This document shows positions 1 through 64,000 of a stretch of 64,000 bases of DNA, in pieces (within the stretch, counting starts at the first letter, position 1; the number at the start of each line of letters is the position of its first letter). Source of the DNA: Flavobacterium croceum DSM 17960. GTDB lineage: Bacteria; Bacteroidota; Bacteroidia; Flavobacteriales; Flavobacteriaceae. The translations under genes and the position numbers were made by a program. Below the pieces are notes generated by a model that was not told the origin of the DNA, ran no database searches, and saw only the letters and a program-made list of their open reading frames with translations. The stretch is from the NCBI RefSeq assembly GCF_002917885.1, contig NZ_PQNY01000010.1, positions 1-64,000 on the forward strand, given 5' to 3'.

Positions 1-123
1 ACGTATTCTCATTTATTAGGAAATGTGAAATTTGACAACGGTGGGTTTCATCAAATAACGCTTGGGTTTAATTTGTTTTGCTCTCCTGATAAATACGATT
101 GTAATTGTCCAGCAAATAATTAA
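1..123 (+). CDS. 3' end of an outer-membrane-type protein (partial)
   Basis: An open frame enters from the left edge and stops at TAA 121-123, giving 40 residues. The part ending HQITLGFNLFC has the alternating hydrophobic/aromatic pattern of a C-terminal beta strand of a Bacteroidota outer-membrane barrel. It is followed by a short tail with three cysteines that ends CPANN. Nothing more can be said of its family from 40 residues. A bidirectional hairpin follows directly, which supports this as a true gene end. The reading as a barrel protein is inference. Confidence 0.5.
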   Translation, partial: TYSHLLGNVKFDNGGFHQITLGFNLFCSPDKYDCNCPANN

Positions 124-150
124 CGGCAACAGAAAAATTTATATAAAACA

Positions 151-178
151 AAAAGAGCAACAATTTGTTGCTCTTTTT
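151..178. terminator. Bidirectional terminator
   Basis: Stem AGAGCAAC (154-161) pairs with GTTGCTCT (167-174) around a 5-base loop, flanked by an A-run on the left and a T-run on the right. It can end the plus-strand partial gene and the convergent pseudouridine synthase gene. Confidence 0.85.
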
Positions 179-182
179 TGTT

Positions 183-1022
183 TTATATGTTTTTTAAATT
201 TATCACTTCTTGCTCGGTTAATAAACGCCAGTTTCCTCTAGGAAGGTTCTTTTTGGTAAGCCCAGCAAAAGAAACCCTATCTACTTTGAGTACATCGTAT
301 CCAAATTTTTCAAATATAGAGCGCACTACTTTTACATTGGCAGTTCGAAGTTTTAAGCCAATTTCGGTTTTTGGTTGGTTTTCTATATAGGTAATTTCGT
401 CTACAAATAGGCGGTGTTCATCGAGGGTAACACCTCCAGAAATTTTTTCTAAATCTTCAAATTTTAAATTTTTGTCAAGAGATACTTGGTATATTTTGGT
501 CGATTTTTGATTTGGAGCGTTAAATTTTACTACCATATCATTATCGTTTGTAAGGAGTAATAAGCCTGTGGTGTTTTTATCCATTCTACCAATGCTTTGT
601 AAGTTTGCATTGGTGGCATTTTTTACTAAATCGAATACAGATTTTTCGGCTTCTTCTCTCGATGTGGTAAAGTTTTTAGGTTTATTGAGTAAAATATAAA
701 TCTTGCTTTCGGGTGTAAGTGTAGAGCCGTCAAAGTTTACTACGTCTCCTGGTTTTACTTTGTAGCCCATTTCGGTAACGACTTCGCCATTTACTTTTAC
801 GTTGCCCGATTGAATGTATATATCTGCTTCACGACGCGAACATACACCAGAATTTGAAATGTATTTGTTAAGCCTTATTTCGTCGGTGTTTTTTGGAAGA
901 TTACTTTTTGGTTTGGGTTTTGATTGAAATGGTTTTGATGCGGATTTTGGTTTTCCTGAATAATTAGTTTCTTTTTTTGAAGAAAAAGTATTCTTGTTTT
1001 TATTGTTGTTTGGTTTTTGCAT
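183..1022 (-). CDS. rRNA pseudouridine synthase, RsuA/RluB family
   Basis: Isomerises a specific uridine in rRNA to pseudouridine. After a basic, Asn/Lys/Ser-rich N-terminal tail of about 45 residues comes an S4 RNA-binding domain (about 49-95, with the segment VCSRREAD). The catalytic domain follows, with motif GRMDKNTTGLLLLTND, whose Asp148 is the expected catalytic aspartate. At 279 residues the length fits flavobacterial RluB-like enzymes with disordered tails. The start at 1022 is the only sensible ATG. The target uridine cannot be told from sequence alone, so no symbol is given. It converges on the partial gene to its left. Confidence 0.9.
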   Translation of the reverse strand: MQKPNNNKNKNTFSSKKETNYSGKPKSASKPFQSKPKPKSNLPKNTDEIRLNKYISNSGVCSRREADIYIQSGNVKVNGEVVTEMGYKVKPGDVVNFDGSTLTPESKIYILLNKPKNFTTSREEAEKSVFDLVKNATNANLQSIGRMDKNTTGLLLLTNDNDMVVKFNAPNQKSTKIYQVSLDKNLKFEDLEKISGGVTLDEHRLFVDEITYIENQPKTEIGLKLRTANVKVVRSIFEKFGYDVLKVDRVSFAGLTKKNLPRGNWRLLTEQEVINLKNI

Positions 1023-1063
1023 GAGTGCTGATGTTTTTGCAAAGATAGGGTTTTTATGGTTTG

Positions 1064-1130
1064 CTTACTAGCCCTGACCGAACGGCTAGCTCCCGTGCGT
1101 GAGCAACGGGACTAATAGTAAGGGCAGGAA
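1064..1130. other. GC-rich structured intergenic element
   Basis: Between murI and the pseudouridine synthase gene lies a block clearly richer in G+C than its surroundings. CTTACTA (1064-1070) can pair with TAGTAAG (1116-1122). Inside, TAGCC (1069-1073) can pair with GGCTA (1084-1088). TCCCGT (1091-1096) pairs with ACGGGA (1106-1111) around an inner GC pair closed by a GTGA (GNRA-type) tetraloop. The start TAGCCCTGA and the later GCAGGAA recall an interspersed intergenic repeat that I remember from Flavobacterium genomes. That link is from memory and unchecked. It could be a repeat, a 3' processing or terminator structure, or a small RNA. Confidence 0.5.
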
Positions 1131-1163
1131 TTACGTATAGCAATTGCATTGTAGTATGCGCTA

Positions 1164-1943
1164 CTAAAAATCTTTGAAAGTTACAGTGTATTGGTTTTGC
1201 AATATATTTGAAATTATTGTAGGGTTTCCGTTGGTAATAAATTGTAGGGTTGGCGCTGTTTGGTTGCGTTTTAAAAGGTTTTGTTGCTCTAACACATGAA
1301 GCGTTTGTTTGGCTACAGCTTCGCCTGAATCGATTATTTTGATGTGTGCTGGGACAATTTTTTGAAGTTGCGGGATAAGGTATGGGTAATGTGTACACCC
1401 GAGTACCAAATAGTCTATGTTTTTTTGGATCATGGGTTGTACATACATTTGTAGTAGTTTAAACATTTCGTTGTCGTCAATAAAGCCGTTTTCTATGCGT
1501 TCTACGAGGTTATATCCTATTTGTTCTATAATTTGGATGTCTTGGTATTTTTCTAGGTTTTTATGGAATAATTCGCTGTTTAGCGTTCCTTTGGTTGCTA
1601 GAATTCCTATTTTTTGAGTTTTTGAGTGTAGTGCTGCGGGTTTTATAGCGGGTTCTATACCAATAAATGGGACTTTGTATTTTGCGCGAAGTTCTTTTAT
1701 GGCATTGGTAGTAGCGGTGTTGCAAGCTACTATAATAAGTTTACAATTTTGGTTGAGTAGGTATTCTGTGTTTTTACAACTTAGGGATAGAATTTCTTCT
1801 TTGGATTTGTTTCCGTAAGGTGCATTTTTGCTGTCGGCTAGATAGATTGTGTTTTCATAAGGCATTAGTTTATGAACTTCTTTCCATATTGAAGTGCCTC
1901 CTATGCCAGAGTCGAATAATCCTATTGGGTTGTTGTTTGCCAT
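1164..1943 (-). CDS. murI: Glutamate racemase
   Basis: Interconverts L- and D-glutamate in the cytoplasm to supply D-Glu for peptidoglycan. The N-terminus carries GLFDSGIGGTS with the conserved Asp11-Ser12. The two catalytic cysteines are Cys74 in VACNTATTN and Cys183 in LGCTHYPYL. Length (259 residues) is normal. It is the last gene of the minus-strand envelope cluster, but it is separated from the Skp genes by a hairpin terminator. A TAnnTTTG box sits only four bases before its ATG, so it may have its own, leaderless, transcript. Confidence 0.96.
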   Translation of the reverse strand: MANNNPIGLFDSGIGGTSIWKEVHKLMPYENTIYLADSKNAPYGNKSKEEILSLSCKNTEYLLNQNCKLIIVACNTATTNAIKELRAKYKVPFIGIEPAIKPAALHSKTQKIGILATKGTLNSELFHKNLEKYQDIQIIEQIGYNLVERIENGFIDDNEMFKLLQMYVQPMIQKNIDYLVLGCTHYPYLIPQLQKIVPAHIKIIDSGEAVAKQTLHVLEQQNLLKRNQTAPTLQFITNGNPTIISNILQNQYTVTFKDF

Positions 1944-1947
1944 AAAA

Positions 1948-1955
1948 CAAATGTA
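1948..1955 (-). promoter_or_regulatory. -7 promoter box for murI
   Basis: On the minus strand TACATTTG matches the Bacteroidota -7 consensus TAnnTTTG exactly and ends four bases before the murI ATG at 1943. No TTG is seen at the usual 19-21 bases upstream, because that region is the terminator stem. Transcription would begin at or next to the A of the ATG. Confidence 0.5.
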
Positions 1956-1957
1956 AA

Positions 1958-1987
1958 AAAAAACTGCTCAATTTTTTGAGCAGTTTT
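1958..1987 (-). terminator. Terminator after the skp genes
   Basis: AAAACTGCTCAA (1960-1971) and TTGAGCAGTTTT (1976-1987) form a 12-bp stem with a 4-base loop. On the minus strand a long T-run follows. It ends the bamA-skp-skp transcript just before murI. Confidence 0.85.
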
Positions 1988-2000
1988 TAAAGGTTTTTTA

Positions 2001-2498
2001 TTAAAACCCTAAATCTTTTTTTACGTCGGCAGTAAGGTCTGGCCCGTCTGCAAGTAAAGCTGTATTAATATCAATTACATATTGAAAACCTTTTGCTTTT
2101 CCTACTTTTTGTATTGAAGCTTTTATTTTTTCGGTAAGTGGTTTCATTAAATCACTTTCTTTTTTCTGTAAATCTTTTTGAGCGTTTTCTTGATAATCAC
2201 CAATTCTTTTAGCCATATCTTGTACTTCTTGTTGGCGAGTTTGGTTTACAGCATCAGTTACAGTAGCAGCCTCAGCATCGTATTTTTTTATTTTTGCTTG
2301 ATATTCATCAATCATTTTTTTGTATTCGGCACTATAGGTATCACTAAGCGTTTGTAATTGTTTTTGAGCTTCAATTATTGCAGGCATTTTACCCATTAAT
2401 TCGTTTACATCTACATGCGCAACTTTTGCCTGAGCATTTGCTGTTTGAAATCCTAAAAATGCTACGATAGCAAATACTAAAGTTTTTAATTGTTTCAT
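2001..2498 (-). CDS. OmpH/Skp-family periplasmic chaperone (short paralogue)
   Basis: Holds unfolded outer-membrane proteins in the periplasm on the way to BamA. A signal peptide of about 22 residues ending ANA/QA leads to a 140-residue mature protein. It has the Skp pattern: a short beta segment (KVAHVDVNELMGKMP), a long charged helical arm, and a closing strand (FQYVIDINTALLADG). At 165 residues it is the usual Skp length. It lies 28 bases downstream of a longer paralogue, and both follow bamA, the classic bamA-skp order. Orthology to E. coli Skp is by family and context. Confidence 0.9.
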   Translation of the reverse strand: MKQLKTLVFAIVAFLGFQTANAQAKVAHVDVNELMGKMPAIIEAQKQLQTLSDTYSAEYKKMIDEYQAKIKKYDAEAATVTDAVNQTRQQEVQDMAKRIGDYQENAQKDLQKKESDLMKPLTEKIKASIQKVGKAKGFQYVIDINTALLADGPDLTADVKKDLGF

Positions 2499-2526
2499 TC
2501 TTACTTTGATTTTTAAAATTATTGTT

Positions 2527-3558
2527 TTAAGGTTTTTTCTGTTCGGTTTTGTTTTTTAATTCTTCTTCACGGGCTTTTTTTGCTGCTTCACGATCTTCAA
2601 GAATTTTTTTCTTTTTATCTTCAAGTGCTTTTTTCTGCTCTTCAAGTTTTTGTTTTCTTTCGTCTATTAATTTTTGACGAGCTTCTTGTTGAGCTGCTTT
2701 TTTATCTTCAAGCTCTTGTTTTTTTAGTTCTTGATTTTGTTTTTTATCTTCATTGGCAACAGTATTTGGTGTTTCTGTTTTTGAAGTAGCAGAAACTGTG
2801 CCATTTTTTTTCGCGGCTTTTTCTTCTAATAATTTTGCTCTTTTTTCTTCGAATTCTTTCTTTTTAGCTTCGTTGGCTAATTTTCTTTCTTCGGCTAGTT
2901 TTTGAGCTTGCTCTTTTTTCTCTTCTAGTTTTTTCTGACGTTCGGCAAGTTGCGGATTTTCTGAAGCAGCTTCTTCTTTTCGTTCTTTTTCTGCTTCGTC
3001 TGCAAGTTGTTTTTTGGTAAGTTTTTCTTTTCTTTCTGCTCGTAGTAAAACAGTAACCACTTTATCGGAAATATCTAAATTTTTCTTAGCAAAAAGCATG
3101 GTTAAATCAGATGATTTGTCAAAAATATAGTCGTAGTTTTTAGCTTCGGCTATGTCTTGTACCGCATTAAAAACTTGATCTTGAATGGGTTTTATAAGTA
3201 CAGCTTTTTGAGATATTAAATCGCCATTTGGCCCAAAGCGTTTTTGTTGATAGTCTGAAAGTTCTTTTTCATGAAAAGCAATTTCTTCTTCTCTTTCTTG
3301 TATCAATTCTTTGGTAAGTAATACTTTTTCTGTTTTAAGAGATTCTTTTAGTTTGGTTATTTCATTCCTTTTTTCTTCCATCTCCTGCTTCCATTTTTGT
3401 GCTTTTTGCTCTAATTGGTTGTTTGCTTCGGCAAAAGCAGGCATTTTTTCTAAGATATATTCCATATCTATATAACCAATTCGGGCGCCTTTTTGAGCAT
3501 GGATGTTAAAAAAAGAAAGCGATAGGGAGCAAAGAATGAGTAAACTATATTTTTTCAT
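2527..3558 (-). CDS. OmpH/Skp-family protein with long charged coiled-coil tail
   Basis: The first half is a Skp-like chaperone: signal peptide MKKYSLLILCSLSLSFFNIHA, then GARIGYIDMEYILEKMP, a helical arm, and the strand YDYIFDKSSDLTMLFA near residue 150. The second half (about 175-343) is one Lys/Glu-rich stretch with heptad-like spacing, a long coiled coil absent from ordinary Skp proteins of about 165 residues. It sits between bamA and the short skp, 36 bases after bamA, and is surely co-transcribed. The tail might reach further across the periplasm or bind peptidoglycan. That is speculation. Confidence 0.88.
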   Translation of the reverse strand: MKKYSLLILCSLSLSFFNIHAQKGARIGYIDMEYILEKMPAFAEANNQLEQKAQKWKQEMEEKRNEITKLKESLKTEKVLLTKELIQEREEEIAFHEKELSDYQQKRFGPNGDLISQKAVLIKPIQDQVFNAVQDIAEAKNYDYIFDKSSDLTMLFAKKNLDISDKVVTVLLRAERKEKLTKKQLADEAEKERKEEAASENPQLAERQKKLEEKKEQAQKLAEERKLANEAKKKEFEEKRAKLLEEKAAKKNGTVSATSKTETPNTVANEDKKQNQELKKQELEDKKAAQQEARQKLIDERKQKLEEQKKALEDKKKKILEDREAAKKAREEELKNKTEQKKP

Positions 3559-3594
3559 ACTATGTTATTTTTACTTATAACGGAAACAAATATA

Positions 3595-6357
3595 CTAAAA
3601 TTGTTGTCCGATAATAAAATGTGTTTGCCAACCACTTTTTACAGTGTCTCCTGGAACTGGATCGAAACCATGTGCAAAGTCGATACCTAAGAGTCCAAAA
3701 GCAGGCATAAATATACGAATTCCAAATCCAGCAGAACGTTGTAATGCAAAAGGATTGTAAGCTTTAAAATTTCTATATGAAGCACCACCTTCTAAAAATC
3801 CAAGAGCATAAATAGAAGCCGCTTGTTTTAGTGTAATAGGATATCGCAATTCCATAGTAAATTTATTATATAGCGCCGCTCCATTACCTCTTTGTACTCC
3901 ATCGGCATCTAGTGGCGTTAATGATTGGTTGCTGTAACCTCTTAGTTGTATTACTTCTCTACCGTCTAATGAATAGTTTGCGAGTCCGTCTCCGCCCAAA
4001 TAATATCTTTCAAACGGAATAACACCTCTATCAGAATTATAAGCACCCAAATAGCCAAATTCGCCCAAAGTACGTAATACTAAAGCATGTTGTTGAGAAC
4101 CCATTAATTTGGTATAAGCATCAAATTTTCCTTTAACTTTGTAATATTCAAGCCAATTAAATCTTTTTTGGTCTACTTTTCCTTGATCGGTATCTGCTTG
4201 GGTATAATCATCTACTTTTACATATCCTGTTTTGGTTGTGTTGCCATCTACTATAGTTGTAAGTTTGATAAAATCGCCAGCTTGTATGTAATTACCGTCT
4301 ATACCCCAAGCGTCTGCTGCTTGTGTTTTTTTGTATTCTTTTTCGTTACCCAAATTGGCATAGTCTATTTTATTAAATAACGAATAAGGCAATGAAAATT
4401 TAGTAGAAATGCTAAATTCTGCTCCTTGTGTAGGGTAAATAGGGTTTATACCTTTGTTGTTTCTTGTTAATCCTAAGTTAAATGATAAGTTTCTTGAGCT
4501 ACCATTTCCAAATGTAAACAAACCAGAATAATAATTTTGTAGATTATAGTATTGAAAACTAATACCATTACTGAAATAAAAATCTCTATCGGGAACTGTA
4601 AGTCTTTTTGATGTTCCTAATGATAATGCAATAATATTGAAACTTTTCGATTTGTCGATGCTTGAAGAATATCCTGTATATAAATATTGCTTGCTGTATG
4701 ATATAGAACCGTTTAAACTTACTGGTTTTTTACCTCCAAACCATGGTTCTGAAAAAGAAAAACTAAATGTTTTAAAATAAGACGCCGCTTGAGCTCTTAA
4801 TGATAATTTTTGACCGTCACCCATTGGTAATGGTTTGTAGGCCTCTTTTTTAAATATATTTCCAATTGAAAAGTTATTAAAAGAAAGTCCTAGAGTTCCA
4901 ATAAAACCTCCACCGCCATAACCTCCTTGAAGTTCAATTTGGCTTGCTCCTTTTTCTACCAAATGGTATTCTATGTCTACTGTACCAGCGGTTGGATCTA
5001 CGTTTTTAAATTTCGGATCTATAGACTCTGGATCAAAAAATCCAAGTTGTCCAATTTCTCGTACAGTACGTACCAAGTCTTCTTTACTGTATTTTTCACC
5101 AGGGCGTGTGAGTAATTCTCTATAAATAACTTTATCGTTGGTTTTGTCGTTTCCAACTACAGAGATTTTGTTGAAATAAGCAACAGGCCCTTCTATAATG
5201 CGTATTTCAAAATCGATAGATTCATTTTCGGTTTTGGTTTCTACAGCATTAATAGTTGAGAATAGGTATCCGTTGTTTTGGTATAAATTGGTTAAATCTT
5301 CACTATCTGGCTTGGTTTTATCGGCTATTTTTTTATCCAACAATACACCGTTATATACATCTCCTTTTTTGATGTCTAAAATTTGACCTAATAATTGATC
5401 TGAATAAACAGAGTTTCCTAAGAATTTAATGTTTCCAAAATAGTATTTTTTTCCTTCTTCTACTTTAACATTTATAGCTATTTTGTTTTTCTTTTTGTCT
5501 ATCCAAACAGAATCGGTAATCACGCGAGCATCTCTAAATCCTTTTTCTTTGTATTTGTCTACAATGGTGTTTAAGTCTTCTTTATATTTGCTTTTTACAT
5601 ATTTTGAAGCTTTAAAAACACGAATAGGGTTTTGCCTTTTTGTGTTTTTCATAGCTTTTCTTAATTGCTTGTCTGTAAGTTTTTCATTGCCATCAAAGTT
5701 AATTTTAGCAATTTTCATTTTACTGCCTTTGTCTATGTTTACCAGCATGTTTACACTGTTGTCAGTGCTATCGGGAATGGTTCTTACAACTACTTTTGTA
5801 TTAAAGTAACCGTCTTTTTTGTATTTGTTTTCCAAATAATTTTTGGTAGTAGTAATCAGGTTTTCATTAACTATTTTACCTTTTGTAAGCGCGTTTTCTT
5901 TAACAAGTTCATCGATTTTTCCTTTTCTTACTCCTGTAATTTTTACCTCGTTTAATTTTGGAAGTTCAAATATGTCTAAATCTAATGAAATACTATCGCC
6001 TTCTACAGTGTTTACATAAAAATCAATGTTGCTAAACAAACCTAATTTTCCGAGTTTTTTAATAGCATTGCTTATTTCTTCACCAGGAATTGTGATTTCT
6101 TGACCTTTTTCTAGTCCAGCAAAAGTAACAACGGTTTGTTCGTTATAACTTACTTTACCTGTAACATTGACTTTTTTGAGAAAATATTTTTTTCCTTGCT
6201 CAAAATCGGGATTGGTTTGAGCATGAGTGATATAACTGCATAAAAAAACCAAAAACAGTGTAATTTTGGTAAAATTATTTTGTGCTTTTTGTGTCAATTT
6301 GTTCGCTTGTTTTTCCAAATCTTCTTTCTCTTTTTTGATAGCTAATAATGGCTTCAT
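3595..6357 (-). CDS. bamA: Outer-membrane protein assembly factor BamA
   Basis: The central subunit that inserts beta-barrel proteins into the outer membrane. After the signal segment (KITLFLVFLCSYITHAQ) come about five POTRA-like repeats, then a C-terminal 16-strand barrel domain that ends LIGQQF, with the family's aromatic last residue. The start is uncertain. The first ATG compatible with a signal peptide is at 6357, which overlaps uppS by 83 bases and gives a long charged n-region. A TTG at 6297 gives a normal 27-residue signal peptide. The coordinates given use the ATG. Neighbours uppS and two skp genes are the conserved Bacteroidota order. Confidence 0.93.
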   Translation of the reverse strand: MKPLLAIKKEKEDLEKQANKLTQKAQNNFTKITLFLVFLCSYITHAQTNPDFEQGKKYFLKKVNVTGKVSYNEQTVVTFAGLEKGQEITIPGEEISNAIKKLGKLGLFSNIDFYVNTVEGDSISLDLDIFELPKLNEVKITGVRKGKIDELVKENALTKGKIVNENLITTTKNYLENKYKKDGYFNTKVVVRTIPDSTDNSVNMLVNIDKGSKMKIAKINFDGNEKLTDKQLRKAMKNTKRQNPIRVFKASKYVKSKYKEDLNTIVDKYKEKGFRDARVITDSVWIDKKKNKIAINVKVEEGKKYYFGNIKFLGNSVYSDQLLGQILDIKKGDVYNGVLLDKKIADKTKPDSEDLTNLYQNNGYLFSTINAVETKTENESIDFEIRIIEGPVAYFNKISVVGNDKTNDKVIYRELLTRPGEKYSKEDLVRTVREIGQLGFFDPESIDPKFKNVDPTAGTVDIEYHLVEKGASQIELQGGYGGGGFIGTLGLSFNNFSIGNIFKKEAYKPLPMGDGQKLSLRAQAASYFKTFSFSFSEPWFGGKKPVSLNGSISYSKQYLYTGYSSSIDKSKSFNIIALSLGTSKRLTVPDRDFYFSNGISFQYYNLQNYYSGLFTFGNGSSRNLSFNLGLTRNNKGINPIYPTQGAEFSISTKFSLPYSLFNKIDYANLGNEKEYKKTQAADAWGIDGNYIQAGDFIKLTTIVDGNTTKTGYVKVDDYTQADTDQGKVDQKRFNWLEYYKVKGKFDAYTKLMGSQQHALVLRTLGEFGYLGAYNSDRGVIPFERYYLGGDGLANYSLDGREVIQLRGYSNQSLTPLDADGVQRGNGAALYNKFTMELRYPITLKQAASIYALGFLEGGASYRNFKAYNPFALQRSAGFGIRIFMPAFGLLGIDFAHGFDPVPGDTVKSGWQTHFIIGQQF

Positions 6358-7030
6358 ATAAATTTTCTTCTGTAAAATCGGGCCACAATACTTCTGTAAA
6401 ATAAAATTCTGCATAGGCTATTTGCCAAAGCAAAAAGTTACTTATTCTGTGTTCTCCACTGGTGCGAATAAGTAAATCTACATCGGGTAAATCGTGGGTG
6501 TAAAGATGCTGATTTATAATTGATTCATCAATAGCATCTGTTGAAATTATATTATTTTTAACTTTATCACTTATTTTTTTAACAACATTTAATAATTCTT
6601 CTCTAGAACCATAACTTAAAGCTAGAGTAAGCGTCATGTGTGTGTTGTTTTTGGTTTTGCTTATTACATCTTCAAGCTCTTTTTGTATGCTTGAAGGCAA
6701 TAAGCTTAGATTACCAATAGAATTTAAACGAATGTTGTTTTTTTGTAGAGTAGGCAATTCATTTCTTAATGAAGAAACTAAAAGTTTCATTAAGGTTTCT
6801 ACTTCTAGTTTTGGGCGGTTCCAGTTTTCTGTAGAAAATGCGTATAATGTGAGATTTTTAACACCCAATTTTGCACAAGCTTCTACAGTAGTTCGTACCG
6901 ATTTTGTTCCGTTTTCATGTCCAAAAGCCCGAAGAAAACCCTTCTTTTTTGCCCATCTTCCGTTGCCATCCATAATTATTGCAATATGGTTGGGTAAATT
7001 GTTCAATGCTATATGGTTTAAATTGCTCAT
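6275..7030 (-). CDS. uppS: Isoprenyl transferase (undecaprenyl diphosphate synthase)
   Basis: Adds isoprene units in cis to farnesyl diphosphate, giving the C55 carrier lipid for peptidoglycan and O-antigen. It has the signature HIAIIMDGNGRWAKKKG with catalytic Asp21. YAFSTENWNRP and the C-terminal RTSGEHRISNFLLWQ and AEFYFTEVLWPDF follow. Length (251 residues) is normal. It starts three bases after porG ends and overlaps the start of bamA, so translation of the three is probably coupled. Confidence 0.96.
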   Translation of the reverse strand: MSNLNHIALNNLPNHIAIIMDGNGRWAKKKGFLRAFGHENGTKSVRTTVEACAKLGVKNLTLYAFSTENWNRPKLEVETLMKLLVSSLRNELPTLQKNNIRLNSIGNLSLLPSSIQKELEDVISKTKNNTHMTLTLALSYGSREELLNVVKKISDKVKNNIISTDAIDESIINQHLYTHDLPDVDLLIRTSGEHRISNFLLWQIAYAEFYFTEVLWPDFTEENLYEAIISYQKRERRFGKTSEQIDTKSTK

Positions 7031-7033
7031 GTT

Positions 7034-7717
7034 TTAATCGGTACAATAACAAGGTTTTTCTCCAAAAGTATAGGTAAGTACAAATCCTGAAAATACATAC
7101 CAATCGTTGCTGTTTAAATTGCCAAAACGAAATTTAGAATATTCTTGTTTTACAGGATTGCTACCATCTATATCGTCTGCAAAAGAATATCGAGCGCCTA
7201 CTTCAAAGCCTAATACCATTTTTGGTGTTAATGTGGTTTTGATTCCCAATACTATTGGGATAGCTAGTGTTCTTTGAGTGCCCAAAAAATGCTGTTTTTT
7301 GTAGCTATCAAAGTAAGAGGCTTTGTAAAACGAATATGATAATCCAGAATAAACGTATGGTGTTACTTTGGTAGTAAGTTCGTGTAAGTTGAAATCAAGA
7401 AAGTTGAATTCCATTCCGGCAGAAAGTTCTGTTAAATTTGTATTGAAGCTTACATTGCGTTCTTGCCTTGCAAAATTGGGAGAATCGCTATCTTTTGCTT
7501 TGAGCTGAGAAGTGGTAATGCTAAACCTGTAGGCGTGTCTAGGCGATTTGTTCCAGCGGTACAGTAGTCCTAAGGCATAATCGTTTGGATGAATGTATTG
7601 AGTGTTACCAATATCACCAACATAATTGCTTCCTCCAGCAAACACACCAATTTCATTAATTTGTGCATAAGCCAAAGAAGTACATAAAGCAATAATTACC
7701 AAAAGATATTTTTTCAT
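7034..7717 (-). CDS. PorG-like outer-membrane protein (DUF6089 family)
   Basis: A signal peptide (MKKYLLVIIALCTSLAYAQ) is followed by a barrel-like sequence rich in aromatic, alternating strands. The start INEIGVFAGGSNYVGDIG is typical of the DUF6089 family. In Porphyromonas gingivalis the gene at the same place, beside uppS, bamA and skp, encodes PorG, an outer-membrane partner of the PorK/PorN ring of the type IX secretion system. The start at 7717 was chosen over 7756 because it gives a clean signal peptide and lies 19 bases after a -7 box. A T9SS role here is inferred from family and synteny. Confidence 0.75.
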   Translation of the reverse strand: MKKYLLVIIALCTSLAYAQINEIGVFAGGSNYVGDIGNTQYIHPNDYALGLLYRWNKSPRHAYRFSITTSQLKAKDSDSPNFARQERNVSFNTNLTELSAGMEFNFLDFNLHELTTKVTPYVYSGLSYSFYKASYFDSYKKQHFLGTQRTLAIPIVLGIKTTLTPKMVLGFEVGARYSFADDIDGSNPVKQEYSKFRFGNLNSNDWYVFSGFVLTYTFGEKPCYCTD

Positions 7718-7736
7718 TAAAATAAAAAATAGCGTG

Positions 7737-7744
7737 CAAATATA
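7737..7744 (-). promoter_or_regulatory. -7 promoter box for porG-uppS-bamA
   Basis: Minus-strand TATATTTG matches TAnnTTTG and ends 19 bases before the porG ATG. No clear TTG is seen upstream. The 152-base gap between nadK and porG, unusual for this tightly packed cluster, fits a second promoter. The gap also holds a 7-bp inverted repeat, ACATGAA (7802-7808) and TTCATGT (7826-7832). Confidence 0.45.
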
Positions 7745-7869
7745 ACAATAATACATACGATTATAATACCTATACTCATATTTACTATTATAATACCAAA
7801 CACATGAAACAATATGTAAATTAAATTCATGTATGTAACGCTAAAAAATGCTGTATAGTATGGCCTTGA

Positions 7870-8751
7870 TTAGTTTCTCTTATCTTCGCCCCATAAAAGT
7901 TTGTTGCGAAGTGTAGATAGAAAAGTTTCATGAGCTATCTCTATCATATTAATATCGAAATGATTTTTTTTGATAGTAAGTTCAACTTCATTTTTTACAG
8001 CCGTAATTCTAGAATCTAAAGAGGTTAAAAACTGTTCTTCTCTACCCGATACCTTAAGTTTTATTACAGTATTGTTTGGTATTACTAGGGGTCTGGCGTT
8101 TAAATTGTGCGGAGCGATAGGAGTAATTACAAAACTTTCTACTTCTGGAGTGAGTACAGGCCCGCCACAACTTAGTGAATAACCAGTAGAGCCTGTTGGG
8201 GTTGATATTATTAAACCGTCTGCCCAATAAGATGTAAGGTATTCTCCGTTTAAATGTGTTTCTACTGTAATCATAGAGGTAGTGTCTTTTCTATTTACAG
8301 TAATTTCATTTAAAGCAAAATTAAATTCAGTGTCAATAGAATTGTCATTTGTTTCTACACACAACAAAGTTCTTTTGGATAAGGTATATTTTTTTTGAAT
8401 AATTTTTTCCAAAAATGAAGCAATATCTTCTTTTTGAACTTTTGCTAAAAAGCCCAATCGCCCAGCATTAATACCCAAAATTGGAATACCGCTATCGCGC
8501 ACATAGGTAATAGATCTCAATATCGTTCCGTCGCCTCCAATACTGATGAGTAAATCTACCGAATTTTTAATGCACGCATAGCTTTTGAATGTTTGGTATT
8601 TATTTTCTACCAAATTTTGCTCATACAATATATCTAAAAAATGTTCTTCTATAATGAGTTCTATTTTTTTGTTCAAGAAAAATTCAAAAATGTCTCGTAT
8701 AATTGGACGTGTGTCGTTTTGATAATATTGTCCGAAAATTGCTACTTTCAT
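7870..8751 (-). CDS. nadK: NAD kinase
   Basis: Phosphorylates NAD to NADP. The GGDG motif lies at residues 72-75 (LISIGGDGTILRS). The family elements INAGRLGFLA, FALNEITVNR and the glycine-rich DGLIISTPTGSTGYSLS follow. Length (293 residues) is normal. It lies 50 bases after the CBS-domain gene and shares its direction, an order seen in other Flavobacteriaceae. Confidence 0.96.
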   Translation of the reverse strand: MKVAIFGQYYQNDTRPIIRDIFEFFLNKKIELIIEEHFLDILYEQNLVENKYQTFKSYACIKNSVDLLISIGGDGTILRSITYVRDSGIPILGINAGRLGFLAKVQKEDIASFLEKIIQKKYTLSKRTLLCVETNDNSIDTEFNFALNEITVNRKDTTSMITVETHLNGEYLTSYWADGLIISTPTGSTGYSLSCGGPVLTPEVESFVITPIAPHNLNARPLVIPNNTVIKLKVSGREEQFLTSLDSRITAVKNEVELTIKKNHFDINMIEIAHETFLSTLRNKLLWGEDKRN

Positions 8752-8801
8752 TTTTAATGTTTTTTACAACTTTTATAGAAGTGTTTTTTATAAAATAGGT
8801 C

Positions 8802-9464
8802 TTATATGTTTAAGTATTTATCCAAATAAGCCGATCGTTCTTTTAGGTTGTCCAAATAACTGTCTTCGTGATGTTCAGAAACAATTTCGTAGTTGTATCT
8901 ACGAAAAGTTTGAACAATATCATTCACGCCTCCTAAGGCTATTTTTATTGTAATTTGAACATCTGTAGCATCAGCATCTGAAATAAAAATGCCTAGCAAT
9001 TTTCCGTTATTGCTTTCTACAATTTGTGCTATTTGACTCAATGAATAATCTACAATAGGTTTTTTAACCACAATAATAGCGCCTTGCTCTTTTAAAAATG
9101 GAGTTTCGTGAAATATTTTTACTACATCTTCTAGTTCATAATATCCGAGATAGTTGTTATCTTGGTCTAAAACAGGAGTAATATTGGTGTGATTTTTTGC
9201 AAAAACTTCCAATACATCAAGCCATATCATTTTTTCACGAGCATAAAAACCTTCCAAAACATACCGATAATCATGCAGTTTTTTTTCGGTATCAAAAGTT
9301 TCAATATCATCGGCAGAAATAGAGCCAATGTAAACACCGTCATCATTAAGTACTGGAAAATGAGAAAAAGGCACTTCCAGAAAAAAATCTTGCACGCTGC
9401 CAATAGTTTCTTCACTATGTAGCGCTTTGTAATCTTTAGTAATGAGTTCTTGTATTTGTTGCAT
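8802..9464 (-). CDS. CBS-domain protein
   Basis: A cytoplasmic protein made mainly of a pair of CBS motifs, which in other proteins bind adenosyl ligands. The first is in the segment with HFPVLNDDGVYIGSISADD, the second in ITPVLDQDNNYLGYYELED. An ACT-like C-terminal part follows (ATDVQITIKIALGGVNDIVQ). There is no enzymatic domain, so its target is unknown. I prefer the ATG at 9464 (MQQIQELITKDY) over 9503, because it begins right at the domain. It heads the CBS-nadK pair and is divergent from pdxJ. Confidence 0.8.
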   Translation of the reverse strand: MQQIQELITKDYKALHSEETIGSVQDFFLEVPFSHFPVLNDDGVYIGSISADDIETFDTEKKLHDYRYVLEGFYAREKMIWLDVLEVFAKNHTNITPVLDQDNNYLGYYELEDVVKIFHETPFLKEQGAIIVVKKPIVDYSLSQIAQIVESNNGKLLGIFISDADATDVQITIKIALGGVNDIVQTFRRYNYEIVSEHHEDSYLDNLKERSAYLDKYLNI

Positions 9465-9539
9465 GGCTTTGTTTTGAATATGCAAAGTAACAAAAAAACT
9501 CACGTTTGTAGCTATATTTTTCTAAATAATGCAAATCAT

Positions 9540-9568
9540 TTGTATGTGCTTGTTTTTCTCTATTTTTG
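9540..9568 (+). promoter_or_regulatory. Promoter of pdxJ
   Basis: TTG at 9540-9542, an 18-base spacer and TATTTTTG at 9561-9568 approximate the Bacteroidota promoter. The spacer is one base short of the usual 19-21. The pdxJ ATG follows 19 bases later. Confidence 0.55.
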
Positions 9569-9587
9569 TTGAAATATTTTTTTTAAA

Positions 9588-10301
9588 ATGACAAAACTTA
9601 GTGTAAATATTAATAAAATAGCCACTTTGCGTAATGCTCGTGGCGGAAATGTACCCAATTTATTACAAGTAGCTCAAGATATTCAAAAATTTGGAGCGCA
9701 AGGTATTACCATACACCCACGTCCAGACGAAAGACATATTCGCTACCAAGATGCCCGAGATTTAAAGCCCGTAGTTTATACAGAGTTTAATATAGAAGGT
9801 AATCCAAAACACAATTTTATAGATTTGGTTCTTGAGTGCAAACCCACACAGGTTACGCTAGTGCCAGATGCAATAGGGGCGATTACTTCTAGCGCAGGTT
9901 GGGATACAATTGCAAACCAGAGTTATTTAACAGAAGTGATAAGCGAATTTAAGCGAAACGGAATAAGAACTTCAATTTTTGTAGATCCTCTACTAGATAT
10001 GGTAGAAGGAGCCAAAGCCACAGGAACAGATAGAATAGAACTTTATACAGAAGCATTTGCAAAACAATTTGAATTAGGTAACTACAAAGCAATAGAGCCT
10101 TATACAAAAGCAGCCGAAAAAGCATTTGAATTGGAGTTGGGTATTAATGCAGGGCACGATTTGAGTTTAGATAACATTAAATTTTTCAAAGAGAACATTC
10201 CTAATTTATTAGAAGTGTCAATAGGGCATGCATTAATTTCTGAAGCACTCTATTTTGGATTAGACAACACAGTAAATATGTATTTAAGTAAGTTAAAATA
10301 A
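9588..10301 (+). CDS. pdxJ: Pyridoxine 5'-phosphate synthase
   Basis: Condenses 1-deoxyxylulose 5-phosphate with 3-amino-2-oxopropyl phosphate to pyridoxine phosphate, the last step of de novo vitamin B6 synthesis. It is a TIM barrel with the family segments LSVNINKIATLRNARGG, ITIHPRPDERHI and LGINAGHDL, and the ending SIGHALISEALYFGL. Length (237 residues) is normal. Its stop codon overlaps the ATG of the next gene (TAATG), which implies translational coupling. Confidence 0.96.
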   Translation: MTKLSVNINKIATLRNARGGNVPNLLQVAQDIQKFGAQGITIHPRPDERHIRYQDARDLKPVVYTEFNIEGNPKHNFIDLVLECKPTQVTLVPDAIGAITSSAGWDTIANQSYLTEVISEFKRNGIRTSIFVDPLLDMVEGAKATGTDRIELYTEAFAKQFELGNYKAIEPYTKAAEKAFELELGINAGHDLSLDNIKFFKENIPNLLEVSIGHALISEALYFGLDNTVNMYLSKLK

Positions 10302-11071
10302 TGAGTAATTTGTTGTTTTCAAGAATTGAAGGAGAAGGTAATCCTTTGCTCATCATTCATGGTTTTTTGGGAATGAGTGATAATTGGAAATCGTTTTCAG
10401 ATAAATACGCTGCGCAAGGTTATCAAGTGCATCTTTTAGATTTGCGCAATCACGGCAAGAGCTTTCATTCAAATGAGTTTAACTATCAAGTTATGTGTCA
10501 TGATGTGTTAGCATATTGCAATCATTACCAATTGAATAATATTTCTATAATAGGGCATTCTATGGGTGGCAAAGTGGCTATGTTGTTTGCAACGACCTAT
10601 CCAGACAAAGTTGAAAAATTAGTCGTAGCCGATATTGCCCCAAAATATTATGCACCGCATCACCAAGCTATTTTTACGGCGTTGAATGCTGTAAATTTTA
10701 ATGAAGTAAAAACACGTCAGGAAGTAGAAAAAATATTGCTTTCTTATATTCCAGACTTTGGTACTCGACAATTTTTAATGAAAAGTGTGTATTGGAAAAC
10801 TCCAGAGCAGTTAGGTTTTCGCTTTAATTTACCTGTTTTTAATAACAATAAAGAATCTATTGGAGAGGCATTGCCCAACGAAAATCATTTTGATAAGCCT
10901 ACGTTGTTTATTCGAGGAGGGAATTCAAACTATATACTAGATACAGATTGGCAAAATATTCAACATCATTTTCCAAACGCTCGGTTGGCAACTATTCCAA
11001 ATGTTGGACATTGGCTTCATGCAGAAAATCCTTTTCAATTTTTTGAAGAGACCATTGCGTTTTTAAAATAA
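10301..11071 (+). CDS. Alpha/beta hydrolase (YbfF-like esterase)
   Basis: A cytoplasmic alpha/beta-fold hydrolase of 256 residues with no signal peptide. It has the oxyanion segment HGFLG, the nucleophile elbow GHSMGG with Ser87, and a late histidine in PNVGHWLHAENP. The pattern LLDLRNHGKS is typical of the YbfF esterase subgroup. The substrate is unknown. It overlaps pdxJ by one base and precedes a small membrane protein, so it is probably transcribed with pdxJ. Confidence 0.88.
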   Translation: MSNLLFSRIEGEGNPLLIIHGFLGMSDNWKSFSDKYAAQGYQVHLLDLRNHGKSFHSNEFNYQVMCHDVLAYCNHYQLNNISIIGHSMGGKVAMLFATTYPDKVEKLVVADIAPKYYAPHHQAIFTALNAVNFNEVKTRQEVEKILLSYIPDFGTRQFLMKSVYWKTPEQLGFRFNLPVFNNNKESIGEALPNENHFDKPTLFIRGGNSNYILDTDWQNIQHHFPNARLATIPNVGHWLHAENPFQFFEETIAFLK

Positions 11072-11097
11072 TTTGTACTTTTAATAAAAAATAAATT

Positions 11098-11436
11098 ATG
11101 ATACTAAGATTAATAATTACTGCGGGGTTGGTGTTGCTTATTTCGCATTTTATGACAGGCGTAACAGTAGATGGCATTACAAACTCTCTTATTGTTGCTG
11201 TTGTTTTGGGGTTGCTTAATGTATTTGTAAAACCATTACTAAAATTGTTCTCATTTCCTATTACTGTGCTTACATTGGGTTTGTTTTTGCTGGTAATCAA
11301 CGCCATTATAATCATGTTGTGCGACTATTTGGTAGACGGATTTCATGTAAATTCGTTTTTTACAGCATTTTTGTTCAGCATCATATTATCAATCTCGCAA
11401 TCTTTGGTTTTTAAGCTAACAGAAGATAAAAAATAA
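11098..11436 (+). CDS. Small 4-TM membrane protein, 'phage holin family' type
   Basis: 112 residues that are almost all hydrophobic, with about four membrane helices: start to 20, 26-45, 55-75 and 84-104. This is the widespread holin-superfamily-IV / DUF-type inner-membrane protein. The name does not imply a phage: no other phage gene is near, and it sits in a housekeeping operon 26 bases after the hydrolase. The function is not known. Confidence 0.75.
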   Translation: MILRLIITAGLVLLISHFMTGVTVDGITNSLIVAVVLGLLNVFVKPLLKLFSFPITVLTLGLFLLVINAIIIMLCDYLVDGFHVNSFFTAFLFSIILSISQSLVFKLTEDKK

Positions 11437-11461
11437 TACTTTAAAAATCAATAAAATAAAA

Positions 11462-11500
11462 TTGGTTGGGTTGCAGAAAAGTTATAATTTTGCAACCCAA
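11462..11500 (+). promoter_or_regulatory. Promoter of tig inside an inverted repeat
   Basis: TTG (11462-11464), a 20-base spacer and TAATTTTG (11485-11492) form a good Bacteroidota promoter, 34 bases before the tig ATG. A perfect 10-bp inverted repeat overlaps it: TTGGGTTGCA (11466-11475) and TGCAACCCAA (11491-11500), with 15 bases between. A TTTT follows the right arm. The hairpin could also end the upstream transcript. Confidence 0.65.
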
Positions 11501-11526
11501 TTTTAGTATATAATAAATTCTATACA

Positions 11527-12858
11527 ATGAATATTACAAAAAACAATGTAGATGCTTTAAATGCAGTAGTTACGGTACAAGTTTCTAAAAATGATTATGC
11601 CGACAAAGTAACAAAAGTATTAACAGATTACAGAAAAAACGCAAACATTCCAGGTTTTAGAAAAGGAGCAGTACCTATGAGCCTTATTGAAAAACAATAC
11701 GGAAAAGCTGTTTTACTGGAAGAAGTAAACAAATTATTACAAGAAAGTTTAAATAAATATTTGGTAGACGAAAAACTAGATATACTAGGAAATCCGTTGC
11801 CAAAAGTAACCGAAGATTTTAACTGGGATGCCGAAGACTTTAGTTTTGATTTTGAATTAGGTTTAGCTCCGCAATTTGAAGTAGATTTAGCTGCAAAAAA
11901 TAATCTTGTACAGTATAATGTTATTGCAGACGAAACCATGCTTAATGCACAAGTGGCTCGTATTCAAAAACAATACGGTAAAGTAGTTTCTAAAGATACA
12001 GTAGAAGAAGGCAATGATGTTTCGGGAATTTTTGCTAATGCAGAAAAAGGAATAAACAACCGTGCTACATTAGACTTTGAAACCTTTGCCGATGCAAAAA
12101 CTGCAAAAGCGTTTTTAGGTAAAAAAGTAGGTGATGTAGTAACTCTTAATACCAAAGGATTGTTTAATGATGACCACAAACTTATGGATGTTTTAGCCAT
12201 AGGTCATGATGATGTACATGGGCTAGATATTGAAGTAACCTTTACTATAGATGAGGTTGTAGGATATGAGCCAGCCGATTTAAACCAAGAATTGTTTGAT
12301 AAATTGTTTCCAAATGGCGAAGTAGCTTCGGTAGAAGATTTGAAAGCCAAAATAAAAGAAGATGCCGAAAAACAATTTGAGCAACAAACAAAACAAAAAT
12401 TTTTAAATGATGTTACAGAACATCTTGTTGAAAATACCAAATTTGATTTGCCTGCAGAATTCTTAAAAAAATGGATTCAAACATCAGGAGAAAAAGAATT
12501 AACACCAGAAGAAGCCGAACAAGAATACAATAATTCTGAAAAAAGTTTGCGTTTTCAGTTGATAGAATCTAAAATAATCACACAAAATAATTTACAAATT
12601 ACGTTTGAAGAATTAAAAGATTACACATCGGAACTTATTAAAAAACAAATGGCACAGTTTGGACAAATGAATCCTACAGACGAGGATGTTCAAGGTATTG
12701 TTGCGAGAGTTTTAGGAAACCAAGATGAGGTACGTAGATTATCGGAGCAAGTAATGAACGAAAAACTTTTAGCTCTTTTTGCAGAAAAAGTGCCTGCAAA
12801 AAGTAAAGAAGTAACCTACGAAGACTTTATCAAAGCTATGTATGGAGAATTGAATTAA
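11527..12858 (+). CDS. tig: Trigger factor
   Basis: A ribosome-bound chaperone that meets nascent chains at the exit tunnel. The N-terminal ribosome-binding domain holds IPGFRKGAVPMSLIEKQYG. A middle FKBP-like region (about 150-245) lacks an obvious intact prolyl-isomerase signature, as is usual in Bacteroidota. The C-terminal part (about 250-443) is the helical chaperone cradle. Length (443 residues) is normal. It precedes clpP and clpX as in many bacteria, but a strong terminator lies between tig and clpP. Confidence 0.95.
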   Translation: MNITKNNVDALNAVVTVQVSKNDYADKVTKVLTDYRKNANIPGFRKGAVPMSLIEKQYGKAVLLEEVNKLLQESLNKYLVDEKLDILGNPLPKVTEDFNWDAEDFSFDFELGLAPQFEVDLAAKNNLVQYNVIADETMLNAQVARIQKQYGKVVSKDTVEEGNDVSGIFANAEKGINNRATLDFETFADAKTAKAFLGKKVGDVVTLNTKGLFNDDHKLMDVLAIGHDDVHGLDIEVTFTIDEVVGYEPADLNQELFDKLFPNGEVASVEDLKAKIKEDAEKQFEQQTKQKFLNDVTEHLVENTKFDLPAEFLKKWIQTSGEKELTPEEAEQEYNNSEKSLRFQLIESKIITQNNLQITFEELKDYTSELIKKQMAQFGQMNPTDEDVQGIVARVLGNQDEVRRLSEQVMNEKLLALFAEKVPAKSKEVTYEDFIKAMYGELN

Positions 12859-12881
12859 TTATTCAAAAAAAATAACAATAC

Positions 12882-12914
12882 AAAACGCCAAAATCTAAGA
12901 TTTTGGCGTTTTTT
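12882..12914 (+). terminator. Terminator after tig
   Basis: A 14-bp perfect stem (12882-12895 with 12899-12912), a 3-base loop and a T-run form a strong intrinsic terminator, 23 bases after the tig stop. Confidence 0.9.
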
Positions 12915-13042
12915 GTCATAATGTCAGCCTACTATTTATGGTATAAACATTGCAATAAATTTTGTAAGTTTACAACCATTATACTTAAAAAAGCATCTGT
13001 ATAATAGTACAGCAAAAACATTATCAAATTAATTTAAAAAAT

Positions 13043-13699
13043 ATGAACTTCGGAAAAGAATTTAAAAAATTTGCTACCCAAAAGCATGGCGTAAACAGTA
13101 TGTATTACGATAAAATTGTGGCGAGCATGACACCTTATATTATAGAAGAGCGTCAATTAAATATTTCTCAACTGGATGTGTTTTCACGTCTTATGATGGA
13201 TAGAATTATATTTTTAGGAACAGGCGTAGATGATCATGTAGCCAATATCATTCAGGCGCAGTTGTTGTTTTTAGAAAGCGTAGATGCCTCAAAAGACATA
13301 CAAATTTACATTAATTCTCCAGGAGGAAGTGTTTATGCAGGCTTAGGTATTTATGATACCATGCAATATATACGCCCTGATGTAGCTACAATTTGTACAG
13401 GTATGGCAGCTTCTATGGGAGCTGTATTACTTTGCGCAGGCGCCGAAGGAAAGCGTTCTGCATTACCACACTCTAGAGTAATGATACATCAACCTTCTGG
13501 TGGAGCACAAGGCGTAGCTACAGACATGGAAATCAACTTAAAAGAAATGTTGAAACTAAAAGAAGAATTATATCAAATTATATCAAATCATTCCAAACAA
13601 CCTTACGAAAAAGTATATAAAGATTCTGAACGTGATTATTGGATGATAGCCGATGAGGCAAAAGAATACGGAATGATTGATGAAGTTTTAAGAAGATAA
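13043..13699 (+). CDS. clpP: ATP-dependent Clp protease proteolytic subunit
   Basis: The serine-protease ring of ClpXP. The catalytic triad is visible as Ser124 (in GMAASMGAVLL), His149 (in MIHQPSGG) and Asp198 (in SERDYW), with the same spacing as E. coli ClpP. The oxyanion-region motif NSPGGSVYAGLGIYD is intact. An N-terminal extension of about 25 residues precedes MTPYIIEERQ and is usual in Flavobacteriia. Length is 218 residues. clpX follows 64 bases later. Confidence 0.97.
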   Translation: MNFGKEFKKFATQKHGVNSMYYDKIVASMTPYIIEERQLNISQLDVFSRLMMDRIIFLGTGVDDHVANIIQAQLLFLESVDASKDIQIYINSPGGSVYAGLGIYDTMQYIRPDVATICTGMAASMGAVLLCAGAEGKRSALPHSRVMIHQPSGGAQGVATDMEINLKEMLKLKEELYQIISNHSKQPYEKVYKDSERDYWMIADEAKEYGMIDEVLRR

Positions 13700-13763
13700 A
13701 TTTGAGTCGAGAGTCAAAACGTTATTTTAAACTTTTGATTTCTAAGACTTTTTAAAATAAAAT

Positions 13764-14996
13764 ATGGCAAAAGAAAAATTAGAATGTTCTTTTTGTGGCA
13801 GACGTAAAGCAGAAACAAACTTGCTTATAGCAGGTATTGATGCACATATTTGCGACAGATGTATAGAACAAGCCCATGGTATAATTGTAGAAGAGTTAAA
13901 AACACAAGCTACTAGTAAATTGGGAAGTGATTTGGTATTGAGAAAGCCCAAAGAAATTCGTGCTTTTCTAGACGAATATGTAATAGGGCAAGAGCAAACC
14001 AAAAAAGTTATGTCGGTAGCAGTGTATAATCACTACAAACGATTAATGCAACCTACAGAAGCCAACGAAGTAGAAATAGAAAAGTCAAATATTATTATGG
14101 TAGGGCAAACAGGAACAGGTAAAACCTTGGTTGCCAAAACCATTGCACGTATGCTAGATGTTCCTTTGGCTATTGTAGATGCTACTGTACTTACCGAAGC
14201 AGGTTATGTAGGCGAAGATGTAGAAAGTATTTTAACACGTTTACTTCAGGCGGCAGACTACGATGTGGCAAAGGCCGAGAGAGGTATAGTTTTTATTGAT
14301 GAGATTGATAAAATTGCTCGCAAAAGCGATAATCCTTCTATCACTAGAGATGTTTCTGGAGAAGGTGTACAGCAAGCCTTGTTGAAATTATTAGAAGGGA
14401 CCGTAGTAAATGTACCACCCAAAGGAGGTAGAAAACATCCCGATCAAAAATTTGTGGAGGTAAATACCCAAAATATTTTGTTTATAGCAGGTGGTGCTTT
14501 TGATGGTGTAGAACGTATTATTTCTAAACGATTAAATAGAACAGCAGTAGGATATTCTACTTCAAAAAATTTAGATGCCATAGACAAAGACAATTTGTTG
14601 CAATACATTATTCCAAAAGATATTAAAGAGTTTGGCTTAATACCCGAAATAATAGGTCGTTTACCCGTGCTAACTCACATGGATCCGCTAGATAGAACCA
14701 CTTTAAGGTCTATACTTACCGAGCCTAAAAATGCTTTAATTAAGCAGTATGAAAAGCTTTTTGCTATGGATGATGTTACTTTTTCTATAACTCCAGAAGC
14801 TTTAGATTATATTGTAGATAAAGCCTTAGAATACAAACTTGGAGCGCGAGGGCTTCGGTCGCTTTGCGAAGCTATACTTACAGATGCTATGTATGAGCTA
14901 CCAAGTAGTGATGAAAAAACATTAGAAATAGATAAAGAGTATGCAGCTCATGCTTTAGATAAAAATTTATTAAAGCGTTTAGAATTAGCTTCATAA
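13764..14996 (+). CDS. clpX: Clp protease ATP-binding subunit ClpX
   Basis: The AAA+ unfoldase that feeds ClpP. The N-terminal zinc-binding domain has Cys8, Cys11, Cys30 and Cys33. Walker A is GQTGTGKT (114-121), Walker B is IVFIDEID with Asp179-Glu180, and the sensor-2 region holds LGARGLRSL. Length (410 residues) is normal. It is transcribed with clpP and ended by a strong bidirectional hairpin. Confidence 0.97.
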
Positions 14997-15002
14997 AAAA
15001 TT

Positions 15003-15036
15003 AAATCCCGATTAAAGAATTTTAATCGGGATTTTT
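15003..15036. terminator. Bidirectional terminator clpX / TonB-type receptor
   Basis: AAATCCCGATTAAA (15003-15016) and TTTAATCGGGATTT (15021-15034) form a 14-bp stem with a GAAT loop and T-runs on both sides, between two convergent genes. Confidence 0.92.
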
Positions 15037-15051
15037 ATTTTGAAACAAATG

Positions 15052-17241
15052 TTATTTCATCATACCACCGCCACTTTTTACTTTCTCGGTTTCGATAGTA
15101 GTTTCTTCTTTTTGTAGCTTATTGTTTCCAAAATTGTATGTTAAAGATATTCTAAAGGTTCTAGAATCTCTTTTCTCTCTAAAATGAGTATCTAAGTTTT
15201 CTCCAGCAATTAATGCACTCACTTGATTTTGGTTAAATACATCAAAACAATGCAAGCCCATTTTTAGTTTTTTATTCATAAAATCTTTTGTAAAAGAAAT
15301 GTCGAATTGTTGTATATGCTTTCTTATATTATAAATTTGCCAGTTTCCACCTGCGGGTAAAATAAAATAAGTCATAGTATTTTTCATGCCCCACGGAAGT
15401 ATAAACTGCGATTGAGCAGCATAGTTCATCAATCCTTTATTGCCATAAGGAAGTGTATAGCCTTTTATATCAGATTTAATATAGTTAATGTTTACATAAA
15501 TGTAATTCATTTGATCCATATTATTCATGCGTTTTTTAAACTCATCTTTAGGTTTTAAAAAATAATCCAAAGGAATAGGGAAGTTTAAAAAGGTTGTAAA
15601 AGTGCTAAATTGTTCAAATTGACGAAAAGTAGCATTACTAATAGGTGTTGTAGCATTGGCATCTGCACTAAAAAGAAATAAATTGCTGTCTTTGCTCACG
15701 ACATAATTAGCACCAAGTTGTACAAATTGAAAAGCAGAAAGTTTTATTTCGTAATTATCATCAAAAGTTGGGTTTAATAACGGATTTCCTTGAGATGAAT
15801 TATATTGGTCAAAGTTCGAACTATTATTTGGGTTTAATGTATTATAACCTGGCTGGTTTATTTTTTTAGAATAAGATGCCGAAAGATTCATTTGTTCGTT
15901 AAACTCGTAATTAGTACTTACATTAGGAAAAATGTTGCGGTTTGTAAAAGTTACTTTGTCTGTAAGTGTGTTAGTTATACGTTCTACATGATAATTTTCA
16001 AAACGAAGCCCTGCTGTAATATTTAATTTTTTAATTTTCTTTCTTGCCTCTGCATAAAATGCCAAATTGTTTTCTTTGTAATCAAAAGTAATCAAATTGG
16101 GTGTAGTGGTATTTATATAATAATTTCCATTGTGAGTTACGTTAAGTACATTAAACTTACCTCCAGTGCTCAATGAGAATTTCCATTTTTCAAAAGGAAA
16201 AACAAAATCGTATTTTAAATAATGATTTTTTAAGCTAAAATCAGAGTCGCTGTTGTTAAAATACGCATTTGCTGAATTAAAATCTTTTGCTGTTGAAATT
16301 GTCTTTGGTGTTTGGTCGAAAAAGTTGGTGTAAGCCGTCATGTCAAAAGAAGTACCAATGGTATCCAACTTAAGTTTGTATTGTAAACTTAATTCATGAT
16401 TGTAGTTTTTGTTTTTGGTAGTACCTATGCTTTTATAATCAACATTTTCTCCTACAGATGTGTTTTCAAATACATTGCGTTCGTTGGCGGCATTTACATT
16501 ATAATTGAATAATAAGTTGCTTCTGTCGTTAAATCTATAGTTTGTTCCTCCTCTAAAATAAAAGTTTCTATATGTATTAACTCCAAAATTTTCTTGATTT
16601 AATTTTTTTATTGGATTAAACGCTGTAAAATTTTGTTGGGTGGTTGTTCGGTTTTCACTATCAATATAATTATAGCCAGTCATAGTTTGCCAGCTTAATT
16701 TGCCAGTTTTTCCGTTGAGTAAAACTTGCGGGCTTGGTTTTTGATAACGATTAAAATTGTAGTTTATGTTGAAACTCGCATTTACACCTGCTTTTCGTTT
16801 AGCATTGGTAATGATGTTTATAATAGAACCACTTGCATTAGCATCATAAGAAGCGCCAGGGTTGTATATTAGTTCTACTTTTTCTATGGCATTGGCAGGG
16901 AGAGAACTTAAATAATTTTGCAAATCAGTTCCAGAAAGAGAGCTAGGTGCACCATCAAAATAGATGCTTACTCCTTTTCCGTTGAGAGTGATATCGCCTG
17001 TTGGAGATGTAATTACACCAGGAAGTTTTTTAATAGCATCCAAACTATTGCCTGTGCTTACCATAGGATTGTCTTTTATGGCAACAGTTGTTTTGTCAGA
17101 ATCTACCTTGATGTATTTTTTTTGTTTAATAATACTAACTTCATCAAGGGTTTTAATAGTGTCTTTCTTTTTTTGAGGAATTTCTTGAGCATGTGTAGAA
17201 TAAAAAGCCATTCCGCACATGAAAAATAGAATTTTTTTCAT
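15052..17241 (-). CDS. TonB-dependent-receptor-like outer-membrane barrel protein
   Basis: Signal peptide MKKILFFMCGMAFYSTHA. A TonB plug domain follows (about 40-150; it contains LDAIKKLPGVI and the segment NPGASYDANASGSIINI). A 22-strand-type barrel of the OMP_b-brl_3 kind runs to the C-terminus. The usual N-terminal carboxypeptidase-like domain seen in many relatives is absent. Length is 729 residues. There is no SusD-like partner and no substrate clue. Family members take up iron chelates or other ligands. It stands alone, convergent to clpX. Confidence 0.85.
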   Translation of the reverse strand: MKKILFFMCGMAFYSTHAQEIPQKKKDTIKTLDEVSIIKQKKYIKVDSDKTTVAIKDNPMVSTGNSLDAIKKLPGVITSPTGDITLNGKGVSIYFDGAPSSLSGTDLQNYLSSLPANAIEKVELIYNPGASYDANASGSIINIITNAKRKAGVNASFNINYNFNRYQKPSPQVLLNGKTGKLSWQTMTGYNYIDSENRTTTQQNFTAFNPIKKLNQENFGVNTYRNFYFRGGTNYRFNDRSNLLFNYNVNAANERNVFENTSVGENVDYKSIGTTKNKNYNHELSLQYKLKLDTIGTSFDMTAYTNFFDQTPKTISTAKDFNSANAYFNNSDSDFSLKNHYLKYDFVFPFEKWKFSLSTGGKFNVLNVTHNGNYYINTTTPNLITFDYKENNLAFYAEARKKIKKLNITAGLRFENYHVERITNTLTDKVTFTNRNIFPNVSTNYEFNEQMNLSASYSKKINQPGYNTLNPNNSSNFDQYNSSQGNPLLNPTFDDNYEIKLSAFQFVQLGANYVVSKDSNLFLFSADANATTPISNATFRQFEQFSTFTTFLNFPIPLDYFLKPKDEFKKRMNNMDQMNYIYVNINYIKSDIKGYTLPYGNKGLMNYAAQSQFILPWGMKNTMTYFILPAGGNWQIYNIRKHIQQFDISFTKDFMNKKLKMGLHCFDVFNQNQVSALIAGENLDTHFREKRDSRTFRISLTYNFGNNKLQKEETTIETEKVKSGGGMMK

Positions 17242-17317
17242 GAGAATAATTTTGATTGATGATGCTCAATTAGTATCAAAAATCAATCAAATGTTACAAC
17301 TCATATTAATACTTTGT

Positions 17318-17641
17318 TTATGATTTTATTTTTTCTGCAAAAAAGTCACAAAAATCACGCATCGTATCGGCCAGTTTATCATCGGCAGTAGCACGCTGGT
17401 ACGTATCTGCCATAGCTACTAGAGTTTGATGAAAAAATTGTTTCATTTCATCTACAGGCATATCTTTTGTCCATAGGTCAATACGAAGGGTTTCTTTATT
17501 AATATTGTCCCAAACAGAAACTAATATAGCTTTGGTTTGTTCATTTTCTACACCGCCGTCTGTTGCAGTCCAATGCAAATTTTCAGGAATATGATTTTCG
17601 TCTAATGCGATTTCAAATTTTATTTCGGAAGTTTTACTCAT
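17318..17641 (-). CDS. gldC: Gliding motility protein GldC
   Basis: A small cytoplasmic-type protein with the GldC hallmarks: TSEIKFEIALDENHIPENLHW, DLWTKDMPVDEMKQFFHQTL and TMRDFCDFFAEK. In Flavobacterium johnsoniae GldC is needed for full gliding, but its biochemical role is unknown. The start at 17641 (MSKTSEIKF, 107 residues) was chosen over 17671 because it matches the family. It overlaps the 3' end of gldB by eight bases, so the two are translationally coupled. Confidence 0.95.
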   Translation of the reverse strand: MSKTSEIKFEIALDENHIPENLHWTATDGGVENEQTKAILVSVWDNINKETLRIDLWTKDMPVDEMKQFFHQTLVAMADTYQRATADDKLADTMRDFCDFFAEKIKS

Positions 17642-18602
17642 CTTTTTTCGGTTTGTATTTCGATTTTTCAAAGATAGTTTTATAATCTGTTTTAAGCAAT
17701 TGTGTAGCGCTTATATCTGGATTGTTTTGCACATAAGCTCGTACAATTTGCCAACCTATCCATTGACCTATTCTGCCTGGTGTTTCGTTGTCTATTTCTA
17801 AATAAAATTTAGAGAAAGGAGCCAAAGTAATAAATCGATTAGTTAGTTTAGAATCGTTGCTATAAAGTAGTTTGTTTTGAATAAAATATTCCCATATATA
17901 GCCTTGATTTTCTTCGCACCATTTAATTTGTTCGGGTTGGTAACCTATTTTTTCCGCATCATTATATTCGGGTAATAATAAATCTTTTAAATACAATTCT
18001 TTTCCGCTAGTAATCATTTGTGCTAGTAAGGTTTTGTCTGAAGCAGGAGGCACAACGCCAAAGGCAAAGCTCGAAACTACATCGGGCATCATTTGTCGTT
18101 TTTCAAAATTATTTTTTATGTATTGCGGAATATCAGCATAAAATTTATGGTCTTTTCCAAGATACATTTCTAAAGCAATGATAAGTTTGTCTTTGGCGTA
18201 GATTGTTTTGTTCATATAATCCATATCGCCAATTACAGTATATATATTGGGTGTTTTTACAGTAGGGAAGTAGTATTTTATATGTTTGAATATAGAAACA
18301 ATTTCGTCTTGTTGCGGGGTAAAATCTTTGTAGTTTTTTTCAACCTCTTGGTACAATTCTTGCCAAAGCGGATTTTTTATTTTGTCTAGCCAAACAGCAT
18401 CTGGAGTTTGAATAGGGAAAAACTCAGGGAACTTTTCCTTCAATTTTGGTAAATCGTTGGGCTTACATTCAAAGAAAGATTGTTCAAAACGGATTACATT
18501 TATTTTTACAGGAATTTCTTTTACTTTTTGTTCAATTTTAGTTTTTTCATTACAAGAAAAAAGCAAAATACCCAATGATGCAATTACGATTATTTTTTTC
18601 AT
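17634..18602 (-). CDS. gldB: Gliding motility lipoprotein GldB
   Basis: A lipoprotein signal peptide with the lipobox ending at Cys17 (GILLFSC). The body is typical of GldB: INVIRFEQSFFE, IYTVIGDMDYMNKTIYA and MMPDVVSSFAFGVVPPASDKTLLAQM. GldB is essential for gliding and for T9SS function in F. johnsoniae. Length (322 residues) is normal. The gldB-gldC pair divergent from nadE is a conserved flavobacterial arrangement. Confidence 0.95.
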   Translation of the reverse strand: MKKIIVIASLGILLFSCNEKTKIEQKVKEIPVKINVIRFEQSFFECKPNDLPKLKEKFPEFFPIQTPDAVWLDKIKNPLWQELYQEVEKNYKDFTPQQDEIVSIFKHIKYYFPTVKTPNIYTVIGDMDYMNKTIYAKDKLIIALEMYLGKDHKFYADIPQYIKNNFEKRQMMPDVVSSFAFGVVPPASDKTLLAQMITSGKELYLKDLLLPEYNDAEKIGYQPEQIKWCEENQGYIWEYFIQNKLLYSNDSKLTNRFITLAPFSKFYLEIDNETPGRIGQWIGWQIVRAYVQNNPDISATQLLKTDYKTIFEKSKYKPKKDE

Positions 18603-18713
18603 ATTTACAAGAACTCTTGTTAAAGTGATTGATAATTTTTATTAAAAAGGTTTATTTTATAAAAAAATATTTGGTCTTTTTTGTTTATTGGTTTAGAATT
18701 TGCAATAAATTAT

Positions 18714-18721
18714 TACTTTTG
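18714..18721 (+). promoter_or_regulatory. -7 promoter box for nadE
   Basis: TACTTTTG matches TAnnTTTG and lies 34 bases before the chosen nadE ATG. The nearest TTG upstream (18688-18690) has a 23-base spacer, longer than the usual 19-21. Confidence 0.5.
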
Positions 18722-18755
18722 CAAATATACGTTAGCCACAATTAATATTAAACTA

Positions 18756-19571
18756 ATGGCTAAAAATACTGCAATAAAAATGCAAGAAGTTGCTACCTAT
18801 ATAGTAGATTGGTTAAAAAACTATGCTAATAACGCAAGAGTTAATGGTTTTATTGTAGGAGTTTCTGGCGGAATTGATAGCGCAGTTACTTCTACCTTAT
18901 GTGCCCAAACAGGGTTAAAAACAATATGTGTAGAAATGCCTATACATCAGGCTGAAATTCAAGTGAACAGAGCTAAAGAACATATTGCTTATTTGAAGAA
19001 TAATTTTTCAAATGTAGAAAGTCTTGTAGTAGATTTAACACCGGTATACAATTCTTTTACAAGCCAAGTACAAGCCACAGATGATGTTGCGAAAACAAAT
19101 TTAGCTTTAGCCAATAGCCGTGCTAGATTACGAATGACGAGCCTGTATTACTATGCAGGTTTGTATGGTTTGTTGGTTGCTGGCACAGGAAATAAAGTAG
19201 AAGATTTTGGTGTTGGTTTTTATACCAAGTATGGCGACGGAGGTGTAGATATAAGCCCAATTGCCGATTTAGTAAAAAGCGAGGTTTACGCACTAGCAAA
19301 ACATCTAGGCGTTCCAAATTCTATACAACAAGCTGCACCTACAGACGGTTTGTTTGGCGATAATAGAACCGATGAAGACCAACTAGGTGCAAGTTACGAT
19401 GAACTAGAATGGGCCATGAATGTATATAATAATCATGAGTTACAAGAAAATTTTACCGATAGACAAAAACAAGTATATAAAATTTACAAACGTTTACACG
19501 AAATAAATCAACATAAAATGCAACCTATACCTGTTTGCATGATACCTTCCCAAATTAAGCTCCCTTATTAA
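18756..19571 (+). CDS. nadE: NAD synthetase (ammonia-dependent type)
   Basis: Amidates nicotinate adenine dinucleotide to NAD, the last step of NAD synthesis. The ATP-pyrophosphatase motif SGGIDS is at residues 37-42. GTGNKVEDFGVGFYTKYGDG and APTDGLFGDNRTDEDQLG follow. There is no glutaminase domain, so it should use ammonia. The upstream in-frame ATG at 18681 was rejected because it lies before the -7 box and adds an unconserved leader. This start gives 271 residues. It is followed 30 bases later by a response regulator. Confidence 0.95.
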   Translation: MAKNTAIKMQEVATYIVDWLKNYANNARVNGFIVGVSGGIDSAVTSTLCAQTGLKTICVEMPIHQAEIQVNRAKEHIAYLKNNFSNVESLVVDLTPVYNSFTSQVQATDDVAKTNLALANSRARLRMTSLYYYAGLYGLLVAGTGNKVEDFGVGFYTKYGDGGVDISPIADLVKSEVYALAKHLGVPNSIQQAAPTDGLFGDNRTDEDQLGASYDELEWAMNVYNNHELQENFTDRQKQVYKIYKRLHEINQHKMQPIPVCMIPSQIKLPY

Positions 19572-19601
19572 ACCAAACTTAACCTATTAATACGAAAAAT
19601 T

Positions 19602-20231
19602 ATGATTAATGTATGTCTTGCAGATAATTATCCTGTGGTTCATTACGGTGTAAAGTCTTACTTTAGAGATCATCCCGAAATAAGTGTTGTTTCTAATGTT
19701 TCAAACTTTTATATGGTTCCAGATGCTTTACGAAACAAACAAATAGATGTTTTAGTTATTGATCTTGAGCTCGAAGGTTTGAAAAGTATTTATGAAATTA
19801 AAGCAATAATAAATAAATTTCCAACTACAAAAATCTTAGTTTTTAGTAGTTTGAACGAACAAATTTATGCACCTAATGCCATTAAAGCAGGAGCAGCAGG
19901 TTACGTTCATAAATCTGTCAAATTAGAGTCGCTAGGCATAAGCATTGTACGAGTGCATCAAGGATTAGTTATGCTTAGCGAAAGCTTGAAACGCAATTTG
20001 GCATTAATATCAAAACAAAATAAAAGCGAACGGGTTTACAGAAAACTTTCTAATAGGGAAGTAGAAGTACTTCGTTTTTTGAGTGAAGGCAAAAAAAATA
20101 ATGAAATTTCTAGAATTTTAGATCTTAATGAAAAAACGATTAGTACTTACAAGCTTCGATTGTTGCAAAAGTTGGATGTAAATAATATAGTAGATCTTAT
20201 CAATAAAGCCAAAACGCTTGATATAGTTTAA
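19602..20231 (+). CDS. LuxR-family response regulator
   Basis: The N-terminal receiver domain has Asp8, the likely phospho-acceptor Asp54 (in LVIDLELEG) and conserved Lys104 (in YVHKSVK). The C-terminal LuxR-type HTH spans about 148-205 (LSNREVEVLRFLSEGKKNNE). Length (209 residues) is normal for the NarL/FixJ class. No kinase gene is near, so the sensor is elsewhere. It probably shares the nadE transcript. The targets are unknown. Confidence 0.9.
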   Translation: MINVCLADNYPVVHYGVKSYFRDHPEISVVSNVSNFYMVPDALRNKQIDVLVIDLELEGLKSIYEIKAIINKFPTTKILVFSSLNEQIYAPNAIKAGAAGYVHKSVKLESLGISIVRVHQGLVMLSESLKRNLALISKQNKSERVYRKLSNREVEVLRFLSEGKKNNEISRILDLNEKTISTYKLRLLQKLDVNNIVDLINKAKTLDIV

Positions 20232-20235
20232 AAAG

Positions 20236-20260
20236 AATGACTCGAAAGAGTCATTTTTTA
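20236..20260 (+). terminator. Terminator after the response regulator
   Basis: AATGACTC (20236-20243) and GAGTCATT (20248-20255) close a GAAA tetraloop and are followed by a T-run that runs into the dnaG stop codon. Confidence 0.85.
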
Positions 20261-22234
20261 ATTATGTCTCGAAATTACTCTGCCTAACTTTTTAGAAAAA
20301 ACATTGGTAAGCCCCAAGTAATCCATAATCGTACTTAGGTATTCCGAATTGTCGTTTTCGGGGGTAATTTCTTGCTTTAATTCATCGATAATTTTGTTTA
20401 CCCAAAACCATCTTAATGTAAGTATAGTTTCTGTAACATATTGACTTACAGATTTTGTTTTGTCTTTTACGTAAATTTGTTTGGTTTCCCAATTATGCAA
20501 CGTTTCTTTTTCATCATTCATTAAAATAGAAGTTACTTGTTGTGCCATATCTACCGACAAAGAATTTAAATAAGCATCTAGTTCAAAAGATTGATTTTGG
20601 GTAAAATGTTCTATTACGTGTTCGTAAATACTTTTAAATGAAGGGTTTGATAATTCTATTTCATCTTCTTGTAAACTCAAAAATATACGCTCAAAAACTT
20701 TGTATTCTTTTTTTTCAGTAACTTCTACCGTTTCTCCATTTTCATTCAAAGCAAGCATTGTATCTTCAAATTCTTCTGTTTTGGTACCATAAAGCAAAAG
20801 AATTTCTATAATACGATGCTCAAGTTCGTATTGTATATCTACACTGTTTTGTAATGCTGTTTGTTCGTTTTTGTGAACCTCAAAAGCTTTTTCTTTTTGT
20901 TCTTCTTTTTGTTTTTTTCCTAATTCTTGAATTTCTTTTTGAGAAATTTGAGCTAAGGTGTTAAACAATACATCTTCAGAAATTTCCATAGTTTTGGAAG
21001 TTTCTTGTATGTAAATCTCACGTTTTATTCTATCGGGAATTTTAGAAATACTTACTACCATATCCCTAATAAGATCGGCTTTTTTTATTGGGTCGTTTTT
21101 TGCATCGTTCATGAGCAACGATGCTTTAAACTGAATAAAATCCATAGAAGAATTTTCTAGATGATTTTTTACATCTTCAAATGAATTTTTCTTAGCAAAA
21201 CTATCAGGGTCTTCACCCTCTGGAAAAGTACACACTTTTACATTCATGCCTTCTTCCAAAATTAAGTCGATACCTCTTATAGAAGCTCTCATACCAGCAG
21301 CATCGCCATCAAATAAAACAGTAATATTTTTGGTTAATCTATTTATAAGTCTTATTTGATCTGGAGTAAGTGCTGTTCCAGAAGAAGCTACAACATTTTC
21401 AATACCCGATTGGTGCATTTGAATAACATCTGTATAACCCTCTACCAAATAGCAATTGTTTTGTTTGGCTATGGCTTGTTTGGCTTGAAAAATGCCGTAC
21501 AGTACTTTACTTTTATGGTAAATGTCGCTTTCGGGTGAGTTGAGGTATTTTGCTGCTTTTTTATCTTGACTTAGTATACGCCCACCAAAACCGAGTATGC
21601 GCCCACTCATGCTTTGTATAGGAAACATTACTCTGCCTTTAAAACGGTCAAATTGTTTGTCTTCTCCAACAATAGTAAGTCCTGTTTTTTCAAGATATTC
21701 TAAAGCATATCCTTTTTGCAAAGCTTCTTTGGTAAAAGCATCCCAAATATTGGGAGAATAACCTAGATTGAATTTTTGTATGGTTTCGGAAGTAAAACCT
21801 CTTTCTTTAAAATAACTAAGTCCTATAGCTTTTCCTTCTTCGGTGTTTAATAGGGTGTTATGAAAATATTTGGCAGCAAACTCAGAAACCAAGTACATAC
21901 TTTCTTTTTCGTTGGCAATTTCTTTTTGCTCATCGGTAGTTATGGTTTCTTCTATTTCTATGTTGTATTTTTGAGCTAAATATTTTATAGCTTCTGGATA
22001 GGTAAAGTGCTCGTGTTCCATTAAAAAAGTAATGGCACTGCCTCCTTTTCCTGTACTAAAATCTTTCCAAATTTGTTTTACTGGCGATACCATAAAAGAT
22101 GGAGTTCTTTCGTTGGAAAAAGGACTCAAACCTTTGTAATTACTCCCAGCACGCTTTAGTTGTACAAAATCGCCAATTACCTCTTCTACGCGAGCGGTTT
22201 CAAAAACTTTGTCTATGGTATCTTTGGAAATCAA
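20258..22234 (-). CDS. dnaG: DNA primase without the usual zinc ligands
   Basis: Makes RNA primers at the replication fork. The TOPRIM core shows LVEGYTDVIQ and LFDGDAAGMRA, followed by GEDPDSFAKK and a DnaB-interacting C-terminal domain. In the N-terminal domain the canonical zinc ligands are replaced: Ser37 and Ser40 stand where Cys and His are expected (GLSPFSNERTPSF), and Asp58 and Thr61 stand for the two later cysteines (KDFSTGKGG). No ATG gives the family start. I chose TTG at 22234 (MISKDTIDKVFETARVEE) over TTG 22267. Length is 658 residues. Confidence 0.93.
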   Translation of the reverse strand: MISKDTIDKVFETARVEEVIGDFVQLKRAGSNYKGLSPFSNERTPSFMVSPVKQIWKDFSTGKGGSAITFLMEHEHFTYPEAIKYLAQKYNIEIEETITTDEQKEIANEKESMYLVSEFAAKYFHNTLLNTEEGKAIGLSYFKERGFTSETIQKFNLGYSPNIWDAFTKEALQKGYALEYLEKTGLTIVGEDKQFDRFKGRVMFPIQSMSGRILGFGGRILSQDKKAAKYLNSPESDIYHKSKVLYGIFQAKQAIAKQNNCYLVEGYTDVIQMHQSGIENVVASSGTALTPDQIRLINRLTKNITVLFDGDAAGMRASIRGIDLILEEGMNVKVCTFPEGEDPDSFAKKNSFEDVKNHLENSSMDFIQFKASLLMNDAKNDPIKKADLIRDMVVSISKIPDRIKREIYIQETSKTMEISEDVLFNTLAQISQKEIQELGKKQKEEQKEKAFEVHKNEQTALQNSVDIQYELEHRIIEILLLYGTKTEEFEDTMLALNENGETVEVTEKKEYKVFERIFLSLQEDEIELSNPSFKSIYEHVIEHFTQNQSFELDAYLNSLSVDMAQQVTSILMNDEKETLHNWETKQIYVKDKTKSVSQYVTETILTLRWFWVNKIIDELKQEITPENDNSEYLSTIMDYLGLTNVFSKKLGRVISRHN

Positions 22235-22273
22235 TTGTAATTCTTGTGAAATTTTGCTAAGATACAAAGTTAT

Positions 22274-22310
22274 AATAAAAACCTAACAGGTTTTAAGGTC
22301 TGTTAGGTTT
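22274..22310 (-). terminator. Terminator after the coiled-coil barrel gene
   Basis: AAACCTAACAG (22279-22289) and CTGTTAGGTTT (22300-22310) form an 11-bp stem with a 10-base loop. On the minus strand a T-run follows toward dnaG. It ends the ECF sigma operon. Confidence 0.8.
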
Positions 22311-22335
22311 AAAGTATAAATAACTCAACAAATTT

Positions 22336-23376
22336 TTAGTTGAAATCAAATCGAACACCTAGCGAAACATTGTTTTGTTTTACGGCATTGTCTTTAAACA
22401 AAGTATTCAAATCGTATTTTAGGTATAAACTGGTTGCTCTATGGCCAATATAGGCGCTTAATCCGTAGGAAAAATCGGAGGCGTTAAAATTGCCTTTTTG
22501 TTTGTCTTTTACGTTATCACCGTCTAATTTGTATTTTAAAATTTGTTTAGATTTTATTCTAATACCTGCATATCCACCTATTCCGAATCTAACAGATTCG
22601 TGGGTTCTAAAATGAGTTTTTGTTCCATCTTTTGAAAGTTTTTTTGGTGTAAAATCAAATTCTAAATGAGCTGGAAAAACTAAATATACATTTCTTAATC
22701 TAGATTCTTTTAGGTCTAATGGATGGGTTTCTAACCTGGTTATTTCTTGATTTTTTACAAAATATCTATTGTCTGTAGGACGCAAATTGTTGTACATAAC
22801 AGACCATCCGTATTTAAAATGAAGCAAATTATCATTTTTAAAAATTCGGGTATTGTAGGTTATGCCCCACTCGTAAAAATGGGAACCCCAAACACGATAA
22901 TCTGAATGTTCTAGGTCTTTGCCGTCTGTAATTATGTTGTTTAAACCCGCAGCAAAAACAAATTGAGTGGTTGTTCTTAGATTTGATTTATGTGCATATA
23001 TTCTTTTTTTATAAATTTTGCCATAACCATAATCAATTAATACTGAGTCTTTTTCAGCAATTTTCCCATCAATTTTATCTTGTATCAATGCGTTTAATTC
23101 TTGTTGTACAACGGCAATTTTATTTTCAATAATGGTAGCACGTGCTTCGGCTAGTTGTTTTTTTCTTTCGACTGCTTTTTCATTGGTAATTAAGCCTTTG
23201 TCCAATTGTATATTAACTTCTTCAATTTCTTTTTTAAGTGTTTCTTTTTCTTGATTGGTTATTTGTTCCATTTTGTTGGACAGTTCACTTACTTTTTTTT
23301 CAAAAGTGTTTTGAGCAAATGTTTTGCTTATCATAAATGATAGCAAGAAAACGGTGTAGTAAAATAAATTTCTCAT
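22336..23376 (-). CDS. Secreted coiled-coil plus outer-membrane barrel protein
   Basis: Not recognised by name. It has a signal peptide of about 22 residues (ending KTFAQ), then about 90 residues of Lys/Glu-rich coiled coil (about 25-110). From about 130 to the end is an aromatic, strand-rich domain of 8-12 strands that ends VSLGVRFDFN, the pattern of an outer-membrane barrel. Length is 346 residues. It is the third gene of an operon with an ECF sigma factor and a membrane-anchored anti-sigma-like protein, 28 bases after the latter. It may be the sensor or the main output of that regulatory unit. The role is inference. Confidence 0.7.
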   Translation of the reverse strand: MRNLFYYTVFLLSFMISKTFAQNTFEKKVSELSNKMEQITNQEKETLKKEIEEVNIQLDKGLITNEKAVERKKQLAEARATIIENKIAVVQQELNALIQDKIDGKIAEKDSVLIDYGYGKIYKKRIYAHKSNLRTTTQFVFAAGLNNIITDGKDLEHSDYRVWGSHFYEWGITYNTRIFKNDNLLHFKYGWSVMYNNLRPTDNRYFVKNQEITRLETHPLDLKESRLRNVYLVFPAHLEFDFTPKKLSKDGTKTHFRTHESVRFGIGGYAGIRIKSKQILKYKLDGDNVKDKQKGNFNASDFSYGLSAYIGHRATSLYLKYDLNTLFKDNAVKQNNVSLGVRFDFN

Positions 23377-23404
23377 GATTTTTGTTTTTTTGATTGATAA
23401 TTGA

Positions 23405-24097
23405 TTACTCCTTATTTCTATTGATGATGGCTACTTTTACTTCTTGATAATTTTTATTTATTTTTTGTAGCATTTTTTCTCTAAAAGTTAATTCTACTTC
23501 TTTATCGGCATGAGCCAAAAGTGTATTGGCGTTTAGTTTAACTCGATAGTTTGTTTTTTTTGTATGGTTTTGTTCTACGCTTAATAAAAGTTCATCGGCA
23601 TCTACTGTTACTGTTTTTGTGCTTATAGTATTGGTGTTTATATTGTTTTCGGCTATGGGTGTATTTTTAATTTCTTGCTGTGTGTTCGAAAGGCTATTAT
23701 GTTCTTGAACTATATTTTCTGTTGTTGTTTTATAGGCTATTTTTCTTTTTTCTTTAAAAAATGGGTTTGCTACTGTGTTTTCAATTTTAGTAGGTATTGC
23801 ATTAGGCAAACTATCGTATTTTTCAATAGATGATTTTTGTGTGGTAACTATATTTTGGTTCGGTGTGGTACTATTTTGGCTGGTTTGTGAGGTGTTCCAT
23901 ACAACAATAGAAAATACAATAGTAATTAGAGCAGCTATCCCAATCCATTTGTATAGAACTGTGTTGCTGTTTTTAGTTGTTTTGTTTTCTGCAACAGCAA
24001 GCATGGCATCGAGCCTGTCCCAAGCTTGAGCAGAAGGAGCAATCGATCTATTAGAAAGCTCTTTTTTTATTTGATTTTCAAATTTATTTGGTGCCAT
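23405..24097 (-). CDS. Putative membrane anti-sigma factor
   Basis: 230 residues. A cytoplasmic N-terminus (MAPNKFENQIKKELSNRSI) holds a segment SAQAWDRLDAML. One membrane helix lies near residues 49-66 (WIGIAALITIVFSIVVW). A Ser/Thr/Asn-rich periplasmic part of about 160 residues follows. This layout matches the proteins that follow ECF sigma genes in Bacteroidota. The ATG overlaps the end of the sigma gene by 14 bases, strongly coupling the two. No zinc-binding ZAS motif is seen, so the assignment rests on topology and position. Confidence 0.65.
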   Translation of the reverse strand: MAPNKFENQIKKELSNRSIAPSAQAWDRLDAMLAVAENKTTKNSNTVLYKWIGIAALITIVFSIVVWNTSQTSQNSTTPNQNIVTTQKSSIEKYDSLPNAIPTKIENTVANPFFKEKRKIAYKTTTENIVQEHNSLSNTQQEIKNTPIAENNINTNTISTKTVTVDADELLLSVEQNHTKKTNYRVKLNANTLLAHADKEVELTFREKMLQKINKNYQEVKVAIINRNKE

Positions 24098-24644
24098 TTT
24101 GGTAGTTTGTTGTTTTTTCTATTAATTCTTGCAAATATTTTCTTGCGTGTGATAGTTGCGATTTACTTGTTCCTTCAGAAATATGTAACAATTCTGCAAT
24201 TTCATGATGTTTATACCCTTCTACTACATATAAGTTAAAAACCATTTTATATCCTTCGGGTAATTTGTCTATTAATGCTTGTAATTCTTCGGCTGTAAAT
24301 TGTAATTCATGTTCTTGGTAGCTAAATTCGCTTTGTGTTTGGTCTTCAATAAAATTTACTTTTTTCTTTACCCGTAGGTACGATAGGCATTCATTTATCA
24401 TTATCCGCCTTATCCAACCTTCAAAACTACCTTTGTTTTCAAATGCTGCCAAATGTGTAAATACTTTCATAAAAGAAGAAATCATAACATCTTCGGCTTC
24501 GTGTATATCTTTGATATAATTGCGGCATACGCCCAACATTTTGGCTGCATAAGTGTTGTACAACTGATGTTGAGCATGCCTGTTGTTTTGTATGGCGTGT
24601 TCTATAAGTTGTTGTTCTTCGGTATGTAGCTTAATGACTTTCAT
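24084..24644 (-). CDS. ECF-type RNA polymerase sigma factor
   Basis: A sigma-70 region 2 (about 25-90: YNTYAAKMLGVCRNYIKDIHEAEDVMISSFMKVF) and region 4 (about 125-180: ALIDKLPEGYKMVFNLYVVEG, then HHEIAELLHISEGTSKSQLS) with no region 1 or 3. This is the extracytoplasmic-function class. The start at 24644 (MKVIKLHTEEQQ, 186 residues) was chosen over 24746, which lies upstream of the promoter found here. It heads a three-gene operon with its own ECF-type promoter, suggesting autoregulation. Confidence 0.9.
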   Translation of the reverse strand: MKVIKLHTEEQQLIEHAIQNNRHAQHQLYNTYAAKMLGVCRNYIKDIHEAEDVMISSFMKVFTHLAAFENKGSFEGWIRRIMINECLSYLRVKKKVNFIEDQTQSEFSYQEHELQFTAEELQALIDKLPEGYKMVFNLYVVEGYKHHEIAELLHISEGTSKSQLSHARKYLQELIEKTTNYQNGTK

Positions 24645-24682
24645 TTTGATTAAAAGATTGTTTTGTAGGGCTTCTATTTTTA

Positions 24683-24710
24683 TAGACGACACAACTAAAA
24701 GAAAGGTTGC
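24683..24710 (-). promoter_or_regulatory. ECF-type promoter of the sigma operon
   Basis: On the minus strand GCAACC (24710-24705) is followed after 16 bases by CGTCTA (24688-24683), then an A/T run. This resembles the general ECF promoter pattern, an AAC-containing -35 and a CGTC-containing -10 with a 16-17-base spacer. It is unlike the TAnnTTTG boxes elsewhere in the window. The sigma ATG is 38 bases further on. Confidence 0.6.
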
Positions 24711-24778
24711 ATGGGAGTTGTAATTTTTTTCTAAAATAAAATTCAATAAAGGTTTGAAAGCAAGATGATTTAAGTTGT

Positions 24779-24820
24779 AAAAAGCTTAAATTCAGATGTT
24801 TTTAAAAATAATTAGCTTTT
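24779..24820 (-). terminator. Possible terminator after the polyprenyl synthetase gene
   Basis: AAAAGCT (24780-24786) and AGCTTTT (24814-24820) can pair over a long A/T loop, with T residues following on the minus strand. The stem is short and the loop long, so this is weak. Confidence 0.35.
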
Positions 24821-24841
24821 CAATAATAATTCTAATAAACA

Positions 24842-25819
24842 TTATTTTTTACGCTCAATAACGTAATTCACCATAAGGGTAAGGCTATCTTTGTAAGCAG
24901 AAGTAGGAAAAGAATTTAATAGCGTGAGAGCTTCATTTTGAAAAGTACTCATTTTTTGCTCGGCATACGAAAGTCCGTTTTTGTTTTTAACAAATTCGAT
25001 TACTTCTTTTACTCTTTTTTTGTTTTTATTGTGGTTTTTAATCGAATTGATGCACCAACTTTTTTCTTTTTCAGAACAATTGTTTAAAGCATAAATTAAA
25101 GGAAGAGTCATTTTTTGTTCTTTAATGTCAATTCCAGTAGGTTTTCCTATGGCATCATCGGTATAATCAAAAAGGTCATCTTTTATTTGAAATGCCATGC
25201 CGATAAGTTCGCCAAATTTTCGCATTTTTTCTACAACAACTTCGTCGTCAGAAACCGATTTGGCGCCAAGTGCACAGCAAGCAGCTATTAACGTAGCTGT
25301 TTTTTGACGAATTATTTCGTAATAAATATCCTCTGTAATATCAAGTCTTCTTGCTTTTTCAATTTGTAAAAGTTCTCCTTCACTCATTTCACGTACAGCT
25401 ACCGAAATGATTCTTAACAAATCAAAATCACCATTATCAATAGAGAGTAGTAATCCTTTTGATAATAAATAATCGCCAACCAAAACCGCTATTTTATTTT
25501 TCCAGAGTGCATTTATTGAAAAAAAACCTCTACGTTGATTGCTGTCATCTACCACATCATCATGTACTAATGTGGCGGTGTGAATCAGCTCGATTACACT
25601 AGCGCCTCTATACGTTCGTTCGTTTATTTTTCCTTCAGAAACCATTTTAGCCACCAAAAAAACAAACATTGGGCGCATTTGTTTGCCTTTGCGGTTTACA
25701 ATATAATGTGTAATTCTGTTGAGTAAAGCTACTCTAGACGACATAGATTCGTAGAACTTTTTTTCAAAAAGTTCCATTTCTTCTTGTATAGGCTGTTTTA
25801 TTTGTGAAGTAATATTCAT
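24842..25819 (-). CDS. Trans-polyprenyl diphosphate synthase
   Basis: A long-chain trans-prenyltransferase, most likely making the side chain of menaquinone. It has the first aspartate-rich motif HDDVVDD (Asp87-Asp88 and Asp91) and the second QIKDDLFDY (Asp214-Asp215 and Asp218). GKQMRP binds diphosphate. Length (325 residues) fits the octaprenyl/heptaprenyl group. Chain length cannot be read from sequence here. A TATCTTTG box lies only seven bases before the ATG, so the leader is predicted to be a few bases at most. Confidence 0.93.
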   Translation of the reverse strand: MNITSQIKQPIQEEMELFEKKFYESMSSRVALLNRITHYIVNRKGKQMRPMFVFLVAKMVSEGKINERTYRGASVIELIHTATLVHDDVVDDSNQRRGFFSINALWKNKIAVLVGDYLLSKGLLLSIDNGDFDLLRIISVAVREMSEGELLQIEKARRLDITEDIYYEIIRQKTATLIAACCALGAKSVSDDEVVVEKMRKFGELIGMAFQIKDDLFDYTDDAIGKPTGIDIKEQKMTLPLIYALNNCSEKEKSWCINSIKNHNKNKKRVKEVIEFVKNKNGLSYAEQKMSTFQNEALTLLNSFPTSAYKDSLTLMVNYVIERKK

Positions 25820-25826
25820 CTAGGTT

Positions 25827-25834
25827 CAAAGATA
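25827..25834 (-). promoter_or_regulatory. -7 promoter box for the polyprenyl synthetase gene
   Basis: Minus-strand TATCTTTG matches TAnnTTTG and ends seven bases before the ATG at 25819. No TTG is at the usual distance. Confidence 0.45.
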
Positions 25835-25971
25835 CAACTTTGTAGTTATTTTAAAAAAAATTGTGATCTATTAAACCTTTCTAATTTTTAAGAGTCTTAT
25901 AGATAAAATTTTACTATTTTTAGAATATAAAATCAAAAAACCAAAAAACCAAAACCCAAAAAGTATAGAAT

Positions 25972-26838
25972 ATGAATTTAAAAAAAATTATTTCGGGAGT
26001 TGCCATTGCAATGCTTATTGTAAGTTGTAACAAAAATGAAACAGAAGAGAAAACCATTTCGCAAGATGATGCTTCTGTAAGTGCAAAAATAGATATGGCA
26101 AATGATGATGTCGCCAATATTGTGGACGATCAGTATGAAAACATGAACACAAATACTTTTGCAAATAAAAGTATTGAAACTCCTTTTTCTCAATGTGCGG
26201 TTATTACTAGGGTTCCTGCTTTTGGAACACCACTTGTTGCTGGTGATTTGGTAACGAAAACCATAGATTTTGGAACAGGTTGTACACTTTCAAACGGTAA
26301 TGTTGTAAAAGGTAAAATAGTAATTACATTTACATACCAACCTACGGCAACTTCTCAAACTATAAATTATCAGTTTGTGAATTTTTATCATAATGCTATT
26401 AAACTTGAAGGAAATAAAACGTTTACTCGCACTATGGTTGCCGAAACCGCTACTACTTTAGCACATCCTATTGTAGTAATGAATATGGATTTGTATGCTA
26501 TTTTTCCAAATGGGAATGTGTACCATAGAGTAGGTACTAGAACGAGAGAGATAATTGAAGGTATTGGTACGCCAGCACTTTTAGATAATGTTTACAAAAT
26601 AACAGGTAGTTGGACTACCACTTACCCAAATGCTACAACAATGAGCAGTAGTATTACTACACCATTGCATATAAAAATGAATTGTATGGCAGTGAATAAG
26701 CCACTTATTGTTTTTGGGGTAATAACTTTTGTGAGAAACAATACTACAGCAACACTAGATTACGGAAATGGCGATTGTGATAACACGGCACAGTTTACAG
26801 TAAACGGAAATAGCTATACAGTAGTAATAGGGAATTAA
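25972..26838 (+). CDS. Lipoprotein of unknown function
   Basis: A lipoprotein signal with its lipobox ending at Cys19 (AMLIVSC) precedes an acidic linker. A beta-rich globular domain of about 220 residues follows. It contains DFGTGC near 100 and a C-terminal LDYGNGDCDNTAQF motif. These two glycine/cysteine motifs recur, as I recall, in a family of Bacteroidota lipoproteins without assigned function. Cysteines at both motifs may form disulphides. Length is 288 residues. It stands alone between a divergent polyprenyl synthetase gene and a bidirectional terminator. Confidence 0.7.
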   Translation: MNLKKIISGVAIAMLIVSCNKNETEEKTISQDDASVSAKIDMANDDVANIVDDQYENMNTNTFANKSIETPFSQCAVITRVPAFGTPLVAGDLVTKTIDFGTGCTLSNGNVVKGKIVITFTYQPTATSQTINYQFVNFYHNAIKLEGNKTFTRTMVAETATTLAHPIVVMNMDLYAIFPNGNVYHRVGTRTREIIEGIGTPALLDNVYKITGSWTTTYPNATTMSSSITTPLHIKMNCMAVNKPLIVFGVITFVRNNTTATLDYGNGDCDNTAQFTVNGNSYTVVIGN

Positions 26839-26845
26839 TAGTATA

Positions 26846-26880
26846 AAAAACCCCAAGTTATAGGCTTGGGGTTCGTTTTT
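26846..26880. terminator. Bidirectional terminator
   Basis: AACCCCAAG (26849-26857) and CTTGGGGTT (26865-26873) form a GC-rich 9-bp stem with an A-run on the left and a T-run on the right, between two convergent genes. Confidence 0.9.
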
Positions 26881-26896
26881 TAAAGAAAACTGGAAT

Positions 26897-27184
26897 TTAT
26901 TTTTTAGCAGCTTCTTTTACATCTTTAGCAGCATTTTCTACAGCACCAGCTGTTTTTGCAGCAGCTTCTTTTGCTCCTTCTTTAACTTCGGTAGCAGCGT
27001 CTTTTACTTCTTCTTTAACTTCAGTAGCAGCAGAGTCAATTTCTTTACCTGCATTTTCTGTAGCGTTTTCAACTTCGTTTCCAACTGCTTCTGTAGCATC
27101 TTCTACTTTATCTTGTGTAGTTTCTTTACAAGATACAACCAATAATGAAGCCATAACAGCTAAACCTAAAAATACTTTTTTCAT
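26897..27184 (-). CDS. Small alanine-rich LEA-like lipoprotein
   Basis: 95 residues. A lipoprotein signal with Cys19 (ASLLVVSC) is followed by 75 residues made almost wholly of Ala, Glu, Lys, Val, Asp and Thr. Repeated blocks such as ATEVKEEVKDAATEVKEGAK predict a long amphipathic helix with 7- and 11-residue periods. It resembles late-embryogenesis-abundant or apolipoprotein-like helices. Paralogues lie at 28276-28530 and 61492-61764. It may coat or stabilise the periplasmic face of a membrane. No function is established. Confidence 0.8.
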   Translation of the reverse strand: MKKVFLGLAVMASLLVVSCKETTQDKVEDATEAVGNEVENATENAGKEIDSAATEVKEEVKDAATEVKEGAKEAAAKTAGAVENAAKDVKEAAKK

Positions 27185-27292
27185 TTTTTTTAATTTTTGA
27201 ATTAATAATTGATTAAACTTCTTTGAGTGTTATACAAATTGAATGCCAAAAATTTAAAAACTTAAAAATTTCTTAATTTTTTTCTAAAATAA

Positions 27293-28267
27293 TTATGTGT
27301 TGTTTTGATTTAAAATTTTCTTTTCGGCGGTAGCCTCTTGTATGGTTTCTGCTTCAGATTTTATGTGAACAGTTTGAACAATTTCGGCAAATTTTGAAGG
27401 ACGTATTGGTGCTCCAAATTCTACAGCATAACATTTTGTAAACAATGCTCCTACATAAAGTATTATAGATGAATAATATACCCAAACCATTATAATTACT
27501 AAAGAACCTGCCGCTCCATAGGCACTTCCTAAATGTGAATTGGATATGTAATAGCTGATTAAAAATTTTCCAAACATAAATAATACTGCTGTAGTTAAAG
27601 AAGAAACTCTTACTTGTTTCCAAGTCACATTAGCATCGGGTAAAACCTTAAAAATTACGCCAAAAAGTAGCATAATTATAAATAAATTTATTAAGTTTTG
27701 ACTTGCAAATACAAGGTAAATGGTATGGTTGGAAAAATGAGAAAATAATTTTGAGTTTAAACTCTCTAAAATAGCCGAAAGAAATAACGAAACGAGTAAT
27801 ATAAAGCCTAGACTGCCTATTACGCCAAAAGAAAGCAACCGTGTTTTTAAGAACATCCAAAAACCAGAGCGTTTTTTAGGTCGTATGCCCCAAATTGTAT
27901 TGATAGAATCTTGAATTTCTGCAAAAACAGAAGTGGCTCCAATTAACAGAGTAATAATACCTATATAGGCTGTGAGATTTCCATTGTTGGCGATTGCAAT
28001 ATTTTTTATTATTTCTTGAATTTGTTTGGCAGCATCTACACCTACAAAATCTTTTGCTTGGTTAAAGATAGCGCCTTCTATAGCATCTCTACCCCAAACA
28101 GAACCTATTACAAATAAAATAACCAAAAGCATTGGCCCCATAGAGAATACAGTAGTGTATGCTAAAGAAGCACTCATCTTCATGATTTTATGTTCTCCAA
28201 ATTCAGAAAATGTGGCTAGAATAACATCCCAAACATCTTTAATAAATGATTCTCTAACGCTTTTCAT
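27293..28267 (-). CDS. YihY/BrkB-family inner-membrane protein
   Basis: About six membrane helices within 324 residues. It has the family segments KMSASLAYTTVFSMGPMLLV, FAEIQDSINTIWGIRP and AAGSLVIIMVWVYYSSIILY. The family (once wrongly called ribonuclease BN) is a set of polytopic inner-membrane proteins. A transport or lipid role is suspected, but none is proven. It follows a small lipoprotein gene by eight bases and lies downstream of fabD in one apparent operon. Confidence 0.9.
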   Translation of the reverse strand: MKSVRESFIKDVWDVILATFSEFGEHKIMKMSASLAYTTVFSMGPMLLVILFVIGSVWGRDAIEGAIFNQAKDFVGVDAAKQIQEIIKNIAIANNGNLTAYIGIITLLIGATSVFAEIQDSINTIWGIRPKKRSGFWMFLKTRLLSFGVIGSLGFILLVSLFLSAILESLNSKLFSHFSNHTIYLVFASQNLINLFIIMLLFGVIFKVLPDANVTWKQVRVSSLTTAVLFMFGKFLISYYISNSHLGSAYGAAGSLVIIMVWVYYSSIILYVGALFTKCYAVEFGAPIRPSKFAEIVQTVHIKSEAETIQEATAEKKILNQNNT

Positions 28268-28275
28268 TTACAGTG

Positions 28276-28530
28276 TTATTTTTCTGCTTTTTCTCTAATT
28301 TTTTTAGCTCCTTGCTCTACTTTTTCAGCGCTATATCGAACTACTTTTTTTACCGATTTTTTTACTTTGGCAGTATCGATAACTTTTACAACTTTGTTTT
28401 CTACTTTTTTAGCACCCGCTTTTACATCTGTGGCTACTGCCTTAGAAGCTTCTTTAACTTTTTGTTGTGTTTCTTCTTTACAAGAAAATAAGAAAGCAAT
28501 TAAAGCAAAAGATAAAATTATTTTTTTCAT
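28276..28530 (-). CDS. Small basic LEA-like lipoprotein
   Basis: 84 residues. Lipobox at Cys17 (FALIAFLFSC), then a helical Lys/Ala/Val-rich tail (AKKVENKVVKVIDTAK, then EKVEQGAKKIREKAEK) with 11-residue-like periodicity. It is the basic cousin of the acidic lipoprotein at 26897-27184 and shares the start C-K-E-x-T-Q. It lies nine bases after fabD and eight before the brkB-like gene, so all three are co-transcribed. No function is known. Confidence 0.78.
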   Translation of the reverse strand: MKKIILSFALIAFLFSCKEETQQKVKEASKAVATDVKAGAKKVENKVVKVIDTAKVKKSVKKVVRYSAEKVEQGAKKIREKAEK

Positions 28531-28539
28531 ATCTATATT

Positions 28540-29415
28540 TTATAAACTAGCCGAAAAAGTTTCGACTTCTTTGTTAATTTTATTTACTAAACCAACCAAT
28601 ACTTTGCCAGGGCCTACTTCTGTAAAACTTGTAGCACCATCGGCTATCATTTGATTTACAGATTGTGTCCATTTTACAGCTCCTGTTAATTGCGAAATTA
28701 AGTTTTTCTTTATTTCTTCGGCATCAGATACAGCATTTGCCGTTACATTTTGATATACTGGGCAAGTTGGTGTAGCAAATGTTGTTGCTTCAATTGCCGC
28801 AGCAAGTTCTTCTCGTGCGGGTTCCATCATAGGAGAATGGAATGCACCTCCAACAGGTAGTATTAAAGCTCGTTTTGCTCCTGCCTCTTTCATTTTTTCG
28901 CAAGCTAATTCTACAGCTTTGTATTCTCCAGAAATAACCAACTGTCCAGGGCAATTATAGTTTGCAGCAACCACAACACCATCAATAGAAGCACAAATAT
29001 CTTCTACAATTTTATCTTCCAAATTTAAAACAGCCGCCATGGTTGAGGGTGTAATTTCGCAGGCTTTTTGCATAGCCATGGCACGTTGTGATACTAGTTT
29101 TAATCCATCTTCAAAAGATAGAGTTCCATTTACTACTAATGCCGAAAATTCACCAAGAGAATGTCCAGCAACCATATCTGGTTTTATTTCCAAAACTTTG
29201 GCCAAAATAACCGAATGTAAAAATACTGCAGGTTGCGTAACCTTGGTTTCTTTGAGTTCTTCGGCGCTTCCTTCAAACATAACATCGGTAATTCTAAAAC
29301 CTAGAATTTCATTGGCTTGCTCGAATAATTCTTTAGCCAATGGTGAATTTTCGTATAAATCTTTCCCCATTCCTGTAAATTGGGCTCCTTGTCCTGGAAA
29401 TATGTATGCTTTCAT
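28540..29415 (-). CDS. fabD: Malonyl-CoA:ACP transacylase
   Basis: Loads malonyl groups on acyl-carrier protein for fatty-acid synthesis. It has the N-terminal FPGQGAQFTGMG, the nucleophile Ser86 in GHSLGEFSAL, and a late GGAFHSPMM with the catalytic histidine. Length (291 residues) is normal. Its minus-strand -7 box TATTTTTG is at 29466-29459, 43 bases upstream. It heads an operon with a small lipoprotein and a BrkB-type protein rather than the usual fab genes. Confidence 0.95.
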   Translation of the reverse strand: MKAYIFPGQGAQFTGMGKDLYENSPLAKELFEQANEILGFRITDVMFEGSAEELKETKVTQPAVFLHSVILAKVLEIKPDMVAGHSLGEFSALVVNGTLSFEDGLKLVSQRAMAMQKACEITPSTMAAVLNLEDKIVEDICASIDGVVVAANYNCPGQLVISGEYKAVELACEKMKEAGAKRALILPVGGAFHSPMMEPAREELAAAIEATTFATPTCPVYQNVTANAVSDAEEIKKNLISQLTGAVKWTQSVNQMIADGATSFTEVGPGKVLVGLVNKINKEVETFSASL

Positions 29416-29474
29416 AATTTTTGTTTCAAGTTTATAGTTTCAAGTTTTTCTTGAATGACAAAAATACTATTTTT

Positions 29475-30005
29475 TTAGAATTCAATAGAATTTATAATAT
29501 GCAACAGCTCGTTCTTTAAATCTTCATTGATAATTCCGCTAACAACATCAAAATTTTCATAAAAACTTGGTAATGAAAAACTACCTTTAACCACAGCTCC
29601 TTGAAAAGGCATACGGTTTTTTGCTATTTCCAAAACGCTACTTCCGCCTCTAGCACCTGGTGATGTTGCTAAAATAAGCATGGGTTTTTCTTGAAAAGTT
29701 TTTGCATTAATGCGAGATGCCCAATCTAAAATATTTTTAAAAGCTGCTGCATAAGCCCCGTTGTGTTCTGCAAACGAAATAACAACCAAATCTGCATTGC
29801 TAATTTTTGTGTAAAAGTCTTGAACAACTTGAGGAATGCCATTTTCTTTTTCCTTATCTACTGAAAAAACAGGCATTTCATAGTTGTTTAAGTCTAGTAA
29901 TTCTACCTCTACATTTTCAAATAAATGTGCAGCATAATTTGCGAGTTGCTTATTGATGGAATTTTTACTAGATGATGCTCCAAAAGCAATTATTTTTTTA
30001 TTCAT
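29475..30005 (-). CDS. NAD(P)H-dependent FMN reductase-like protein
   Basis: A flavodoxin-fold oxidoreductase of 176 residues. It has the FMN-phosphate loop IIAFGASSSKNSINKQL, the segment FAEHNGAYAAAFKNILDW and LATSPGARGG, all features of the NADPH_FMN_red family (quinone, azo or chromate reductases). The start overlaps the preceding 4Fe-4S gene by eight bases. It is the last gene of a four-gene operon. Confidence 0.88.
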   Translation of the reverse strand: MNKKIIAFGASSSKNSINKQLANYAAHLFENVEVELLDLNNYEMPVFSVDKEKENGIPQVVQDFYTKISNADLVVISFAEHNGAYAAAFKNILDWASRINAKTFQEKPMLILATSPGARGGSSVLEIAKNRMPFQGAVVKGSFSLPSFYENFDVVSGIINEDLKNELLHIINSIEF

Positions 30006-30228
30006 GATTGTTCATTTTATAGGTTAATGCTCCCGAAGGACATTTGTTTACAGTATCAATTATTTTTTTTGTACTACTGTTTTCTGGGTGTATCCATGGT
30101 TTTTCTTTTGGTTTAAAAACATCAGGATTGTTTTTAACACATTCTGCTGCATGTTGGCACAGTGCGTTTTTCCATATTATGGTTACTTCACCATTTGTGT
30201 ATTCTTTAGTTAAGTCTTTTGAATCCAT
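29998..30228 (-). CDS. Divergent 4Fe-4S mono-cluster protein (Fer4_19)
   Basis: 76 residues with three cysteines (Cys24, Cys30, Cys63) and His26 in the pattern CQHAAEC and NKCPSGALTY, which matches the divergent single-cluster ferredoxin family Fer4_19. A fourth ligand is not obvious. It probably passes electrons to or from a flavoprotein, and the FMN reductase gene overlaps its end by eight bases. The OsmC gene ends three bases upstream. Confidence 0.85.
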   Translation of the reverse strand: MDSKDLTKEYTNGEVTIIWKNALCQHAAECVKNNPDVFKPKEKPWIHPENSSTKKIIDTVNKCPSGALTYKMNNHE

Positions 30229-30231
30229 ACT

Positions 30232-30639
30232 TTATATTTTTGTGTTAATAGTTATTTTGTTTTTTAAAATTTTTGAGACAGGACATTTTTCTGCTATAAC
30301 TTTTAAGCGTTCTTGTTGCTCTTCAGTAACTTGCTGTGGGAAGGATATTTCTCTTGTAATAACAGTTTCTATTTCCTCTGAATTATTTTGTGTAAAATTT
30401 AAAGAAATATTTATTTCTGGAATTTGCCAACCTTTTCTATCTATGTACATTCTTAATGTTGATAAAGTACATCCTGCTAATGATGCTAATAATGTAGAAT
30501 AGGGGTCGGGGCCTAAGTCTTTTCCTCCAATAGAATTTGGTTCATCCATTATTAATATACCATTTCTCCAAGTTACGGTGCAAAGATATTTTTGGGAACC
30601 AATAAAAGCAGTTATGTTTTTATCTAATAGATTTTCCAT
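30232..30639 (-). CDS. OsmC-family peroxide reductase
   Basis: 135 residues with the two redox cysteines expected of OsmC/Ohr proteins: Cys57 (in LLASLAGCTLSTLRM) and Cys119 (in AEKCPVSKIL). Relatives detoxify organic hydroperoxides by a thiol mechanism. It lies two bases after a small GNAT gene and three before the 4Fe-4S gene. I cannot separate OsmC from YhfA-like subtypes by eye. Confidence 0.88.
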   Translation of the reverse strand: MENLLDKNITAFIGSQKYLCTVTWRNGILIMDEPNSIGGKDLGPDPYSTLLASLAGCTLSTLRMYIDRKGWQIPEINISLNFTQNNSEEIETVITREISFPQQVTEEQQERLKVIAEKCPVSKILKNKITINTKI

Positions 30640-30641
30640 TT

Positions 30642-30923
30642 TTATAATACATCTTTAAATTCTGGGGTTTTATCAAAAACACTTTTGGCAAAAGGGCAAA
30701 GCGGAATTATTTTAATACCTTTTTCTCTAGCAAATTCAACGGCTTTTGTTACCATTTTTTTACCAAATCCTTTACCATTGTTTCCTGTATTTACTTCGGT
30801 ATGATCTATTATTATTTTGTCTTGACCTGCAAAAACAAAAGTCATCATGGCTTCGTGTTTTCCATTTACATCAATATAAAAAACTCCGTTTTTATCGTTG
30901 ATTTTTAGTTGTACTTCGTTCAT
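30642..30923 (-). CDS. Small GNAT acetyltransferase (YjdJ/Gcn5-like)
   Basis: 93 residues, the short GNAT type (N-acetylglutamate-synthase-like fold). It has the acetyl-CoA loop NGKGFGKKMVTKAVEFAREKG and the ending IIPLCPFAKSVFDKTPEF, which is characteristic of the YidJ/YjdJ group. The substrate is unknown. It is the first gene of the redox operon and sits after an 81-base inverted-repeat region. Confidence 0.88.
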   Translation of the reverse strand: MNEVQLKINDKNGVFYIDVNGKHEAMMTFVFAGQDKIIIDHTEVNTGNNGKGFGKKMVTKAVEFAREKGIKIIPLCPFAKSVFDKTPEFKDVL

Positions 30924-30938
30924 AATTATCGTTTTTAA

Positions 30939-31019
30939 ATTTCAACATTCGTTTTTCAAAATTGAACATTCAACATTTTGAATTTCAAATATTCAACAAG
31001 GAATTTTGAATGTTGAAAT
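30939..31019. repeat. Inverted-repeat region between pirin and GNAT genes
   Basis: ATTTCAACATTC (30939-30950) is perfectly inverted as GAATGTTGAAAT (31008-31019). The 57 bases between hold several related words (ATTCAACA, AACATTC), so the whole block could fold as one long hairpin. It lies just after the pirin stop and before the GNAT gene. Confidence 0.6.
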
Positions 31020-31026
31020 GATTAAT

Positions 31027-31740
31027 TTATTGTTCCATAGGAATTTCCATAACTAAAAATTTTGCATTTGTGTTTGCTTTAATTTCGATTTCATTGGTTT
31101 CCCAAATTCCAACTGCATCTCTTTTTTCTAATTTTTCACCATTTACTTCAATTTTACCTTCAATATTCATGATGTAAAAACCGTTTCCTTCTTTTTTCAA
31201 GTTTAATTTTTTTGAAAAACCGTTGTCAAAATCACTTAAATAAAACCAAGCATCTTGATGAATCCATACGCCTTCATCATCGACATTTGGAGATAATATT
31301 TGAGCAAAATTGTTTTTTTGAAGAGACTTATCTAACGTAATTTGTTGGTAACGTGGTGTTACATTTCGGTATTTTGGAAAAACCCAAATTTGAAATAATT
31401 TGGTATGCATATCATGATTTGGGTTAAACTCGCTATGCAAAATTCCTGTTCCAGCACTCATTACCTGTATATCTCCACTTTTTATAGTTGAGGCATTTCC
31501 CATACTGTCTTTGTGGGCCAAATCGCCTTCTAGCGGAATGGTAATAATCTCCATATTGTCATGCGGATGGGTTCCAAAACCCATACCACTAGCAATAGTG
31601 TCGTCGTTTAAAACACGTAACATTCCAAATTGAATTTTATCTGGATTGTACCAACTTGCAAAACTAAAACTGTGATAGGCGTTAAGCCAACCATGATTTG
31701 CATGACCTCTTTCTGATGCTTTGTGAACTATTGTTTTCAT
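31027..31740 (-). CDS. Pirin-family protein
   Basis: A bicupin of 237 residues. The metal-binding cupin 1 has GFGTHPHDNMEIITIPLEG and the later HSEFNP. The C-terminal cupin is degenerate. Bacterial relatives include quercetinase-like enzymes (YhhW) and redox-linked regulators. The length matches the YhhW type. A -7 box TACTTTTG lies at 31777-31770 on the minus strand. It stands upstream of the redox operon and may belong to the same response. Confidence 0.9.
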   Translation of the reverse strand: MKTIVHKASERGHANHGWLNAYHSFSFASWYNPDKIQFGMLRVLNDDTIASGMGFGTHPHDNMEIITIPLEGDLAHKDSMGNASTIKSGDIQVMSAGTGILHSEFNPNHDMHTKLFQIWVFPKYRNVTPRYQQITLDKSLQKNNFAQILSPNVDDEGVWIHQDAWFYLSDFDNGFSKKLNLKKEGNGFYIMNIEGKIEVNGEKLEKRDAVGIWETNEIEIKANTNAKFLVMEIPMEQ

Positions 31741-31914
31741 ATTGTATAAATTTAACTATTATTACAATACAAAAGTAAGTTAGGTTATTTGTTTTGTTAC
31801 TTAATGTAGATTAAGAAATAAAAGGTTCAAATATAAATGACTTTATAAAATATTGACTCTGAATACTTTTTAATTTAGTTTAAAAAAGCAGAAAGTAGAG
31901 GGCTAGCTAGATGC

Positions 31915-32493
31915 TTATTTTTTATGAAGCATTTTTGCTTTCATTTTACTGAAAAACTCAGGCGTGACACCAATGTAAGATGCAATATGTTTTTGGGGTA
32001 CTTTTTGAATAAGGGTTGGGTATTTTTTGCAAAATTTATCAAATCGTTCTTCGGCAGTAATGCTTAAATTGTCTATTAATCTTTCTTGATGAGTTACTAA
32101 TGAATTTTCGGCTAATATTCTAAAAAAGCGCTCTAATTTTGGTATTTTTTCATAGAGTAAATCCCTATTTTCTTTGTTTAGAACTACAACTTCTGAGTCT
32201 TCAAAAACTTCAATAAACAGGTTTCCTTTTTTCTCGGAAATAAAACTGTACATATCTGCAATCCACCAACCTTCGCACGCAAATTGAAGTACATGTTCTA
32301 CTATGCCATCTGTGACTGAAAAACTGCGTAACAAACCGTGGTTTACAAAATAAATTTCGGTAGCTACTTTGTTGGGCGTTTGTACTATTGTTTTACTTTT
32401 TACAAATAGTGTTTCTGTTTTTGACAAAAACAAACGCTGTTCTTCTGTGGTTAGGTGTACATGCGTGTCAATGTTTTGAAGTATGAGTTCCAT
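31915..32493 (-). CDS. Crp/Fnr-family regulator
   Basis: 192 residues. An N-terminal cyclic-nucleotide-binding-like domain (about 10-115: IYFVNHGLLRSF, then VVVLNKENRDLLYEK) is followed by a short C-terminal HTH (VPQKHIASYIGVTPEFFSKM). No Fnr-type N-terminal cysteine cluster is present. This is the common Bacteroidota subtype near stress genes. It could control the neighbouring pirin and redox genes. That is inference from position only. Confidence 0.85.
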   Translation of the reverse strand: MELILQNIDTHVHLTTEEQRLFLSKTETLFVKSKTIVQTPNKVATEIYFVNHGLLRSFSVTDGIVEHVLQFACEGWWIADMYSFISEKKGNLFIEVFEDSEVVVLNKENRDLLYEKIPKLERFFRILAENSLVTHQERLIDNLSITAEERFDKFCKKYPTLIQKVPQKHIASYIGVTPEFFSKMKAKMLHKK

Positions 32494-32497
32494 TACA

Positions 32498-32526
32498 TAA
32501 AAAAAGCCTCTAGTTTATAGAGGCTA
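32498..32526 (-). terminator. Terminator after the aminotransferase gene
   Basis: AGCCTCTA (32505-32512) and TAGAGGCT (32518-32525) form an 8-bp stem. On the minus strand a run of T follows and ends only five bases before the Crp/Fnr ATG. Confidence 0.85.
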
Positions 32527-32536
32527 ATATAGTTAT

Positions 32537-33721
32537 TTATTGTAGAACATCTTTTATTCTTTTTAAAGCTTCGGTGAGTTGTTCTTCACTAGTAGCGTAG
32601 CTCAGTCGCAAACAATTTGCATTTCCAAAGGCTTCACCTGTTACGGTAGCTACATTGGCTTCTTGCAACAGATACATCGAAAAATCTTGTGCATTATTTA
32701 TGGTTGTTCCTCGAAGTGTTTTTCCAAAATAATAAGACACATCTGGAAAAACATAAAAAGCGCCTTCGGGAATATTTGTTTTAAAATTTGGAATATCTTG
32801 CATTAATCGCACTACTAAATCACGTCTGTTTTTAAAAGCAGCAACCATTGTGTTTAATACATTTGGGTTTGCCTCTACAGCTGCTATAGTAGCTCGTTGT
32901 GCAATACTGTTTGCACCACTAGTTACTTGACCTTGCATTTTGGTACATGCCTTAGCAATAGTTTCTGGAGCACCTATATAGCCAATTCTCCAGCCAGTCA
33001 TAGCAAAAGCTTTGGCAACTCCATTTACAGTAATGGTTCGTTCAAACATTCCGTCGATAGAAGCAATACTACAAAAAGTTCCCGAAAAATTAATATGTTC
33101 GTATATTTCGTCAGAAACTACAAATAAATTAGGGTATTTAAGTATAATTTTTGATAATTCTGTTAATTCTTCTCTATTGTAAACCGATCCGCTTGGGTTA
33201 CATGGAGAACTGTACCAAATCATTTTAGTTTTTGGTGTAATAGCATTTTCAAGCTGCTCTGGAGTAATCTTGAAATTGGATTCTACCGAAGTAGGAACTT
33301 CAACAGGTATACCACCAGCCATTTTAATAATTTCGTAATATGAAACCCAATATGGCGCAGGAAGAATTACTTCGTCGCCTGGGTTTATCATTACTTGAGC
33401 TACATTGTACAAACTTTGTTTTGCACCAGTAGAAACTACAATGTTTGCAGAATTGTAATCGAGGTTGTTATCTCGTTTGAATTTTTTACAAATAGCTTGT
33501 TTTAAGTCTAAATAACCATCTACAGGCGAATAGGTAGAAAAATTATCGTCGATAGCTTTTTTTGCGGCTTCTTTTACAAAGTCGGGTGTGTTAAAATCGG
33601 GTTCTCCCAAGCTTAAACTAATAATATCTTTGCCTTGCGCTTTGAGTTCTCTAGCTAACGCAGCCATAGCTAAGGTTTGCGATGTAGAAAGTTGATTAAT
33701 ACGATCGGACAATATATTCAT
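32537..33721 (-). CDS. PLP-dependent aspartate-type aminotransferase
   Basis: A class I aminotransferase of 394 residues, subgroup Ib. It has FSTYSPVDGYLDLKQAI, the aspartate of DEIYEH and the PLP lysine Lys237 (in NGVAKAFAMTGWRIGY). The likely reaction is transamination between aspartate and 2-oxoglutarate, though relatives also act on prephenate or aromatic acids. It follows the desaturase gene by 30 bases in the same direction. Confidence 0.93.
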   Translation of the reverse strand: MNILSDRINQLSTSQTLAMAALARELKAQGKDIISLSLGEPDFNTPDFVKEAAKKAIDDNFSTYSPVDGYLDLKQAICKKFKRDNNLDYNSANIVVSTGAKQSLYNVAQVMINPGDEVILPAPYWVSYYEIIKMAGGIPVEVPTSVESNFKITPEQLENAITPKTKMIWYSSPCNPSGSVYNREELTELSKIILKYPNLFVVSDEIYEHINFSGTFCSIASIDGMFERTITVNGVAKAFAMTGWRIGYIGAPETIAKACTKMQGQVTSGANSIAQRATIAAVEANPNVLNTMVAAFKNRRDLVVRLMQDIPNFKTNIPEGAFYVFPDVSYYFGKTLRGTTINNAQDFSMYLLQEANVATVTGEAFGNANCLRLSYATSEEQLTEALKRIKDVLQ

Positions 33722-33751
33722 AACAATAGAGTAGAGGTTAGTTTGTTGTAA

Positions 33752-34849
33752 TTAAGCCATTTGTGGTTTTTTGCCTAATTCTTTTAAATGTTTAAAATGT
33801 GAAGCAATAGCTGCTCGAGTAGTTTTAAATTCGTAATAAGGTAAATTACATTCTTTTGCCGTTTGTTTTACAAATTCGGCAATTTTATTGTAATGAACAT
33901 GACTAATGTTTGGAAAAATATGGTGTTCAATTTGATGATTCAAACCGCCTGTATAATAGTTTATCAACCAGTTTTTTGGTGCAAAGTTTGCCGTAGTATA
34001 CAATTGATGTACTGCCCAAGTATTTTGCATTTCTCCTTCTTCATTTGGCATAGGGTTTTCGGTATGTTCTACCACATGAGCTAATTGGAATACAACGCTT
34101 AATATTAACCCAGCTGTATAATGCATTACAATAAAGCCCAATACTACTTTCCACCAAGAAATACCTCCAATGGCAATAGGTACAACAATCCAAATTGAAA
34201 AATAAATGGCTTTGGTAATCACTAAGGTTGTCCATCTAATAGCCGGACTTTTAAATTCACCATACGATAACTTTCTTTTTAGGTACCTTTTCATTTGCAT
34301 AAAATCGGTAGTAATAGCCCAATTGAAAGTAAGTAAACCATATAAAAATATAGAGTAAAAGTGCTGGAATTTATGATGTTTGTACCATTTTGAAGTTTGG
34401 CTAAAGCGTAATATTCTTCCCGCTTCCAAATCTTCATCATGACCTAATATATTGGTGTAAGTATGGTGTAAAACATTGTGTTGTACTTGCCAATTGTAAA
34501 CATTTCCAGCCAATATGTAAATGCTACCGCCCATTATTTTATTAATCCAACTTTTTTTAGAATAAGCACCATGATTTCCATCGTGCATTACATTCATTCC
34601 AACGCCAGCCATACCAATTCCTATCACTACATTTAATAGTAAATACACCCAAAAAGGCATATCCATAGCCAACAAGAAAAAATAAGGCGTTAAGAAAATG
34701 CAAAACATAACAATGGTTTTTAAATGCAATTTCCAATTTCCAGTTTTTTCAATATTATTTTCTTTAAAATAATCGTTTACTCTTTTATTTAGTGTTCTAA
34801 AGAACTTTAAGCTATCTTGTTTTGAAAAAACAGGTGTGTTTGTATTCAT
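33752..34849 (-). CDS. Membrane fatty-acid desaturase
   Basis: A di-iron membrane desaturase with the three histidine boxes: HDGNH (89-93), HNVLHH (124-129) and HQIEHH in the C-terminal third. About four to five hydrophobic helices place it in the inner membrane. The last box has the Q-x-x-H-H form usual in front-end or acyl-lipid desaturases. The start at 34849 was preferred to 34912, since the extra residues are unconserved and lie upstream of a TACCTTTG box (34877-34870). It probably adjusts membrane fluidity. Confidence 0.9.
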   Translation of the reverse strand: MNTNTPVFSKQDSLKFFRTLNKRVNDYFKENNIEKTGNWKLHLKTIVMFCIFLTPYFFLLAMDMPFWVYLLLNVVIGIGMAGVGMNVMHDGNHGAYSKKSWINKIMGGSIYILAGNVYNWQVQHNVLHHTYTNILGHDEDLEAGRILRFSQTSKWYKHHKFQHFYSIFLYGLLTFNWAITTDFMQMKRYLKRKLSYGEFKSPAIRWTTLVITKAIYFSIWIVVPIAIGGISWWKVVLGFIVMHYTAGLILSVVFQLAHVVEHTENPMPNEEGEMQNTWAVHQLYTTANFAPKNWLINYYTGGLNHQIEHHIFPNISHVHYNKIAEFVKQTAKECNLPYYEFKTTRAAIASHFKHLKELGKKPQMA

Positions 34850-34869
34850 TTTTTTAATATAAATTTTGC

Positions 34870-34877
34870 CAAAGGTA
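34870..34877 (-). promoter_or_regulatory. -7 promoter box for the desaturase gene
   Basis: Minus-strand TACCTTTG matches TAnnTTTG and ends 20 bases before the ATG at 34849. Confidence 0.45.
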
Positions 34878-34931
34878 ATTAATATAATTTTTTTTAAAAT
34901 GATAAACATCATATTTATCTGTTAAAAGTGG

Positions 34932-34939
34932 TATTTTTG
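34932..34939 (+). promoter_or_regulatory. -7 promoter box for rsmG
   Basis: TATTTTTG matches TAnnTTTG. It ends five bases before the ATG at 34945 and 14 before the ATG at 34954. No TTG stands at the usual distance upstream. Confidence 0.45.
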
Positions 34940-34953
34940 CAAAAATGATATTT

Positions 34954-35583
34954 ATGGAAGAAATTAATAAGCAATTTCCTAATCTTACTGAAAATCAGCT
35001 ACAACAATTTGCTATGTTGCAAGGTTTGTATCAAGATTGGAATGCAAAAATTAATGTTATTTCTAGAAAAGATATAGATGAACTCTATACACGCCATGTG
35101 TTACATTCGTTGGGAATTGCCAAAGTTATGTCGTTTCAAAAAGACGCTAATATTCTAGATGTTGGTACAGGAGGAGGTTTTCCAGGTGTGCCATTGGCGA
35201 TACTTTTTCCAGAAACTAATTTTTATTTAATAGATGTTATTGCCAAAAAAATAAAAGTGGTTCAAGAAGTAGCAGCAGCTTTAGGTTTACAAAATGTAAA
35301 AGCAGAGCAAATGCGTGCTGAAAAAGTAAATGAAGAATTCGATTTCATTGTAAGTAGAGCCGTTACCAATATGCCCGATTTTGTAAATTGGGTTAAAGAT
35401 AAAGTAAAGAAAAAATCAACACACGAGTTGTCCAACGGAATTTTGTATTTAAAAGGAGGGGATTTATCAGAAGAATTAAAAGATTTTCCAAAAGCCACTT
35501 TGTACGATTTGTCTGATTTTTTTGAAGATGATTTTTTTGAAACCAAAAAAGTAGTGCATTTGCCTTTGAAGTATAAAAAGTAA
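34954..35583 (+). CDS. rsmG: 16S rRNA (guanine527-N7)-methyltransferase
   Basis: Methylates N7 of G527 in 16S rRNA using SAM. It has the SAM-binding loop GTGGGFPG (71-78), the N-terminal VISRKDIDELYTRHVLHS and FDFIVSRAVTNM. The family begins MEEI..., so I use the ATG at 34954 (209 residues). The ATG at 34945 would add three residues. With the nearby -7 box the transcript would be leaderless or carry about ten bases of leader. It is convergent with pruA. Confidence 0.95.
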   Translation: MEEINKQFPNLTENQLQQFAMLQGLYQDWNAKINVISRKDIDELYTRHVLHSLGIAKVMSFQKDANILDVGTGGGFPGVPLAILFPETNFYLIDVIAKKIKVVQEVAAALGLQNVKAEQMRAEKVNEEFDFIVSRAVTNMPDFVNWVKDKVKKKSTHELSNGILYLKGGDLSEELKDFPKATLYDLSDFFEDDFFETKKVVHLPLKYKK

Positions 35584-35613
35584 TGCTTTAACAGAATATT
35601 ACACAAAAATAAC

Positions 35614-35650
35614 AACGCCCGAATTTTTACTTAAAATTCGGGCGTTTGGT
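35614..35650. terminator. Bidirectional terminator rsmG / pruA
   Basis: AACGCCCGAATTTT (35614-35627) and AAAATTCGGGCGTT (35633-35646) form a 14-bp stem with a 5-base loop between convergent genes. Confidence 0.9.
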
Positions 35651-35670
35651 TTATATTCTCGATTTATATA

Positions 35671-37296
35671 TTATCCTAAAAATGGATATCTATAATCTTC
35701 TGGTGTTACAAAAGTTTCTTTTATTGTTCTTACAGAAGCCCAACGCAGTAAATTTTGTGCCGAGCCCGCTTTGTCATTTGTACCAGAGCCTCTAGCTCCT
35801 CCAAAAGGTTGCATACCAACTACGGCTCCTGTAGGTTTATCGTTTATGTAGAAATTTCCAGCTGCATTTTGTAAAGCTACAGTAGCTTCTTCTATAGCAT
35901 ATCTACATTTGCTAAATACCGCACCTGTTAATGCATATTCTGATGTTTCGTCTACCAATTTTAGAGCTTCTTGCCATTGTGCATCTTCATACACATAAAT
36001 AGTTACCACAGGGCCAAAAAGCTCGGTTTCCATAGTAGCGTATTTAGGGTTTGTAGTAAGTATTACAGTAGGTTCTATAAAATACCCTTTAGATTTATCG
36101 TAATTTCCTCCTATAACCACTTCTGCATCACTATCATTTTTCGCTTGGTCTATATAGCGAGCAAGTTTGTCAAAAGAAGCTTCAGAAATTACGGCTGTAA
36201 TAAAGTTACTCATGTCTTCTGGTGAACCCATTTTCATAGATTGTAAATCGGCCTCTAAGAACGATTTTACATCTGCCCATAAACTTTTTGGTAGGTAAAC
36301 TCTCGATGCGGCACTACACTTTTGTCCTTGAAATTCAAAAGCACCACGAGATATTCCTGTAGCTACTTGTTTTGCATTAGCGCTAGGGTGTGCAATAATA
36401 AAATCTTTTCCTCCAGTTTCACCTACAATTCTTGGATAGGTTTTATAAGAGGCAATATTTTGTCCTATTGTTTTCCAAATATCATTAAAAACGCCTGTAG
36501 ATCCCGTAAAATGAACCCCAGCTAAATGAGGGTTTGATAATATTACGTCAGAAATCATTCCAGAATCGCCTGTAATCATGTTGATTACGCCATTTGGAAG
36601 ACCAGCTTCTTTAAATACTTGCATAATCACATTGGCAGAATAAACTTGTGTTGCTGCAGGTTTCCAAACTACTACGTTACCCATTAAGGCAGCGCTAGAT
36701 GGAAGATTTCCAGATATTGCTGTAAAATTAAAAGGCGTTATGGCATATACAAAACCTTCCAATGGTCGGTATTCTACTCTATTCCACATCGACGAATCTG
36801 ATTTGGGTTGATCTTTGTAAATTTGAGTCATAAATTCTACATTATATCTCAAAAAATCAATCAATTCGCAAGCGGCATCTATTTCTGCTTGATGTATTGT
36901 TTTTGATTGAGCAATCATTGTTGCTGCATTTATTTTTGCTCGGTATGGGCCTGCTAAAAGTTCGGCTGCTTTTAAAAATATACTTGCTCTATGTTCCCAA
37001 CTAAGAGATGCCCATTTTGCTCTAGCTTCTAAGGCAGATGCAATGGCTTTTTCTACCAATTCTCTATTTGCCTGATGGTATATACCCACTACATGTTGAT
37101 GGTCGTGTGGAGCAGACATTGTTTTAGTATCTCCTGTTTTGATTTCTTCATTGCCTATATAGATCGGAACTTCTACTTGAGAATTCCACATTTGTTTATA
37201 AGCATTAGCAACAGTTTCTCTTTCTGTAGAACCAGGTGCGTATGATTTTACAGGTTCGTTTACTGCTTTGGGTACATTAAAAAATCCTTTAGACAT
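35671..37296 (-). CDS. pruA: L-glutamate gamma-semialdehyde dehydrogenase
   Basis: Oxidises pyrroline-5-carboxylate/glutamate semialdehyde to glutamate with NAD, the second step of proline breakdown. An aldehyde dehydrogenase fold of 541 residues: catalytic Glu293 (in RIVGETGGKDF) and Cys327 (in FQGQKCSAASRVYLP), with YAITPFNFTAISGN and FGGARGSGTNDKAG. No proline dehydrogenase domain is fused. A minus-strand -7 box TACTTTTG at 37382-37375 predicts a leader of about 75 bases. The 160-base gap upstream also holds a 7-bp inverted repeat (37404-37421). Confidence 0.95.
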   Translation of the reverse strand: MSKGFFNVPKAVNEPVKSYAPGSTERETVANAYKQMWNSQVEVPIYIGNEEIKTGDTKTMSAPHDHQHVVGIYHQANRELVEKAIASALEARAKWASLSWEHRASIFLKAAELLAGPYRAKINAATMIAQSKTIHQAEIDAACELIDFLRYNVEFMTQIYKDQPKSDSSMWNRVEYRPLEGFVYAITPFNFTAISGNLPSSAALMGNVVVWKPAATQVYSANVIMQVFKEAGLPNGVINMITGDSGMISDVILSNPHLAGVHFTGSTGVFNDIWKTIGQNIASYKTYPRIVGETGGKDFIIAHPSANAKQVATGISRGAFEFQGQKCSAASRVYLPKSLWADVKSFLEADLQSMKMGSPEDMSNFITAVISEASFDKLARYIDQAKNDSDAEVVIGGNYDKSKGYFIEPTVILTTNPKYATMETELFGPVVTIYVYEDAQWQEALKLVDETSEYALTGAVFSKCRYAIEEATVALQNAAGNFYINDKPTGAVVGMQPFGGARGSGTNDKAGSAQNLLRWASVRTIKETFVTPEDYRYPFLG

Positions 37297-37403
37297 AGTG
37301 TTGTTTTTTGTTAATTATACGGTGTATTTTTTTTACAATTGAGTACTGTATTTATAGTATATAAATATAGAAAACAAAAGTACAAAGGTTTTTTCGAATT
37401 TGT

Positions 37404-37421
37404 ATTACAGGGTGCTGTAAT
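37404..37421. repeat. Short inverted repeat upstream of pruA
   Basis: ATTACAG (37404-37410) and CTGTAAT (37415-37421) surround GGTG. It sits between the end of apaG and the pruA -7 box (37382-37375). It could be an operator or a weak terminator, since there is no T-run. Confidence 0.35.
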
Positions 37422-37456
37422 TCGTTTTATTCTAATGAAAGAATGGATAGTAATAA

Positions 37457-37843
37457 TTAATTCATGGCAAATGGAGCCATCAGTTTGAATGACGGAACAA
37501 TTACCTTAAATTTTTTTGATGTAGTGAAATTAATCATATCATAAAAACCTTTCATAGCGCCTATAGGCGAAGTGAGTAAACAGCCCGAAGAGTAAGTGTG
37601 TTTTTCTCCTGGTTTTAGCACAGGTTTTTTACCTATTACGCCTTCGCCATCTACAATTTCTAAATGGTTTAATGAGTCGTAAATTTCCCAGTGCCGTGCA
37701 TTTAGTTGTACAGAATCTTTACTTTGGTTTTCTATTGTAATTTCATAAGAAAAGGCAAAATGCAAGCGGTGGTTTTTAAAGTAAGTGCCTTCAAAACCAG
37801 TAAGTACAGAAATTTTAATACCTCTTGTAATTTGCGAAATCAT
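37457..37843 (-). CDS. apaG: ApaG-family protein
   Basis: A small beta-sandwich protein of the ApaG/DUF525 family, linked in enterobacteria to Co/Mg resistance but of unclear biochemistry. Recognised by SYEITIENQSKDSVQLNARHW, GEGVIGKKPVLKPGEKHTY and SSGCLLTSPIGAMKGFYDM. The start at 37843 (MISQITRGIKISV, 128 residues) was chosen over 37876. It follows the Plug gene by 66 bases. Confidence 0.93.
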   Translation of the reverse strand: MISQITRGIKISVLTGFEGTYFKNHRLHFAFSYEITIENQSKDSVQLNARHWEIYDSLNHLEIVDGEGVIGKKPVLKPGEKHTYSSGCLLTSPIGAMKGFYDMINFTTSKKFKVIVPSFKLMAPFAMN

Positions 37844-37909
37844 TTGTTTTGTTTTGGTAAAATTACAAAAAAGCAATCAATACCGATGTTAATTTAGTTT
37901 CAAAAAATG

Positions 37910-39163
37910 TTAATTAATCATATCGGTAGAACTCGCAATTCCTCTACCTATTATTCTGTCGTATCGTTGGTTGTTTTCTCGGTAATAGGTAAGTACTATA
38001 TAATTGTTTTCGGTTTGAAAATGATTGCCGTCTATAGCATTTTGATGGTCGATCTTTCCTGCATTATCAACAAGAGTATACTTATAGTTGGTAAACCCTT
38101 GTTTTATTAATATAGCCTTTTCGTAAAGTCCTGATTTTGTGTTGTACTCCATTTTGTTTTCATCTGTTAGGGCATAGTTATTAAACATTCCAGTAACATA
38201 AACACTGCCTTTGCTGTAATTTGAAGGAGCAGATAGAGAAAAATAAACCCAAGCGTAATCTGCTTCGTTTTGGTTGTTTTGTGCACCAACGTTGTTTATT
38301 ACAAAATTTCCGTTAACATCGGGCCAATAGGTATAAGGTTTATTGGCTCTGGCTTCGTTGGTGTACAAATGTGCATTGTATAAGCCTCCATTGGTGTCTA
38401 CATACGATATGGCATTGTTTGCATTTCTAATTATTTTATTGTCAAAGTATAAATACTCATTTCCGCCCCAAAATTGTGTTTCAGCATCATATTTGTAAAT
38501 GAGTTCATTACCTATAGTGTACATAGGCTTTATATTGGTTATTGCAGAATTTATATTGCCATTTTGCAACAACATTACTTTTACATTTTTTAATGGATTT
38601 TGAAAAGTGAAAGCTTCTGTTTTTATACTAAAATCTAAATTTTGTTTGTAGGGAATATCATTTACATTTCGAGCTTTTTTAATTTGCAGTGGCACAGAAA
38701 CCATATTTTCATAGAGTATGAATTTTCGGGTTAAAACAACTTCTTTATCATTGTTTAGTATAGTAAGTATATAATTTCCACTCACTCTAAAACCCGTAGT
38801 AAATTTATTCGGAAATGTAAGCCTGTAATGCGAATATACTTGCAAGCAATTCGATGAATTAATATATTCTTGTATACGCTGATCGTCAAATCCAACAATG
38901 TATTCATTCTTTGAAAGTTGCGAAGGATTCCAATCGTAATCGCAATGGGTTATAGTATAATAATAATCTGCTTCATTGGCATACAAATCGTCAAATTGAA
39001 ATTCAAAACTATCACCCAATTGAAATATAGGAACTGTATTTTGACCGCTTTGAACAAAAGAAACAGTTTTTATATTAAAAGGAGGAGCGACTTCAGTTTC
39101 TTGCGCCACTATGGAGAATGAAATACAAAATAAATATAACCACCAAGATTTAAAATGTTTCAT
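37910..39163 (-). CDS. Type IX secretion system Plug-type protein (DUF5103)
   Basis: A secreted protein of 417 residues with a signal peptide (ending SIVAQ). It shows the DUF5103 pattern: YYYTITHCDYDWNPSQLSKN, LQVYSHYRLTFPNKF, GNYILTILNNDKEVVLTRKF, and the carbohydrate-module-like GSVYVTGMFNNYALTDENKM. In F. johnsoniae the Plug protein, to my knowledge of this family, closes the periplasmic end of the giant SprA translocon. With GldB, GldC and a PorG-like protein it points to a working T9SS. The assignment is by family. Confidence 0.8.
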   Translation of the reverse strand: MKHFKSWWLYLFCISFSIVAQETEVAPPFNIKTVSFVQSGQNTVPIFQLGDSFEFQFDDLYANEADYYYTITHCDYDWNPSQLSKNEYIVGFDDQRIQEYINSSNCLQVYSHYRLTFPNKFTTGFRVSGNYILTILNNDKEVVLTRKFILYENMVSVPLQIKKARNVNDIPYKQNLDFSIKTEAFTFQNPLKNVKVMLLQNGNINSAITNIKPMYTIGNELIYKYDAETQFWGGNEYLYFDNKIIRNANNAISYVDTNGGLYNAHLYTNEARANKPYTYWPDVNGNFVINNVGAQNNQNEADYAWVYFSLSAPSNYSKGSVYVTGMFNNYALTDENKMEYNTKSGLYEKAILIKQGFTNYKYTLVDNAGKIDHQNAIDGNHFQTENNYIVLTYYRENNQRYDRIIGRGIASSTDMIN

Positions 39164-39308
39164 CGTATTTTTCTGTAAAGATAAAAAAAATTCACTGCTA
39201 TTTTAATGCCAAATAGTGTTATAACGGAATAAATGTGTTAATTATTTTATAATAAAATAAAACTTTTTGAGTTATAGTTTAAGTTTATACCACTCTAAAA
39301 ATAGATAT

Positions 39309-42113
39309 ATGAAATTATTTAACAAAGCCTTATTATTATGGGTAGCTATTCCGGCTGCTATGATCGCCCAAGACCTTAAGAGCAACATTCCGTTTGATCC
39401 AAATGTAAAAACAGGAAAGCTTAAAAATGGTCTTACCTATTACATTAGAAAAAACAGTAAGCCTGAAAAAAAAGTAGATTTACGACTTGTAGTTAATGCA
39501 GGTTCTATACTGGAAAACGACGACCAACAAGGTTTGGCTCACTTTATGGAGCATATGTGTTTTAATGGAACCAAACGCTTTCCAAAAAACCAACTTGTAG
39601 ATTATTTACAAAGCATTGGTGTAAAGTTTGGACAGCATCTTAATGCTTATACAAGTTTTGATGAAACAGTTTATTTTTTACCCATTCCTGCTGATAATCC
39701 AGAAAAAATTGAAAAAGGATTTCAAATTTTAGAAGATTGGGCATTCAATGCCAATTTAACACCAGAAGAAATAGATAAAGAACGTGGTGTAGTACTTGAA
39801 GAATATAGAATCGGACTAGGTGCAGACAAGCGAATGATGGAACGTTATTTACCCAAAATGATGTACAATTCGCAATATGCAAAACGTATGCCTATTGGAA
39901 AAAAAGAGATACTAGAAAATTTTAAATACGATAAATTAACGAGTTTTTACAAAGATTGGTACCGACCAAATTTAATGGCAGTAATTGTAGTTGGAGATAT
40001 CGATGTGGCGCAAATGGAGCAAAAAATAAAAGAACATTTTGCGGGCTATCAAAATCCAAAAAATGAAAAGCCTAGAAAAACATTTGATGTACCAAACCAT
40101 AAAGAAACATTTATTGCGGTAGAAACCGATAAAGAAGAGAGTAACGCACAAGTACAATTGTTATACAAAGATAAAGACGCACCAAAACCAACTGTTACTC
40201 TTGCCGATTTAAAAGACGAACTTGTAGAAGGGCTTTTTACCACAATGCTTAACAACCGTTTACAAGAATTAACCAACTCTTCAACACCTCCTTTTACATT
40301 TGGATACTCTTACCACGGAGGTACATTTGCCAGAAATAAAGAAGCTTACCAGTCTTTTGCAATGATGGACGAAACAAAACAATTGGACGCATTAAAAGTA
40401 TTGGTTAAAGAAAACGAAAAAGCAAAAAAATACGGATTTACCAATGGAGAATTAGAAAGAGCCAAAGCCGACTTTTTAGTAAATTTTGAAAACATGTACA
40501 ATGACAGAAACAAAACAGAATCTGAGCGTTATGTACAAGAATACCAATCGCATTTCTTAGAAAAAGAACCAACACCTGGTATAGAATGGACTTATGACAT
40601 GGTGAAAAAAATATTGCCATCAATTAAACTAGAAGAAACAAATGCAATAATAAAAAAATACATTTCTGACGAAAATAGAGTAGTAGTACTTACAGCACCA
40701 GAAAAAGAGGGTTATAATAAGCCAACAGAACAACAAGTTTTGGATGCCTTAAAAGTATCAGATGCCGATATTAAACCGTATGAAGATACAGCCGTAGCCA
40801 CAAGTTTATTGCGCAAAAATGTTACAGCTGGAACTATAGTAAAAGAAGAAAAAAATGAAAAAGCAGGTACAAATACTTTAATCTTGTCTAATGGAACCAA
40901 AGTAACCTACAAAAATACCGACTTTAAAAATGATGAATTGCTTTTTGAAGCTATAAGTTTTGGAGGTACAAACACGATTTCTAATGAAGATTTGAAAAAA
41001 GTACAATTTGCTATGAATGGTTTGCCAGAAGCAGGGTATTCAGGATTAAAACTTAATGACATTAATAAATTTTTAAACGGTAAAATTGTAAATGTTCGAC
41101 CTTATGTAAACCCAACAACCGAAGGTTTAAAAGGTTCTGCTACACCAAAAGATGCCGAATATTTATTTCAAATGATTCATGCGTACTTTACAGATTTGAA
41201 TTTAGATAAAGAAGCATTTAATGGTTACAAAGACAAACAAAATGGTATGTTTAAAAACTTTGCGTCGCAACCTAGCTTTTATTTTCAGCAAGAGTTTTAC
41301 AAACAATTAAATAAAGATAATCCTCGCTTTTTAGGTTTAATTCCAGATGATAAAGCTTGGCAAGCAACAGATTACGAATTTGCCTACAACAAATACAAAG
41401 AAAGATTTGCCAATGCAGGCGATTTTGAATTCTTTTTTGTTGGAAATGTAGATGAAAATGCAATTAAAGAGTTTTCAAAAAAATATATTGCATCTTTACC
41501 AAGTACATCAACTAAAGAAGTTGCCAAAGATTTAGGCTACAGAATGCTAAAAGGCGACCAAAAAATTGTAGTAAACAAAGGTACTGATCCCAAAAGTAAT
41601 GTAACTATAATGTATTACGGAGATACGACTTACTCTGCAAAAGAAGCTTTGGCTATGCGAGCTCTAGGTGAGGTACTTACTATTAAATTGATAGAACAAC
41701 TTCGTGAGTCTGAAAGTGGTGTATATGGAATTTCAGCTCGTGGTTCAATGAACAAAGTGCCATACGGTTCGTACAGTTTTAATATAGGTTTTCCTTGTGG
41801 TCCAGAAAATGCAGAAAAACTAACAGCATCAGCATTAAATGAACTACAAAAAATAATAGACAATGGTCCAGAAGCTAAAGATTTGGATAAATTTAAAGAA
41901 GCTGAACTCCAAGACTATAAAAAGAATATAAAAGAAAATAAGTTTTGGATGAGTAATTTTATCAAATCATATACTTACGGAATATCGTATGATGAGGTGC
42001 TAAAAGCCGAAGATACTATTAAAGCACTAACAGCAAAAGAATTGCAAGATGTAGCTAAAAAATATTTATCTAAAGATAAAGTGATAGGTATATTAATGCC
42101 AGAAAAACAATAA
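39309..42113 (+). CDS. M16-family zinc metalloprotease (two-domain)
   Basis: A secreted or periplasmic inverzincin protease of 934 residues. A signal peptide (LLLWVAIPAAMIAQ) precedes the inverted zinc motif HFMEH (His78, Glu81, His82). ERGVVLEEYR carries a third-ligand glutamate. A second, inactive M16 half makes up the C-terminal half. Relatives degrade peptides in the periplasm. The start at 39309 (MKLFNKALLL) was chosen over 39267 because it gives a signal peptide. Confidence 0.93.
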   Translation: MKLFNKALLLWVAIPAAMIAQDLKSNIPFDPNVKTGKLKNGLTYYIRKNSKPEKKVDLRLVVNAGSILENDDQQGLAHFMEHMCFNGTKRFPKNQLVDYLQSIGVKFGQHLNAYTSFDETVYFLPIPADNPEKIEKGFQILEDWAFNANLTPEEIDKERGVVLEEYRIGLGADKRMMERYLPKMMYNSQYAKRMPIGKKEILENFKYDKLTSFYKDWYRPNLMAVIVVGDIDVAQMEQKIKEHFAGYQNPKNEKPRKTFDVPNHKETFIAVETDKEESNAQVQLLYKDKDAPKPTVTLADLKDELVEGLFTTMLNNRLQELTNSSTPPFTFGYSYHGGTFARNKEAYQSFAMMDETKQLDALKVLVKENEKAKKYGFTNGELERAKADFLVNFENMYNDRNKTESERYVQEYQSHFLEKEPTPGIEWTYDMVKKILPSIKLEETNAIIKKYISDENRVVVLTAPEKEGYNKPTEQQVLDALKVSDADIKPYEDTAVATSLLRKNVTAGTIVKEEKNEKAGTNTLILSNGTKVTYKNTDFKNDELLFEAISFGGTNTISNEDLKKVQFAMNGLPEAGYSGLKLNDINKFLNGKIVNVRPYVNPTTEGLKGSATPKDAEYLFQMIHAYFTDLNLDKEAFNGYKDKQNGMFKNFASQPSFYFQQEFYKQLNKDNPRFLGLIPDDKAWQATDYEFAYNKYKERFANAGDFEFFFVGNVDENAIKEFSKKYIASLPSTSTKEVAKDLGYRMLKGDQKIVVNKGTDPKSNVTIMYYGDTTYSAKEALAMRALGEVLTIKLIEQLRESESGVYGISARGSMNKVPYGSYSFNIGFPCGPENAEKLTASALNELQKIIDNGPEAKDLDKFKEAELQDYKKNIKENKFWMSNFIKSYTYGISYDEVLKAEDTIKALTAKELQDVAKKYLSKDKVIGILMPEKQ

Positions 42114-42136
42114 TATTCTTACTTAATAATGACTAA

Positions 42137-42166
42137 AAATCCCGAATTATTTTCGGGATTTTTTTA
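42137..42166 (+). terminator. Terminator after the M16 protease gene
   Basis: AAATCCCGAA (42137-42146) and TTCGGGATTT (42152-42161) form a 10-bp stem with a 5-base loop and a T-run. Confidence 0.88.
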
Positions 42167-42251
42167 TTGGTATAAAAATCAATTATTTGGTAATGAGTTT
42201 GATTTCTTTTTTTAGAAATTGAATTTTTACGATAAAAAACCTATCGTTGTA

Positions 42252-43289
42252 CTAAGATTTATTTGCCAGTTGTCCGCAAGCAGCATCAATGTCTTTTCCT
42301 CTGCTACGGCGTACTTTTGCTACAATTTGATTGTCTTCTAGCGCTTTAATATAAGCTTCCAAAGCGTTTTGATTGGCTTGCTGAAACATGCCATCGTCTA
42401 TCGGGTTGTACTCTATAAGGTTTACTTTACAAGGTACGTGTTTACAAAATTTAACAAGAGCCTCTATAGACTTTTTATCGTCGTTAATATCTTTCCATAC
42501 AACATATTCAAATGTTATTTTACTTTTTGTTTTTTTATACCAATAGCTCAAAGCTTCTCTAAGTTCTATAAGCGGGAAGTTTTTAGTAAACGGCATTATT
42601 TGGTTTCGGGTTTCCTCTATAGCAGAGTGTAAAGAAACAGCCAGTTTAAATTTTACATTATCATCTGCCATTTTTTTTATCATTTTAGATATGCCAGATG
42701 TAGATACTGTAATTCGTTTTGGAGACATACCCAACCCTTCTTCCGATGTGATTTTATCTATTGCTTTTATAACGTTTGGATAGTTCATTAAAGGTTCTCC
42801 CATTCCCATAAAAACAATGTTAGACAAAGGACGGTTGTAATACAAGCGACTTTCCCTGTCTATAGCTACTACTTGGTCGTAAATTTCATCAGGGTTTAGG
42901 TTACGCATTCTTTTGAGTTGCGCCGTGGCACAAAAATTACAATCCAAACTACAACCCACTTGGCTCGATACACAAGCTGTAGTGCGAGTGTTGGTAGGTA
43001 TTAGTACACTTTCTACAACCAAATCATCGTGTAGGCGAACAGCATTTTTTACCGTACCATCTTCACTACGTTGCATGGTATCTACCTTTATGTGATTGAT
43101 TACAAAGTTTTGTTCTAGCTGCAAACGGGTAGTTTTAGATAAATTGGTCATATCATCAAAGCTATGCGCACCTTTGCTCCAAAGCCATTCATATACTTGG
43201 TTACCACGAAAGGATTTGTCTCCTTGTGCTACAAAAAAATCACGCAATTGATCTTTGGTTAAACTTCTGATGTCTTTTTTATCTACCAT
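42252..43289 (-). CDS. rlmN: 23S rRNA/tRNA (adenine-C2)-methyltransferase
   Basis: A radical-SAM enzyme that methylates C2 of A2503 in 23S rRNA and A37 in some tRNAs. The cluster cysteines are Cys113, Cys117 and Cys120 (CSLDCNFC). The methyl-carrying Cys338 is in the C-terminal AACGQLA, as in RlmN. Length (345 residues) is normal. A complete promoter ends four bases before its ATG, so the mRNA is predicted to be leaderless. Confidence 0.97.
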   Translation of the reverse strand: MVDKKDIRSLTKDQLRDFFVAQGDKSFRGNQVYEWLWSKGAHSFDDMTNLSKTTRLQLEQNFVINHIKVDTMQRSEDGTVKNAVRLHDDLVVESVLIPTNTRTTACVSSQVGCSLDCNFCATAQLKRMRNLNPDEIYDQVVAIDRESRLYYNRPLSNIVFMGMGEPLMNYPNVIKAIDKITSEEGLGMSPKRITVSTSGISKMIKKMADDNVKFKLAVSLHSAIEETRNQIMPFTKNFPLIELREALSYWYKKTKSKITFEYVVWKDINDDKKSIEALVKFCKHVPCKVNLIEYNPIDDGMFQQANQNALEAYIKALEDNQIVAKVRRSRGKDIDAACGQLANKS

Positions 43290-43293
43290 GTTG

Positions 43294-43324
43294 CAAAAAT
43301 ACTACTAATGATATTAATACCCAA
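43294..43324 (-). promoter_or_regulatory. Promoter of rlmN, predicted leaderless
   Basis: On the minus strand TTG (43324-43322), a 20-base spacer and TATTTTTG (43301-43294) match both boxes and the spacing of the Bacteroidota promoter. Only four bases separate the -7 box from the ATG at 43289. Confidence 0.75.
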
Positions 43325-43395
43325 TTTCTCTACATAATTTAGCATTGTAGCATTTTCGTTATTCAAATCTCTATTGCCATTTCTATTGAGTTTGC

Positions 43396-43430
43396 CATTG
43401 AAATTGTCATTGAAATTGTCATTGAAATTG
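43396..43430 (+). repeat. 12-base tandem repeat
   Basis: The unit CATTGAAATTGT occurs at 43396-43407 and 43408-43419, and without its last base at 43420-43430. It lies in the rlmN / O-methyltransferase intergenic region, 34 bases before the latter's ATG. Less regular related words precede it. Confidence 0.8.
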
Positions 43431-43463
43431 AAATTACTATTTTTGTTGTTTAAAATAAACGTT

Positions 43464-44105
43464 ATGCACTTTATATCTGAAGAGTTGGAAGATTATGTTG
43501 CCAAACACTCGCAACCAGAACCCGCATTGTTGGCAAAACTTAACAAAGAAACTCATCAAAAAATACTACAGCCTCGCATGTTGAGTGGTCATTTTCAAGG
43601 AAGAGTGTTAAGTATGATTTCAAAGCTAGTGCAGCCTTTACATATTTTAGAGATAGGAACCTATACAGGCTACGCTACACTTTGTTTAGCCGAAGGGCTT
43701 CAAGAAAAAGGTATCATAGATACGTTAGATAATAATGAAGAATTGTTTGACTTTCAGCGTAGTTTTTTTGATGCTTCGTTATTTGGAACTCAAATTAAAC
43801 AACATCTTGGAAACGCTTTAGAAATTATACCAAACCTAAACAAAACATACGACTTGGTTTTTATAGATGCCGATAAAGAAAACTATAGTAACTATTTTAA
43901 TTTAATTGTTCCTATGATGAATAAAGGAGGTGTTATACTTTCAGATAACGTGCTTTGGAGCGGTAAAATTCTTGAAGAAATTAAACCAAACGACAAGAGT
44001 ACAAAAGCATTGTTGGAATTTAATAAAATGGTTAATGAAGATCCAAGAGTAGAAACGGTGTTGTTACCCATTAGAGATGGGCTTACTGTAAGTAGAGTTT
44101 TGTAA
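43464..44105 (+). CDS. SAM-dependent O-methyltransferase (COMT-like)
   Basis: A class I methyltransferase of 213 residues, similar to catechol/caffeoyl-CoA O-methyltransferases. It has the SAM loop EIGTYTGYATLCLAEGL (from 63), the acidic IDADKENYSNYF and LSDNVLWSGKI, and the ending LLPIRDGLTVSRV. The substrate is unknown. The frame stays open upstream to an ATG at 43374, but that stretch is encoded by a tandem repeat and reads as a repetitive Leu/Lys/Ser string. I therefore start at 43464 (MHFISEEL). Confidence 0.9.
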   Translation: MHFISEELEDYVAKHSQPEPALLAKLNKETHQKILQPRMLSGHFQGRVLSMISKLVQPLHILEIGTYTGYATLCLAEGLQEKGIIDTLDNNEELFDFQRSFFDASLFGTQIKQHLGNALEIIPNLNKTYDLVFIDADKENYSNYFNLIVPMMNKGGVILSDNVLWSGKILEEIKPNDKSTKALLEFNKMVNEDPRVETVLLPIRDGLTVSRVL

Positions 44106-44110
44106 AATAA

Positions 44111-44668
44111 TTAACGAAATAGTATTTTCTTTTGAAATATTTTATAGAAAATAAAACCATAAATCGCTCCAAATAAGTAACCTGTAAGAATGTCTAATGG
44201 AAAATGCAATCCAAGGTAAATGCGGCTATATGCAAAAATTAATGGAAATAAAAAAAGTAAAAACGCATTTTTATAATATGGTTTTAATAGCAAATATACA
44301 AATAGTGCAGTAGCCATAGAGTTGGTAGCATGCCCAGAAAAAAAACTGAAAGAGCCACTCTTGTCCCAATAAATCCTCAAATTTTTTACAATAGATAAAT
44401 CATTACAAGGGCGTACTCGCTCAAACGAATTTTTAAATAAATTGGCAGTTTGATCGGCAAAAAGTATAATGAGAGCAATAAAAAATATCGCCCATCCAAA
44501 TTTTTTAAGTCCTATTTTTTTGTATAAAAGATAAAAAACAAAAATAAATATTGGAGCCCAATTAAATTGCTTTGTAGCCAAAAGCCAAAACCAGTCAAAA
44601 TTTTTAGAACCTAGATTATTGAGGTAAACAATAAGCTGTTTGTCTAGTGCTATAATTTTTTCAAACAT
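44111..44668 (-). CDS. PAP2-family membrane phosphatase
   Basis: About five membrane helices in 185 residues. The three PAP2 motifs are KNSFERVRP (Lys79 to Pro87), FSGHATNS (110-117) and SRIYLGLHFPLD (148-159, His155). Likely substrates are undecaprenyl diphosphate or phosphorylated lipid A or phospholipid. It shares one base with the end of the tatA-like gene upstream and is convergent with the O-methyltransferase. Confidence 0.92.
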   Translation of the reverse strand: MFEKIIALDKQLIVYLNNLGSKNFDWFWLLATKQFNWAPIFIFVFYLLYKKIGLKKFGWAIFFIALIILFADQTANLFKNSFERVRPCNDLSIVKNLRIYWDKSGSFSFFSGHATNSMATALFVYLLLKPYYKNAFLLFLFPLIFAYSRIYLGLHFPLDILTGYLFGAIYGFIFYKIFQKKILFR

Positions 44669-45027
44669 TACATTTGTCGTTTTATAGGTCCAGTAATGTC
44701 TTCAATGTTTTCTTGAAGTGGTTTTGCTTCTTGTGTTATTTGTTGTGTAATATCGCTTGTAATGTTGTTCAAATCGGGTAAACCAACACTCGATTTTATG
44801 CGCTCAACTTCGTTTTCGATAGGGTTTGAAATACTTTTTATAGAAGATTGTAAGTCTTGTATATCGGCACTTTTTTGTATTTCGGTTTTAATTTCGTTGG
44901 TAGCGTGTTTTACATTGGCCATAAATTTGCCAAAAGTACGCATAGCACCAGGTATTTTATCAGGACCAAGTAACATAATACCCACAATAATTATAAAAAC
45001 CAATTCTCCGCCGCTTATTCCAAACAT
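44668..45027 (-). CDS. Twin-arginine translocase TatA/TatB-type subunit
   Basis: 119 residues. A single N-terminal membrane helix (GELVFIIIVGIMLLGP), the conserved LLGPDKIPGAMRTFGK hinge and amphipathic helix, then a polar tail. It forms the Tat pore or receptor subunit for folded proteins. The long C-terminal tail with coiled-coil character is more TatB-like than TatA-like. tatC is not in this window. A minus-strand -7 box TAAATTTG lies at 45053-45046, 18 bases upstream. Confidence 0.88.
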   Translation of the reverse strand: MFGISGGELVFIIIVGIMLLGPDKIPGAMRTFGKFMANVKHATNEIKTEIQKSADIQDLQSSIKSISNPIENEVERIKSSVGLPDLNNITSDITQQITQEAKPLQENIEDITGPIKRQM

Positions 45028-45045
45028 AACTTAAATATTATAGTG

Positions 45046-45053
45046 CAAATTTA
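45046..45053 (-). promoter_or_regulatory. -7 promoter box for the tat gene
   Basis: Minus-strand TAAATTTG matches TAnnTTTG and ends 18 bases before the ATG at 45027. Confidence 0.45.
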
Positions 45054-45079
45054 TAATAAATTGACTTGTTTACTGTAAT

Positions 45080-47314
45080 TTACTCAAATTTTGATTTTAT
45101 TTCTTGTTTAGGCCATACATTGTTGGTTGTGTCTACGTCGGCAGTTTCTTCTTGTGGGTCTATTACAATTTTCGAAATTTGCTTTTTTGTAGCAAAAGTT
45201 CTGCTTACTTCTTTGTCGTTCATACGCCAAATTTGTGCTGGAAATTTATGAGTTTCTTTTGTTCCATCTTCAAAAGTAAGTTCAACAAGTATAGGCATAA
45301 CCAAGCCTCCCAATTTTTCAAAATCTATCTGATAAAAATACTTAGGCTGATTTAGTTTTGCCTTTTCTTCTACACTAAAATGTTGGTTTACATATTGGTC
45401 TAATGCTTGAAAGTCTTTTATTTGAAACTCTTTATTAAGTTGAGGTTTCATGTCGGTTGAGGTTTCGTCAATCATGTAAACCATTTCGCCTTGTGGTGCA
45501 TTTCGCTGTCTTTTTTTCTTTAAAAATTCTTGTACATTTTGGCTAGGTTCATTACTTACAAAATAGCGTTTTACTGCTTTTATTGCAATATCATTATTGT
45601 CGGTAGTATAAAACCAACCTCTCCAATACCAATCTAAATCGAAAGCAGAGGCATCTTCCATCGTTCTAAAAAAATCTTCTGGAGTAGGGTGTTTGAATTT
45701 CCATCTATTTGCATAGGTTTTAAAAGCATAATCAAAAAGCTCTTTTCCCATTACAGTTTCTCTTAAAATATTTAAAGCAGCAGCTGGTTTTCCATAGGCA
45801 TTGTTTCCAAACTGTCGAATGTTTTCTGAATTAGTCATAATGGGTTCTAGCCCTTTTTGGTCGCCACTCATATAAGGAACAATTTTTTTGGCAGGACCTC
45901 TATCGGCAGGGAAGTTTGCATCCCATTCTTTTAATGCCATATATTCGCAAAAAGAGTTTAAACCTTCGTCCATCCAAGTCCATTGACGTTCATCACTATT
46001 TACAATCATTGGAAAAAAGTTGTGCCCTACTTCATGTACAATAACGCTTATCATTCCGTTTTTTACTCTATCAGAGTAAGTTCCGTTTGGTTCTGGTCGT
46101 CCCCAATTCCAGCAAATCATAGGGTACTCCATACCTTGGTCTTGTGCGTGTACAGAAACTGCTTTTGGGTATGGATAATCAAAAGTATGTGCAGAATAAC
46201 TCTTTAAAGTATGTGCTACAACGCGAGTAGAATATTCACCCCATAGCGGGTTTCCTTCTTTTGGATATACCGATACAGCCATAACTGTTTTACCTCCTAG
46301 CTGTACAGCCATAGCATCGTAAATAAATTTTCTAGAGGTAGCAATACCAAAATCACGTACGTTTTCGGCTTTGAATTTCCATGTTTTTTTCTGTGTTGCA
46401 AACCCTTTCTCGGCAGCTATAGCTTCATCTTGTGTAACTACTACAACGGGTTTGTCAAACGATTTTTCGGCTTGAGCGTATCGTGTAAGTTGAGCAGGTG
46501 TAAATACTTCATTTCTATTAAGCAAAGTGCCCGTTGCTTCCATAATGTGGTCTGCAGGTACGGTAATATTTACTTCAAAATTTCCAAAAGGTAGCGCAAA
46601 TTCTCCTGCGCCCCAAAATTGCTGGTTTTGCCAACCTTCTACATCATTATAAACCGCCATTCGAGGGTAAAATTGTGCCAAAATGTAAAGATTGTTACCA
46701 TCTGTGTCAAAATGTTCATATCCCGAACGACCTCCATCTAATAGATAGTTGTTAATGTTGTACCACCATTTTATAGAGAAACTTATTTTTTCTTTATGTT
46801 TTAAACCATTGGGTATTTCTATACGCATCATGGTTTGATTGATGGTGTAAGTCATTGGTTTTCCTGTCATATCTTTTACAAATTCTATGCGAAAACCACC
46901 ATCAAAGTCTTCTTCTAAATATTTTCTAGAAAATGATTGTGCAGAGATTGCGGGGTCTGTTTTTTCTCCATTTTGTAAAGGAGATAATGAGTTTTTTGCT
47001 TGTTGGTTTTGGTCTAATTGTACCCAAAGATAATCGAGTGTTTCTTTGGCATTATTGGTATAGGTTATGGTTTCTTCGCCAAAAAGTTTTTGGTTTTTAT
47101 CGTCAAGTTCAATATTTATTTTGTAATCGGCTTGTTGTTGATAGTATTCTGGCCCAGGTGCTCCAGAGGCTGTACGGTACATATTTGGAGTAGCAAGCAA
47201 ATCGTACATTTGGGCAAACTTGTCTACATTTTTTTCTGAAACTTTTTGAGGGGTTTGTTGTGCGTGAGCCACAAATAGGTTTAGAGCTACAACAAGGCTA
47301 AGATATTTTGTCAT
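45080..47314 (-). CDS. M1-family zinc aminopeptidase-like protein, secreted
   Basis: 744 residues. Signal peptide (LVVALNLFVAHAQ), then an N-terminal beta domain and a gluzincin catalytic domain with HEVGH (427-431) and the third zinc ligand Glu450 (in WMDEGLNSF), 19 residues on as in M1 enzymes. GMEYP (394-398) stands in place of the classic GAMEN exopeptidase motif. The usual C-terminal ERAP1-like domain is shortened. It lies 68 bases after the DUF6702 gene and ends a five-gene operon. Confidence 0.92.
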   Translation of the reverse strand: MTKYLSLVVALNLFVAHAQQTPQKVSEKNVDKFAQMYDLLATPNMYRTASGAPGPEYYQQQADYKINIELDDKNQKLFGEETITYTNNAKETLDYLWVQLDQNQQAKNSLSPLQNGEKTDPAISAQSFSRKYLEEDFDGGFRIEFVKDMTGKPMTYTINQTMMRIEIPNGLKHKEKISFSIKWWYNINNYLLDGGRSGYEHFDTDGNNLYILAQFYPRMAVYNDVEGWQNQQFWGAGEFALPFGNFEVNITVPADHIMEATGTLLNRNEVFTPAQLTRYAQAEKSFDKPVVVVTQDEAIAAEKGFATQKKTWKFKAENVRDFGIATSRKFIYDAMAVQLGGKTVMAVSVYPKEGNPLWGEYSTRVVAHTLKSYSAHTFDYPYPKAVSVHAQDQGMEYPMICWNWGRPEPNGTYSDRVKNGMISVIVHEVGHNFFPMIVNSDERQWTWMDEGLNSFCEYMALKEWDANFPADRGPAKKIVPYMSGDQKGLEPIMTNSENIRQFGNNAYGKPAAALNILRETVMGKELFDYAFKTYANRWKFKHPTPEDFFRTMEDASAFDLDWYWRGWFYTTDNNDIAIKAVKRYFVSNEPSQNVQEFLKKKRQRNAPQGEMVYMIDETSTDMKPQLNKEFQIKDFQALDQYVNQHFSVEEKAKLNQPKYFYQIDFEKLGGLVMPILVELTFEDGTKETHKFPAQIWRMNDKEVSRTFATKKQISKIVIDPQEETADVDTTNNVWPKQEIKSKFE

Positions 47315-47382
47315 ACGTTATTGTAATACAGATTTTTGCAATAAAAATAATTTAAAAAATGCGAAAGTAATTTTTTAATGAT

Positions 47383-47871
47383 TTATTTTAACAATCCTTT
47401 ATAATTTTCTGCAGAAAGTAGCAGCGTTTTTTTATCATTATTAATATTTGATTGAACGATGTTTTGTTGCTCGGTAAATACATCTGTTAATACAGTGTTT
47501 TCTACTTTTAAGGCAGAAATTTTAGTAACATCGTTAATTTTTAAATAACAAATAAGTGTATTGTCTTCGATTTCTTTTGAAATAAAAATCAAATTTTTAG
47601 TGCTATTGTTTACCGAAAATTTTAAATGAGAACTGAAATATTTTTTTAAAAATTCAATTTCTTGTGGGCTATTATTTTTGGTAAAATCTATTTTTTGATG
47701 AAACTCATTTTGTATTGCTACACTTATATCATCTGCAAAAATACGTGTGGTAATTTCTATTCTTTTTTGTGGTTTATTGTAGCTTACTTGGTACATAGCC
47801 ACATAAAATTTATGTAAGCCAAAGCCGCTTAATACTAATGTTAATAGTAGTAAAAATATTTTATTTTTCAT
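47383..47871 (-). CDS. DUF6702-family secreted protein
   Basis: 162 residues. A hydrophobic start (IFLLLLTLVLSGFGLHKFYV) is followed by a beta-rich domain of the DUF6702 kind: MYQVSYNKPQKRIEITTRIFADD, interrupted by a helix, then LICYLKINDV. The family is restricted to Bacteroidota, as far as I know, and has no assigned function. It overlaps the preceding paralogue gene by 11 bases and precedes the M1 peptidase, so it is part of the operon. Confidence 0.75.
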   Translation of the reverse strand: MKNKIFLLLLTLVLSGFGLHKFYVAMYQVSYNKPQKRIEITTRIFADDISVAIQNEFHQKIDFTKNNSPQEIEFLKKYFSSHLKFSVNNSTKNLIFISKEIEDNTLICYLKINDVTKISALKVENTVLTDVFTEQQNIVQSNINNDKKTLLLSAENYKGLLK

Positions 47872-48601
47872 TGATAATTTTTAAATATTCTACAGATAAT
47901 TCACTCATTTTTAAATCTGTTTTTATAGAATTGCCTAGCTTGTATAGGTTTGAAAACTCAGCATTTTCAGCCAAAAAATACCGAAACCCTTCTGTGTATT
48001 CTTGCGGAATATGGTATTTGGTTTGTAAAACAGCATCTGTATAAGATTGGTTGAGTTGCTCTACTAATTTTTCTTTTTTCTCTATTTCTACTTCTTTTTT
48101 GAGCATAGCAGTTCTGCCCGATATAGCATTAAATACAGGGTCTAGAGGCATTCCTCCAAAGGGAATTAAAATAAGTTGATAAGGTTTAAATTGACCTGCT
48201 GTGCGTAATCTTCTTTCGGCAACAGTATATTTTTTTGGCGTATAATTGATGATTCTTAATTTTTGGGCGTCGAGTTTTACAATATTTACATTATCCAACT
48301 CATAATTTTTAGCGTTGAGTTTTATGGTAATGGCTTTGTTTTTTAATGTTGTCTCGTCTATTTTTATATAAAACTCTTCATATTGTATGTGGCTTATTTT
48401 TAAGGCATCATTGAGTTTTACTTCTATGGTAAAATAACCATTTTCGTTGCTTACCGCAGTAGCATTGGTAGATAAATTGACAATGTTGGCTTGAGTTACA
48501 GAATTATTTCGTTGTGTAGTAATTAAACCGTTAAGAGCTATGGTTTGTTGAGAAAACATAGATATCGAAATCAAGAAAATTAGATAGCTCCAAAGTTTCA
48601 T
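47861..48601 (-). CDS. Secreted protein with carboxypeptidase-like regulatory domain, paralogue 3
   Basis: 246 residues. A signal peptide (ending SMFSQ) precedes a carboxypeptidase-D-like beta-sandwich (about 22-105: LNGLITTQRNNSVTQANIVN, SNENGYFTIEVKLND). A helical tail follows with the marks PKKYTVAERRLRT, NAISGRTAMLKKEVE and IPQEYTEGFRYFLAEN. Two adjacent upstream genes have the same layout and motifs. Its ATG overlaps the stop of the upstream paralogue by four bases. Function is unknown. Confidence 0.78.
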   Translation of the reverse strand: MKLWSYLIFLISISMFSQQTIALNGLITTQRNNSVTQANIVNLSTNATAVSNENGYFTIEVKLNDALKISHIQYEEFYIKIDETTLKNKAITIKLNAKNYELDNVNIVKLDAQKLRIINYTPKKYTVAERRLRTAGQFKPYQLILIPFGGMPLDPVFNAISGRTAMLKKEVEIEKKEKLVEQLNQSYTDAVLQTKYHIPQEYTEGFRYFLAENAEFSNLYKLGNSIKTDLKMSELSVEYLKIINEK

Positions 48602-49317
48602 TCTTTAATTGTTTGTAGGTAATCTACTGCAAGTTTAGTTAATAAAAATTGTAAATCCATTACTTTTTTTTGTTTACAAAGTTCTACTACCTCTTGATTA
48701 TACGACGCATAATATCGAAAACCGTTACTATATTCTAACGGAATTTTAAAATTTTGAACAACATAATCATCAGGAAAAACCGTTTTTAAGTATATTATAA
48801 TATCATAGCGTTTTTCTTCGGCAACAATTTTTTTAAGCATTTTGCTTTTTCCATTTATGGCATTGATAAGACCTACTACAAGTCCGCCTCCAGCAAAAGA
48901 GTTTGAATATTGCCTGCGTTGTGCTACCGTATATTGTTTGGGTTTGTAATTTATAATGCCCATTTTATAAGCATCGAGTTTTACAATGTTTACTTGTTGA
49001 AGCTCATAGCTTTTGGCGATTAACTTTATTACTATATTGTTGTTGTTTATTGTTTTTTGATCAACTTTTATATAATAATCTTCATATTGTACAGAGCTTA
49101 TTTTAATAGCATCATTAAGTTCTGCAGCAATAGTAAACATTCCTTTTTCATTGGTTACCGTTTGTTTTTTTGATATTAAATTGGTTACATTAATGTTTTC
49201 TAAGGCATTATTTCTATCGGTTACCACAATGCCGTGTATTTGGTTTTGTGAATAACCAAGAATAGTTGCAATAGCAAATATTAAAACACACAATGTATAT
49301 CGAAATATCATATACAA
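48598..49317 (-). CDS. Secreted protein with carboxypeptidase-like regulatory domain, paralogue 2
   Basis: 239 residues with the same order of parts: signal peptide (ending ILGYSQ), beta-sandwich (IHGIVVTDRNNALENINVTN, EKGMFTIAAELND) and a tail with PKQYTVAQRRQYS, NAINGKSKMLKKIV and IPLEYSNGFRYYASYN. It differs from its neighbours in the middle of the tail. Its start could be 49317 or, two codons in, 49311. The next paralogue starts in its last four bases. Confidence 0.78.
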   Translation of the reverse strand: MYMIFRYTLCVLIFAIATILGYSQNQIHGIVVTDRNNALENINVTNLISKKQTVTNEKGMFTIAAELNDAIKISSVQYEDYYIKVDQKTINNNNIVIKLIAKSYELQQVNIVKLDAYKMGIINYKPKQYTVAQRRQYSNSFAGGGLVVGLINAINGKSKMLKKIVAEEKRYDIIIYLKTVFPDDYVVQNFKIPLEYSNGFRYYASYNQEVVELCKQKKVMDLQFLLTKLAVDYLQTIKE

Positions 49318-49328
49318 ATATATATAGA

Positions 49329-50081
49329 TTATGGTTTAATGGTTTCTAGAAAATCACTTGCCAATTGTGTTATATAAAAAGAAGTGTTCAACTTGTTGTT
49401 GGATAATAATGCTTTTAGAAACGTTTCATTTTCGACCAAAAAAAACTTGAACCCCATAATGTAGTCTTTAGGAATTTTATATTTGGTTTGTAGTATGTAG
49501 TCGTCGTATTCATGCTCTAGTTTTTCTATTGCAGTTTCTTTTTGTTCTACCTCAATATCTTTTTTGAGTGTTTTGGTCTTACCTGTAATTCCGTTTAAAA
49601 TTCTATCAAATGAAATAGACGTGTTTAAGCCATATAGATTTTTTGTGCCATTGGTGCCTGTGTACAAGCGTCTTTCGGCTACAGTATATTCTTTCGGACT
49701 TTTATTTAAAATACCAAGTGAAACGGCATTGATGTTTGGATATTGTTTAATGATTACTTCTTCTAGATTTCTAGTTAAAGAAATAAGCTCAACAAAAAAC
49801 AACTCCTTTGAAGTAACGTTCTCTCGTGTTACAATAACTGTTTTTGTTTGAAATTGAACAGAAGAAAATTGCAAAGTATCGCCTTCTTTGGTGTTAATTT
49901 CAAAATAGCCGCCAATTTCTGTAGTTGTAATAGTATTGGTATTTTTGTTTACTATATTGATGTTTTCTAAATCTTTGGCAGTAGAAATAATTTTTCCTCT
50001 AATAAATTGACGGTTTGCGTTTTGCTGGGCGTTGCCAAAAAAAGCAAGCAGTAAAAAGACAGCTATTAGTTTGTAGTTCAA
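49329..50081 (-). CDS. Secreted protein with carboxypeptidase-like regulatory domain, paralogue 1
   Basis: 250 residues and first in the operon. The only start that gives a signal peptide (LIAVFLLLAFFGNAQ) is a TTG at 50081, since no ATG is available. A beta-sandwich (IRGKIISTAKDLENINIVNK) leads to the tail motifs PKEYTVAERRLYTGTNG, NGITGKTKTLKKDIEVE and IPKDYIMGFKFFLVEN. It is 11 bases ahead of paralogue 2. The function is not known. The tail might be the active part, since it is the most conserved among the three. Confidence 0.76.
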   Translation of the reverse strand: MNYKLIAVFLLLAFFGNAQQNANRQFIRGKIISTAKDLENINIVNKNTNTITTTEIGGYFEINTKEGDTLQFSSVQFQTKTVIVTRENVTSKELFFVELISLTRNLEEVIIKQYPNINAVSLGILNKSPKEYTVAERRLYTGTNGTKNLYGLNTSISFDRILNGITGKTKTLKKDIEVEQKETAIEKLEHEYDDYILQTKYKIPKDYIMGFKFFLVENETFLKALLSNNKLNTSFYITQLASDFLETIKP

Positions 50082-50156
50082 GATGTTTTTTTTGTAAAAA
50101 TAATTTTGTGTGGTCTAAAAAAAATCACAAATAGGCTATAATATTTTGTTAATTCT

Positions 50157-50164
50157 TATTTTTG
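50157..50164 (+). promoter_or_regulatory. -7 promoter box for pepE
   Basis: TATTTTTG matches TAnnTTTG and ends 19 bases before the pepE ATG. No TTG at the usual distance. Confidence 0.4.
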
Positions 50165-50183
50165 ATAAAAATATAGTATTCCG

Positions 50184-50897
50184 ATGAAAAATTTAATTAT
50201 AGCAAGTACATCTACGCTTTTTGGAGAAGAATATTTAGAATATTTATTGCCCGAGTTGGCACATCATTTTGCAAATGTATCTGTTGTAACGTTTATTCCA
50301 TTTGCAAGACCTAGTGGTATTTCTCATAACGAGTATACCCAAAAAGTAGCTCACGCATTAAAAAAAATAAACAAAAAAGTTATTGGTTTGCATGAATTTG
50401 AAGATAAACAAAAAGCATTGTATGAAGCAGAAGCGATTTTTGTGGGAGGAGGAAATACCTTTGTACTTGTAAACGATTTGTATAGCTATAATTTGATGGA
50501 TACTTTAAAAGAAGTAATTGAAAATGGTACACCTTATTTGGGTTGTAGTGCAGGCAGTAATATTACAGGAGTTTCAATAAAAACTACAAATGATATGCCT
50601 ATTGTATATCCGCCGAGTTTTGAAACATTGGGGGTTGTACCGTTTAATATAAATCCGCATTATTTAGATCCTAATCCAGATTTAAAACACAATGGCGAAA
50701 CAAGAGAAACGAGAATACAAGAGTTTTTAGTCTACAATAAACAGCCTGTATTAGGTTTACGAGAAGGTAGTTGGCTTGATGTAAAAGGTAATCATATTGT
50801 ATTAAAAGGAAACCTTACAGCTCGTTTGTTTTTGCAAAACAAAGAACCTCAAGAGCTTGAACCTTTTACAGAATTGAATTTTCTAGCAAGTTGTTGA
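50184..50897 (+). CDS. pepE: Dipeptidase E (aspartyl dipeptidase)
   Basis: A cytoplasmic serine peptidase of family S51 that cleaves Asp-X dipeptides. The nucleophile Ser122 is in LGCSAGSNITG, with GGGNTFVL before it and FNINPHYLDP carrying the histidine. Length (237 residues) is normal. It stands alone and its last 15 bases overlap a small convergent lipoprotein gene. Confidence 0.94.
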   Translation: MKNLIIASTSTLFGEEYLEYLLPELAHHFANVSVVTFIPFARPSGISHNEYTQKVAHALKKINKKVIGLHEFEDKQKALYEAEAIFVGGGNTFVLVNDLYSYNLMDTLKEVIENGTPYLGCSAGSNITGVSIKTTNDMPIVYPPSFETLGVVPFNINPHYLDPNPDLKHNGETRETRIQEFLVYNKQPVLGLREGSWLDVKGNHIVLKGNLTARLFLQNKEPQELEPFTELNFLASC

Positions 50898-50999
50898 TAG
50901 TGCTGTAGTGGTGTTGGCACATCTTTTATAACAAGCTCGTTTAGGGCCACAAGAAGCTATAAAACAAGCGAGATATAAGATAATGATTAGTTTTTTCAT
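50883..50999 (-). CDS. 38-residue cysteine-rich lipoprotein
   Basis: A short minus-strand frame from ATG 50999 to TAG 50883. The sequence starts MKKLIIILYLACFIASCGP, a full lipoprotein signal with lipobox IASC. A 22-residue tail follows with further cysteines (RACYKRC and the final C). Its start lies 23 bases beyond the GH3-family stop site at 51023 and its end overlaps pepE. Tiny lipoproteins beginning CG(P/A)-K/R are, as I recall, common in flavobacteria. A coding role is likely but unproven. Confidence 0.6.
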   Translation of the reverse strand: MKKLIIILYLACFIASCGPKRACYKRCANTTTALSTTC

Positions 51000-51022
51000 A
51001 GTTTTTTATTGTCAAAAGCTAT

Positions 51023-52540
51023 TTATTGTTGATTCATTTCTAATAATTGTTCCAAATAATCTCTTTGGTTTGAAAGTCTAGGTATTTTATTTTGACCGCC
51101 TAATTTGTTTTTTGTTTTAAGCCAATCATAAAATAAATTTTCACGCGCCACATTTATTTTAAGCAAATTTAAGGTCATATTATTATAGCGTTTTGCCTCA
51201 TAATCTGAGTTAAGAGATTGCAAAGTTTTGTCAAGTTCTTGTTCAAAAGCTTTAACATCGTCTGGACATTTTGAAAATTCTATAATCCATTCGTGTGCTC
51301 CTTTTTCTTTTCCGTGCATAAATATTGGAGCCACGGTATAATCTTTTACTTCGCAATTAAAATTTTTGCATGTTGTTGCTAGTGCCATATCGGTATTTTC
51401 TACCATAAGTTCTTCTCCAAAAACATTAATATAGTGTTTTGTTCTTCCCGAAACTCTTATTCGATAAGGTTTTAGCGAGGTAAAACGTACTGTATCGCCT
51501 ATTAAATAACGCCATAATCCAGCATTTGTAGTAATAACAACCGCATAATTTTTATGAAGCTCTACATCGTTTAGTCGGATTGTTTTTTGGTGCGTGGTGC
51601 CAAATGTTTCCATAGGTATAAATTCGTAAAATATACCATAGTCTAGCATTAATAGTAAATCGTTGGAATAATTTAAATCTTGAATGGCAAAAAATCCCTC
51701 GCTGGCGTTGTAAATCTCATAATACTTAAAATCAGATTTTGGTAGCAATGATTTATATTGTTCTCTGTAAGGTTCAAAACTCACACCTCCATGAAAATAG
51801 ACCTCCAAATTTGGCCAAAGTTCTATTAAATTACTTTTACCTGTTTCTTGTAGTATTCTATTCATTAATACTAAAATCCACGAAGGTACACCTGCAAAGC
51901 TCGTTACATTTTCTTGTTTTGTTTCGTTTATAATGGCAGTAAGCTTTGCCTCCCATTCGCTCATTAAAGATGTTTTGTTGCTTGGAGTACTGCTAAACTC
52001 TGCCCACATAGGCATATTTTCAATTAATATAGCCGATAAATCTCCAAAAAACGTGTTGTTGTTTTCATAAATTTGCGAACTTCCGCCCAAGCGTAAACTT
52101 TTTCCTAGAAACATTTCAGAGTTTTCATTGTTGTTTAAATACATACACAACAAATCTTTACTGCCTTTGTAGTGGCAGTCTTCTAGTGCTTCATTGCTTA
52201 CGGGTATAAATTTGCTTTTAGCATTGGTAGTACCACTAGATTTAGCAAACCATTTTATAGGTGTATGCCAAAAAATATTTTGATATCCTTTTCTAGTTTC
52301 TTCTATCATAGGTTCCAAATCTTCGTAGGCCGATATAGGAACTCTTTCGGCAAAAGCTTCGTAATTTTTTATAGAAGCAAAGTCGTATTTATTTCCAATA
52401 ACTGTTTTTTCACAATTTCTAATGAGGTTTAAAAGTAGCTCATTTTGAACTTCGTGCGGATATTTTAAAAACAATTCTATTTGATGGATACGCTGTTTAA
52501 GTACCCATGAAGCAATAGAATTTATTATTGGAAGAGGCAT
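51023..52540 (-). CDS. GH3-family acyl-adenylating enzyme
   Basis: 505 residues of the GH3 superfamily, which joins carboxylic acids to amines or thiols through an acyl-AMP. The ATP-binding motif is visible as WFAKSSGTTNAKSKFIPVS, with YNASEGFFAIQD and the hinge LWRYLIGDTVRF. The name 'auxin-responsive promoter' for the family comes from plants. Bacterial members are of unknown substrate. The long family length and motifs are intact, so it is probably active. Confidence 0.88.
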   Translation of the reverse strand: MPLPIINSIASWVLKQRIHQIELFLKYPHEVQNELLLNLIRNCEKTVIGNKYDFASIKNYEAFAERVPISAYEDLEPMIEETRKGYQNIFWHTPIKWFAKSSGTTNAKSKFIPVSNEALEDCHYKGSKDLLCMYLNNNENSEMFLGKSLRLGGSSQIYENNNTFFGDLSAILIENMPMWAEFSSTPSNKTSLMSEWEAKLTAIINETKQENVTSFAGVPSWILVLMNRILQETGKSNLIELWPNLEVYFHGGVSFEPYREQYKSLLPKSDFKYYEIYNASEGFFAIQDLNYSNDLLLMLDYGIFYEFIPMETFGTTHQKTIRLNDVELHKNYAVVITTNAGLWRYLIGDTVRFTSLKPYRIRVSGRTKHYINVFGEELMVENTDMALATTCKNFNCEVKDYTVAPIFMHGKEKGAHEWIIEFSKCPDDVKAFEQELDKTLQSLNSDYEAKRYNNMTLNLLKINVARENLFYDWLKTKNKLGGQNKIPRLSNQRDYLEQLLEMNQQ

Positions 52541-52580
52541 ACTTTAGTAATTTTTAAAGTATAAAAATACAAAATCATTT

Positions 52581-53303
52581 TTAATTTAATAATTCGGTTT
52601 CTACAAATACTTTTATGGTATAATTTATTAAATCTCCGCTAGAGGAAACTCCACGTCCTCCCATACCTTTACTAAACGATTGAAAATTATTATTGCTGTT
52701 GGTTCCTACAGTTTCATTAGAACTGTTTTTTGTTTCAATAGTCATAATTTTGCCCAAAGTTACTTTGCTATTTGCAGCCAATCTTTCAGAAGTTTCTATA
52801 GCATCTTGTACTGCAAGTTCTTGTGCTTGAATTAGAAGATTTTTAGAATTTGTATTAAAATAAAAAATACGCTCAATTTTATTAAATTTTGTTTTTAATA
52901 ATTCTTCTGTAAAATCTTGAAATTTATTTAGGTTTTTTAAAGTAAAAATTAATTTTTGTGAAGATTGAAACCCTACAAAAACTTCTTTAGATAACTTTTG
53001 GTCCCATTTATAAGATTTATCGGTAGATATTAAACTTGTTTGAATTTCTGTAGAGTCAGAAACATATTTCTTTACGATTTTTAAAACCTGTTCTGAGGTA
53101 AGTTGATTTTCGTTTATTGCTTCCCTAAGTGTAGGCTTAATGTGTAAAAACGAAATTGTTATTTGTGCTGCATCTGGAAAAGCAGTTACAGTTCCAGAAC
53201 CTACAACACTTATTTTACGGTCTAATTTTATAGTGTTTTGAGCATAAATACTAAAACTAAAGAGACTTAAAGAACTAAATAAAAAGAAGAATGTTTTTCT
53301 CAT
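52581..53303 (-). CDS. SIMPL-domain secreted protein
   Basis: 240 residues. A signal peptide (SLSLFSFSIYAQ) leads to a SIMPL (DUF541) domain: SVVGSGTVTAFPDAAQITISF, ENQLTSEQVLKIVKKY and AVQDAIETSERLAANSKV. Relatives assemble into periplasmic or outer-membrane rings, and E. coli YggE is linked to oxidative stress. No partner gene is near. It is divergent from the DUF2797 gene. Confidence 0.9.
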   Translation of the reverse strand: MRKTFFFLFSSLSLFSFSIYAQNTIKLDRKISVVGSGTVTAFPDAAQITISFLHIKPTLREAINENQLTSEQVLKIVKKYVSDSTEIQTSLISTDKSYKWDQKLSKEVFVGFQSSQKLIFTLKNLNKFQDFTEELLKTKFNKIERIFYFNTNSKNLLIQAQELAVQDAIETSERLAANSKVTLGKIMTIETKNSSNETVGTNSNNNFQSFSKGMGGRGVSSSGDLINYTIKVFVETELLN

Positions 53304-53379
53304 AATTTGTAATTTGTTAAATGGTGTTTTATATTTACGAAAAATAATTGATTTTATTGTTTAAAATTCAAATTATCGT

Positions 53380-54174
53380 ATGCAATATCAAGGAGTGCTT
53401 ACCAAAATGCAAACTGAATATCAAAATCCAGTACAATATTATTTGGTTTTTGAAAATAATTTTATTCATTTTAATCAATTACTTGGACAAAATATAGCGA
53501 TAAATTTTGTAGGTTACCAATGTTTGGAATGTGGTAAAAAGAAAAAAATATTCAGACAAGGTTTTTGTTACGATTGTTTTATGAATAGTGCTTCGGCAGG
53601 CGATTGGATTATGAAACCCGAATTAAGCACAGCCCATTTGGATATAGAAGATCGCGATTTGGACTATGAAAAAAAGGTGCAATTGCAACCGCATATTGTG
53701 TATTTAGCTCTTTCGAGTGAGGTAAAGGTTGGCGTAACAAGGTTTACACAAGTACCTACTCGTTGGATAGATCAGGGTGCTGTGCAAGCTATACCTATAG
53801 TAGAAGTGCCCAATAGATATTTGGCAGGTATTACAGAAGTTGCTTTAAAAAATCATTTTTCAGATAAAACCAATTGGCAAAAAATGTTAAAAAACGAAAT
53901 TCCTCAAGTAGATTTAATTAAAGAGAGGTTTGATATTCGATATTTTTTACCAGAAGAAGTGCAAGAATTTTTTCATCCAGAAAAAGAAGATATTTATGAA
54001 ATACATTACCCAGTGCTACATTATCCAAAAAAAGTAATGAGCTTAAATTTGGAAAAAACGCATGATTTTTCGGGTAAACTTACGGGTATAAAAGGGCAGT
54101 ATCTAATTTTTGAAGACGGAACAGTGTTTAATGTTCGTAGTTTTGAAGGCTACGAAGTACAATTACATTTTTGA
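53380..54174 (+). CDS. DUF2797 protein with a four-cysteine zinc site
   Basis: 264 residues. Four cysteines in the order Cys48-x2-Cys51 and Cys63-x2-Cys66 (QCLECGKKKKIF, GFCYDC) look like a zinc ribbon. The conserved IVYLALSSEVKVGVTR and TRWIDQGAV resemble a GIY-YIG-like fold. Such proteins are of unknown function. Its 3' end overlaps the convergent EamA gene by 12 bases. Confidence 0.85.
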   Translation: MQYQGVLTKMQTEYQNPVQYYLVFENNFIHFNQLLGQNIAINFVGYQCLECGKKKKIFRQGFCYDCFMNSASAGDWIMKPELSTAHLDIEDRDLDYEKKVQLQPHIVYLALSSEVKVGVTRFTQVPTRWIDQGAVQAIPIVEVPNRYLAGITEVALKNHFSDKTNWQKMLKNEIPQVDLIKERFDIRYFLPEEVQEFFHPEKEDIYEIHYPVLHYPKKVMSLNLEKTHDFSGKLTGIKGQYLIFEDGTVFNVRSFEGYEVQLHF

Positions 54175-55068
54175 TGTTGTTTTTTTATAATTGATGATAA
54201 AAACCCCAAAAATAATGAGTGCTGTTGCAATGATAAAATCTATTGTAATCGTTTCATTAAGCAACAACCAACCCAAAAATACAGCAATTATTGTGTTTAC
54301 ATAATTTAAAATAGATACTTGTAATGCACTAACTCTTTTAAGAGCATAATAATAACAAAAAAAGGCTAATACTGAACCAAAAACAGCTAAATAGAGTAGT
54401 GCAAAAACACTTCGAGAACTCCATTGATGTATATCGGTGTTTGATGAAAATAAAATAGCCAACACAAATTGAATAATAGAAGAAATGCTAAATTGATAGA
54501 ATAAATTTAGCGCAATATTGTTTGATTTATGGGTGTGTTTTTTAGAATAAATTACGCCTACAGACCAACTTAATATTGCAATGCTCAAAAATAATAGTCC
54601 CGTTTTATAATTCGGATCTAAAATTGCAGAAAGTCCATTTCTAAAAATAAATACAACTCCAAGAAAACCTAGCATTACACCTATCAGCCCTTTAAAAGTG
54701 GGCTTTTCTATGCCAAATAAAATTCCTCCTATAAAAATAATTACAGGCGATAAGGCACTCATAATAGATGTTAATCCGCTGGGTAATGTTTGCTCTGCAA
54801 TTGTGGTAAAACCATTTGCAAGTACTATCATTAATAAAGAAGGGATAATTTGAAATTTTAAGTTTTTCCAGCCAATCCAAGCTAATTGTTTTTTATAAAG
54901 CAAAATACATAAAACAATAAGCGCCGCAAACCCTTGTCTAATAGAAGTAATCCACCATGGCGGAATAGTTTCTACAGCAACTCGAATACCCAAATAGGTT
55001 GTGCCCCAAACAATACCAACAATTAGTAATGAAAAAACTAATTTTAAATCGGGTTTAGATTGGGTCAT
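54163..55068 (-). CDS. EamA-family (DMT) transporter
   Basis: Ten membrane helices in 301 residues in two EamA repeats. The first starts LVFSLLIVGIVWGTTYLGI. The second includes YLAVFGSVLAFFCYYYALKR and ends in a positive tail. Family members export metabolites, amino acids or sugars. The substrate is unknown. The start at 55068 (MTQSKPDLKLV) was preferred to 55173, which would overlap galE. It follows galE by 58 bases. Confidence 0.9.
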   Translation of the reverse strand: MTQSKPDLKLVFSLLIVGIVWGTTYLGIRVAVETIPPWWITSIRQGFAALIVLCILLYKKQLAWIGWKNLKFQIIPSLLMIVLANGFTTIAEQTLPSGLTSIMSALSPVIIFIGGILFGIEKPTFKGLIGVMLGFLGVVFIFRNGLSAILDPNYKTGLLFLSIAILSWSVGVIYSKKHTHKSNNIALNLFYQFSISSIIQFVLAILFSSNTDIHQWSSRSVFALLYLAVFGSVLAFFCYYYALKRVSALQVSILNYVNTIIAVFLGWLLLNETITIDFIIATALIIFGVFIINYKKTTSKM

Positions 55069-55126
55069 GTAGCTGTAAATGTTTTTAATGGAAATTTTGT
55101 ATAAGATTTTTTGTTTATATTCAAAA

Positions 55127-56140
55127 TTAACTTCTAATTTTTTGTTCCCATTTCCAAGCGCTGTCCAAAGCATCTTCCAATGTAAATTGGGCTTTCCAAC
55201 CTAAAATAACATTTGCTTTTTCGGTATCGGCGTAAGCCTCAGTAATATCACCTTCACGGCGTGCCACAATTTGATAGTTTAACTTTTGTTTAGAAACTTT
55301 CTCAAAAGCAGTAATTACTTCCAAAACCGAACTTCCTGTGCCCGTGCCTAAATTAAACGTTTCTACTTTTGTTGCATTTTGTTTTTCTAGCAATCTCTTT
55401 AGCGCAATTACATGAGCTTTTGCCAAATCTACAACATGAATGTAATCTCGTATAGCAGTTCCGTCGGGTGTTGGGTAATCATTACCAAAAACCGAAAGCT
55501 TTTCACGTAATCCAATGGCCGTTTGGGTAATAAAAGGTACTAAATTTTGGGGAACTCCAAGTGGTAGCTCTCCAATTTCTGCTGTGGGGTGTGCGCCAAT
55601 GGGGTTAAAATAGCGAAGCAAAACAGCATTCAATTCTGTTGCTTTTGCCACATCTTGTATTATTTCTTCTCCAATTTGTTTGGTGTTTCCATAAGGTGAC
55701 AAAGCGGGTAATACAGAAGCTTGTTCTGTAATAGGCATTTCTTGCGCCTGACCATAAACCGTACATGAAGAGCTGAAAATAAAATTCTTGTTATCAAGCT
55801 GAGTTAATTCCTGCAAAATATAAACTAGAGAATTTATATTGTTTTCATAATAGAGCAAAGGGTTTTCTACACTTTCGCCAACAGCCTTACTTGCAGCAAA
55901 ATGAATGATACCAGCTATAGTTTTATGCGCTTTAAAAAAATCTTGTACTGCTTTTTTTTCTCGTAAATCTATATTTTCAAACAAAGGCTTTTTGCCTGTA
56001 ATACTTTCTATTCCGTTTAATACCTCGATAGAAGAATTGGACAAATTATCAATAATTATTACTTCAAAGCCCTCATTTTGAAGTTCTACAACAGTATGAG
56101 ATCCTATAAAACCTAAACCGCCTGTTACAAGTATTTTCAT
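55127..56140 (-). CDS. galE: UDP-glucose 4-epimerase
   Basis: Interconverts UDP-glucose and UDP-galactose. A short-chain dehydrogenase fold of 337 residues: NAD loop TGGLGFIGSH, SSSCTVYG, catalytic Tyr and Lys in SPYGNTKQIGE, and RYFNPIGAHPTAEIGE. The start at 56140 (MKILVTGG) is preferred to 56182. It follows a sugar aminotransferase gene by 76 bases, so the operon may serve surface polysaccharide. Confidence 0.95.
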   Translation of the reverse strand: MKILVTGGLGFIGSHTVVELQNEGFEVIIIDNLSNSSIEVLNGIESITGKKPLFENIDLREKKAVQDFFKAHKTIAGIIHFAASKAVGESVENPLLYYENNINSLVYILQELTQLDNKNFIFSSSCTVYGQAQEMPITEQASVLPALSPYGNTKQIGEEIIQDVAKATELNAVLLRYFNPIGAHPTAEIGELPLGVPQNLVPFITQTAIGLREKLSVFGNDYPTPDGTAIRDYIHVVDLAKAHVIALKRLLEKQNATKVETFNLGTGTGSSVLEVITAFEKVSKQKLNYQIVARREGDITEAYADTEKANVILGWKAQFTLEDALDSAWKWEQKIRS

Positions 56141-56216
56141 TTTTTTAAGATCATATAAAAAAGAGCAAGAGAAATGATACAAGATTTAGTATTGTTTTTT
56201 ATCTTACTTCTTTTTT

Positions 56217-57347
56217 TTATTTTAAATATTCTAAAACCGAGTCTGTTATAAATTTAATTTGCTCATCATCCAATTCAGTGTGCATAGGTAAGGCAATAAC
56301 TTCTTTACAAAGCAAATTGGTTACAGCAAAATCTTCTTCGTTGTATCTTGTATCGGCATAGGCTTTTTGACTATGAAGTGGAATAGGGTAGTATATAGCA
56401 CACGGAATACCTTTTGATTGCAAGTGGGCTAATAGATCATCGCGTTTGCCATTCATAATTCTAATTACATATTGATGAAAAACATGGCAATCGCAAGTTT
56501 CACAAATGGTAGGTGCCCAAATATGAGAATTTACACTCAAAGCCATAGAATATTTTCTTGCTGCATCTTGACGAGCCTTGTTGTAGGTGTCTAAATGAGG
56601 TAATTTTGCTTTTAATACTCCAGCTTGTATACTATCTAAACGAGAATTTACGCCTACTACATCGTGGTGGTATCTTTCATACATACCATGATTTACAATG
56701 CCTCGAAGTATATGTGCTAAATTATCATCATTCGTAAAAATAGCACCGCCATCGCCGTAACAACCTAAATTTTTTGAAGGAAAAAAAGAAGTAGCTCCTA
56801 CATGACCTATAGTGCCTACCTTTTTCTTAGAACCATCTTTACTTGTATAGTCAGCGCCTATAGCTTGTGCATTATCTTCAATAACATACAAATTGTGTTC
56901 GGTAGCAATTTCCATTATGGCATCCATATTGGCAGCACGACCAAACAAATGTACAGGTACAATAGCTTTTGTTTTTGGTGTAATGGCTTTTTTGATGGCC
57001 TCTATAGAAATGTTCATGTTGTTTAAATCTACATCAACAAGTACCGGAGTGAGCTGTAACAGTGCTATAACCTCTACAGTAGCTGCAAAAGTAAAATCGG
57101 CAGTAATCACTTCGTCGCCAGGTTTTAAACCTAAGCCCATCATGGCAATTTGCAAAGCATCTGTTCCGTTAGCACAAGGAATTACATGTTTTACACCCAA
57201 GTATTTTTCCAAATCGGCTTGAAATTGATGTACCAAAGGGCCGTTTATGTATGTTGTTGTATCTAAAACTTCTTGTATAGAAGCGTTTACTTCGTGTTTT
57301 ATTTTTTCGTATTGACTTTTAAGGTCAACCATTTGTAGTTTTCTCAT
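56217..57347 (-). CDS. DegT/DnrJ/EryC1/StrS sugar aminotransferase
   Basis: A PLP enzyme of 376 residues that aminates nucleotide-linked keto-sugars. The PLP lysine is Lys192 in FFPSKNLGCYGDGGA, with CANGTDALQIAM and VHLFGRAAN also typical. The product may be an amino-sugar of lipopolysaccharide or another glycan, but the substrate cannot be read here. It heads the operon with galE and an EamA transporter. A minus-strand -7 box TACTTTTG lies at 57374-57367, 19 bases upstream. Confidence 0.93.
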   Translation of the reverse strand: MRKLQMVDLKSQYEKIKHEVNASIQEVLDTTTYINGPLVHQFQADLEKYLGVKHVIPCANGTDALQIAMMGLGLKPGDEVITADFTFAATVEVIALLQLTPVLVDVDLNNMNISIEAIKKAITPKTKAIVPVHLFGRAANMDAIMEIATEHNLYVIEDNAQAIGADYTSKDGSKKKVGTIGHVGATSFFPSKNLGCYGDGGAIFTNDDNLAHILRGIVNHGMYERYHHDVVGVNSRLDSIQAGVLKAKLPHLDTYNKARQDAARKYSMALSVNSHIWAPTICETCDCHVFHQYVIRIMNGKRDDLLAHLQSKGIPCAIYYPIPLHSQKAYADTRYNEEDFAVTNLLCKEVIALPMHTELDDEQIKFITDSVLEYLK

Positions 57348-57366
57348 TGTATAGAAATTTGAAACA

Positions 57367-57374
57367 CAAAAGTA
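57367..57374 (-). promoter_or_regulatory. -7 promoter box for the DegT-galE-eamA operon
   Basis: Minus-strand TACTTTTG matches TAnnTTTG and ends 19 bases before the ATG at 57347. The 160-base gap to the divergent waaA gene holds no other strong signal that I can see. Confidence 0.45.
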
Positions 57375-57507
57375 TAATATTTCTAATAATTTGTACCGAA
57401 TGCTTCAAGCTTTTTTGTGTATGAATGTTCTAAACAACAATTACTTTGTAGTATAAAAGACTATATCTGTATAAAAAACATTAATTTAGCCACACAAATA
57501 AAATGAA

Positions 57508-58749
57508 ATGCTTTTTTTATATAATCTACTTGTAATTTTAGCCTCTTTAGTATTAAAATTTTTGGCTTTTTTTAGTCCAAAACTCAAACTGTTTGTTGAA
57601 GGAAGAGCTCATGTTTTTGAAGAATTAGAGTCAAAAATATCTTCTCACGATAAAGTAATTTGGTTTCACGCAGCTTCACTAGGAGAGTACGAACAAGGTT
57701 TGCCTGTTATGGAGGCGATGAAAGAAGCGTACCCGAACCATAAATTGGTGCTCACATTTTTTTCGCCATCGGGGTATGAAGTTCGCAAAAACAATACGAT
57801 TGCCTATTTAACAGTTTATTTGCCTTTAGATACAAAAAATAATGCTCAAAAATTTATACAAAGTATTCATCCAGAAAAAGTATTTTTCATCAAATACGAG
57901 TTTTGGCCCAACTATTTAAATGAACTTAAAAAGCAGAATATTTCTACATTTTTACTATCTGGAATTTTTAGAAAGAATCAAGTTTTTTTTAAATGGTATG
58001 GTGGATTTTATAGAAAGGCATTAACAGCATTCGACCATTTTTTTGTACAAAATGAAAGTTCTAAACATTTAATTCAAAACGTAGGGTTTTTTAATGTAAC
58101 CGTTGCAGGAGATACCCGATTTGATAGAGTAGTGGCTATATTACAAAGAGATAATACGTTAGATTTTATAAATCATTTTAAAAATGATAAAACAACAATT
58201 GTAATAGGTAGCTCTTGGGCAAAAGATGAGAGTTTGTGGGTTCAGTATATCGATAATTCTACAAATGATGTTAAATTTATTATTGCTCCTCATGCTATCA
58301 AATCAGAACAAATTTTGAGTCTAAAAGAACAACTTTCGAAGTCTTGCATTTTGTTTTCTGAAAGAGAAGGTAAAGATCTTTCTACTTACCAAGTTTTTAT
58401 TGTAGATACAATAGGTATTCTTACCAAAATATACAGTTATGCTGATATTGCTTATGTAGGAGGCGGTTTTGGAAGTCCAGGTGTTCATAATATTTTGGAA
58501 CCAGCAACTTTTGGAGTTCCAATAATTATTGGGCCAAATTACAATCATTTTGCAGAAGCTACAGCCTTGGTAAACTTAGGCGGATGTATTTCTATTGCTA
58601 CTCAAAACGAACTCGATCAAGCTGTTACTCTTTTGTTGCACAATGTTGATGAACGCCATGAAAAAGGACATATTTGTGAAACTTTTGTTCAAATGAATAA
58701 AGGAGCTACTGCAACTATTGTAAATTATGTAAAAAATGACAGAATTTAA
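57508..58749 (+). CDS. waaA: Kdo transferase
   Basis: 3-deoxy-D-manno-octulosonic acid transferase of glycosyltransferase family 30, acting on lipid IVA at the inner membrane. The N-terminal membrane anchor (LYNLLVILASLVLKFLAFF) is followed by IWFHAASLGEYEQGLPVMEA, KYEFWPNYL, VAGDTRFDRV and YVGGGFGSPGVHNILEPATF. Length (413 residues) is normal. The ATG five bases earlier is in another frame and stops at once. The next gene overlaps by 14 bases. Confidence 0.95.
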   Translation: MLFLYNLLVILASLVLKFLAFFSPKLKLFVEGRAHVFEELESKISSHDKVIWFHAASLGEYEQGLPVMEAMKEAYPNHKLVLTFFSPSGYEVRKNNTIAYLTVYLPLDTKNNAQKFIQSIHPEKVFFIKYEFWPNYLNELKKQNISTFLLSGIFRKNQVFFKWYGGFYRKALTAFDHFFVQNESSKHLIQNVGFFNVTVAGDTRFDRVVAILQRDNTLDFINHFKNDKTTIVIGSSWAKDESLWVQYIDNSTNDVKFIIAPHAIKSEQILSLKEQLSKSCILFSEREGKDLSTYQVFIVDTIGILTKIYSYADIAYVGGGFGSPGVHNILEPATFGVPIIIGPNYNHFAEATALVNLGGCISIATQNELDQAVTLLLHNVDERHEKGHICETFVQMNKGATATIVNYVKNDRI

Positions 58750-59182
58750 ACCATTAGAATTTACAGAAATAGATATTGTTCTCGGTATGATGCAAGAATT
58801 CTATGCTATAGATAATTACCCAATAGATTTAGAAAAATCCCGAAAACTATTTCACTATTTTATTTCTGATGAAAAACTAGGAAAAGCATTTGTTGTTTAC
58901 AATGATGATCAAATGGTTGGTTATTTTATTTTGACCTATATTTTTAGTTTTGAATATCAAGGAATAGTAACATTTATAGATGAATTGTACCTCAAATCTA
59001 CCCATAGAGGCAAAGGATTGGGAAATAAAACAGTGGTATTTGCACAAGAATTTTGTAGAAATAAAGGAGATAAAATGATGTATCTTGAAGTAGAGCCACA
59101 CAACAAAAATGCGCAAAAGTTGTATCTTGCCAATCATTTTGAAGAACATAACAGAAATATATTAAAACACAAACTTTACTAA
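58736..59182 (+). CDS. GNAT-family acetyltransferase
   Basis: 148 residues with the GNAT core: VGYFILTYIF, then IDELYLKSTHRGKGLGNKTV (motif A, acetyl-CoA pyrophosphate loop) and VEPHNKNAQKLYLANHF. The substrate is unknown. It starts inside the last 14 bases of waaA and ends two bases before the next gene, so it belongs to the waaA operon. Confidence 0.9.
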   Translation: MTEFKPLEFTEIDIVLGMMQEFYAIDNYPIDLEKSRKLFHYFISDEKLGKAFVVYNDDQMVGYFILTYIFSFEYQGIVTFIDELYLKSTHRGKGLGNKTVVFAQEFCRNKGDKMMYLEVEPHNKNAQKLYLANHFEEHNRNILKHKLY

Positions 59183-59184
59183 AT

Positions 59185-61335
59185 ATGAGATTGATTAAAT
59201 TAGTAGTATTATTTTTTATTATTCAAGTTCATGGGCAACAAGGCGGTATGTGGTTGCCCAATTTGTTAAAAGGCGATCGAGAAGCCGAAATGAAAAACCT
59301 AGGTATGAAACTTACCGCAGAACAAATTTATTCGGTAAATAAATCGAGTTTAAAAGATGCCGTTCCACAATTTGATGGTGGTTGTACCGCCGAAGTAATT
59401 TCAGATAAAGGACTTATATTAACCAATCATCACTGTGGTTACGATAATATTCAAAGTCATTCTACAGTAGAACACGATTATCTTCGCGATGGTTTTTGGG
59501 CCTACAAAATGGAAGAAGAACTACCAAATCCAGGTGTTGTTGTAACTTTTGTAGTGCGTATTGAAGATGTTACTACAAAAGTATTGGAAGGAACTACAAG
59601 TTCTACTCCAGAAGCCGAAAAGCAAAAGAAAATACAGCAAAACATTGCCGAATTAACAAAAACCTTACCCAAAGAAACATGGCAAGAAAATTTGATAAAA
59701 ACGTTTTATGACGGTAATCAATATGTGTTGTTTGTAACCGAAACGTTTAAAGATGTTCGTTTAGTAGGAGCGCCACCGAGTTCTATTGGTAAGTTTGGTT
59801 CAGATACAGATAATTGGGTATGGCCTCGTCATACAGGTGATTTTTCATTATTTAGAATATATGCAGACAAAAACAACCGTCCTGCGGGTTATTCAACAGA
59901 AAATGTACCTTACAAACCCAAACATTTTTTCCCGATTTCTATAAAAGGTATCAAAGAGAATGATTTTACTATGGTAATGGGCTACCCCGGGAGAACACAA
60001 GAATACTTGCCTTCGTATGCTGTTGAGCAAATTGTAAATACTCTAAATCCAGTTAAAATAGAAGTTCGTGATGCAGCCCTAAAAGTACAAGATCGATTTA
60101 TGAGAAAAGATCAAGCAATTAAAATTCAGTATGCTTCAAAATACGCAAGCATTGCCAATTATTGGAAAAAATGGATTGGTGAAACCAAAGGACTTAAAAA
60201 ATCGAATGCCATTGCGGCAAAGCAAAAATTTGAAAAAGAACTAACCGAAAAAATAAACAAAGTAGGCAAACAAGCAGAATACGGAAACCTATTGACCGAT
60301 TTTCAAAAAAATTATGCAGAAATTAAAGAGTATGCTTTGGCTCGAGATTTGTTTAGCGAGGTGGTTTTAAGAAACACCGAGTCACTACAAACAGGTTACA
60401 AGCTGTATCAATTAGAACAAATCTTGGCAAACAAAGGAGAACAATCTTTTACAGATAGGAAAAATACTTTATCCAAAGGGATAGATGCTTTCTATAAAGA
60501 TTACAATAATGAAGTAGATAAAAATGTTTTTGAGCAACTTATAACTATATATGTAAATAAAATGCCAAAACAATTTTTACCAAATGGTTTAGAAACTTTA
60601 AATGCTCAACAATTGGCAAACGATATTTATACCCAATCATCGCTTACGGCTTTAGATAAGTTTAGAGCTTTACTAGAAGGTGATACGCAAACTGTAATTT
60701 CTAAAATTAATACCGATAAAGGGTATCAATTAGTAAAATCATTAACAGATACATATATTAAAAATGTGGTTCCAAAGTTAGATGAACTTAGTGTAAAAAA
60801 TGCAGCCACCCAACGAACCTACATGAAAGCAATTATAGAATTAAGCCCAAAAGCTGCTCGAATTTTCCCAGATGCCAATAGTACTTTGCGTGTAACTTAT
60901 GGTAAAGTAAAAGGATATAAACCAAATGATGCCGTATATTATGAGCCTTTTACCACGCTAGATGGTGTTATGGAAAAATACATCCCAGGTGATTATGAGT
61001 TTGATGTTCCTCAAAAACTTATCGATTTGTATACCGCAAAAGACTATGGTATGTATGCTAATGCTAATGGAAAAATGCCCGTAGCATTTATTGCAACCAA
61101 CCATACCACTGGAGGAAATTCAGGAAGTCCAGCACTAGATGCTAATGGAAACTTAATTGGCTTAAATTTTGATAGAGTTTGGGAAGGAACAATGAGTGAT
61201 ATTTATTATTCTCCAGAGATTTGTAGAAACATTATGGTTGATTCTCGTTACGTATTATTTATTATAGATAAGTTTGCAGGAGCAAAAAATATTATTAATG
61301 AGTTGAAAATCATCAAACCAGCCCTAAAAAAATAA
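59185..61335 (+). CDS. S46 dipeptidyl-peptidase, DPP11 type
   Basis: A secreted or periplasmic serine exopeptidase of 716 residues that removes N-terminal dipeptides. The signal peptide ends VHGQ. The catalytic His lies in LTNHHCGYDN and the nucleophile Ser646 in GGNSGSPAL. Residue 18 after the serine is Arg664 (LNFDRVWEG). In DPP11 this position (Arg673) selects for Asp/Glu at P1, whereas DPP7 has Gly. Hence an acidic-specific enzyme is predicted. It follows the GNAT gene by two bases. Confidence 0.93.
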   Translation: MRLIKLVVLFFIIQVHGQQGGMWLPNLLKGDREAEMKNLGMKLTAEQIYSVNKSSLKDAVPQFDGGCTAEVISDKGLILTNHHCGYDNIQSHSTVEHDYLRDGFWAYKMEEELPNPGVVVTFVVRIEDVTTKVLEGTTSSTPEAEKQKKIQQNIAELTKTLPKETWQENLIKTFYDGNQYVLFVTETFKDVRLVGAPPSSIGKFGSDTDNWVWPRHTGDFSLFRIYADKNNRPAGYSTENVPYKPKHFFPISIKGIKENDFTMVMGYPGRTQEYLPSYAVEQIVNTLNPVKIEVRDAALKVQDRFMRKDQAIKIQYASKYASIANYWKKWIGETKGLKKSNAIAAKQKFEKELTEKINKVGKQAEYGNLLTDFQKNYAEIKEYALARDLFSEVVLRNTESLQTGYKLYQLEQILANKGEQSFTDRKNTLSKGIDAFYKDYNNEVDKNVFEQLITIYVNKMPKQFLPNGLETLNAQQLANDIYTQSSLTALDKFRALLEGDTQTVISKINTDKGYQLVKSLTDTYIKNVVPKLDELSVKNAATQRTYMKAIIELSPKAARIFPDANSTLRVTYGKVKGYKPNDAVYYEPFTTLDGVMEKYIPGDYEFDVPQKLIDLYTAKDYGMYANANGKMPVAFIATNHTTGGNSGSPALDANGNLIGLNFDRVWEGTMSDIYYSPEICRNIMVDSRYVLFIIDKFAGAKNIINELKIIKPALKK

Positions 61336-61421
61336 TTTTGTTTAAAATTTGTGTTTTGGCACGGTATTTGCTAAATATAAATCGGAATTCAAAGAGAAAA
61401 TTTTAAAAAAAGTTAAAATAT

Positions 61422-61454
61422 TTGTTTTTCTGAATAAAAAAATTTATATCTTTG
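61422..61454 (+). promoter_or_regulatory. Promoter of the alanine-rich lipoprotein gene
   Basis: TTG (61422-61424), a 22-base spacer and TATCTTTG (61447-61454) approximate the Bacteroidota promoter, 37 bases before the ATG. The 156-base gap after the DPP11 gene holds no other feature. Confidence 0.6.
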
Positions 61455-61491
61455 CTCCGAATTAATAATTAACCTTTTATAATTAAGTAAG

Positions 61492-61764
61492 ATGAAAAAA
61501 GTATTTTTAAGTTTAGCTGTTATAGCTGCTTTAACTGTTGTATCATGTAAAAACGCTGCTGAAAGCACTGAAGCTGCTGCTGATTCTGCTGCTACTGCTG
61601 TAGATTCTGCTGCTACTGAAACTGCTGCTGAAGTTGATTCTGCTGCTACTACTGTAGATTCTGCTGCTACTAAAGCTGGTGAGGCTGTGAAAGATGCTGC
61701 TGCTGGTGCTGCTGAAAAAGTTGAAGGAGCTGCTAAAGAAGTTAAAGAAGCTGCTAAAAAATAA
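61492..61764 (+). CDS. Small alanine-rich LEA-like lipoprotein
   Basis: 90 residues. Lipobox at Cys19 (ALTVVSC) precedes 71 residues that are mostly Ala, Asp, Glu, Ser, Thr and Lys, with VDSAAT-type repeats (coded largely by GCT) and a Lys/Glu/Ala-rich end VEGAAKEVKEAAKK. The end is almost identical to that of the lipoprotein at 26897-27184 (AKDVKEAAKK). A strong-looking promoter and hairpin terminator surround it as a single-gene unit, so it may be highly expressed. Its function is unknown. Confidence 0.82.
   Translation: MKKVFLSLAVIAALTVVSCKNAAESTEAAADSAATAVDSAATETAAEVDSAATTVDSAATKAGEAVKDAAAGAAEKVEGAAKEVKEAAKK
61582..61689 (+). repeat. 54-base tandem duplication inside the lipoprotein gene
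   Basis: Positions 61582-61635 and 61636-61689 are two diverged copies of a 54-base (18-residue) unit. Each copy holds two identical 15-base blocks reading GATTCTGCTGCTACT, at 61582, 61603, 61636 and 61657. The blocks are 21 bases apart in each copy. Confidence 0.85.
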
Positions 61765-61795
61765 TTAGAACCAACGTTTTAATTAAAAAATAAAG

Positions 61796-61822
61796 AGTTC
61801 TGCAAATTGCAGAACTTTTTTA
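61796..61822 (+). terminator. Terminator after the lipoprotein gene
   Basis: AGTTCTGC (61796-61803) and GCAGAACT (61809-61816) with a 5-base loop and a T-run form an intrinsic terminator. Confidence 0.88.
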
Positions 61823-61838
61823 TTTATAATAAATCGCT

Positions 61839-62192
61839 TTAATCGTTAAACAAATCGGCTAAATGGTTTGTAGAAAAATCTAGTATTTCTGATTTGGCTA
61901 TAGTTTGTTGTAGTTCGGTAACTGCTTTTTGAAGTAGTAACAAAGTAGTGTATTTTCTACTTATCGCTATTTCATTTTCGTTTAAAAGTATTTTAAAAAA
62001 GAATTTACCATTTGTAGATTTAAAATTTGTAAAAACAAGTTTTTCACACTCTTTTCTTAGTAGTTCAATTTCTTCTTCGCATTCAAACCGAAGTTCTCTA
62101 GCTTTGCTTGTAAATATAGTTTTTCCTTTTCTAGAGGTAAATTCATATTTATAAAATCCGTTTTGTTTTTTACTTATTACAAAAGTCCCCAT
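61839..62192 (-). CDS. YegP-like DUF1508 protein
   Basis: 117 residues. The N-terminus FVISKKQNGFYKYEFTSRKG matches the DUF1508 motif, which usually occurs as two repeats. Here the second copy is degenerate (GKFFFKILLNENEIAISRKY). The function is unknown. E. coli YegP is stress-linked. The start at 62192 (MGTFVISK) was preferred to 62240, whose extra residues are hydrophobic and lie in the tRNA-terminator area. It follows the tRNA genes. Confidence 0.75.
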   Translation of the reverse strand: MGTFVISKKQNGFYKYEFTSRKGKTIFTSKARELRFECEEEIELLRKECEKLVFTNFKSTNGKFFFKILLNENEIAISRKYTTLLLLQKAVTELQQTIAKSEILDFSTNHLADLFND

Positions 62193-62224
62193 TGTTCTTA
62201 GAAGTTGATATAAAATTGATATAA

Positions 62225-62257
62225 AATAAAAAAGCTCCAAACATAGTTTGAAGCTTT
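62225..62257 (-). terminator. Terminator after the tRNA pair
   Basis: AAAGCTCCAAAC (62231-62242) and GTTTGAAGCTTT (62246-62257) form a 12-bp stem, with one G-U wobble on the minus strand and a T-run after it. It is three bases beyond the tRNA-Leu 3' end. Confidence 0.8.
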
Positions 62258-62259
62258 TG

Positions 62260-62346
62260 TACTCAAGGCGGGACTTGAACCCGCACGAACATTACTGCTC
62301 ACTGGATTTTAAGTCCAGCGTGTCTACCAATTCCACCACTCGAGCA
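62260..62346 (-). tRNA. tRNA-Leu (TAA anticodon)
   Basis: An 87-base class II tRNA on the minus strand. Acceptor 5' arm TGCTCGA pairs with 3' arm TTGAGTA. The D-arm contains GGAATTGGTAGACACG. The anticodon stem is CTGGACTTAAAATCCAG with anticodon TAA. The long variable arm and GTTCAAGTC T-loop are present. No CCA is encoded. It decodes UUA (and UUG by wobble). Confidence 0.96.
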
Positions 62347-62372
62347 TTGGTTAAATAACCTTTATTTTCTAG

Positions 62373-62445
62373 AGCGAAAAACGGGGTTCGAACCCGCGAC
62401 CTCAACCTTGGCAAGGTTGCGCTCTACCAACTGAGCTATTTTCGC
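62373..62445 (-). tRNA. tRNA-Gly (GCC anticodon)
   Basis: A 73-base tRNA on the minus strand. Acceptor GCGAAAA pairs with TTTTCGC. D-arm AGCTCAGTTGGTAGAGC, anticodon region CCTTGCCAAGG with GCC, and T-arm GGGTTCGAACCC are all intact. No CCA is encoded. It is 26 bases ahead of tRNA-Leu and shares its transcript. Confidence 0.97.
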
Positions 62446-62485
62446 GTCTGTTTATGAACATCTCAATACTGCTGTATTGCGGATG

Positions 62486-62515
62486 CAAATGTAACACATT
62501 TTTTATTATTTGCAA
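62486..62515 (-). promoter_or_regulatory. Promoter of the tRNA-Gly / tRNA-Leu operon
   Basis: On the minus strand TTG (62515-62513), a 19-base spacer and TACATTTG (62493-62486) are a textbook Bacteroidota promoter. The tRNA-Gly 5' end is 41 bases on. The leader holds a small hairpin, CAATAC (62464-62469) with GTATTG (62474-62479). Confidence 0.8.
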
Positions 62516-62569
62516 GTAAAAAAGATAAAAAAAACTGCTATATTAATTAATTGGCTGATATACAAATAA

Positions 62570-64000
62570 CTATTTTTTCAAAATCATTCGTTTTAGTTCA
62601 TTTAATTTCATCAAAGCTTCTACAGGAGTGAGTGTATTGATGTCTAGGTGGGCTATTTCTTCTTTTATTTCTTCAAGCAAAGGATCGTCTAAATTGAAAA
62701 AACTCAATTGCATTTCATCTTTCATTTCTTTTAATGATGCTGATTCATGTCCAGCATGGTTTTTTTCTAACTTTTTTAAAAGCTTTTGCGCTCTTTGAAC
62801 AACAAGCTGGGGCATTCCAGCCATTTTTGCAACATGAATACCAAAGCTATGGGCGCTTCCTCCTTCTACGAGTTTTCTTAAAAATAGTACATTGTCTTTT
62901 AATTCTTTTACAGAAACATTGTAGTTTTTTATTCTATCAAATTGCTCGGTCATATCATTGAGTTCGTGGTAGTGTGTGGCAAAAAGTGTTTTTGGTCGTG
63001 CAGGGTTTTCATGCAAAAATTCGGCAATCGCCCAAGCTATAGAAATACCATCGTAAGTGCTGGTTCCTCGACCAATTTCGTCTAAAAGAATTAAACTTCT
63101 TTCTGAAATGTTATTCAAAATAGAAGCAGTTTCATTCATTTCTACCATAAAAGTAGATTCTCCCATAGAAATATTATCACTAGCGCCAACTCTTGTAAAT
63201 ATTTTATCTATTACACCCATTTGTACTTCATCGGCAGGTACAAAACTACCTATTTGAGCTAGTAGTACAATGAGAGCCGTTTGGCGTAAAATAGCAGATT
63301 TTCCCGACATATTTGGCCCTGTAATCATTATAATTTGTTGGCTTTCTCTGTCTAAAAACACATCATTGGCAATGTATGGAACTCCTATTGGTAATTGTTT
63401 TTCTATTACAGGGTGCCTTCCGTTTTTAATATGTAGTTCAAACGAGTTGTCTATTTTTGGATTGGTATAGTTATTATCTTTTGCCAATTGAGCAAAAGAT
63501 GCCAAACAATCTAATTGAGCAATTAAAGAGGCATTATGCTGTACGACTTTTATATAGGTAGCAATCCAACTTATAAGTTCTTCAAAAAGAGATGATTCTA
63601 TTTGATAAATTTTTTCTTCGGCACCTAATATTTTACTTTCATACTCTTTTAGTTCCTCTGTAATATAGCGTTCGGCATTAACAAGGGTTTGTTTTCGTAT
63701 CCATTCGGTTGGAACTTTGTCTTTGTGGGTATTTCGTACTTCTATATAGTAGCCAAAAACATTGTTAAAAGAAACTTTTAGCGATGGAATACCTGTTCGT
63801 ATGCTCTCTCGTTGTTCTAAATCTTCCAAATAATTTTTGCCCGAAGTAGAAATGTTTCTCAAAGAGTCCAATTCTTCATGTATGCCATAAGCGATTACAT
63901 TACCTTTGGATACCGCCACAGGAGGCTCTTGGGTAAGGGTGTTTCCTATTTTTTCTCGTAATAATTCACAAGCATGTAAACTGTCGCCCATCATTTTTAC
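62570..64000 (-). CDS. mutS: DNA mismatch repair protein MutS (partial, C-terminal part)
   Basis: Binds mismatches and starts repair. The frame runs off the right edge, so the N-terminal mismatch-binding domains are missing; 476 codons are visible. The connector/clamp region includes [15 protein letters not shown]. The ATPase has Walker [14 protein letters not shown], Walker [15 protein letters not shown] and the family marks [10 protein letters not shown] and [10 protein letters not shown] short C-terminal helix-turn-helix dimer part ends the protein. The ATG at 63994 is internal, since the codons before it stay open. Confidence 0.96.

What the first reader, a model, noticed from the sequence alone, without database searches (positions are those of the whole stretch)
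22336..24710. ECF sigma / membrane anti-sigma-like / coiled-coil barrel operon with its own ECF promoter
Three overlapping or closely spaced genes encode an ECF sigma factor, a single-TM protein of anti-sigma layout and a secreted protein with a 90-residue coiled coil joined to an outer-membrane barrel. In front stands GCAACC-N16-CGTCTA, unlike the TAnnTTTG boxes of other genes, which suggests that the sigma factor drives its own operon. The barrel protein could sense or repair outer-membrane stress. By eye I found no second promoter of this form in the window, so any regulon lies elsewhere.
Basis: partly seen in the sequence, partly recalled or inferred. Interest (0 to 1): 0.62.

Follow-up and report, generated by a model that had tools for sequence, protein, structure and literature searches.

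The report
Two-piece outer-membrane-to-sigma-factor sensor operon
A Flavobacterium operon encodes a gene-switching sigma factor, its likely inner-membrane inhibitor and a matching outer-membrane barrel protein; it carries a strongly conserved switch of its own, and the same switch recurs in front of one unstudied outer-membrane protein family, so it looks like a two-piece version of a known alarm that lets bacteria feel damage at their surface.

Summary
Window 22336-24710 (-) carries an ECF sigma, a single-TM anti-sigma-like protein overlapping it by 14 nt, and a secreted helical-hairpin plus outer-membrane barrel protein. The promoter is real: [AG]CAAC[CT]-N16-CGTCT stands before the orthologous sigma gene in 79 of 79 readable named loci (of 80; 66 titled Flavobacterium). 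The barrel gene follows in 80 of 80. The regulon does lie elsewhere: this genome has one more perfect site, its -10 box starting 24 nt before a DUF5686 outer-membrane protein gene. In 299 genomes of the genus an extended zero-mismatch pattern gives 44 sites against 3 for the reversed control: 15 sigma operons, 19 DUF5686, 6 DUF2807/GIN, 4 others. [quoted passage not shown] Here inhibitor and barrel are two proteins, and their sigmas group apart. Best reading: a two-piece, Dma-like outer-membrane surveillance system. Docking of the two pieces was tested weakly and not supported. New variant of a known kind.

The parts
24705..24710 (-). -35 element GCAACC (preceded by conserved AT at 24711-24712)
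   Evidence: [AG]CAAC[CT] in 79 of 79 readable named loci
24689..24704 (-). spacer of exactly 16 nt, T-rich at its start (TTT at spacer positions 2-4 in 79 of 79 named loci; TTC here)
24683..24688 (-). -10 element CGTCTA
   Evidence: CGTCT in 79 of 79 readable named loci
24672..24677 (-). ATAGAA element 5 nt after the -10 box, near the expected transcript start; role unknown
   Evidence: ATAG in 78 of 79, ATAGAA in 74 of 79 named loci at this place; absent from the DUF5686 site of this genome
24084..24644 (-). ECF sigma factor, 186 aa
   Evidence: Pfam PF04542 and PF08281 above cut-off; NCBIfam TIGR02937 above cut-off
23405..24097 (-). inner-membrane anti-sigma-like protein, 230 aa: helices 5-16 and 23-38 (taken as cytoplasmic), helix 45-70 (taken as TM), disordered 71-165, C-terminal helix 190-229 (taken as periplasmic)
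   Evidence: AlphaFold model, mean pLDDT 63; N-terminal homology to one-chain ECF-linked proteins; no topology predictor run
22336..23376 (-). secreted protein, 346 aa: N-terminal hydrophobic segment read as signal peptide, helical hairpin 25-102, beta-barrel 135-345
   Evidence: AlphaFold model, mean pLDDT 87; Foldseek best matches Ail, OmpA; no signal-peptide predictor run

Best explanation
The operon is an autoregulated envelope-surveillance system that works like the Bacteroides Dma/Reo anti-sigma factors but is made of two proteins instead of one. At rest the short cytoplasmic N-terminus of the inner-membrane protein holds the ECF sigma. Its long disordered periplasmic tail ends in a conserved helix. 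The outer-membrane barrel protein presents a helical hairpin to the periplasm, and its state (inserted, missing, damaged or misassembled) is read by the tail. When the outer membrane is disturbed the inhibitor lets go of sigma. Sigma then transcribes AT[AG]CAAC[CT]-N16-CGTCTA promoters: first its own operon, which amplifies the response and remakes the sensor, and then a small envelope regulon whose recurrent member is the DUF5686 outer-membrane protein and, in some species, DUF2807/GIN secreted proteins. Shown here: gene order, overlap, promoter conservation, recurrent genes behind the promoter, domain anatomy by prediction, homology of the inhibitor's N-terminus to one-chain forms. Inferred: that this sigma reads these promoters, that the second protein binds this sigma, that the barrel is the sensor, that the two touch, that outer-membrane damage is the signal, and which step (unbinding or proteolysis) frees sigma.
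For: Promoter in 79 of 79 readable named loci of 80, spacer 16 in all. Sigma/anti-sigma overlap of 14 nt in 76 of 80. A frame matching a barrel profile built without the named loci follows in 80 of 80 (worst E 2.5e-128). In this genome the core CAACY-N16-CGTCT occurs 9 times (control 8); 7 lie inside ORFs, the other two are this promoter and the DUF5686 one. In 31 genomes of the genus 25 sites have no mismatch: 20 in the sigma-operon position (one of these, G003, at a contig end; one, G043, before a remnant of the barrel gene), 3 before DUF5686, 1 before a secreted protein, 1 before an ankyrin protein. In 299 genomes: 44 sites against 3 control sites; 15 sigma operon, 19 DUF5686, 6 DUF2807, 4 others. 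Of the 29 genomes with a non-sigma site there, 26 were checked and 25 hold the full-length anti-sigma; the other three have it. One-chain sigma-linked proteins share the N-terminus, and 5 of 7 scanned show a barrel-type Pfam match. Precedent: Dma2 has anti-sigma domain, TM helix, disordered tether and C-terminal barrel, and its loss raises das2 (PMC13088901, passages); in Phocaeicola a toxin raises the sigma gene 33-fold, with envelope stress as the likely signal (PMC9308784, passages).
Against: No interaction was shown. A mutual-information test on 103 paired sequences (effective 36) gave 43 top pairs for anti-sigma tail with hairpin, 38 expected by area; this exceeds 20 pairings shuffled at random (maximum 38), but so do other region pairs, most of all the physically impossible cytoplasmic-domain/barrel pair (108, 45 expected, shuffled maximum 38), so it reads ancestry, not contact. 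The C-terminal helix is not more amphipathic than shuffles (1010 of 2000 as high), nor hairpin helix 2 (1383 of 2000); helix 1 shows a weak trend (177 of 2000). In distant relatives L287, L288, L112, L117 the hairpin remains while the conserved tail looks degenerate (by eye). Profile similarity of the barrel to the one-chain barrels is weak (24.6%). The DUF5686 site is absent in most of the first set: found before 8 of 26 relatives scanned, one of these degenerate. With mismatches allowed, site counts do not exceed the reversed control. The N-terminal homology was measured on proteins that the same profile had retrieved.
Confidence: 0.6

Rival explanations
1. Sigma and inhibitor form an ordinary pair, and the barrel protein is only a regulated effector (an outer-membrane repair or stabilising protein), not the sensor; the signal is read by the anti-sigma's own periplasmic tail or by a protease.
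For: The barrel stands last in an operon with its own ECF promoter, like an output gene; no specific coevolution or docking signal was found; most genes behind the other sites also look like envelope or secreted proteins.
Against: The barrel gene accompanies the pair in 80 of 80 named loci and in other genera, whereas the other targets vary between species; in the one-chain relatives a barrel-like domain is on the inhibitor's own chain.
Confidence: 0.25
2. The barrel works the other way round: when it fails to insert and piles up in the periplasm its hairpin binds the inhibitor and frees sigma, as unfolded porins do for sigma-E through DegS (mechanism recalled, not looked up).
For: The barrel would be made from the same promoter, so a surplus would arise under stress; the C-terminal residues of the barrel are well conserved in the core set.
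Against: A positive loop through the sensor itself would not shut off easily (reasoning only); nothing here separates this from the tether model.
Confidence: 0.2
3. The system is the SM6 sigma of F. psychrophilum, whose set includes type IX secretion genes, and has no special link to outer-membrane damage.
For: SM6 has a CGT box at -10 and one sigma/anti-sigma pair among its promoters (PMC9723704, passages).
Against: The SM6 genes listed in the passages (a selection: GldN, PorU, Band 7 and others) are not among the targets found here, and none of the 44 targets was assigned to type IX secretion. Whether THC0290_1774 is the orthologue could not be tested.
Confidence: 0.1

Closest known systems
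[quoted passage not shown]
   Same: Sigma gene beside an inhibitor with short N-terminal domain, TM helix and long disordered tether; outer-membrane barrel at the far end; das2 rises in the dma2 mutant (PMC13088901, passages)
   Different: Barrel is a separate protein with its own secretion signal and helical hairpin; the sigmas group apart from sigmas of one-chain systems read here; ECF group not assigned
EcfO-Reo of Bacteroides fragilis and Phocaeicola vulgatus
   Same: Inhibitor said to reach from cytoplasm to surface and likely to sense outer-membrane stress (PMC13114119 and PMC9308784, passages)
   Different: One chain; targets named there include nigD genes, here DUF5686 and DUF2807
Sigma motif SM6 of Flavobacterium psychrophilum
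   Same: CGT -10 box, one ECF/anti-sigma pair in its set (PMC9723704, passages)
   Different: Targets listed there are T9SS parts, Band 7 proteins and others, not those found here; orthology untested
Small outer-membrane barrels (Ail, OmpA transmembrane domain, OmpX)
   Same: Foldseek matches of the predicted barrel, E 1.9e-6 (Ail) to 7.9e-5 (OmpX)
   Different: Added N-terminal periplasmic helical hairpin; low TM-scores over the whole chain (0.23-0.29)

Membership tests
ECF sigma factors | regions 2 and 4, no region 3 | tested here: met
   PF04542 and PF08281 above cut-off and no region-3 family among those listed, protein of 186 aa
ECF sigma factors | own promoter with AAC-type -35 and CGTC-type -10 (consensus form recalled) | tested here: met
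   79 of 79 readable named loci; no start site mapped, recognition by this sigma not shown
Dma family | N-terminal anti-sigma domain homologous to the family | tested here: inconclusive
   homologous to one-chain ECF-linked proteins of the phylum (96.9%, E 1.9e-10); not compared with BT_1558 or another named Dma, whose sequences were not at hand
Dma family | TM helix followed by long disordered periplasmic tether | tested here: met
   AlphaFold: helix 45-70, no structure 71-165, mean pLDDT 63; no separate TM predictor run
Dma family | C-terminal beta-barrel on the same chain | tested here: not met
   no strands in the 230-aa protein; barrel is the next gene
Dma family | partner sigma of group ECF21 | not tested
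   no ECF classification tool; the tree places it beside, not among, sigmas of one-chain systems
Dma family | loss of inhibitor activates the partner sigma | not testable with these tools
   needs a mutant
SM6 regulon of F. psychrophilum | same sigma gene | not testable with these tools
   supplements could not be read; no named F. psychrophilum locus was obtained
OmpA/OmpX-type small barrels | small single-chain outer-membrane barrel fold | tested here: met
   predicted model and Foldseek; strand number about 8-10, not settled

The most novel reading that the evidence does not exclude
Flavobacteria carry a genus-wide sigma-E-like outer-membrane stress response in which a two-protein bridge (inner-membrane inhibitor with a periplasmic tail, docked on the helical hairpin of an outer-membrane barrel) replaces the one-chain Dma, and whose main output is DUF5686, which would then be an outer-membrane repair or assembly factor.
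Probability: 0.4. Interest if true: 0.78.

Novelty: new variant of a known kind. Interest (0 to 1): 0.58.

Why it matters
The examples of outer-membrane sensing by anti-sigma factors that I met in the papers are one-chain proteins of gut Bacteroidales. A two-piece form separates sensor and inhibitor genetically, so that which part senses and whether the two touch can be tested by removing one gene. It also gives a first regulatory link, and so a testable role, for DUF5686, a name that no paper of the searched library holds. The promoter motif, with measured specificity at zero mismatches, can be used to find the regulon in other species.

Tried and rejected
Coevolution between the anti-sigma tail and the barrel hairpin: 103 pairs, inconclusive. 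Amphipathicity of the helices: not beyond shuffles except a weak trend for hairpin helix 1. PDB sequence searches with both profiles and with DUF5686: nothing useful. The full-length PWM is overfitted to the spacer, so a recognisable but degenerate DUF5686 site (G001, 45 of 300 shuffles as good) scores below zero; two other upstream regions score better than most shuffles (G020 2 of 300, G003 8 of 300) but lack the CAAC/CGTC core and were not counted; the G021 relative, cut at its start, was left out. Searches had a spacer of 15 by mistake: 88 sites against 104 control sites, and 11 against 8. At up to 3 mismatches in this genome (118 sites, control 172) or 1 mismatch in 31 genomes (46 sites, control 48) counts do not exceed the reversed-pattern control; only zero-mismatch sites are used. 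The MI test dropped columns with over 25% gaps or over 92% of one letter. The script stopped at L021, where no CGTC box was found (a miss); L022 was read only. For profile A4, 8 of the 11 one-chain proteins at hand were used.

Considered and rejected: that the second protein is unrelated to anti-sigma factors (speaks against); that the promoter is chance; that the split is a recent gene fission in one strain.
Full report
What is there. The - strand of window 24710 to 22336 reads, in order, a promoter, an ECF sigma gene (186 aa), a 230-aa protein that overlaps it by 14 nt, and a 346-aa secreted protein 28 nt further on. Sigma regions 2 and 4 match Pfam above cut-off; the other two proteins match no Pfam or NCBIfam family above cut-off. 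GCAACC-N15..17-CGTCTA occurs once in the window (mean 0.01 in shuffles) and once in the genome, which is held as 2,945,400 bases in 93 contigs. The operon lies between a polyprenyl synthase gene and dnaG.

Conservation of the operon. A single-sequence search with the second protein hits 20 of 40 genomes, own genome included; all 20 are in the same genus, and 0 of 15 genomes of other families matched. A profile reaches further: 34 of 148 genomes of the phylum, with full-length matches in other genera of the family. In the named collection a peptide-pattern scan found 266 relatives, of which the best 80 were kept; 66 are titled Flavobacterium, the rest are mostly Flavobacteriaceae or Bacteroidetes bins, one is titled [Flexibacter] and one Bifidobacterium (a bin, surely mislabelled). 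In those 80 the 14-nt overlap is found in 76, and a frame matching a barrel profile built from 11 sequences outside this set follows the anti-sigma start in 80, worst E 2.5e-128. Two loci carry an extra small gene in between, and in one (L216) the anti-sigma frame stops after 73 residues.

Conservation of the promoter. One of the 80 loci is cut by a contig end. In the other 79 the best upstream site is [AG]CAAC[CT]-N16-CGTCT, spacer 16 in every one although 13-19 were allowed. A preceding AT (A in 74, T in 78), TTT at spacer positions 2-4 (79) and an ATAG(AA) element after the -10 box are also nearly invariant: ATAG in 78 of 79, ATAGAA in 74 of 79. In the unnamed relatives 18 of 18 loci printed before the script stopped had spacer 16, the window's own among them; L021 had no site, L022 has one by the listing, L004 is cut. 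The named and unnamed sets overlap.

Regulon. With the corrected spacer, this genome has one site without mismatch to AT[AG]CAAC[CT]-N-TTT-N12-CGTCT[AT], at G000:C5:34519-34548(-). Its -10 box starts 24 nt before the ATG of an 824-aa protein with a CarboxypepD_reg-like domain and DUF5686 (E 8.2e-241). The core CAACY-N16-CGTCT occurs nine times (control 8); seven lie inside ORFs, and the two others are this pair of promoters. So count alone is not significant; position and conservation are. Upstream of 26 DUF5686 relatives the site is clear in 7 genomes (0 of 300 shuffles as good in each) and recognisable but degenerate in one more (45 of 300), all ending 17-46 nt before the matched start; 18 lack it. 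In 31 genomes of the genus 25 zero-mismatch sites were found: 20 in the sigma-operon position, 3 before DUF5686, one before a secreted protein directly upstream of a sigma operon, one 129 nt before a secreted ankyrin protein. Of the 20, one stands at a contig end (G003) and one before a mere remnant of the barrel gene (G043).

A genus-wide scan with zero mismatches, built to leave out most sigma promoters, gave 44 sites in 42 of 299 genomes against 3 for the reversed pattern. All 44 stand at the front of a gene read on the same strand: 15 sigma operons, 19 DUF5686 (both by BLAST), 6 DUF2807/GIN proteins (three by Pfam, the other three by BLAST), and one each of a CarboxypepD_reg-like protein, an S41 peptidase with a lipoprotein-like start, an aspartyl-protease-like protein and an OmpA-family protein. 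One site (L320) lies in an upstream extension of its own target's frame, two targets (L328, L331) were given start codons that overlap the -10 box by the script's choice of the first start codon, and two sites overlap a 63-aa reverse ORF. The 29 non-sigma sites are in 29 genomes. Of these, 26 were searched with the profile and 25 hold the full-length anti-sigma (E 4.4e-43 or better); the exception, G315, is 88% complete and has only a partial match. The other three (G000, G023, G024) have it. As about 20 of 25 genomes of the genus have the protein anyway, this is consistent rather than decisive. Three genomes with a DUF5686 relative but no anti-sigma match (G014, G020, G041) have no site with the core boxes.

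Anatomy. AlphaFold gives the 346-aa protein a mean pLDDT of 87 (pTM 0.61): N-terminal hydrophobic helix, helices 25-59 and 65-102, a loose stretch 110-130, and a barrel from 135 to 345. Best Foldseek matches are Ail and OmpA, with OmpX close behind. The 230-aa protein is modelled with less confidence (mean 63): helices 5-16 and 23-38, helix 45-70, no structure 71-165, helices 167-176 and 190-229. Its N-terminus and last 45 or so residues are conserved and the middle is not.

Relation to one-chain forms. The profile also finds longer frames. The ten that I read, 452-585 aa, each lie directly behind an ECF sigma gene, as does an eleventh. Eight of the eleven were aligned; 48 columns at their N-terminus match that of the two-piece anti-sigma at 96.9% probability, E 1.9e-10. 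Their C-termini match the barrel only weakly (24.6%), and a control comparison of barrel with anti-sigma gives 0.4%. These proteins were found with the same profile, so this is a check rather than an independent discovery. Of 7 scanned, 5 show an OMP_b-brl-type Pfam match at E 0.05 or better, one of them above cut-off; 2 show none. In a tree of 32 sigmas those of two-piece systems (19), of one-chain systems (11) and of a second two-piece type (2) fall on separate branches (99/96, 92/88, 100/99; root not known). Two genomes, G147 and G162, hold both a two-piece and a one-chain system.

Mechanism. The anatomy is that of the Dma/Reo anti-sigma factors cut in two. For Dma2 the published layout is anti-sigma domain, TM helix, disordered tether, barrel, and its deletion raises das2 and neighbours (PMC13088901; abstract, introduction and passages). 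For the Phocaeicola pair a toxin raises the sigma gene 33-fold, and envelope stress is given as the likely signal (PMC9308784, passages); outer-membrane stress is proposed again in PMC13114119 (passages). The founding Dma1 paper is not held and is known to me only through these. By analogy I propose that the barrel protein is the outer-membrane end and the 230-aa protein the inner-membrane end. Contact between them is unproven: covariation and helix tests gave no specific support, and some distant relatives keep the hairpin without the conserved tail (by eye).

Novelty. Among the rows listed by searches for ECF sigma/anti-sigma in Bacteroidetes and Flavobacterium, Dma, ECF21, F. johnsoniae ECF envelope stress, the fused/split theme and EcfO I saw no description of a two-piece Dma; these lists were cut at 1-20 rows. 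DUF5686 is named in no held paper. The library lacks most subscription journals. I file it as a new variant of a known kind: it works like a Dma, but fails the single-chain feature.

Noticed in passing
window 24672-24677 (-): ATAGAA element just after the -10 box, ATAG in 78 of 79 named loci, missing from the DUF5686 site of this genome; it would sit near the 5' end of the transcript. Role unknown.
   Followed up: partly
L293:1012-2607(-), L294:185-1780(+), L295:621-2231(-): In some species the barrel protein is 531-536 aa, about 185 residues longer, with an extra N-terminal domain before the hairpin and no Pfam family above cut-off.
   Followed up: partly
L168:4284-4658(+), L224:4288-4662(+): A small 124-aa protein with a secretion-like start is inserted between anti-sigma and barrel genes.
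   Followed up: no
L112, L113, L114 (G042) and L117 (G022): A diverged lineage: G042 has TTACAACC-N16-CGTCTA sites (one mismatch to the pattern) before its sigma operon and before two small lipoprotein-like genes, one with Lipocalin_4; in G022 (site ATACAACC-N16-CGTCTA) another secreted gene with a similar start follows the operon.
   Followed up: partly
L120 (G043:C7): A conserved promoter in the usual place is followed only by a remnant of the barrel gene; sigma and anti-sigma are missing there in this genome of 92% completeness and 7% contamination.
   Followed up: no
L374 (G000:C2:56300-59300) and L371-L373: This genome has another ECF sigma followed by a 312-aa protein with the same kind of N-terminus and an end that looks to me like a TonB plug; three other genomes read have a protein of about 900 aa in that place. 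The anti-sigma N-terminus may be a module joined to various envelope parts.
   Followed up: partly
L109 (G004:C19), L121 (G006:C8): Sites (zero and one mismatch) before secreted ankyrin-repeat proteins in two large genomes of the genus.
   Followed up: no
   Followed up: no
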